Notes under the pieces: generated by a model | What the model saw: only the letters and a program-made list of their open reading frames with translations | What the model was told of the DNA's origin: nothing | The model's database searches: none | Shown here: positions 1 through 24,923 of the stretch, one piece after another | How the letters are laid out: each line of letters begins with the position of its first letter | Numbering within the stretch: the first letter of the stretch is position 1 | Translations under genes and position numbers: made by a program | From: a virus | IMG/VR virus record: IMGVR_UViG_3300009537_000162 | Span: 1-24,923 of that record | DNA: 24,923 nucleotides | Strand: one strand, 5' to 3'

Positions 1-2183
1 TCGATGACCACTTTGCCCTCTGCTTGAGCCAGCTTAGTGATGTCCTCGGTTTCGAAGACCCGTAGCTCACGCTGCTCACGAGCAGTTCTCTTCATCTTCT
101 TGCGGAACTCGATGTCATTGATGGCCTTGTGGCCTTCCTTGATCTGAGCATCAATTTCTTCATCGGTAAGCCTGTCCATTGAATCAAGCTCCTCTTCCTC
201 AAAGCCTGCGGTCTTAAGTACCAATCGGGCAGCCATTGGCATACCAGGTCGTCGTTCATTACTGATCTGAGGTACTGTACCAGCAGGGCCGGGATTGAGC
301 GGCTGTGTAATCGGTGGGCCTCCACCAGGAGTTGGCCCGAGATCGCCAGGAGGGGGTGGCATAACGATGCCGCCGCCGCCAGGAGCCGGTGCTCCAACAT
401 CGATTGGCGGGCCTCCCCCCATACCACCAGGAGGTGGTGGGCCTCCCATGCCTCCCGGAGGTGGGCCTCCCATGCCGCCAGCCGTAGGATCCTGTGCTCC
501 ACCACCCTCGATCTCAGCCTTAAGATCAGGAGGAATTGATAGGCCCTGAGCACGAAGGATCTTGTAGGTCTGAAGCTTGGCCATCTGCTGTGCCACAGTC
601 TTCTGAATCATCTCTTCCTGCATCTCATCCAATGAGTCTTTGAACTCAAAGGAGATGCCGACCATCATCCTTTCATCGGAGATGGGAACGCCTGCGGCAC
701 GGAGTGACTGGAGGAATTGGCGCTCAGTAGCCTCATCACGGAGATCCAATACTTCCATCTCCACCTCAGGAACCATCAACTTATGCTTCTCGACAATGTG
801 CGGATTACCCTCCTCGTCCCACTCCACCACCTCCTCCATGATGGGGACACGGGTCTGGCCACGCTTCTCATAATCAAAGTGACCCTGAGCCTCGGCCACG
901 ATCTCCATTCGACTGATCATGTGACGCTTGAGATAGTCTTGGTAAGTTCTCAAGATCTGATTCATGAATTCGGCGTTGAGGGCCGAAGTGGCATATGGCG
1001 TTGCCCCAGATCCGGTCTTCAGAATGCCCTGAAGGCCAAAGATCTGCATCAACCAGGTGTCGATACGGTCGAAATCGTTCCAAAGATCGGGCACCTGCTC
1101 TCTGCCAAAGACGTTCTCAATCTCAAGTGCATAATGATACACCATAAGACGGAAGTCTGATGAGAGAGCAAGATCCATGTCATCACGAAATGCCTCTAGC
1201 TGATCCGGGCCGGGGATCCAAGGCCCCTCATTGTCACCAACATTGTTGATACCCAACTTGGCTAGAATCAGCGGAGAGTAAAGACGTTCCGCAATAGCAT
1301 CCTGCGAGGCGAGCAGCTTCTCCTGATGGAGGAGCACTCGTAGACCACGGAGTAAGATGGGAGTGCCGTGGTCGTCCCAGTCAGTGACCTTGAAGGCCAC
1401 CTGCTTGAGTAGCGTCTCCGATACAGGGAATGGTTCTCCCCTCTTCAGGTAAGGGATAAGCTCAGGGAAGTTGATTTCCAACTGCTTGTACTGATCAGGC
1501 GGCTGCTTTGATGTAGCCAATCGCTTCATGTACTCTGGCGGAACAACCTTGATCTGTCGTGTTCCAAGCAGAGGAAAGTTCTCGATAACGATATCCTCAG
1601 GGTTCAACAACTCTTCGCGCTCCCACACGCCAAGGCTCTCATTGAAAGAACCAAGGGGGAAGGCTTCACCAACTGTCCACACTTCTCGACCAAGATTAAC
1701 CAGGAAGTCTTCGTAGTTGAGGTTGTTAAGGAAGAGGTCTTCGTAGAATTCTGTAATCTTTTTATCTGGAGAGTAAAGATGTAGGCCGATCAGCGGGAAT
1801 CGGGTGAAGATATCCACCAAAATAGGGATCAGCCAATGGGTAGCGTAATAGAGCCTCAGCCACTTGTGTAGCTTGTGTCGGTGTCCCTCGTCGGCCATGT
1901 TCCACGGCAGGCCCGATAGATCCCAGTACTCCAACGGGTCGTAGAAGCGGGGAATAGCAATAGCCACATCCTGGCTTGAAGAGGTTCTGCGCATAGATGA
2001 AATGCGACGAGACTTGCCCATCGCACTCATCAGTGCTGCATTGTTCTTCTGGATGCCCGAAACCTGGGGATCTACAGAGGCGCGATTAGCAGACCAGCGG
2101 TCTAGAACATCGACTGCCGATACATCACTCTGAAGACTGCCCGTCTTCTGCACCATCTGGCGCGTCTGACGTGCTGACTCCAT
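1..2183 (-). CDS. Portal protein, 3' end missing at left edge
   Basis: The reading frame is open from the ATG at 2183 to base 1, giving at least 727 residues, so the C-terminus lies outside the window. The portal forms the ring at the capsid vertex through which DNA enters. The call rests on its place after the large terminase, its size and its make-up: an N-terminal region with an aromatic stretch (residues about 75-135, containing RFYDPLEYWDL), a long mixed alpha/beta core, and a Gln/Glu-rich helical part near residue 500. Around residues 558-640 is a Gly/Pro low-complexity tract (GGMGGPPP-type repeats), followed by a charged helical tail. The start is uncertain: 2183 has no clear ribosome site and overlaps the upstream HNH gene by 59 bases; ATG at 2156 is an alternative. 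No portal signature motif can be cited, so the identification is partly positional. Confidence 0.72.
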   Translation of the reverse strand, partial: MESARQTRQMVQKTGSLQSDVSAVDVLDRWSANRASVDPQVSGIQKNNAALMSAMGKSRRISSMRRTSSSQDVAIAIPRFYDPLEYWDLSGLPWNMADEGHRHKLHKWLRLYYATHWLIPILVDIFTRFPLIGLHLYSPDKKITEFYEDLFLNNLNYEDFLVNLGREVWTVGEAFPLGSFNESLGVWEREELLNPEDIVIENFPLLGTRQIKVVPPEYMKRLATSKQPPDQYKQLEINFPELIPYLKRGEPFPVSETLLKQVAFKVTDWDDHGTPILLRGLRVLLHQEKLLASQDAIAERLYSPLILAKLGINNVGDNEGPWIPGPDQLEAFRDDMDLALSSDFRLMVYHYALEIENVFGREQVPDLWNDFDRIDTWLMQIFGLQGILKTGSGATPYATSALNAEFMNQILRTYQDYLKRHMISRMEIVAEAQGHFDYEKRGQTRVPIMEEVVEWDEEGNPHIVEKHKLMVPEVEMEVLDLRDEATERQFLQSLRAAGVPISDERMMVGISFEFKDSLDEMQEEMIQKTVAQQMAKLQTYKILRAQGLSIPPDLKAEIEGGGAQDPTAGGMGGPPPGGMGGPPPPGGMGGGPPIDVGAPAPGGGGIVMPPPPGDLGPTPGGGPPITQPLNPGPAGTVPQISNERRPGMPMAARLVLKTAGFEEEELDSMDRLTDEEIDAQIKEGHKAINDIEFRKKMKRTAREQRELRVFETEDITKLAQAEGKVVI

Positions 2184-2520
2184 CGCTCTGGCCGGGTTCC
2201 TGGGTAGAATCACTCCCTGCTTCCGCAGATGTTCTACTTCCCTCTGGAGGTTCCGGGTTGAATCTTTCGGTGACTGGGATTCCATCTCTCTCTAGTCTAT
2301 CTTCGACTATCCTATATAGTTCTTCACGGGCGATATGTTCATGATCAGCCATCCAGTGGTGGCTCGGACATAATGAGATGACATTGCCGACCTTATATCG
2401 ACCACCATCTCGACCCGGCCAGATCCTGTGTCTTTGGATCTTGTGGGGCCATTCGCAATCTTCTATTTCGCAGTAGGCGGGTGATAATGAATCCCGCTTG
2501 CGACGAGACTCAGCACCCAA
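2125..2520 (-). CDS. Small HNH-type endonuclease-like protein
   Basis: This is a 131-residue protein. Residues 17-60 hold a compact zinc/HNH motif: CEIEDC, then HRIWPGRDGG, then NVISLCPSHHW. Such proteins cut or nick DNA; in many phages an HNH protein next to terminase and portal assists genome packaging, and others are selfish homing enzymes. The last 40 residues are an acidic, Ser/Asp/Glu-rich tail without visible structure. The start is TTG at 2520: an in-frame TAG lies directly upstream and no ATG occurs before residue 57, so TTG is the only start that keeps the motif. The gene begins 11 bases after the preceding acidic protein and runs into the portal start. The second cysteine pair of a classical treble-clef finger is not obvious, so activity is uncertain. 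Confidence 0.7.
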   Translation of the reverse strand: MGAESRRKRDSLSPAYCEIEDCEWPHKIQRHRIWPGRDGGRYKVGNVISLCPSHHWMADHEHIAREELYRIVEDRLERDGIPVTERFNPEPPEGSRTSAEAGSDSTQEPGQSDGVSTSDAPDGAEDGQSSE

Positions 2521-2531
2521 CTATCTACTAC

Positions 2532-3371
2532 CTAACCCTCTACTACCGTCCAGTTGCGCATTTTGCTCGTCACAGGATCTGCCTGACTCTCAGTACCCGT
2601 CCAGGTCTTTGTCCCGTCTGTATCTGGGGGCGATGCCGCCTCATTAATGTCAGCATCGTCATGGACTGGGCTGGACTTATCCCTCAAAAAATCGGGATCA
2701 TCATAGTCAGCGCCTTCTGTAATGTCTTGCTTTTCGAGCTTGTTTCGCACGGACTCAACATCGATGGGGTCTAGATCCCAACCAGTGTGGTCACCAGACT
2801 TGCCCTTATCAATCTCGGGAGAACCCTTGTCACTCCAGGGTTCATCACCAGTTGTAGAACCAAGATCAAGCGTCTCACTCTGATAGTGATCTCCGGTCTC
2901 AACATCGGCAAGGTGGTAGTTGGCTAGCTTAGCCACCTTCTCGTCCTCTTCTTCGCCGTCACAATCGCAATCCTCGGCACAGTCACAAGCCTTCTTCTTA
3001 ACCGAAGACTCCTTCTCGTCCGAATCATCATCCGAGTCATCGTCATCCTTCTTGCCAAAGCCCTTGCCTTTGTTCTCACAGAAGCCACAGCCACAATCAG
3101 AGGCATGACCTCCACCAAGTACGGCGGTGGATGCCAGGTAGACACGATCCGCGTCTCCACCGTACTCATCCACGGCATCAACAACCAAATCCCGCAAGTT
3201 GCTCTCAATAAGACCAAGGCGTGCCTCAAGATCTTCCTGGCTTGTGGCCTGGGATACGAACTTGGCAAATCGCGCCTTAGCGCGTGTCTGGGCGGCGACG
3301 ATAGCACGGTTGCCCTCTAGGCGCTCCTGTGCCTCAGCGTCGGCGCTAGCTAGTACTTCAAATACGCTCAT
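2532..3371 (-). CDS. Acidic, cysteine-rich protein of unknown function
   Basis: This 279-residue protein is not recognised. Residues 1-80 look helical (Ala/Glu/Arg-rich). A cysteine cluster CGCGFCENKGKG follows at 93-104, then a Lys-Asp stretch with an acidic run (DDDDSDDDSDE, about 109-119), then a second cluster with CDCAEDCDCD (129-138). The rest to the end is hydrophilic and rich in Asp, Thr and Ser. Seven cysteines within 45 residues suggest metal binding. The ATG at 3371 overlaps the TGA of the preceding gene in an ATGA arrangement, implying coupled translation. It lies between terminase and portal with the 641-residue zinc-ribbon protein, so a head-assembly or packaging role is possible. 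That is inference from position only. Confidence 0.8.
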   Translation of the reverse strand: MSVFEVLASADAEAQERLEGNRAIVAAQTRAKARFAKFVSQATSQEDLEARLGLIESNLRDLVVDAVDEYGGDADRVYLASTAVLGGGHASDCGCGFCENKGKGFGKKDDDDSDDDSDEKESSVKKKACDCAEDCDCDGEEEDEKVAKLANYHLADVETGDHYQSETLDLGSTTGDEPWSDKGSPEIDKGKSGDHTGWDLDPIDVESVRNKLEKQDITEGADYDDPDFLRDKSSPVHDDADINEAASPPDTDGTKTWTGTESQADPVTSKMRNWTVVEG

Positions 3372-5293
3372 AGATAGATTCCCTCCGCAGGGCCTTCATT
3401 GTCATTATATGGCTCAAGAGCGTCTTCGGTCGGCCCAGCCCAACCACAATAAACACAGTGAGAAAATCCAGGTCGCGTATCATCATCTACAACTGTATCT
3501 GGTGATGCGCAACCAGGACAAGTGGCGTCCTCTCTTGTTTTAAAACGCTCGCCTTTCCAATAAGGTGAAGATAGCCTGTTCTCTTCGGCCAACCTCATGA
3601 ACTCCTGGACATCTCCATTGTTCTCCGAGGCGTAGCGCATAGCTGCATAAGCAACACCCTCAGGATCAGAGATCGTCTCTTCAGGTAGTTCGGAGACAAA
3701 GATGGCTGCCTTCTCCGCGATCTTCTTCTGAAAGTCAGGGTTAAGGACATTAGTCTTCTCAATCCCTGGTAGAGATAGTCCATGGAGGCGATAGGTCTGC
3801 TGGCCGCTCAGGTAGGCCACGTCAGACTCTGAAATTGTCGCCCCCAAGGACTCCTTGAGAGCCAGTATCTCATTCTGTGCGTCCATGTCCATCTTATGCA
3901 ACTTCACTTGATCGGAGAACCCGACCTTACTGATGGTGGAGCCAACCGCTCGGCGCACTAGATCGAGATTGTCAATACGCGCCTGAATATGAGGGCGGCT
4001 TGGCTCAACCTTGGGTAAACTATCGATAAACTGCTGAATTTGATTGACTGGGTGGTCAGGAGTCTCAGCATCAATCTCCTCGACAGCTTCTGGCGAAACA
4101 TTGATGGTGCCACCATCGTCAAGAGCGATCTTGACTGTGCCCTGGCCCCACATGTCCTCCCAGCGATCAAGCTCAACACCAGTCATGCTGGTGTTAGCAA
4201 TTCGTACATGCTTGGCCTGAAATGGCATCTCTCGATTGGGAACGAAATTCTGAGAGTTGGTGTCACCTAACCACTCATCGACACCAAACTCATACCCGCA
4301 ATCTAAACAACGTGCCCTTTCGGACGCATTCTCGAACCTAGGATCAAAATCCAAACTTTCGAAGGCAGCATCTTGGACATACTCGTCAACACAGTTTTTT
4401 GAACCGCACTTAGGACAGGTAGCACAATTGAGGTCACCTAGGTCGGCAATCTTCGTGTGAGCCTGGACAACAGGTGGCTGACGATAGACAGACTCCATCT
4501 GGCCGCTTTGTCCATCATCTGGCATAGGGGCCTCAAAAGGATCTTGTCCGATCTGATCAGTAACAGGATCTTCCATTACATCCTTTTCGGGCCGTTCTAG
4601 CGCCATTTTCAGTACTTGCTCTGGCTCAGGACATCCGTCGTGAGCCAATTTTGCCATAACAACATCGGGTTCATCTCCCCGCTCCAACATATTGATGGCA
4701 TGATTAACCCAGGTTTGAAGAGCCATTTCCTGCTCTTGGCTGTTCTGAGCATTATCCTCAAAGTTGGGGCCATCCGGGTTAGGGCCATCTAGAACAGGGT
4801 TCCATCCCTCGGGGAAAGTAGTATCGCCTGGTATATCATCCCTTAAGCCAACGGCTCGTTGTTGTTGAAGCTCACCCAGGGACACGACACTCCATAGGGC
4901 CGTCTTGCGAGTAGCTGTCATCTCATTACTTACTTGTGCGCTGGGCTGTGTTTGAATGCCCTGCTGAAGACCAAACTTGGGATCCTGTCTCATCCAATCT
5001 GCGGCCTGCTGATAGATGGTGGCTGGAAGCTGACCTTTACCGATCCAAGGGTCTAATCCAAAGTTGAAAATTCCCTTGACAATATCCATCAAGTTTTTGT
5101 CAGTGGTGGGATCTCCAGAGTTAACTCCGATCCCCACTTGCTTAGCACTTTCAAGCTCATGATGAAACTGTCTTTGATGCGCATCCTGTCCATTCAGGAA
5201 GATCAGCCCCTGAGGGAAATGTTCAACCAAGGCACCAAGAGTCTGCCCATGAATACCCCAAGAATTGTTAATCGAAAACTGCTCTGAGTACAT
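3368..5293 (-). CDS. Large zinc-ribbon protein between terminase and portal, unknown function
   Basis: This 641-residue protein has no family I recognise. Two zinc-ribbon-like cysteine sets are visible: C290, C293, C296, C301 with C329 and C332 (CPKCGSKNC ... CLDCGYEFG), and C592, C595, C613, C616 at the very end (CPGC ... CVYCGWAG). The N-terminal 150 residues are rich in Gln and aromatic residues. Residues 155-270 are Pro/Asp/Gln-rich and probably loosely folded, and the 430-580 part looks helical. The ATG at 5293 follows the large terminase stop by 30 bases; upstream of it only a weak AAAGA is seen. Its stop overlaps the next start (ATGA). Position suggests a late structural or packaging protein, but nothing in the sequence fixes the role. 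Confidence 0.85.
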   Translation of the reverse strand: MYSEQFSINNSWGIHGQTLGALVEHFPQGLIFLNGQDAHQRQFHHELESAKQVGIGVNSGDPTTDKNLMDIVKGIFNFGLDPWIGKGQLPATIYQQAADWMRQDPKFGLQQGIQTQPSAQVSNEMTATRKTALWSVVSLGELQQQRAVGLRDDIPGDTTFPEGWNPVLDGPNPDGPNFEDNAQNSQEQEMALQTWVNHAINMLERGDEPDVVMAKLAHDGCPEPEQVLKMALERPEKDVMEDPVTDQIGQDPFEAPMPDDGQSGQMESVYRQPPVVQAHTKIADLGDLNCATCPKCGSKNCVDEYVQDAAFESLDFDPRFENASERARCLDCGYEFGVDEWLGDTNSQNFVPNREMPFQAKHVRIANTSMTGVELDRWEDMWGQGTVKIALDDGGTINVSPEAVEEIDAETPDHPVNQIQQFIDSLPKVEPSRPHIQARIDNLDLVRRAVGSTISKVGFSDQVKLHKMDMDAQNEILALKESLGATISESDVAYLSGQQTYRLHGLSLPGIEKTNVLNPDFQKKIAEKAAIFVSELPEETISDPEGVAYAAMRYASENNGDVQEFMRLAEENRLSSPYWKGERFKTREDATCPGCASPDTVVDDDTRPGFSHCVYCGWAGPTEDALEPYNDNEGPAEGIYL

Positions 5294-5323
5294 ATCTATC
5301 TTTTAGTAGTCGCCTCTCTGGGT

Positions 5324-7357
5324 TTAGTAGCGACGACGACCGCGTTGTGCATCTCGACCAGAAAATCCTCGTGCTCTCTGTAGGTCAATCTGCTTACCGC
5401 CATAGCCGGTGAATCTCTCGCCTCCCCGAGGCTCACCAGGCCCAAGAGGACTTCGCCCACCAATTTGATATCCGCCTTCAGAACCGTACTCCACTTGAGC
5501 CTCTCTGAGATTCTTAGACATAAAGTCACCGAGGTATGATCCTAAGAATTTGATTGTAACCTCAGCGATACAATCCGCAATATCCTTGGTTTGGATCGGG
5601 CCAAGCTCCTGCTTATCGACACGCTTAGTTTGACCAGACTGCACTTCCTGCAAGAACTTCAACTCTAGAGCAGCATATTCAGAATGGTCAAAGCCAGTAG
5701 CCTTATCAACGCAGCCAGGTGGCATATGAACCAGCCCAAGATTCAAGGCGGTCTTGAAGGCTTCCCAGCGGTTCCAGTTAATAGCGGCAGTGGCCTTAAC
5801 CTCTCCAATATGGACACTAGGATGATTCATCTTGCGAGCATCGTCTCTAAGCTCTTGAATTAATCCAACACTGTTGTACTGGTCAAATGTCAGTGCAGAA
5901 GGGCGAAAAATGTCTAACCAATATGCTAATTCCTCGCGCACTTTGAGGTAGTTGATAGTGTGCCCAGGAAAGTCCGCTGGGTTCCATCTTTTCACGAAAT
6001 CAAAAACTACGTGACGAGCGATGCCGTCTGGGAAAATACCAGTAGGATCTGGGAACTCCTCAACGTGCGCCAAAGCGAAACCGAAGCCCGCTGTAGTACT
6101 AGAGGGGTCGCAATGAGCTTTATAGTCATGCTTGTACGTACCACCATAGCTAGCATAATGGACATCCCCATTCGGCAGAACCCCAGAAAACGCCATATCA
6201 ACCATAGCAGGATCGAGATAAGCATCCAGAACCTCTGCCCACTGGGCGCGGCGCTCGACTTTGTAGGTGTCGGGATTGGCCTTCTCCTTAAGTCCCTCTT
6301 CTTCACGCTTGCCTAAACTCAGTTGATCAAGATTGGAATGTGGATTGTCTGCATCCAGAACATCTGGCCAATCTGGACTGACCATGATAGCATTCCTCCA
6401 GCGGCTCTGCGGATCCTTCCACCACTGATCAAACAGTGCCCACGATGGGAATGTCATAGAAAAGCGATTTGGGTACCAACCATCCTTGTGTTGCTCGGGT
6501 CGCATAGATAGATCGACCTGATCAAAAAATTGGCCAACTTTAGTATACGGGCTAGAGTTACAAAAGACAAGGGCATGATGTCCGAACTGTGCGAGTGAAG
6601 GTTCGGCGGCTGCATACACCTGTTGAGCAGACTGACGGGACTCACCAGGCATCATAAAAGCCATCTCATCAAAGATTAGCAAGAGACTTGCTGTACCACG
6701 AATGGTATCAGAGTTGGCTGCCATCGGGCGCACGCGAATCTTAGCGAAATCTCGGGCCACTTTGATTCCCATACTCTTCAAGGCACGAATAGTATCGGCA
6801 TCCGAATCCGTCTTAATAGTAAGTACCTCTTCCAAATCCTTGCCGATATACGGAATCATTGGCTTACAGTTGGTGATAGATGCTCTCAGGTCAGCAAACT
6901 GAAGTGTCTTGGCCTGATCAAAGGAAGCAGCTACACAAATGAAATCCAGTACCTTGTCTGGATCAATATTATAATAGGAGCCAGGATCTGGCAGTTGTTG
7001 AACCCCATAAAGCTTGTAAGCACCAGCCAACCCGCTAAGATAACCCTTCGAAGATCGTCTTCCACCCACGAAATCTACTTCACTGAAATGAGCATAGCCG
7101 CGAGCGCGACAAATATCGACACGCTTACGGAAATCTGGAGATACCCGAATCTCGCCACCTCGGCCACCCCTCAACATCCAGTTCAAGAGATCTTCCTCCC
7201 AGCCATCCAGTTCCTCTAGAAAGATGGTCTTAAGTAGAACTCTCTGAAGCGGGTATAAAGTTTTGCCGCAGTAGTCAGTACTCTCTGCAAACTCTGCCAC
7301 AGAGGGAAGCTTGGGATGAAACTGCTTACGGATATGGTCTTGGATAATCGTGCTCAT
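5324..7357 (-). CDS. terL: Terminase large subunit
   Basis: This is the motor of DNA packaging, with an N-terminal ATPase and a C-terminal RNase-H-like nuclease that cuts the concatemer. In the 677 residues the Walker A region is GGRRSSKG (98-105), Walker B with the catalytic acid is LLLIFDE (about 225-231), and a coupling-motif-like ALVFCNSSP follows at about 262-270. The nuclease part shows the expected spaced acids: HCDPSS (D418), FDQYNS (D492) and KDIADC (D592/D595). The length is slightly above the usual 450-600 because of an Arg/Gly-rich C-terminal tail (GGRSPLGPGEPRGG...). The Walker A is odd: Ser replaces the Gly before Lys, and Gly replaces the Ser/Thr after it. ATG at 7357 shares one base with the stop of the upstream zinc-ribbon gene. 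Confidence 0.93.
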   Translation of the reverse strand: MSTIIQDHIRKQFHPKLPSVAEFAESTDYCGKTLYPLQRVLLKTIFLEELDGWEEDLLNWMLRGGRGGEIRVSPDFRKRVDICRARGYAHFSEVDFVGGRRSSKGYLSGLAGAYKLYGVQQLPDPGSYYNIDPDKVLDFICVAASFDQAKTLQFADLRASITNCKPMIPYIGKDLEEVLTIKTDSDADTIRALKSMGIKVARDFAKIRVRPMAANSDTIRGTASLLLIFDEMAFMMPGESRQSAQQVYAAAEPSLAQFGHHALVFCNSSPYTKVGQFFDQVDLSMRPEQHKDGWYPNRFSMTFPSWALFDQWWKDPQSRWRNAIMVSPDWPDVLDADNPHSNLDQLSLGKREEEGLKEKANPDTYKVERRAQWAEVLDAYLDPAMVDMAFSGVLPNGDVHYASYGGTYKHDYKAHCDPSSTTAGFGFALAHVEEFPDPTGIFPDGIARHVVFDFVKRWNPADFPGHTINYLKVREELAYWLDIFRPSALTFDQYNSVGLIQELRDDARKMNHPSVHIGEVKATAAINWNRWEAFKTALNLGLVHMPPGCVDKATGFDHSEYAALELKFLQEVQSGQTKRVDKQELGPIQTKDIADCIAEVTIKFLGSYLGDFMSKNLREAQVEYGSEGGYQIGGRSPLGPGEPRGGERFTGYGGKQIDLQRARGFSGRDAQRGRRRY

Positions 7358-7584
7358 TACTTGCCCAACATTTCCTCAAGACCCCTCATGAGATCTTCAT
7401 ACATATCCTGAATGTCCTCATTCTCGGTTGAAGGGGGAATACCTGGAGCGGGGTTAACCACACGAATGTTAACCAATCGAAGCATTCTCCCACATGTGGG
7501 ACACTCCCAACAGGGAGCACCAGCAACCATATGGCTACTACAGTCGGGACAATAGTATGTCCAAATCTTGGACAAAAATATCAC
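7357..7584 (-). CDS. Small zinc-ribbon protein
   Basis: This is a 75-residue protein with a clear four-cysteine zinc ribbon, CPDC (12-15) and CPTC (28-31), plus an additional C25. After it comes a short strand-like region (MLRLVNIRVVNP) and an acidic helical tail. It starts with GTG at 7584, which overlaps the TGA of the preceding gene (GTGA), and ends on the A of the large terminase ATG (TAATG). Such tight coupling to terL suggests co-expression with packaging genes. Zinc ribbons of this size bind nucleic acid or proteins; the actual function is unknown. Confidence 0.72.
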   Translation of the reverse strand: MIFLSKIWTYYCPDCSSHMVAGAPCWECPTCGRMLRLVNIRVVNPAPGIPPSTENEDIQDMYEDLMRGLEEMLGK

Positions 7585-7940
7585 TTGCCCTTCTGACCGA
7601 GGTAATCCTCTCCACGCTCACGAGACTTAAGTACCTCATCTCGTTTTCGTTCGTGGTCAAGCATTGGGACGCCCTCTTCCTCAAAGTGGGAACCAGGTAC
7701 CCGGCCCAAGATGACAATCTCAGGAGATCCATACTGGTTAGTTAGTGGATTGAAGATTAGAGACGGGGAGACATTCACCTCAATCACTAACCCTGCCTTC
7801 ATGAACTCGTCGGTTGCTCGGCGTGCAAGTTCATTCAGATTCTCCTTTGTGTTGCTCTTCCTAGAAAACTCATCCATGAGTTTGCGCCAGATAGGCCCAA
7901 TCTTTGCAATTTCGTGATCGTACAAATCAGCTACGTCCAT
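7581..7940 (-). CDS. Hypothetical protein, 119 residues
   Basis: This is an unrecognised soluble protein: a helical N-terminal half (MDVADLYDHEIAKIGPIWRK...), a strand-rich middle (VIEVNVSPSLIF, EIVILGRVPG) and a charged Lys/Glu/Arg C-terminus. The start is chosen at ATG 7940, not an earlier in-frame codon at 7997, because a strong GAGGAGG lies 7-8 bases before it. This gives a 14-base overlap with the preceding gene. It lies between the putative small terminase and the zinc-ribbon/terL pair, so it may belong to the packaging module, but no motif supports a function. Confidence 0.75.
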   Translation of the reverse strand: MDVADLYDHEIAKIGPIWRKLMDEFSRKSNTKENLNELARRATDEFMKAGLVIEVNVSPSLIFNPLTNQYGSPEIVILGRVPGSHFEEEGVPMLDHERKRDEVLKSRERGEDYLGQKGK

Positions 7941-8667
7941 AATCTTCCTCCTCAAAGAGACGAAGTTGGTCTTCGTCCTCCAATATCTCTTCGGCATCTA
8001 CTATGATGTCTTGCTCGACATCGGGAGGTGAAATGGCCAGATTCACTTTACCTAACTCGGCTTCATAGGTGTCGTAAATATCTTCCCACATCTCTTCAGG
8101 GACAACACGCTTTACCGCTGTGGTAAATGCCTTAATGTCCCGAAGCATCTGCTCCTCTGCCAAAGCCGCTCGATTCTCTTCAAGTTCTGCAAGAGTCTTA
8201 ATGGCAATGAGGATGTCCTTTGGCTCAACTGTTGTATGCCCTCGGTGCAAACTCTCTAAGCCAGCCCCAATAAGAGCCTCAGCCACACCAGTCTTAGATC
8301 GAATGAACCCCTCAACTAAATCAATATCGATTCCTTCAGCACGGGCACGATCCTCCAGAATACGACGCACGCCAGCATCATGAATGGCCAGATGCTTCCT
8401 GGAATGGGTAGACATGCTGGTCTTCTTGAACCACTCATCTTCAGGAAGATCCTGAAGTTTCATGATTTGGTTCCAGTGACTAATCACTGCTGATTGACTC
8501 CAGCCTAAAGCCAGCATCATGTCAATCTCCCGCCGTTGTGGATGAGTGCAAATCTTACAACGTGGCTCGATAATGTCCGGCAGATTAGGCCGCGCAACAG
8601 ACACTGCTTGACTGCGGCGGCTTCCGCCTCCACTGGCAGCTTGCTGAGGTGTTTTGAACTTAGCCAT
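7927..8667 (-). CDS. Putative terminase small subunit / HTH DNA-binding protein
   Basis: This 246-residue protein has a basic Ser/Gly-rich start, then CKICTHPQRREID (37-49) and a helix-turn-helix-like stretch ALGWSQSAVISHWN (53-66). Long helices follow (about 95-200), with a very acidic end (EEILEDEDQLRLFEEED). A DNA-binding head, helical middle and acidic tail a little upstream of terL fit a small terminase, which recognises the packaging site and recruits the large subunit. The CxxC-plus-His start is unusual for that family, so a different DNA-binding role is possible. Translation starts at ATG 8667, six bases after the previous stop. No Shine-Dalgarno sequence is visible, so it may rely on reinitiation. 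Confidence 0.5.
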   Translation of the reverse strand: MAKFKTPQQAASGGGSRRSQAVSVARPNLPDIIEPRCKICTHPQRREIDMMLALGWSQSAVISHWNQIMKLQDLPEDEWFKKTSMSTHSRKHLAIHDAGVRRILEDRARAEGIDIDLVEGFIRSKTGVAEALIGAGLESLHRGHTTVEPKDILIAIKTLAELEENRAALAEEQMLRDIKAFTTAVKRVVPEEMWEDIYDTYEAELGKVNLAISPPDVEQDIIVDAEEILEDEDQLRLFEEEDYGRS

Positions 8668-8673
8668 TATATT

Positions 8674-9021
8674 TCATCTAAAATATGAAGCGCCGTGTTT
8701 GCGTCTCTGATCTTCAGAGTTGACCTTGCGCCCCTCCGGGTGCGTCCTGTTGTAAATGCCTTGAACCAGTCCTGGCTCGGGAACCCCATTCTCATTGAGG
8801 ATCTCCCTGCGCTGACGTTGATAAATATGTTCCTCAAAGAGGATAGGGTCATTGCCTTTAATGCCCCGTTCCTTGCCGGTTTCAGGGTCAATGGATCTGG
8901 CGTGGGCACGTAACAACTGATCTGCCAACTGCTCCTTCTCCCTGTCAGTGTACTCCCGCTCCTCATCGAATTCAAGAAGGTTGTTCTTATCATACGAGGG
9001 GCGGCGCTTCCATCCGGGCAC
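8674..9021 (-). CDS. Hypothetical protein, 115 residues
   Basis: This is an unrecognised, very hydrophilic protein rich in Glu, Arg, Lys and Asn; the central part (YTDREKEQLADQLLRAHARS) is helical and there are no cysteines or membrane segments. The start is GTG at 9021, which shares one base with the TAG of the upstream sigma-like gene and has a good GAGGTGA seven to eight bases before it. An overlapping frame of similar length (8667-8993) lacks such a start. The mix of tight coupling and strong ribosome site supports a real gene, but its function is unknown. Confidence 0.72.
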   Translation of the reverse strand: MPGWKRRPSYDKNNLLEFDEEREYTDREKEQLADQLLRAHARSIDPETGKERGIKGNDPILFEEHIYQRQRREILNENGVPEPGLVQGIYNRTHPEGRKVNSEDQRRKHGASYFR

Positions 9022-9338
9022 TATTCAATCACCTCATCGCCCCAAAGCTCTTTTACTAGCTGAATCATACTGGACTCGACATACTGTCCAACAGAAACTG
9101 TCGTAATCCCCATAATCTCGGCCACGTCCTTCTGCTTCATATCCAAAATGACGTTAAAGAAGACCGCCTCCCTTTTTCGCTTACTCAATCTCTTGAGGCT
9201 CCCCTGGAGATCAAGAAAATTAATGCGTATGCCCTTATGTTCAATATCCCATTTGCCACTTTGGCTACAAAGTGCCTCAAACACAGTGTAATTACGGAAC
9301 ACCTCACGTAAGATGCGGTGCTTAGGAAGATCGCTCAT
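9021..9338 (-). CDS. Sigma-70 region 4-like DNA-binding protein
   Basis: The 105-residue protein ends in a helix-turn-helix of the sigma-70 region 4 kind: LSKRKREAVFFNVIL (51-65), then MKQKDVAEIMGITTVSVGQY (67-86) and a last amphipathic helix. In sigma factors this domain reads the -35 box. No region 2 is present, so it cannot be a full sigma factor. It could be a transcription regulator, an appropriator of host polymerase, or a DNA-binding packaging component given its place just upstream of the terminase genes. The start is placed at ATG 9338, ten bases after the upstream stop; a longer frame starting at 9431 would overlap the HNH gene by 83 bases and has no better ribosome site. Confidence 0.65.
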   Translation of the reverse strand: MSDLPKHRILREVFRNYTVFEALCSQSGKWDIEHKGIRINFLDLQGSLKRLSKRKREAVFFNVILDMKQKDVAEIMGITTVSVGQYVESSMIQLVKELWGDEVIE

Positions 9339-9348
9339 GCTTCGCCGT

Positions 9349-9918
9349 CTATCTTTTACGGCCCTTTCCAGACCGCTTTGTAGTGCGCTTCTTGCGCTTG
9401 CGTTTATTGGTAGTTCTTCCCTTGACACCATAACGCTCTTCGCCCAGAGCCTTCACCGCAGGAGGGGTGGTTACATATTCAAGGGCAACCCTAAGTCGGT
9501 CAGCATCATCCTTCCACTTTCCGAGAGCGGTATTACATGACCAACAAAGGAGACCTCTCACCAAACCAGTTTTGTGATCGTGATCTACGCTAAGGCGAAC
9601 TGTCTTGGGTGGTCTCTTGCAGATGTAGCAGACCCCACCTTGAAATTCCAAGATGGCCTCATATTCCCGAATCGAAATCGAAAACAGCGTGGCTAGCCGA
9701 CGTGCTCGTCCGTCCTCAGCATGACACGCCTTACACCATGGGCCACGCCTTCCATCGGAGCGGATATACCACTCAGCAAGGGTCTTTTCCTGCCCGCAGC
9801 GATTGCAACGCCAAGGGCCTTCAGGTTCCGTGTTGTGATTATGTCTGCCGCATTGGCAGTCTGCGGGGCATTTACTGCTTCCGCCCCTCGTCGTCTTTCG
9901 CGGTTTCTCTTGGGTCAA
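9349..9918 (-). CDS. Endonuclease VII-like HNH protein (recombination endonuclease)
   Basis: The protein belongs to the endonuclease VII family, which cleaves Holliday junctions, branches and mismatches before packaging. The core is CYIC (97-100), SVDHDHKTGLVRGLLC (110-125) and WSCN (126-129): two zinc-binding cysteine pairs around the catalytic DHDH. Upstream are further pairs, C38/C41 and C62/C65, and an N-terminal CPADCQCGRHN (17-27) of the type seen on phage HNH proteins. The last 30 residues are Lys/Arg-rich (NKRKRKKRTTKR) and should bind DNA. The start TTG 9918 overlaps the preceding nuclease gene by 47 bases and shows no Shine-Dalgarno sequence. No better start precedes the cysteine motif, so the exact N-terminus is uncertain. 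Confidence 0.85.
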   Translation of the reverse strand: MTQEKPRKTTRGGSSKCPADCQCGRHNHNTEPEGPWRCNRCGQEKTLAEWYIRSDGRRGPWCKACHAEDGRARRLATLFSISIREYEAILEFQGGVCYICKRPPKTVRLSVDHDHKTGLVRGLLCWSCNTALGKWKDDADRLRVALEYVTTPPAVKALGEERYGVKGRTTNKRKRKKRTTKRSGKGRKR

Positions 9919-10663
9919 TGTTGTAGATATTTTTGGTTGGGCACTCAGCCGGATTTAGACAAGTGCATGCAGGGATTATACCCTCTACTTCCATATCTAC
10001 GACATCTTCCCAATCTTCTAAAATGCGATCAACGAAATTCCCATCGCGAGTTATCCTAACTTCTTTAAAACGATGAGGGCTATCCTTCTCACACATAAGT
10101 ACGATAGCATTATCAATATCCTCAAATTCCATATAGAACCGCACTTGAGCCGTGTACTTGCTTACCAAAAACTCTGGAGTGGGGGTCATGCTAAACAACC
10201 TGGCATTAACAGTTTTAATATCCACTAAAAATTCGCCCTCATTAGGGATAACACAACGAGCAATATCAGTAAAACCCCTAACTCGCATATCATTTCCCTT
10301 TTCAGTCTTAAAATGCATATCATATTCTTTTTCAATATCATCCCAAGTGGCAAACTTCAGTCCCTCCACCATAATCCACTGTAGTGCTGAATGGAAGAAA
10401 TGTCCGAAAAGAAAGATTTTCTGTAGCTCCAGCGGATGAATCTCAGGCTTAAGATCCCCTCTGCGCTCGGCGTAAAGCGTGCGCATGCACTTCAGTGCTC
10501 CCGAAGGATGGAAGGCGTCATCATGCTCCTTGTTGGGGTGAACCACAAAGGGAAACTCGTCAGGCCAATCTGCCACATAGAAATAGTTGTTGAGATGTGG
10601 TACCAGGACATCATCCCGAGAAAGGGTCTTAGCGAACTGTTGCATGAACTTGAGCTTAGCCAC
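9872..10663 (-). CDS. Cas4/RecB-like PD-(D/E)XK nuclease, possible Fe-S protein
   Basis: The 263 residues carry the RecB/Cas4 nuclease pattern in order: H91 in GHFFHSALQW, D133 in RGFTDIARC, D148-I-K150 in LVDIKT, and Q173/Y177 in QVRFYME. One cysteine lies ahead of the core (C59, KCMRTLY) and three after it (C233, C235, C241, ACTCLNPAEC). One-plus-three cysteines is the layout that holds a 4Fe-4S cluster in Cas4 and AddB proteins. Such enzymes resect DNA ends; phage versions are thought to work in recombination. The start is GTG 10663, overlapping the small basic gene by eight bases; the end overlaps the endonuclease VII gene. No CRISPR or cas genes are seen nearby, so it is not here as part of a CRISPR system. 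Confidence 0.82.
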   Translation of the reverse strand: MAKLKFMQQFAKTLSRDDVLVPHLNNYFYVADWPDEFPFVVHPNKEHDDAFHPSGALKCMRTLYAERRGDLKPEIHPLELQKIFLFGHFFHSALQWIMVEGLKFATWDDIEKEYDMHFKTEKGNDMRVRGFTDIARCVIPNEGEFLVDIKTVNARLFSMTPTPEFLVSKYTAQVRFYMEFEDIDNAIVLMCEKDSPHRFKEVRITRDGNFVDRILEDWEDVVDMEVEGIIPACTCLNPAECPTKNIYNIDPRETAKDDEGRKQ

Positions 10664-10799
10664 GATAATACACCTTTACTGGCCCAGACTTTTTCTTCCA
10701 CTCTTCCTCTTCCCTTTTCATCTTCTTGGCGTATTTTTTCTTCCTCCATGGAGAAAGCTCTAGGATATTAGATGTTTGCGTCTTTCCTTTCTTACGCAC
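10656..10799 (-). CDS. Small basic protein, 47 residues
   Basis: A short gene fills the gap between the resolvase-like and Cas4-like nucleases. It starts with GTG at 10799, with GAGG eight to nine bases upstream, and ends TAA at 10656. It overlaps the upstream stop by eight bases and the downstream GTG by eight, exactly the spacing used elsewhere in the operon. The product is strongly basic, with RKKGK at the start, PWRKKKYAKKMKREEEEWKKK in the middle and a short GPVKVYYRG tail. It has no family match that I know. Charge and context suggest a nucleic-acid-binding accessory to the recombination nucleases. An overlapping frame at 10492-10749 is judged a shadow. Confidence 0.62.
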   Translation of the reverse strand: MRKKGKTQTSNILELSPWRKKKYAKKMKREEEEWKKKSGPVKVYYRG

Positions 10800-11145
10800 G
10801 CTCTACATCCTCCGCAAGCGGTCGGACAGCCAAATCAATGAAGCCAGATTTGTCGGCAAGTACCGATTCAGGATTATAGATACGTACAACCAGTGCAAAC
10901 TGTTTCCCTTCGCTCCACGCCTCATCGGCCAGTTTCTCAAGGTCACTTACCTTAATAGAGACAGACTTGGCAGGTTTATCGTATGTTCCCGTACACTTGC
11001 ATTCTAGCAGATGGGTGGGGGTTCGTACATCTCCACGATCATGAACGGCACCCCCAGAAGATGCCGATCTCTTTCCACCATAGGCACGAGCAACAAACTC
11101 CTCATGCTGTACCGACAGTTGTTTAACTGTTCCCCGGTTTGCCAT
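10792..11145 (-). CDS. Holliday-junction-resolvase-like PD-(D/E)XK nuclease
   Basis: This is a 117-residue protein with the compact Hjc-type pattern: an early acid (E15/E16 in VQHEEFVAR), a Gly/Ser-rich loop GGKRSASSGG (23-32), D39 in RGDVRT, and E48-C-K50 in LLECKC, followed by a KVSDLEKL helix and strands. Archaeal Hjc and related phage enzymes use these residues to bind metal and nick four-way junctions. The start is ATG 11145, which shares its A with the TGA of the preceding gene; the TTG three bases further up is less likely. It is coupled to a basic protein and a Cas4-like nuclease downstream. Other small restriction-like nucleases share the motif, so substrate specificity is inferred. 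Confidence 0.72.
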   Translation of the reverse strand: MANRGTVKQLSVQHEEFVARAYGGKRSASSGGAVHDRGDVRTPTHLLECKCTGTYDKPAKSVSIKVSDLEKLADEAWSEGKQFALVVRIYNPESVLADKSGFIDLAVRPLAEDVERA

Positions 11146-11498
11146 CAAAATGCATCGTTGGGAGGCGTGATGTCATACTCACTACCTGTCGCCGGATCGA
11201 TAAAACTGACATACTCATATGTGGCTTCAAAGACATCAGGCTTGCAGGGATAAAACTCATCAATCGCTCCCCTGATCACCCAATCCCCGATATCCACGCT
11301 CATCGACCCTTCAAGCGTCTCAATCGTGAGCCACCAACCATCTTCAGCTTCAAAATCATCCTCATCCTGAGAAATGACGAACGTTGGGCTATATTCGGAA
11401 GCCCAAGTGGAAATTTCTCTCGCTCGGGTTCGTGTGCCATCCCATTGCATAGCCTCAATAACAAGTGGCTTCTTGCAGAATTTTCTAGCTTGCTTCAC
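11145..11498 (-). CDS. Conserved phage protein of unknown function
   Basis: This 117-residue protein has the layout of a family found very often in tailed phages: an N-terminal CKKPLVIEAMQWDG, a strand with a short TLEG turn, and a C-terminal GDWVIRGAIDEFYPCKPD followed by FEATYEYV. The role of that family is not established to my knowledge. Start choice: GTG at 11498 has GGAGG six bases upstream, whereas the TTG at 11504 overlaps that ribosome site. It overlaps the end of recA by 14 bases and shares a base with the resolvase-like gene, so it is co-translated with recombination genes, which may hint at its setting. Confidence 0.78.
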   Translation of the reverse strand: MKQARKFCKKPLVIEAMQWDGTRTRAREISTWASEYSPTFVISQDEDDFEAEDGWWLTIETLEGSMSVDIGDWVIRGAIDEFYPCKPDVFEATYEYVSFIDPATGSEYDITPPNDAF

Positions 11499-12570
11499 TT
11501 TCAACCTCCTCTAAGACCCTCTTTGGTCTACGATCCAACATGGCTTGAAGTACCAGTTCTCTGATGCCTGCCATCTCATCTGGATTGGCTGCCAAGTACT
11601 CTCCTACCGACTTCTGGCCCTGAATGCGCTGTCCGCTCGGGAGGGTATAGTACGATCCTCCTCTAGAGATGACACCGACACGCATGGCTGTGTTGATTAT
11701 ATCAGATTCGACATCAATACCAAACGGATACTGATCGGTCTCTGCAAAGAAGTAGTCAAAGATAGCCTTGCGGCCCGTCCCCTCACTAAGCTTGTTGCGA
11801 GTAATCTGAGCCACCATCTCTTGTCCCACTATTACATCCGCCCCATTATCCTTCACTGTGTATCGAGTGGAGCCTGCACGCAAGTGGATGATGATGCCCT
11901 CAGAGTGCTCTAGGGCTTCACCTCCGGGCTGCTTATAGACGACACCTCTTACTCCTGGTCTCATGTCGTGCCGGACATGGTTAAACAATAGGACGGACAC
12001 CTTGTTGCGGAATGCTAATGGTGCAGCTACCTTCACACCCCAGGTGATGAGACCAGCCTGACCACCCTGTCGAGCCTTACCATCCTCCTTGCTCTCTCCC
12101 TCCCCAAGTAGGGCACCGATAGAATCAAAGACGATAAGGTCAACAGCCTCGGAGCGCAACATCATGTGCAGCATCTCGAAAGCCTCTTCACCTGTTGTCG
12201 GCCAGGTCAACAGTAGTTCATCCACGTTTACCCCGTTCTTGGCAGCCCAAGATTCCCAGTTTAAATCACCAATTGGCTCAACCGAGATATAGGCACAGTT
12301 CATCCCCATGGCCTGGGCATTACGGATCGCATTGAATCCGATAAGGGACGACTTTCCGATATCCCTTCGCCCAAAGACACCGCAGAGGTATCCCATCGGC
12401 CAACCCCCGGTACCAAGTTCATAATCCAGAGCCAATGACCCTGTTGGGATCGACCTTAGTTGTGTTTGTAGAGCACCCTTCTTGGCGGCACTAGCGCCAA
12501 AGCTCCGCTGCATGCTGGACACAAGCGTGTCCATCCTGTTACCCTTCACTGCTTTATTGAGTTTGCTCAT
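11485..12570 (-). CDS. recA: RecA-like recombinase
   Basis: The 361-residue protein aligns well with bacterial RecA. IPTGSLALDYELGTGG (41-56) precedes the Walker A GRRDIGKSS (67-75). A glutamate in ISVEPIGD (E98) matches the catalytic Glu of RecA, and Walker B is DLIVFDSIGALL (144-155). The DNA-binding loop 2 region is NHVRHDMRPGVRG and after, with PGGEALEHSEG, and the C-terminal half contains QITRNKLSEGTGRKA. It should form filaments on ssDNA and carry out strand exchange in phage recombination-dependent replication. The Walker A is unusual: RRDI replaces the normal PESS between the glycines. It overlaps dnaE by four bases (ATGA), so polymerase and recombinase are made together. Confidence 0.93.
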   Translation of the reverse strand: MSKLNKAVKGNRMDTLVSSMQRSFGASAAKKGALQTQLRSIPTGSLALDYELGTGGWPMGYLCGVFGRRDIGKSSLIGFNAIRNAQAMGMNCAYISVEPIGDLNWESWAAKNGVNVDELLLTWPTTGEEAFEMLHMMLRSEAVDLIVFDSIGALLGEGESKEDGKARQGGQAGLITWGVKVAAPLAFRNKVSVLLFNHVRHDMRPGVRGVVYKQPGGEALEHSEGIIIHLRAGSTRYTVKDNGADVIVGQEMVAQITRNKLSEGTGRKAIFDYFFAETDQYPFGIDVESDIINTAMRVGVISRGGSYYTLPSGQRIQGQKSVGEYLAANPDEMAGIRELVLQAMLDRRPKRVLEEVESEAS

Positions 12571-15500
12571 ATTAGCCTGAATGCTTTCTTTAGTTGAGGC
12601 CCCTTCTTAGTCGTCTTCAGCTTGAATCGGCATAGAACGTTCTCCTTGAGCACGAAGTGGAAAGCATCGTAGTCATCGGGGAAGGCCACGAAAGTGACAT
12701 CTTCTCCCTCCCAGGAGATTGTGACGTGAGCCATGTCACGGTTTGCATATCGAGGGTTGGCGTCAGCCCTGGTCTTTGTCTTACGAACAGACTTAATAAT
12801 GCCAGGGACTTCAATCTCTGAAGGATCCTCTTGCATAGCCAGGCCGATATCATCTAGGGCGTCAATCTCCTCCTTGTACTTTTCGACCAACTCGGCGTAA
12901 GCATCAGTCAGGGCAATACCGAGGTATTGCTCCTCGAACTGGACTCGCTCCTCCATGTCGGGCATATCGATCTTGTTCCATCCATCCTTGCACTGATCGC
13001 ACACCTCTCTCAACCTCAAACCCTCTACCTTCATCTTGCCGGTACCATCACAGCGTTCACAGGAAGCCAGTCGGTACCCAAAGGTATCAAAAGCACCAGC
13101 TTCCATCATCTTCTTGAAATGCCCGAGATTGCAGGCAGGCTTCTCTGCTGCCTGCTGCTTCTCCAGAAACTGTTCTGGTGACTTGTAAGGACGGTTATCC
13201 ACCACCCACTGGGCGGTCTTGTCTCCGATGCCTTTAATGTCTCGCAAGCCATAAAGGATCTCACCTTCAATCTTGGAGATGAATACGTCAGAACGTGTTG
13301 CATCTGGAGGAAGCACCTGTACCCCAATGCGACGAGCCTCGTTAATATACGACCCCACTTTCTTAGGATTGGTCTCGATACTCGCCATGATGAACTCGGT
13401 GGGCCACTTGGCCTTAGCATAGAGAGTCCAGGCAAGAATCATTCCGTAGCCTACAGCGTGGGCCTTATTAAAGCTGTACTTTGAGAAGTCTTCAATGGAT
13501 TCCCAAATCGCCATGGCTCGCGGCTCCGACATGTGCTGGGTGGCTCGCTCAAGGTAAATAGGGAACTCATCTTGCATTTCATCCACCAGCTTCTTACCCA
13601 GAATCTTGCGAATATGGTCTGCATCAGAGAGCGAGTAGCCAATAGCCTTGAAGAAATCGATCACCTGCTCCTGATACAAGAAGTCTCCGTAAGTAGGGCC
13701 TAGGATGTCAATCAGGATCTCGTGAGGGTATGTAACTTGCTCTTCACCAGAGCGTCTCTCAAGAAACCTATCAACAACCCCACCTCGTAGTGGGCCTGGT
13801 CGGTTGAGCGCAACAATGAAAGCGAGATCTTCGACATTACGTGGATGCAACCTCTTACCAATACGGCGCGGGGAACTTGACTCATCAATTTGAAATAGCC
13901 CGAGAGTGTGCCCATCATCAATCATCCTCCAATAATCTTCTTCCAGACTGTTGAGATCAAGCTCCCAGAAGTGTTTGTTAATTCTCTTACGAGCTTCCCG
14001 CGAATCCTCACCGAACTCTCCAGATAGTATAGCTGTACGCATGACGGTATCCAGATTCCTCAATCCAAGGAAATCGAACTTGGGGAACCCTTCCTTCTCT
14101 ACCTGTTTCATCTCGGCCTGAGTGACCAACACCTTCTTCTTCTCACTGTCAGATGCCATCCGACTGGGAAGGTGCTCAGGGAGGTCAACATCTGAAATCA
14201 CAACTGCTGAAGCATGAACTCCATAGTTCTGAAGGCGACCAGAAAGGCCCTCAGCCAGAGCAAACAGTTCAGGCTCTGATTTCATATAGCCATCCAACTC
14301 CTCCCCGACCTCTTCCATCATATCGTCCCAGGTCATAACGGCCCCAGCATCATCGGTGCTCTCGATAATCTTATTGACCGTCTTCATCAGTCCATATGGT
14401 GGCTTCTCATACAATACCATACCCGCTTTATCAATAGCAGACTTCGGGCGCATGAAGATGTGGTTCCCAATCGGGAGAACCCTATTCTCTCCGTACTTCT
14501 TCTTCACATACTCGATGATCTCCTGGCGCGAACTCTTTTCAAAGTCTACATCAATATCTGGAAGACCATCGGTGCGGCCTGGGTTCCAAAACCTCTCAAA
14601 CTGGAGACCATACTTGAGCGGATCTATGTTAGTGATACCAAGAGCATAAGCCAGAATAGAGCCACCAACAGACCCTCTGCCAGGGCCAACCATAATACCC
14701 TGCTTCTTGGCCCAAGAGATGTAGTCCCACACGATGAGAAAGTAATCAGCCAAACCAGCATCGACAATTGCCTCGTACTCGTACTCAACTCTGGAAATAA
14801 TCTCATCCGTGATTTCATCAAACTTAGATTCTAACCCCTCAACCACGAGTGTCTGCAAGAAATCTGCCGAGTTAACCTCTTTCTTTCCAAGCTTGAACTT
14901 CGGGAGGTGAAGAGAAGGTGGGTCAACAATAAAGTTGCAGGTTTCCATCAGCCAGTCGCTGGTCGAGATGGCCTCATCAACAACATCGTCAGGAAGATAG
15001 CTAAGATGTTCACGCACATCGTCTTCACCCATAATGTAAAGGCACTGTGGATGGTGGTAGGTGGGAGAATCGGGAAGACCAACCTCGAATACCCCTGTAT
15101 CCTTATTCTTTCGCCCCTTGACATCATCAATGTTCTCACCATATTGGGCACATAGCATGGCTTCGTGGATCTCGTACTCGTCAGGGTATGCATAGTGGGC
15201 ATCGTTGGCATACACCATACGGATCCCTCGATCACGGGCGATACTAATTAGGTGCTCATTGACCTCGGCCTGAAAGTCTGTGGAGTAAGTATGGATCTCG
15301 ATCAAAAAGTCGTCTCCAAAGGTGCGCATCATCATGTCCACCGGAGTCTCATCACCCTCAATCAACTTCTGATTAATGAGAGATCCTAAGCAGGCGCTGG
15401 TAGCGATGATCCCTTCACGGTACTGCTTTAGGAGATCCCAATCTACTCTAGGCTTGTAGTAGAAACCAGTACGATTAGCCTCATCAGAGATACGGAGAAG

Positions 15501-15842
15501 GTTAAGGTAGCCTTCCTTGTTCTTAGCCAGCAATACAAGATGGAACTGATCCTGCCCCATCTTGAAATACTCATTGTAGGTTCCGGGAACGGTATGATTT
15601 TCGCGCCCATGTTCAGCCTGATAAGCTTCCATCCCATACCCAATAAAAAGATCCCTCTTGACCTTCTTCCTCTTGTCTTTCCAGGTCATTGCCTCACGGA
15701 AGGCTTGAAGTCCTGCCACAGTTCCATGGTCGGTTAGAAAAGCACCAGGAAGCCCTAATTCCTCAATCCTGTCAGCTATCTCATTAGGCGAAGAGTAGCC
15801 ATCAAGGGCGGAATACTGACTGTGATTGTGTACGGGAAGCAT
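12567..15842 (-). CDS. dnaE: DNA polymerase III alpha subunit (DnaE type)
   Basis: This is the replicative polymerase, 1091 residues. The N-terminal PHP domain begins at once (VHNHSQYSALDG, residues 4-15; FLTDHG, 35-40). The polymerase core shows GPGRGSVGG (386-394), PDIDVDF with the metal-binding D431 and D433, YGVHASAVVIS (540-550), KFDFLGLRNL with the third Asp D590, and RPGPLRGG (681-688). A helix-hairpin-helix follows near 868 (IKGIGDKTA) and an OB-like end near 1010-1080. Between them sits an unusual four-cysteine insert, CERCDGTGK (928-936) and CDQCKDGW (948-955). The ATG has no ribosome site; a TACAAT box ends six bases upstream, so the transcript may be leaderless. A longer start would not add to the PHP domain. 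Confidence 0.95.
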   Translation of the reverse strand: MLPVHNHSQYSALDGYSSPNEIADRIEELGLPGAFLTDHGTVAGLQAFREAMTWKDKRKKVKRDLFIGYGMEAYQAEHGRENHTVPGTYNEYFKMGQDQFHLVLLAKNKEGYLNLLRISDEANRTGFYYKPRVDWDLLKQYREGIIATSACLGSLINQKLIEGDETPVDMMMRTFGDDFLIEIHTYSTDFQAEVNEHLISIARDRGIRMVYANDAHYAYPDEYEIHEAMLCAQYGENIDDVKGRKNKDTGVFEVGLPDSPTYHHPQCLYIMGEDDVREHLSYLPDDVVDEAISTSDWLMETCNFIVDPPSLHLPKFKLGKKEVNSADFLQTLVVEGLESKFDEITDEIISRVEYEYEAIVDAGLADYFLIVWDYISWAKKQGIMVGPGRGSVGGSILAYALGITNIDPLKYGLQFERFWNPGRTDGLPDIDVDFEKSSRQEIIEYVKKKYGENRVLPIGNHIFMRPKSAIDKAGMVLYEKPPYGLMKTVNKIIESTDDAGAVMTWDDMMEEVGEELDGYMKSEPELFALAEGLSGRLQNYGVHASAVVISDVDLPEHLPSRMASDSEKKKVLVTQAEMKQVEKEGFPKFDFLGLRNLDTVMRTAILSGEFGEDSREARKRINKHFWELDLNSLEEDYWRMIDDGHTLGLFQIDESSSPRRIGKRLHPRNVEDLAFIVALNRPGPLRGGVVDRFLERRSGEEQVTYPHEILIDILGPTYGDFLYQEQVIDFFKAIGYSLSDADHIRKILGKKLVDEMQDEFPIYLERATQHMSEPRAMAIWESIEDFSKYSFNKAHAVGYGMILAWTLYAKAKWPTEFIMASIETNPKKVGSYINEARRIGVQVLPPDATRSDVFISKIEGEILYGLRDIKGIGDKTAQWVVDNRPYKSPEQFLEKQQAAEKPACNLGHFKKMMEAGAFDTFGYRLASCERCDGTGKMKVEGLRLREVCDQCKDGWNKIDMPDMEERVQFEEQYLGIALTDAYAELVEKYKEEIDALDDIGLAMQEDPSEIEVPGIIKSVRKTKTRADANPRYANRDMAHVTISWEGEDVTFVAFPDDYDAFHFVLKENVLCRFKLKTTKKGPQLKKAFRLI

Positions 15843-15848
15843 AAGCTA

Positions 15849-15857
15849 ATTGTAGCA
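15849..15857 (-). promoter_or_regulatory. Extended -10 promoter giving a leaderless dnaE mRNA
   Basis: Read on the minus strand the bases are TGCTACAAT, an extended -10. Six bases (TAGCTT) separate it from the dnaE ATG, so transcription would start on or next to the ATG. No Shine-Dalgarno sequence exists in front of the gene. No recognisable -35 is present; its place is taken by the GGGGATCCCC palindrome. The same TGCTAYANT motif occurs at four other promoters in this window. Confidence 0.55.
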
Positions 15858-15864
15858 GATGAAA

Positions 15865-15889
15865 GGGGATCCCCGGCCCCGGTGGGGCC
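15865..15889 (-). terminator. GC hairpin and palindrome between the ssDNA-binding protein gene and dnaE
   Basis: Minus-strand transcripts leaving the ssDNA-binding protein gene (stop at 15910) meet a perfect 6-bp GGCCCC/GGGGCC stem with an ACC loop (15889-15875), followed at once by the palindrome GGGGATCCCC (15874-15865) and a short TTT. This could be a weak intrinsic terminator or an attenuator. As DNA, the palindrome also occupies the -35 zone of the dnaE promoter and could be an operator. The T-tract is poor, so termination is not certain. Confidence 0.45.
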
Positions 15890-15909
15890 AGGGAAACTCT
15901 CCTATCTGT

Positions 15910-16803
15910 CTACTTCTTGGCCTGCTTACGAAGTTCTGAAAAACGACGGCTGCGAGAGACTGTCTTCTCCTCCTCAACCTCATCGTCGGCGTCGTCATCC
16001 TCAACAGACTCTTCCTTCTCAGCCTTGGCGCGAGTCCTAGTAGAACGAGAGGGCTTCTCCTCCCTCTTCTCTTCCTTTCCGCGAGGCGGGAAAGCCGAGA
16101 TCTTGGCGTCATCATCCAGCGGGCCGATAAGCTCCCGCATGCGATTTTCATCCGCCAAATTCTCAAGCCATGCCTCAAGGTCGAAGGTCTCAAAAAACTC
16201 TTGGTAGAGATCTTCGACATCCAGGGCAGGCTCACCCGTGTCAATGAAGGTGTACGTCGTGTCTGTACCCTTTCCAGTCCTCTTGACAACGAAGACAGAC
16301 TCGTCAACTTCCTTGATGTCCGCATTGGCGGCAAGGTGAGTAAAGAATGTCTTGGGTGACTCGATAATCAGGGCAAAGTTGGGAACCGTGACGGTCTCAC
16401 CCTCCTGATTCTCGTACTGTCGCTCCACAACGTCGAAACCCTCGATCTTCTTGCGAGAACCCTTGCCCTCGCCATAGACTGGCTCGACCTCTAGAGCCAC
16501 AGCTACCGACCGTTCGGTTGGCTTGTACCCGAAACGATCCTGGATCTCGTCATATCCCTTAGCTCCGTCAAGAGCCGGGTCACGTCGAGAAATGAACCTC
16601 TCGTAGATTGGGCCACCGTCCTCCCGCTCACCTACGATGATGAACTGGTGCATGAGTACCGTGTAAATATCGTCCATCGGTTGCATGAACTGAATGTACT
16701 TGGACTCACCACCTTCAAAGCGCATGATCGGTGCCCAAGCACCGCTGCCACCTTTTGCTGCTGCTGCGACGACCGCATCGCCGCCCTTACGAAAAGACGC
16801 CAT
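15910..16803 (-). CDS. Putative single-stranded DNA-binding protein
   Basis: This 297-residue protein begins MASFRKGGDAVVAAAAKGG and carries a strand-rich body (about 25-215) with many aromatic residues (KYIQFMQPMDDIYTVLMHQF). It ends with an Arg/Lys/Glu-rich tail and an acidic run (EDDDADDEVEEE, about 267-278), then a basic terminus. A beta-rich core with an acidic tail, between primase and polymerase genes, is the usual profile of phage ssDNA-binding proteins, which protect template strands and recruit replisome partners through the tail. The terminal basic SRSRRFSELRKQ after the acidic run is unusual. No OB-fold motif can be proven by eye, so the call relies on context. The ATG has a perfect AAGGAGG and a promoter close upstream, suggesting high expression. 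Confidence 0.6.
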   Translation of the reverse strand: MASFRKGGDAVVAAAAKGGSGAWAPIMRFEGGESKYIQFMQPMDDIYTVLMHQFIIVGEREDGGPIYERFISRRDPALDGAKGYDEIQDRFGYKPTERSVAVALEVEPVYGEGKGSRKKIEGFDVVERQYENQEGETVTVPNFALIIESPKTFFTHLAANADIKEVDESVFVVKRTGKGTDTTYTFIDTGEPALDVEDLYQEFFETFDLEAWLENLADENRMRELIGPLDDDAKISAFPPRGKEEKREEKPSRSTRTRAKAEKEESVEDDDADDEVEEEKTVSRSRRFSELRKQAKK

Positions 16804-16838
16804 ATTGCCTCCTTATTTGAGTATCTTGCGTCTAACGG

Positions 16839-16847
16839 AGTATAGCA
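16839..16847 (-). promoter_or_regulatory. Promoter of the ssDNA-binding protein gene
   Basis: The minus strand reads TGCTATACT, an extended -10 box, in the 57-base gap before the gene. A start of transcription about seven bases on would give a leader of roughly 30 bases containing AAGGAGG, five bases before the ATG. The sequence 17 bases upstream (TCAGTA) is a poor -35 and overlaps the stop of the 42-residue gene. It would let this protein be made in larger amounts than the primase and helicase upstream of it. Confidence 0.5.
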
Positions 16848-16860
16848 CACGAACAGGGAT

Positions 16861-16989
16861 CTACTGACCCTTGATCTTGGCCTTTGCCTTATCGAGCAGG
16901 CTCTTTTCCTTGGTGATCGGGGCAACCTTCAGATCGTCCTTTTTCACAGGCTCGAATTCTTCTGCTCTATTGGTTTTGATGAATGCCAT
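16861..16989 (-). CDS. Small charged protein, 42 residues
   Basis: A short gene lies between primase and the ssDNA-binding protein. ATG 16989 has GGAGG four to five bases upstream, and the gene starts 14 bases after the primase stop. The product (MAFIKTNRAEEFEP... ending KAKAKIKGQ) is dominated by Lys, Glu, Asp and Ala and probably forms a helix at its C-terminal half. It has no cysteines or hydrophobic segment and I recognise no family. The excellent ribosome site and operon position argue that it is expressed, perhaps as a replisome accessory peptide; that role is speculation. Confidence 0.62.
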   Translation of the reverse strand: MAFIKTNRAEEFEPVKKDDLKVAPITKEKSLLDKAKAKIKGQ

Positions 16990-17003
16990 TTTACCTCCAC
17001 CCT

Positions 17004-18032
17004 TTATACAGCCGATAGAAGATCTCTTACAGCGTCTTCAGAGAGGTCTGCGAGGTCATATTTAGCACCTCTTGGAGGAGATAGAGCCTCTACAAACGTG
17101 TACTCAGCAAGGATGTCTTTCAGCTTCTTAACAGCCCTTCTTCCGGCTACATCATTGTCATACGAGAGAACAAGATAGGGAAGTGCCCCAAGGCGAGCAA
17201 TCTGGCTCTGATTAACCGATGTGCCAAATGTGGCCACCGCTTGTATCCCCATATCAAACAGCCGAACGACTGTCATGGCACTTTCGACCACCAGCACGGG
17301 AGCACTAGTTCTCGCAGCTACCAAAGCTCCATCCCAGTTAAAGAGGGTCTCCTTCTTGGGAAAGTTGTTAGTATTAGTGTATTTAGCGATCCTCTTGGGA
17401 CGATCCTCATCCATCCATCGTTGCTGATATCCAACCAACTCCCTCTCCCAGAAATGCGGGATGATCAGAGCGGGGCCGACATAATCGTGACGCTCATGCT
17501 TTAGGTCATAGCGAAGCTCAAAGCTCTCAATGGTCTCATGCTTGGTGATGTTCCACTTGGCAAGCATCTCCAGAGAGGGGTAGTTCCATTTATTCAAAAC
17601 CGAAGCAGAAAAGATGGGAAGAGGATTTCTTCGTACTCGCTTGGGCTTGTTTGCTCGCTCTGCCACAATGGATTGAAGCCGCTGGACAAATTCGGGATCA
17701 TAGTCCGTGCCGGTGTCTAGTTCACTGAATTGAGCCAACCATCTGAGGGCCTGCTGCCAGGCGGTATCTTCTTCACTGTCTCCATTGGTCAGACCCTCTA
17801 TCTCAATTACAAGCTGAGGGATGTTGCCACCACCGCATACAAAACAGTTGAAGATCAAATCATCTTCATTGATCCCAAAAGACGGGTTAGCATCATTCCC
17901 AGGATGAGACGGCAACGGGCAGGAGGACAACAGCCAACTGCGGTTGGTATCCTTGACTGTAATTCCCAACTCGTCCATAACACGGTGAAGATCCAGAGAC
18001 TCAGCCACTTCTTCCCAGTATAGTTTACGCAT
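17004..18032 (-). CDS. DnaG-like primase (CHC2 zinc finger plus Toprim)
   Basis: The protein makes RNA primers for phage replication. Of 342 residues, the zinc finger is SCPLPSH ... FNCFVCGGGN with C38, H43, C63 and C66. The Toprim domain shows its conserved acids: E250 in LVVESAMTV and D292/D294 in YDNDVAGRRA. The length is about half that of bacterial DnaG, lacking a helicase-binding C-terminal domain, as is common in phages. The start is ATG 18032, with GAGG nine bases before it and an eight-base overlap with the helicase gene. Upstream in-frame starts at 18047 and 18050 would extend it by five or six residues but have weaker ribosome sites. Position directly after the helicase gene supports a primase-helicase pair. 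Confidence 0.9.
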   Translation of the reverse strand: MRKLYWEEVAESLDLHRVMDELGITVKDTNRSWLLSSCPLPSHPGNDANPSFGINEDDLIFNCFVCGGGNIPQLVIEIEGLTNGDSEEDTAWQQALRWLAQFSELDTGTDYDPEFVQRLQSIVAERANKPKRVRRNPLPIFSASVLNKWNYPSLEMLAKWNITKHETIESFELRYDLKHERHDYVGPALIIPHFWERELVGYQQRWMDEDRPKRIAKYTNTNNFPKKETLFNWDGALVAARTSAPVLVVESAMTVVRLFDMGIQAVATFGTSVNQSQIARLGALPYLVLSYDNDVAGRRAVKKLKDILAEYTFVEALSPPRGAKYDLADLSEDAVRDLLSAV

Positions 18033-19290
18033 CGAAGTCAACCTCATCAATGACTCGGAAGTTGCTATTCAAACCAAGCTCCACCTTTACGTCCCAGGCT
18101 CTTGGTTCAAAGGTACGGGAGTCAATGACTCCATAATGGATACCGCGCTGGCTCATCATATCCTTGTTGGCGAAGATGCCCAACACCATGTCTGCGGTGG
18201 CCCCAATAGAGTCTCCAAGTCCAATGTTGGACAGTTCTAAGTCCAGGAAAGATTTCGGCTTGATCAACGCCTGGTTTCGGTTAAACTGTGCGGCACACAT
18301 AATCGGAAAATCCTCTGCCGCATCTTTCAACTCCTCGCAGATGTAGGCGATCTCCAGCCATCGTTGCCCAGGAGAGGGACGCGAAGGGGTGATCCATGAC
18401 AACTGATCCACATACATGACATCTGGTTGGTGTTCCAGGGCAAACTGCTTCATGTGAGATACGGTTCTCTCATTTATCGGTGGGTGGTTAAACATCAGCT
18501 TGTGAGGTTGATCTCCAAGCCAGGCAGACGCTTCCTTCAGAATCTCTACATCTGCTGGAGGAAGAGAATTGTGCTGGAACTGATCCCATGAGACCCCAGA
18601 GATCATGCAAAGGAATCGATCTTGCATCTCCTCAGCTTTCATCTCTAAAGTGTGAAAGACAACATTGTTGCCATTTTGAAAAGTCTCCGAGGCGCTCTTG
18701 ATAAGCTGCCATGTCTTGTATCTTTTGGGCCTAGCAATGACAAAGTAGAGTTCTCCAATTCTCATTCCACCTAGGAGCAAGTCCATTTCAGTATAGCCAT
18801 AGCTGATACCAGTTTCATGAACAGTTCGTCTCCTCTCATATCGATCAACCACCATAGACATGTTGTAGGTGTCCAACACCTTGCGATAGGACAAATTCTC
18901 TGTCATGATCCGGGACGCCTCCTGGAACATGGTCTGAAGGGCTTGCTTTGGGTCGCCAGACTGTCTACCGACTCGGGTTAGAGCCTGCTTCAACTCCTTG
19001 CGGACATTACGCTCCTTCATCTTGTCGATGATGTACTCAATAGGTGCTATCGGCTCTTCAAAGTCTTCGTAGCCAGTCTCTTCAGATAATATAGAAACAT
19101 CAGGAGCCACCCCGTATTCATCGATATACCTAATGACAAAGATTAAGGCATCACGCACCCCATCATTAACTTCCGGGATAATGTCTGGACTCAGGCGCTC
19201 ACGCCAGACAGCCATACAGCCCTCTGTGGTGGCCAGATGATCTAGTAGCTGATCTTCAAGAACCAGCCCGGTATATTCAAGGTCGCTCAT
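18025..19290 (-). CDS. DnaB-like replicative helicase with variant P-loop
   Basis: This 421-residue RecA-fold helicase unwinds the fork. An N-terminal helical part (1-130) precedes GISYGYTEMDLLLGGMRIGELYFVIARP, which matches the DnaB sequence leading to Walker A. The P-loop is ARPKRYKTW (186-194) instead of GRPSMGKT: the Gly before Lys is Tyr191. E215 in HTLEM and Walker B DVMYVDQLSW (D295) are in place, and AAQFNRN (333-339) matches the Gln sensor. Replacement of the glycine is rare and could alter ATP use. The ATG overlaps the loader stop in an ATGA arrangement. A RecA-like KaiC/RadA-type ATPase is the alternative, but the loader and primase as neighbours argue for the helicase. Confidence 0.85.
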   Translation of the reverse strand: MSDLEYTGLVLEDQLLDHLATTEGCMAVWRERLSPDIIPEVNDGVRDALIFVIRYIDEYGVAPDVSILSEETGYEDFEEPIAPIEYIIDKMKERNVRKELKQALTRVGRQSGDPKQALQTMFQEASRIMTENLSYRKVLDTYNMSMVVDRYERRRTVHETGISYGYTEMDLLLGGMRIGELYFVIARPKRYKTWQLIKSASETFQNGNNVVFHTLEMKAEEMQDRFLCMISGVSWDQFQHNSLPPADVEILKEASAWLGDQPHKLMFNHPPINERTVSHMKQFALEHQPDVMYVDQLSWITPSRPSPGQRWLEIAYICEELKDAAEDFPIMCAAQFNRNQALIKPKSFLDLELSNIGLGDSIGATADMVLGIFANKDMMSQRGIHYGVIDSRTFEPRAWDVKVELGLNSNFRVIDEVDFDA

Positions 19291-20153
19291 GTTATAGGTA
19301 AACTCTCTCCGTTTTGAACGGTTTCAACTTGACGTTTCCAAATCGCTGTTCCCATTCTAGCATCCGCAGGTGCATTGAGTGAGATCATCTGATTCTTAGC
19401 CATGAGAAGAGAGAACACCCTTGGAAAAGTGTCCTCAAGCTCGTCCATGGTCATATTGGTGGTTATGATAGTCGGAAAATTTCTGTTAGTACGAGGACGA
19501 ATCAAATCCTCCAAACGATTTGCAAAGAATCTCTTCTGTTCCTTAGTAAATGGCATCTTGACCTCATCGAGCACCAGTACTCGGGCATCTTGAACTCGAT
19601 CAATCAGATATTGACGACGCTCCTGGTCATTGATCTTGAAATAGCCCGGAACCTCTCCAAAAGGAGCAAACCACCCATCAACGCCGCGTTTGACCAACTC
19701 CTTCAAGACGGCTGTAGCCGCCCAAGTCTTTCCAGTGCCCAGAAACTTGGAAAAGAAAGTTAACCCGATTCCGTTGGTGTTGAATCCGGTGAAGTGGGCC
19801 AAATAATCTTCAATATCTTGCTGGGCAGCTTGATGATCAGGCGTGTCTAGGGGCCACTCATCCCACACAAGCTGTTGATACTGCAAGGGGATATTGTGTA
19901 ACCAATACCATCGAGCGAGACGCATAGCAACATGTCCATACGCATCGCTGGGGCACTCATGTTCTTCCTCGTTATATCGATAATGCCCAAGCCCGTGGCA
20001 TACAAGGCAGTCCGACTTTCGGTTGGACATATACTCAGGATTGTACTTTAGGACAGCCCGCTGCCGGTCTGTTAAGTACTTCGGAACGTTATACCCCGCC
20101 TCCTTAAGCTCATCCCGAAGATCTGGAAGTTGAACTTGATCTCTGAATCTCAT
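19287..20153 (-). CDS. DnaC-like helicase loader (AAA+ ATPase)
   Basis: This protein loads the DnaB-type helicase. Of 288 residues, the N-terminal 70 carry a possible zinc site, CLVCHGLGH ... HECPS (C49, C52, C67), in the region that in DnaC and DnaI contacts the helicase. The AAA+ core has Walker A FLGTGKT (137-143), Walker B VLVLDEV (192-198), sensor 1 TIITTNM (228-234) and an arginine in DTFPRVFSLL (241-250) placed as the arginine finger. The start is ATG 20153, eight bases after the P-loop gene stop, with a weak GGGA. The gene ends in the helicase start by ATGA overlap, matching a loader-helicase pair. Confidence 0.87.
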   Translation of the reverse strand: MRFRDQVQLPDLRDELKEAGYNVPKYLTDRQRAVLKYNPEYMSNRKSDCLVCHGLGHYRYNEEEHECPSDAYGHVAMRLARWYWLHNIPLQYQQLVWDEWPLDTPDHQAAQQDIEDYLAHFTGFNTNGIGLTFFSKFLGTGKTWAATAVLKELVKRGVDGWFAPFGEVPGYFKINDQERRQYLIDRVQDARVLVLDEVKMPFTKEQKRFFANRLEDLIRPRTNRNFPTIITTNMTMDELEDTFPRVFSLLMAKNQMISLNAPADARMGTAIWKRQVETVQNGESLPIT

Positions 20154-20161
20154 TCCCAGAA

Positions 20162-20980
20162 CTATACCACAGACTCCGGGGGTGCCATCGATGCGGGAAC
20201 TTCAATTCCGCTTTCGTAGATTTCTTTGATGGTCTCAAACGCAACCTTAGCTCTCTCCTCGTTAGTCTTCTGATCCAGGATCTGAATTCGAAGCTGAAAG
20301 TTGCTAAACACTTCGCGCAGAGCATTGTCCACACGACGTGCGTAACGCTGCTCCTGGGTCTCATCTTGACCAGGGATAATAATCGGCTCTGTCCTCGGAA
20401 TGTAGAAAGCAAATTTATAACGGAATGTATCCACGAAAAGGAACGTGAGCAGAGTCATAGCAAGTTGAATCTTCTGTAACTCCCCTTGTGTGTCGGGTGT
20501 GATAATCCCAGACTCATTGCCAAGCATGGTGAGTTCATAGTTAACCCCAGCATGAGCTAGAGACTCAAGGACGGTTCCCACCGATATATAACTAGATCCG
20601 GTAAGCTCTGTAATCCGCTCACGCTCAATTCGGTTGAAAGCTCCCCATAAGTTCTCTCGGTAGCCGCCAAATTGTCCCATGGCAACGTCATAGGCACCTT
20701 CGAGTTCTGCACCTACATTCTTGATCAGAATAATATTCTGATCTTGTTCTTTAAGCCATGGTGTTGCCAGCTTGAGAAACTCTCGGGCTGTTTCATCCTT
20801 ACCAGTTCCTGGTGCGCCAATGAGAGCAACAGACATAGGTAGTTCAGGTTGTATGATAACCTTCTCGACCTCTGGTGGGGTTTGTTCCTCAGCACCAAAT
20901 CCATCTAGAGTCAACTGAGCGTCAAATCCTCCATAAACGGTCTTTGGCCCCTCTGTACCCTCTACTGCCTCTTCTGCCAT
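20162..20980 (-). CDS. P-loop NTPase of unassigned family
   Basis: The 272-residue protein has a flexible acidic start, then a textbook Walker A, VALIGAPGTGKDE (51-63). Long helices follow, including a WLKEQDQNIILIKN strand and a hydrophobic TLLTFLFVDTFRYKFAFYIP near 175. A late QRYARRVDNALREVF might be a lid. A nucleotide/nucleoside kinase-like or NadR-like fold is possible, as is an AAA-type recombination ATPase. No Walker B or base-recognition motif is clear enough to decide. GGAGG lies six bases before ATG 20980, inside the end of the upstream gene. Its place at the head of the replication genes suggests a DNA-metabolism role. Confidence 0.75.
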   Translation of the reverse strand: MAEEAVEGTEGPKTVYGGFDAQLTLDGFGAEEQTPPEVEKVIIQPELPMSVALIGAPGTGKDETAREFLKLATPWLKEQDQNIILIKNVGAELEGAYDVAMGQFGGYRENLWGAFNRIERERITELTGSSYISVGTVLESLAHAGVNYELTMLGNESGIITPDTQGELQKIQLAMTLLTFLFVDTFRYKFAFYIPRTEPIIIPGQDETQEQRYARRVDNALREVFSNFQLRIQILDQKTNEERAKVAFETIKEIYESGIEVPASMAPPESVV

Positions 20981-20981
20981 T

Positions 20982-21572
20982 TCATTCCTCCACTACTTGC
21001 TTGATTGGGATCATTTTCACGGACGGCTGTCCGATCTGGATGTACTTCTCGAAAATTGCTTTGCTATCTGGATGATCGGCCATATGACGAGAAGCTTTAC
21101 GATCATTCAAGGTATAGACAATTTTGGTTTCCTCATCAATGAGATCAGACAGGTTCGGATTTTCCTTGACAAACTTCTCAGCATCGAAGGTCGGCGTGGG
21201 GTTTACAACTGTGCGGCCGTACTTGTACTCCCCGACCACAAACTCGTACTTCATGTAGTAATCGTCTTCTTCAATCTCGATATTGTAACCATCCTCGTCG
21301 GTCTGCACTCCAACTAGATTCCAGGTGGGGAAATTGCGGGTGCGCCAAGTCTCGAATTCATCATCGTAGGCTTCACTCATGACTTCGCGTGAAACCCTGA
21401 TCGTCTTACGAGCAAGCGGCACTTCATCGCGGACAACCTCAGAAATAAGATCAAAGATTGGCCCCTTCAACTGGTCTTTGGCTGCCTTTCCAAGCTTTTC
21501 CATAGCATCGGCCTCACGATAGGCTTCCGCCAGTTCTTCTAATTCTCTATGTGCTGTAATTTCTTCACTCAT
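20982..21572 (-). CDS. Hypothetical protein, 196 residues
   Basis: An unrecognised acidic soluble protein. Residues 1-60 are helical and probably coiled coil (HRELEELAEAYREADAMEKLGKAAKDQL). The 60-130 part is strand-rich with many Tyr and acidic residues (EEDDYYMKYEFVVGEYKYG), and a helical end follows. No cysteines or transmembrane segments are seen. ATG 21572 overlaps the SWIM gene stop by eight bases and has GAGGTG seven bases upstream. It is directly followed by the P-loop NTPase gene with one spare base, so the two are likely translated together and may form a complex; this is inference from spacing. Confidence 0.78.
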   Translation of the reverse strand: MSEEITAHRELEELAEAYREADAMEKLGKAAKDQLKGPIFDLISEVVRDEVPLARKTIRVSREVMSEAYDDEFETWRTRNFPTWNLVGVQTDEDGYNIEIEEDDYYMKYEFVVGEYKYGRTVVNPTPTFDAEKFVKENPNLSDLIDEETKIVYTLNDRKASRHMADHPDSKAIFEKYIQIGQPSVKMIPIKQVVEE

Positions 21573-21876
21573 CTTCTATCACCTCAATTATGGTCTTATC
21601 GCCACATTCCGGACAAATACGCTTCGCTTTCTGCGCGGCTGTCTGCTTCTTGCCGGTAAGCTCACTCCATGCACACACTGATGACAACGCCTCTGCTTGA
21701 TGGCGGCATCGACCTCGGAATTCATAACTAGGGCACGAACAGACGACCTCGCTGAGATCTCGATCCCAAGGGGGTAGTTGAACGACATAGACCTTGCCTT
21801 CTTCACTCGTACTCTCGATATTAATTTCTTGCCAGGTCTGACCACTGCCACATTCCTGAATTAGTCGCTCTTCCAT
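21565..21876 (-). CDS. SWIM zinc-finger protein, first gene of the leftward operon
   Basis: This 103-residue protein has a clear SWIM motif, C46-x-C48-x8-C57-x-H59, in CSCPSYEFRGRCRHQ, which binds zinc and contacts DNA or proteins. A second pair, CPEC (88-91), follows near the end. The N-terminal strands (YVVQLPPWDRD) resemble the lead-in of SWIM domains. In other organisms SWIM domains occur in transposase-, helicase- and recombination-associated proteins; the role in this phage is unknown. ATG 21876 lies seven bases after a TATAAT box and has no Shine-Dalgarno sequence, so the transcript appears leaderless. As first gene it would be the first product of the replication operon. Confidence 0.8.
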   Translation of the reverse strand: MEERLIQECGSGQTWQEINIESTSEEGKVYVVQLPPWDRDLSEVVCSCPSYEFRGRCRHQAEALSSVCAWSELTGKKQTAAQKAKRICPECGDKTIIEVIEDE

Positions 21877-21883
21877 GATTCAT

Positions 21884-21911
21884 ATTATAGCACACAACTG
21901 GGGCTTGACAA
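21884..21911 (-). promoter_or_regulatory. Leftward promoter of the replication operon
   Basis: On the minus strand TTGTCA (21911-21906), 16 bases, then TATAAT (21889-21884), preceded by TGC to give an extended -10 (TGCTATAAT). Seven bases (ATGAATC) then lead to the ATG of the SWIM gene, so the message would be leaderless or nearly so. The -35 shares five bases with the -35 of the rightward promoter. Confidence 0.75.
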
Positions 21912-21933
21912 TTTCTTAGAAACCTGCTATATT
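21905..21933 (+). promoter_or_regulatory. Rightward consensus sigma-70 promoter
   Basis: A perfect TTGACA at 21905-21910, a 17-base spacer and TATATT at 21928-21933 with TGC ahead of it (TGCTATATT). Transcription should start near 21940, giving a leader of about 30 bases that contains GAGGAG before the GTG at 21970. This is the best promoter in the window by match to the housekeeping consensus. Confidence 0.85.
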
Positions 21934-21969
21934 GTGAGTGTGAGTTCAAACCAGCGAGAGGAGATTCAG

Positions 21970-22656
21970 GTGATTACTACCACTAAGACCTACGCAGACG
22001 AGCTTCGTAACCAGCTTATCAGCGAGTATAGACTTCAACTCAACTCGCACTCAACGACCGTCGATCAGTTGGTCGAGAAGATCCAGAACGACGGCCTCAC
22101 CTACACGATGTCTTGGTCGAGCCACTTCACCGACGCTCTCAAGAACGAGATGGTGGAGCAGGCCCATACCTATATCAAGGATGAGCTTATCTCTCAGGAC
22201 GATGCCGAGATGATCCGACGACTCGACGTGATGGTCATCCAAGGAACTCACTTCGGTGTTTCGTCCACCATGGGTATTCCGCAGCGTCCGATGGAGATCA
22301 TGATCGCCATGGCTCGTGAGGAAGTTCTGGACGAGGCTAATAAGCACCTGATTATGTCCGCCGAACGTGCCCTTTCCTCGATGGTGAGGGAGAGGTTCGA
22401 GGACGATCATAAGAAGGTCGCGAATCTCAAGTCGCAGCTTAATGATCTCTTGCGACGGTACGACAGGGCGCGATCAGACACAACTCGCGAGAAGCTGCTG
22501 GGCGATATCGAATCTGCCGAGATCAGCTACAAGTCAGCAGCCAATACCCTTAAGTCGAGCATCAACACCTACGTCGAAGATCTCAAACAGCGCGAGAACC
22601 TCCCCAGGATCCTCGACACCGAGGAAGCACTCAGCTACCGCTTGCAGCAGATCTAG
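21970..22656 (+). CDS. Helical protein of unknown function, 228 residues
   Basis: First gene of the rightward unit. GTG 21970 is chosen because GAGAGGAG lies six bases upstream and because a longer in-frame GTG at 21934 would sit before the likely transcription start. The product is almost wholly helical: TKTYADELRNQLISEYRLQL at the N-terminus, a central helical part with GVSSTMGIPQRPMEIM, and a likely coiled coil near 150-200 (KKVANLKSQLNDLLRRYD). No catalytic motif, cysteine cluster or membrane segment is seen. Codons look more GC-rich in third position (CTC, GAC, ATC) than in the leftward genes, by eye only. Expressed from a consensus promoter opposite the replication operon, it may be an abundant or early product. 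Confidence 0.8.
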   Translation: MITTTKTYADELRNQLISEYRLQLNSHSTTVDQLVEKIQNDGLTYTMSWSSHFTDALKNEMVEQAHTYIKDELISQDDAEMIRRLDVMVIQGTHFGVSSTMGIPQRPMEIMIAMAREEVLDEANKHLIMSAERALSSMVRERFEDDHKKVANLKSQLNDLLRRYDRARSDTTREKLLGDIESAEISYKSAANTLKSSINTYVEDLKQRENLPRILDTEEALSYRLQQI

Positions 22657-22671
22657 AAAGGAATATATCTA

Positions 22672-22887
22672 ATGGCAATCGATCCTAAAGTTAAAGATGG
22701 CGCTCACATGGTGTATCAAGTCATCGAGAAGGTTGATGGAGAAGACTTATGGTATAATCACGGTGGCGAGTTCGATAATCTCAAGGATGCCATGAACACT
22801 ATGCTAAGAATGCAGGACACCTACAGTAAATACGGTAGGGTTTTTGATGTTCGATATAGAAGCGTCGGAGATTGGGTGATGATCTAG
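22672..22887 (+). CDS. Small hypothetical protein, 71 residues
   Basis: ATG 22672 follows the upstream stop by 15 bases, with AAAGGA about nine bases ahead. The product (MAIDPKVKDGAHMVYQVIEK ... DVRYRSVGDWVMI) has two strand-like stretches at the ends around a helix (NLKDAMNTMLRMQDTY), a simple alpha/beta layout. It has no cysteines or membrane helix and no known family that I can name. It is the last gene before the bidirectional terminator, so it shares the message of the preceding gene. Confidence 0.7.
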   Translation: MAIDPKVKDGAHMVYQVIEKVDGEDLWYNHGGEFDNLKDAMNTMLRMQDTYSKYGRVFDVRYRSVGDWVMI

Positions 22888-22940
22888 GTTTCCCACATCA
22901 GGGGCGGGCCACTTCCACAGAGCCGACCTGAGACAGGAAA

Positions 22941-22962
22941 AGAGGGGCCGCAAGGCCCCTCT
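22941..22962. terminator. Bidirectional intrinsic terminator
   Basis: A perfect 9-bp stem AGAGGGGCC/GGCCCCTCT with a GCAA tetraloop (22950-22953). On the plus strand it is followed by ACTTTTAG, and on the minus strand by TTTTCC, so it can end both the rightward pair of genes and the leftward membrane-protein gene, whose stop codon lies five bases away. The rest of 22888-22940 shows no gene or motif. Confidence 0.88.
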
Positions 22963-22966
22963 ACTT

Positions 22967-23182
22967 TTAGGCCTCTCCGGGATCGCTACCGTATCGGATC
23001 CACTTATCAAGAGCCAATAGGAGCGGAGTCAAAACTGCTGCAACGAGCACAGCATACTCTGTTCCTACTAGTTCTGCGAAGTCCGGGCCAGCCAGCCAAC
23101 CGATTATTCCTGCAACCGCGACTGCTGCCGCTGAACGAACAGCACGAAAGAGAATCGTCTTGACCTTATCTGATAGAGCCAT
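22967..23182 (-). CDS. Small two-helix membrane protein, holin-like
   Basis: The 71-residue product starts at ATG 23182, with GGAGGG four to five bases upstream; a longer frame to 23236 would start before that site and is not preferred. A basic, helical N-terminus (MALSDKVKTILFRAVRS) leads to two hydrophobic segments, about 18-32 (AAAVAVAGIIGWLAG) and 43-59 (YAVLVAAVLTPLLLALD), and a short charged tail. Small proteins of this plan include phage holins, which form the lysis pore, but no lysin gene is nearby. It is a single-gene unit pointing left into the bidirectional terminator. A weak -10-like GATAAT lies at about 23215-23220. Membrane location is confident; holin function is a guess. Confidence 0.68.
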   Translation of the reverse strand: MALSDKVKTILFRAVRSAAAVAVAGIIGWLAGPDFAELVGTEYAVLVAAVLTPLLLALDKWIRYGSDPGEA

Positions 23183-23271
23183 TATCCCTCCTTGCAAGGA
23201 TGTTGTGTCTCTATCATTATCGACCCGATCTCCCAACTTTTAATTAAGTAACAAAAACCACAATCCCCAGT

Positions 23272-23361
23272 ACCTATAGGTTCTAATAGGTTTTAATAGG
23301 TTTTTAGTTTTATAAAGTCATAAGATATAAAGATAGGTTCTAAAAGGTTTTTAACCTATAG
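23272..23361. repeat. Iteron-like TAGGTT repeat cluster with flanking inverted repeat
   Basis: TAGGTT occurs at 23277, 23287 and 23297 in exact 10-base spacing (unit TAGGTTYTAA), and again at 23334, with a degenerate AAGGTT at 23345. The first copy lies in a perfect 10-base palindrome ACCTATAGGT (23272-23281). The outer ends CTATAGGTT (23274-23282) and AACCTATAG (23353-23361) are inverted repeats of each other. Ten-base spacing puts binding sites on one helix face. The cluster may be an origin, an operator array or a recombination site. Confidence 0.65.
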
Positions 23362-23449
23362 ATCGGCCAGCACCATATCAAAATCAAACCAGAAATTGTA
23401 AAATTTTTGTAAAGAAATCCACTTAGTCTTTGAAATGCTCTCGAAGTGA

Positions 23450-23467
23450 GCGAGCGAAGCGAGCGAA
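23450..23467 (+). repeat. Tandem GCGAGCGAA duplication
   Basis: Two perfect adjacent 9-base copies, GCGAGCGAA at 23450-23458 and 23459-23467, within a run of GAGCGA units. The motif is GC-rich and lies next to the AT-rich block. Its right end also forms part of an inverted repeat with 23540-23548. Confidence 0.6.
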
Positions 23468-23552
23468 CAAGAGGCATAGGGATTAGCGGGCGTTGTCCAA
23501 ATTGAGAACAGTTAAGAAACGCGCTAGTAGCTAGAAGAACTTGTTCGCCCGC
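23463..23552. repeat. Nested long-range inverted repeats upstream of the reductase promoter
   Basis: GCGAACAAG (23463-23471) is the exact complement of CTTGTTCGC (23540-23548), and GCGGGCG (23486-23492) is the exact complement of CGCCCGC (23546-23552). The right arms overlap by three bases, so the two stems cannot form fully at the same time. They lie upstream of the visible promoter and would be transcribed only from another promoter. Confidence 0.4.
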
Positions 23553-23555
23553 GTC

Positions 23556-23584
23556 TTAGTAGTACCGGCTGCCGGTGCTATAAT
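23556..23584 (+). promoter_or_regulatory. Reductase promoter with inverted repeat in the spacer
   Basis: TTAGTA (23556-23561), a 17-base spacer and TATAAT (23579-23584) with TGC ahead (TGCTATAAT). The spacer contains ACCGG-CTG-CCGGT (23564-23576), a 5-bp inverted repeat that could be an operator. The ribosome site AGGAGA (23609-23614) lies five bases before the reductase ATG, so the leader is about 30 bases. Confidence 0.65.
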
Positions 23585-23619
23585 GAACACGTAGAACCAA
23601 ACAGATTCAGGAGAGTTGA

Positions 23620-24923
23620 ATGACACAAATGGAAGTGGCCCCTGCCACGGAGGCCAGCGGGATGAGCATTTTTGCAGACACGATTTATAGGGCAAAATAC
23701 TCAATGAACGGCCAAGAAGATTGGCCACAAACAGTAGAGAGGACAATTAAGAATGTTCTCGGGGCGCTAGGCTACGGGCCAGGCGACAGTGAATATGATA
23801 GGCTCCTCCAGTTCGTAATTGACAAGAAGTTTCTACCAGGTGGCCGCTACCTTTACGCCAGCGGCAGAGATCTGCACCAGACACAGAACTGCCTCCTGAT
23901 GAGGGCTGAAGACTCGCGGGAAGGATGGGCAGACATAATGCAGAAGAGCGGCATGGCCTTGATGACCGGCGCTGGTATCGGGATTGATTATTCCGGTGTT
24001 CGACCTTCTGGAATCCCTATCAAGAAAACTGGAGGAACAGCATCAGGCCCCATTGCTCTCATGAAGATCGTTAACGAGATCGGCCGAAACGTGATGCAGG
24101 GTGGAGCACGACGTTCAGCTATCTGGGCTGGACTGTCATGGAAGCATGGAGACATTATGGACTTCATCCATCTCAAGGAGTGGTCAGACGAAGTGAAGAA
24201 GCTCAAAGAGGCTGATTTCACTTTTCCTGCTACTATGGACATGACCAACATCTCGGTCATCCTTGACGATGAGTTTTTTGCCGCATTTCATGAACAAGAT
24301 CATGAACTTCATGATCATGCCCATAAAGTGTATTGGGCGACGATCAAGAACATGGTTTCAACGGCTGAACCCGGATTTTCTGTTGATATTGGGGTCAATT
24401 CTGGTGAGACCTTGAGAAATGCTTGCACAGAAATCACATCGGCCGATTCTGACGATATCTGTAACCTAGGATCAGTCAATCTGGCCCGAATCACAGACAT
24501 TGATGAGTTGGATGAAGTGGTAAAACTTGGAACCCTCTTTCTTCTGGCTGGAACAGTCTACTCCCACCTTCCCTACGATGATGTTGAATTGATCAGAACC
24601 AAGAATCGCCGTCTTGGCCTTGGTATCATGGGAATGCACGAGTGGCTACTTCAGCGGCATAAGCCGTATGGCCCGGACGAGGAGTTAGGAGAGTGGCTTG
24701 AGGTTTACGAGAACAGTGGAGGCTATGCTAATCATTATGCCAAGGTGCATGGACTTACCCCTCCCGTTAAGACCCGCGCCATCGCCCCGACCGGCACCAT
24801 CGGCATCATTGCAGAGACTACGACAGGAATTGAGCCGATCTTCTGCGTGGCCTACAAGCGCAGATATCGATCTGCGCGTGCCAACGGCAATGATCTGATC
24901 CAGTATCAATATGTCATTGATCC
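23620..24923 (+). CDS. Ribonucleotide reductase, class II-like, 3' end missing at right edge
   Basis: The enzyme converts ribonucleotides to deoxyribonucleotides for phage DNA synthesis. The 434 residues in the window show the reductase barrel landmarks: LPGGRYLYASG (72-82), C91 in QNCLLMR (one of the redox cysteines), TGAGIGIDYSGVRP (116-129), QGGARRSA (160-167), N267, C269 and E271 in NACTEI (active-site Asn-Cys-Glu), ICNLGSVNLAR (280-290) and, near 389, APTGTIGIIAETT. The NACTE form replaces the usual NPCGE. No N-terminal ATP cone is present. The chain resembles the adenosylcobalamin-dependent group more than NrdA, but the second redox cysteine pair is outside the window, so the class is inferred. 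ATG 23620 has AGGAGA five bases upstream. Confidence 0.88.
   Translation, partial: MTQMEVAPATEASGMSIFADTIYRAKYSMNGQEDWPQTVERTIKNVLGALGYGPGDSEYDRLLQFVIDKKFLPGGRYLYASGRDLHQTQNCLLMRAEDSREGWADIMQKSGMALMTGAGIGIDYSGVRPSGIPIKKTGGTASGPIALMKIVNEIGRNVMQGGARRSAIWAGLSWKHGDIMDFIHLKEWSDEVKKLKEADFTFPATMDMTNISVILDDEFFAAFHEQDHELHDHAHKVYWATIKNMVSTAEPGFSVDIGVNSGETLRNACTEITSADSDDICNLGSVNLARITDIDELDEVVKLGTLFLLAGTVYSHLPYDDVELIRTKNRRLGLGIMGMHEWLLQRHKPYGPDEELGEWLEVYENSGGYANHYAKVHGLTPPVKTRAIAPTGTIGIIAETTTGIEPIFCVAYKRRYRSARANGNDLIQYQYVID

Follow-up and report, generated by a model that had tools for sequence, protein, structure and literature searches.

Back-to-back predicted promoters with overlapping -35 boxes head the replication cassette of a virus

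The prokaryotic bidirectional promoters described by Warman, Grainger and colleagues in E. coli and Salmonella consist of one pseudo-symmetric element that RNA polymerase binds in two orientations. The binding events are mutually exclusive, and the symmetry of one core element is the cause. The locus analysed here resembles them in these respects, with exclusion expected from its geometry. However, Warman-type promoters share their -10 element and have starts 7-25 bp apart, whereas here the -35 element is shared and the predicted starts lie ~63 bp apart; with its separate -10 boxes and this distance, the locus falls outside the definition of Warman et al. The Pc/Pr promoters of the Bacillus subtilis plasmid pLS20 are, like ours, overlapping divergent promoters on a mobile element, and polymerase has been proposed to act there as a regulator itself. 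In pLS20 the -10 and -35 boxes coincide, and one promoter is weak and needs RcoLS20, whereas both promoters here are near consensus. A regulator and DNA looping make the pLS20 switch, whereas no regulator is known at the pair in our window (the window being the whole 24,923-bp IMG/VR virus record). The closest described gene order is that of Rhodococcus phage E3, whose replication cassette runs as in the window (DnaC-DnaB-primase-...-Pol III alpha-RecA-...-sigma region 4), but the annotated genes in the E3 stretch shown are all co-directional and no divergent pair heads the cassette. A literature search with strict term combinations found no earlier description of a shared -35 pair, though one may exist. 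For promoter exclusion via a shared -35 rather than a shared -10 element, the locus, which heads a phage replication cassette, would offer a clean natural case.

Both core promoters lie in the 93-bp spacer between two divergent genes (leftward ATG at 21876, rightward GTG at 21970). Their elements, the -35 boxes found by sequence reading and promoter scan, are:

21905-21911, either strand: shared heptamer TTGACAA (reverse complement TTGTCAA), which holds both -35 boxes; direct sequence reading
21905-21910, plus strand: -35 box TTGACA of the rightward promoter, 6/6
21925-21933, plus strand: extended -10 TGC-TATATT of the rightward promoter, TG at 21925, TATATT at 21928-21933, spacer 17 bp
21906-21911, minus strand: -35 box TTGTCA of the leftward promoter, 5/6
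21884-21892, minus strand: extended -10 TGC-TATAAT of the leftward promoter, TATAAT at 21889-21884, spacer 16 bp

The preliminary description had read TTGACA on the plus strand (21905-21910) and TTGTCA on the minus strand (21911-21906), and both boxes are indeed found there, with bases 21906-21910 in common. The two sites thus face outward on opposite strands and their core elements overlap. Each scores 11/12 against the sigma-70-type consensus, and recognition by the sigma-A of the host is assumed; with both strands scanned, they are the sole 11/12 sites of this type in 24.9 kb. When the 93-bp spacer was shuffled 20,000 times with dinucleotides preserved, sites of 11/12 or better appeared 35 times on the plus strand and 19 times on the minus strand, and 0 times on both together. 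The pattern ATTATA-N15-17-TTGACAA-N15-17-TATAWT is present a single time in the window and in 0/100 shuffles. Because the two -10 regions form inverted arms around the shared box (13 nt, 85% complementary), the whole element from -10 to -10 is a rough palindrome. Comparison with known RNA families and tRNA gave no match. Both sites are probably real promoters.

The nonamer TGCTATAWT of both promoters is also found before the ribonucleotide reductase gene, and the looser form TGNTATAWT occurs 5 times in the window versus 1.0 expected. This third extended -10, TGCTATAAT (23576-23584, plus strand), lies 35 nt 5' of the reductase gene (23620) and has no good -35 box. This third copy suggests that the phage makes general use of extended -10 promoters.

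On the leftward side, the expectation that replication genes lie downstream is borne out, as homologues of a DnaC-like loader, DnaB, primase, SSB, Pol III alpha and RecA all run leftward. The order is SWIM protein, two unassigned proteins, DnaC-like loader, DnaB, primase, SSB and DnaE-type Pol III alpha, followed by RecA/UvsX, a nuclease, a sigma region 4 protein and then terminase and portal genes. Among named phages, the polymerase has its best matches in actinophages, e.g. Rhodococcus E3 and Eggerthella LE2-3 (~31% identity), and an actinobacterial or similar host is therefore likely. The first gene is:

21565-21876, minus strand: SWIM zinc-finger protein, whose gene opens the leftward replication cassette; start predicted to be leaderless

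Only 7 nt separate the end of the leftward -10 from the ATG at 21876, and the usual -10-to-start distance places the predicted transcription start at 21877 or 21876, the latter being the A of the ATG. Upstream of this ATG there is an in-frame TGA two codons away and no room for a Shine-Dalgarno sequence. Because of the short distance between -10 and ATG, the leftward mRNA is probably leaderless. Leaderless mRNAs are common in some actinobacteria and make up 24% of M. smegmatis transcripts (PMC6448022).

Alignment of Pol III alpha reached two relatives, L361 (58% identical) and L362 (37% identical), which are the only two relatives that carry the SWIM gene; scans with the SWIM protein, the first rightward protein (228 aa) or DnaB as single queries gave no close relatives. 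Leaderless promoters have a -10 ending ~6-7 nt before the start codon, and the distance at the SWIM gene is 7 nt in the window, 7 nt in L361 and 6 nt in L362. The L362 gene is preceded by TTGGCA-N17-TAAAAT with TGC before the -10, the L361 gene by TGG-TAAGCT. In L361 this -10 (TAAGCT) is weak and no -35 passes the scan, so conservation there is one of position; the SWIM start of L361 is also less certain, because the frame extends upstream to a GTG that allows another start and no promoter passes the scan. The recurrence of this anatomy in both relatives supports an old and functional leftward promoter. In the L361 genome, several promoters (L467, L468, L473, L474) share TTGACAA-N16-TACTCT followed by TAG, with a -10 that differs from those of the window.

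The rightward side likewise carries the expected gene pair (21970-22656 and 22672-22887), followed by a terminator-like stem:

21956-21964, plus strand: Shine-Dalgarno-like GAGAGGAGA before the first rightward gene; direct reading
21970-22656, plus strand: first gene of the rightward pair, starting with GTG; helical protein of 228 aa for which no relatives were found
22672-22887, plus strand: second gene of the rightward pair; protein of 71 aa that belongs to no known family
22941-22962: terminator-like stem at the end of the rightward unit; the minus strand has the best T-rich tail

Transcription from the rightward promoter is predicted to start at ~21940, giving a leader of ~30 nt. The 228-aa protein matches no known family, a homologue search with it gave no relative, and its predicted structure (helical, mean pLDDT 53) is uninformative. 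Beyond the stem, a gene convergent with the pair (22967-23182, minus strand) encodes a small hydrophobic, holin-like membrane protein of 71 aa; L361 carries a homologue with 46% identity at the equivalent position.

No proteins like the rightward pair were found in the L361 or L362 records. In L361, nothing homologous to the pair lies between the SWIM gene and the conserved gene for the small membrane protein, which is accompanied by its terminator; in L362, the ORF upstream of the SWIM gene is co-directional and has a weak match to the reductase. As the closest relative lacks the gene pair, the rightward half looks lineage-specific. It may be young or dispensable, and both an insertion in the lineage of the window and a loss in L361 fit. 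The apparent absence could reflect loss in the relatives or divergence beyond detection. The relatives use promoters of the form TTGACA-N17-TANNNT, a pattern with 25 matches in the L361 and L362 records versus 4 for the reversed pattern, and a near-consensus outward partner is present at 0/25 of these promoters (best CATTAT, 4 of 6). The shared -35 pair is thus not a device common to the whole lineage.

We consider it likely that the locus is a compact back-to-back pair of host-type sigma-70/sigma-A promoters whose overlapping -35 boxes couple two outputs. The conserved leftward promoter would transcribe the replication cassette, probably as a leaderless mRNA from the AUG of the SWIM zinc-finger gene, and the rightward promoter would express a unit of two genes, probably lineage-specific, with a leader and Shine-Dalgarno sequence of its own. 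Polymerase would engage a single direction at any time and so couple the two outputs; the stronger or activated direction would lower the opposite one, and promoter strengths would set the output ratio. The pair itself is real and probably functional, and ordinary in kind.

An RNA polymerase holoenzyme covers ~75 bp. With predicted starts ~63 bp apart, two such footprints would overlap by ~45-50 bp, from which we infer, in line with the preliminary description, that two polymerases are not bound at once; given the size of the enzyme, mutual exclusion at binding is nearly forced by the geometry. Since both sites are near consensus, real competition between them is plausible, and conditions of this kind should allow steric competition to be measured. 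At five tested E. coli bidirectional promoters, steric competition was not seen at basal activity and appeared only when one direction was strongly activated, with less noise under interference (PMC12825309). The effect expected here is coupling, possibly with damping.

Among the alternatives, a regulated switch is unlikely but holds up best. In such a switch a phage or host factor would favour one direction and exclusion would repress the other, as activators do exactly at E. coli bidirectional promoters. A candidate factor is encoded in the window and in both relatives, namely the region 4 protein (9021-9431), and the spacer holds an 11-bp palindrome, TTTCTTAGAAA, at 21912-21922. However, nothing ties the region 4 protein to the shared -35 site, no repressor-like gene adjoins the promoters, and the palindrome has no second copy in the window, for which reason an operator role for it was dropped. 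The region 4 protein itself (136 aa, minus strand) contains a sigma-70 region 4 domain only (PF08281) and is possibly a phage transcription factor. Its homologues are 68% identical over the matched stretch in L361 and 42% identical in L362, and a region 4 protein is annotated at a comparable position in phage E3.

Somewhat less probable still is that the leftward promoter alone is active and the rightward match is a by-product of symmetry or weakly used. In favour of this, conservation extends to the position of the leftward promoter but not to the rightward side, and the symmetry of TTGACA readily yields spurious boxes. Yet the rightward site has a perfect -35, 17-bp spacing and an extended 5/6 -10, and it is followed by a ~30-nt leader with a Shine-Dalgarno sequence and two genes in need of a promoter.

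It is quite improbable that the shared -35 is a decision point of the phage, at which the region 4 protein or another factor reads the heptamer, so that polymerase turns from transcribing rightward to transcribing leftward. If it were true, one seven-base box would time replication against the rightward genes.

Of the interpretation in the preliminary description, the exclusion of two polymerases by overlapping near-consensus divergent promoters stands, but the two-way switch without a repressor is not supported. Exclusion alone leaves three states (empty, left, right). As these are mutually exclusive and no feedback is known here, they yield one stationary split, given by binding and clearance rates, and not two alternative states. 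Published switching needs a regulator: overlapping promoters act as a switch if a regulator affects the two sides differently, as a passage of the pLS20 paper puts it, citing Bendtsen et al. (PMC4207663), and the overlapping divergent promoters of pLS20 become a switch through RcoLS20 (PMC4207663). Evolution also speaks against it, since the leftward promoter position is kept in two relatives, whereas the closest of them lacks the rightward pair and none of the 25 TTGACA promoters of the two has a near-consensus outward partner. Hence, even with real overlap and with strong promoters of the kind at which steric competition was seen in E. coli, it is very improbable that competing polymerases alone choose between the replication genes and the rightward pair.

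The overlap of the boxes follows from the near-palindromic TTGACA(A), and it takes little for five bases to be shared. Where an A follows TTGACA, the opposite strand reads TTGTCA, a 5/6 -35 that keeps TTG, and a back-to-back partner therefore needs just a -10 at the right distance. At ordinary TTGACA promoters in sampled viral contigs the next base is A in 124/183 (68%), i.e. about two thirds of perfect TTGACA boxes there carry an opposite-strand 5/6 -35, from which a divergent promoter can arise by gaining just a -10. The arrangement is a recurring one, driven largely by symmetry, in which two outputs are coupled; that it forms a self-contained switch is unlikely.

The ATTATA-N15-17-TTGACAA-N15-17-TATAWT layout recurs in at least 120 viral contigs, some of them related, so that the counts are not fully independent, and the reversed control pattern has 75 matches over the whole viral collection. 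Inside ORFs lie 33/120 of the real layouts (among the matches listed) versus 67/75 of the reversed ones; in divergent context, 20/120 (among the matches listed) versus 0/75. The left spacer is 17 bp in 63/120 of the matches listed, which is the preferred length. For a harder control, the left -10 was displaced by 6 bp, and real and displaced layouts were compared by gene orientation among the matches listed. In the codirectional matches listed, the left promoter faces a gene in 36/59 real versus 6/38 displaced cases (Fisher p ~1e-5). This far higher share with correct spacing suggests that the opposite-strand box works elsewhere. The divergent share among the intergenic matches listed does not differ (20 real versus 16 displaced, p = 0.7), which offers no sign that divergent use as such was selected for. 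Selection on the minus-strand -35 through the seventh base was also rejected, as A follows in 84/120 of the matches listed (70%) versus 68% of ordinary promoters.

A stricter pattern with both TGC extensions matched 11 bacterial genome contigs. These matches are mixed, in that several overlap predicted ORFs and two only lie between divergent ORFs; they show recurrence of the sequence, not function. In one of them, from a Saccharibacteria assembly (L485:5816-5866), the shared -35 layout lies between divergent genes, one like a tRNA-dihydrouridine synthase (by eye) and one like a membrane protein, and the leftward -10, that of the synthase-like gene, lies six bases before the ATG.
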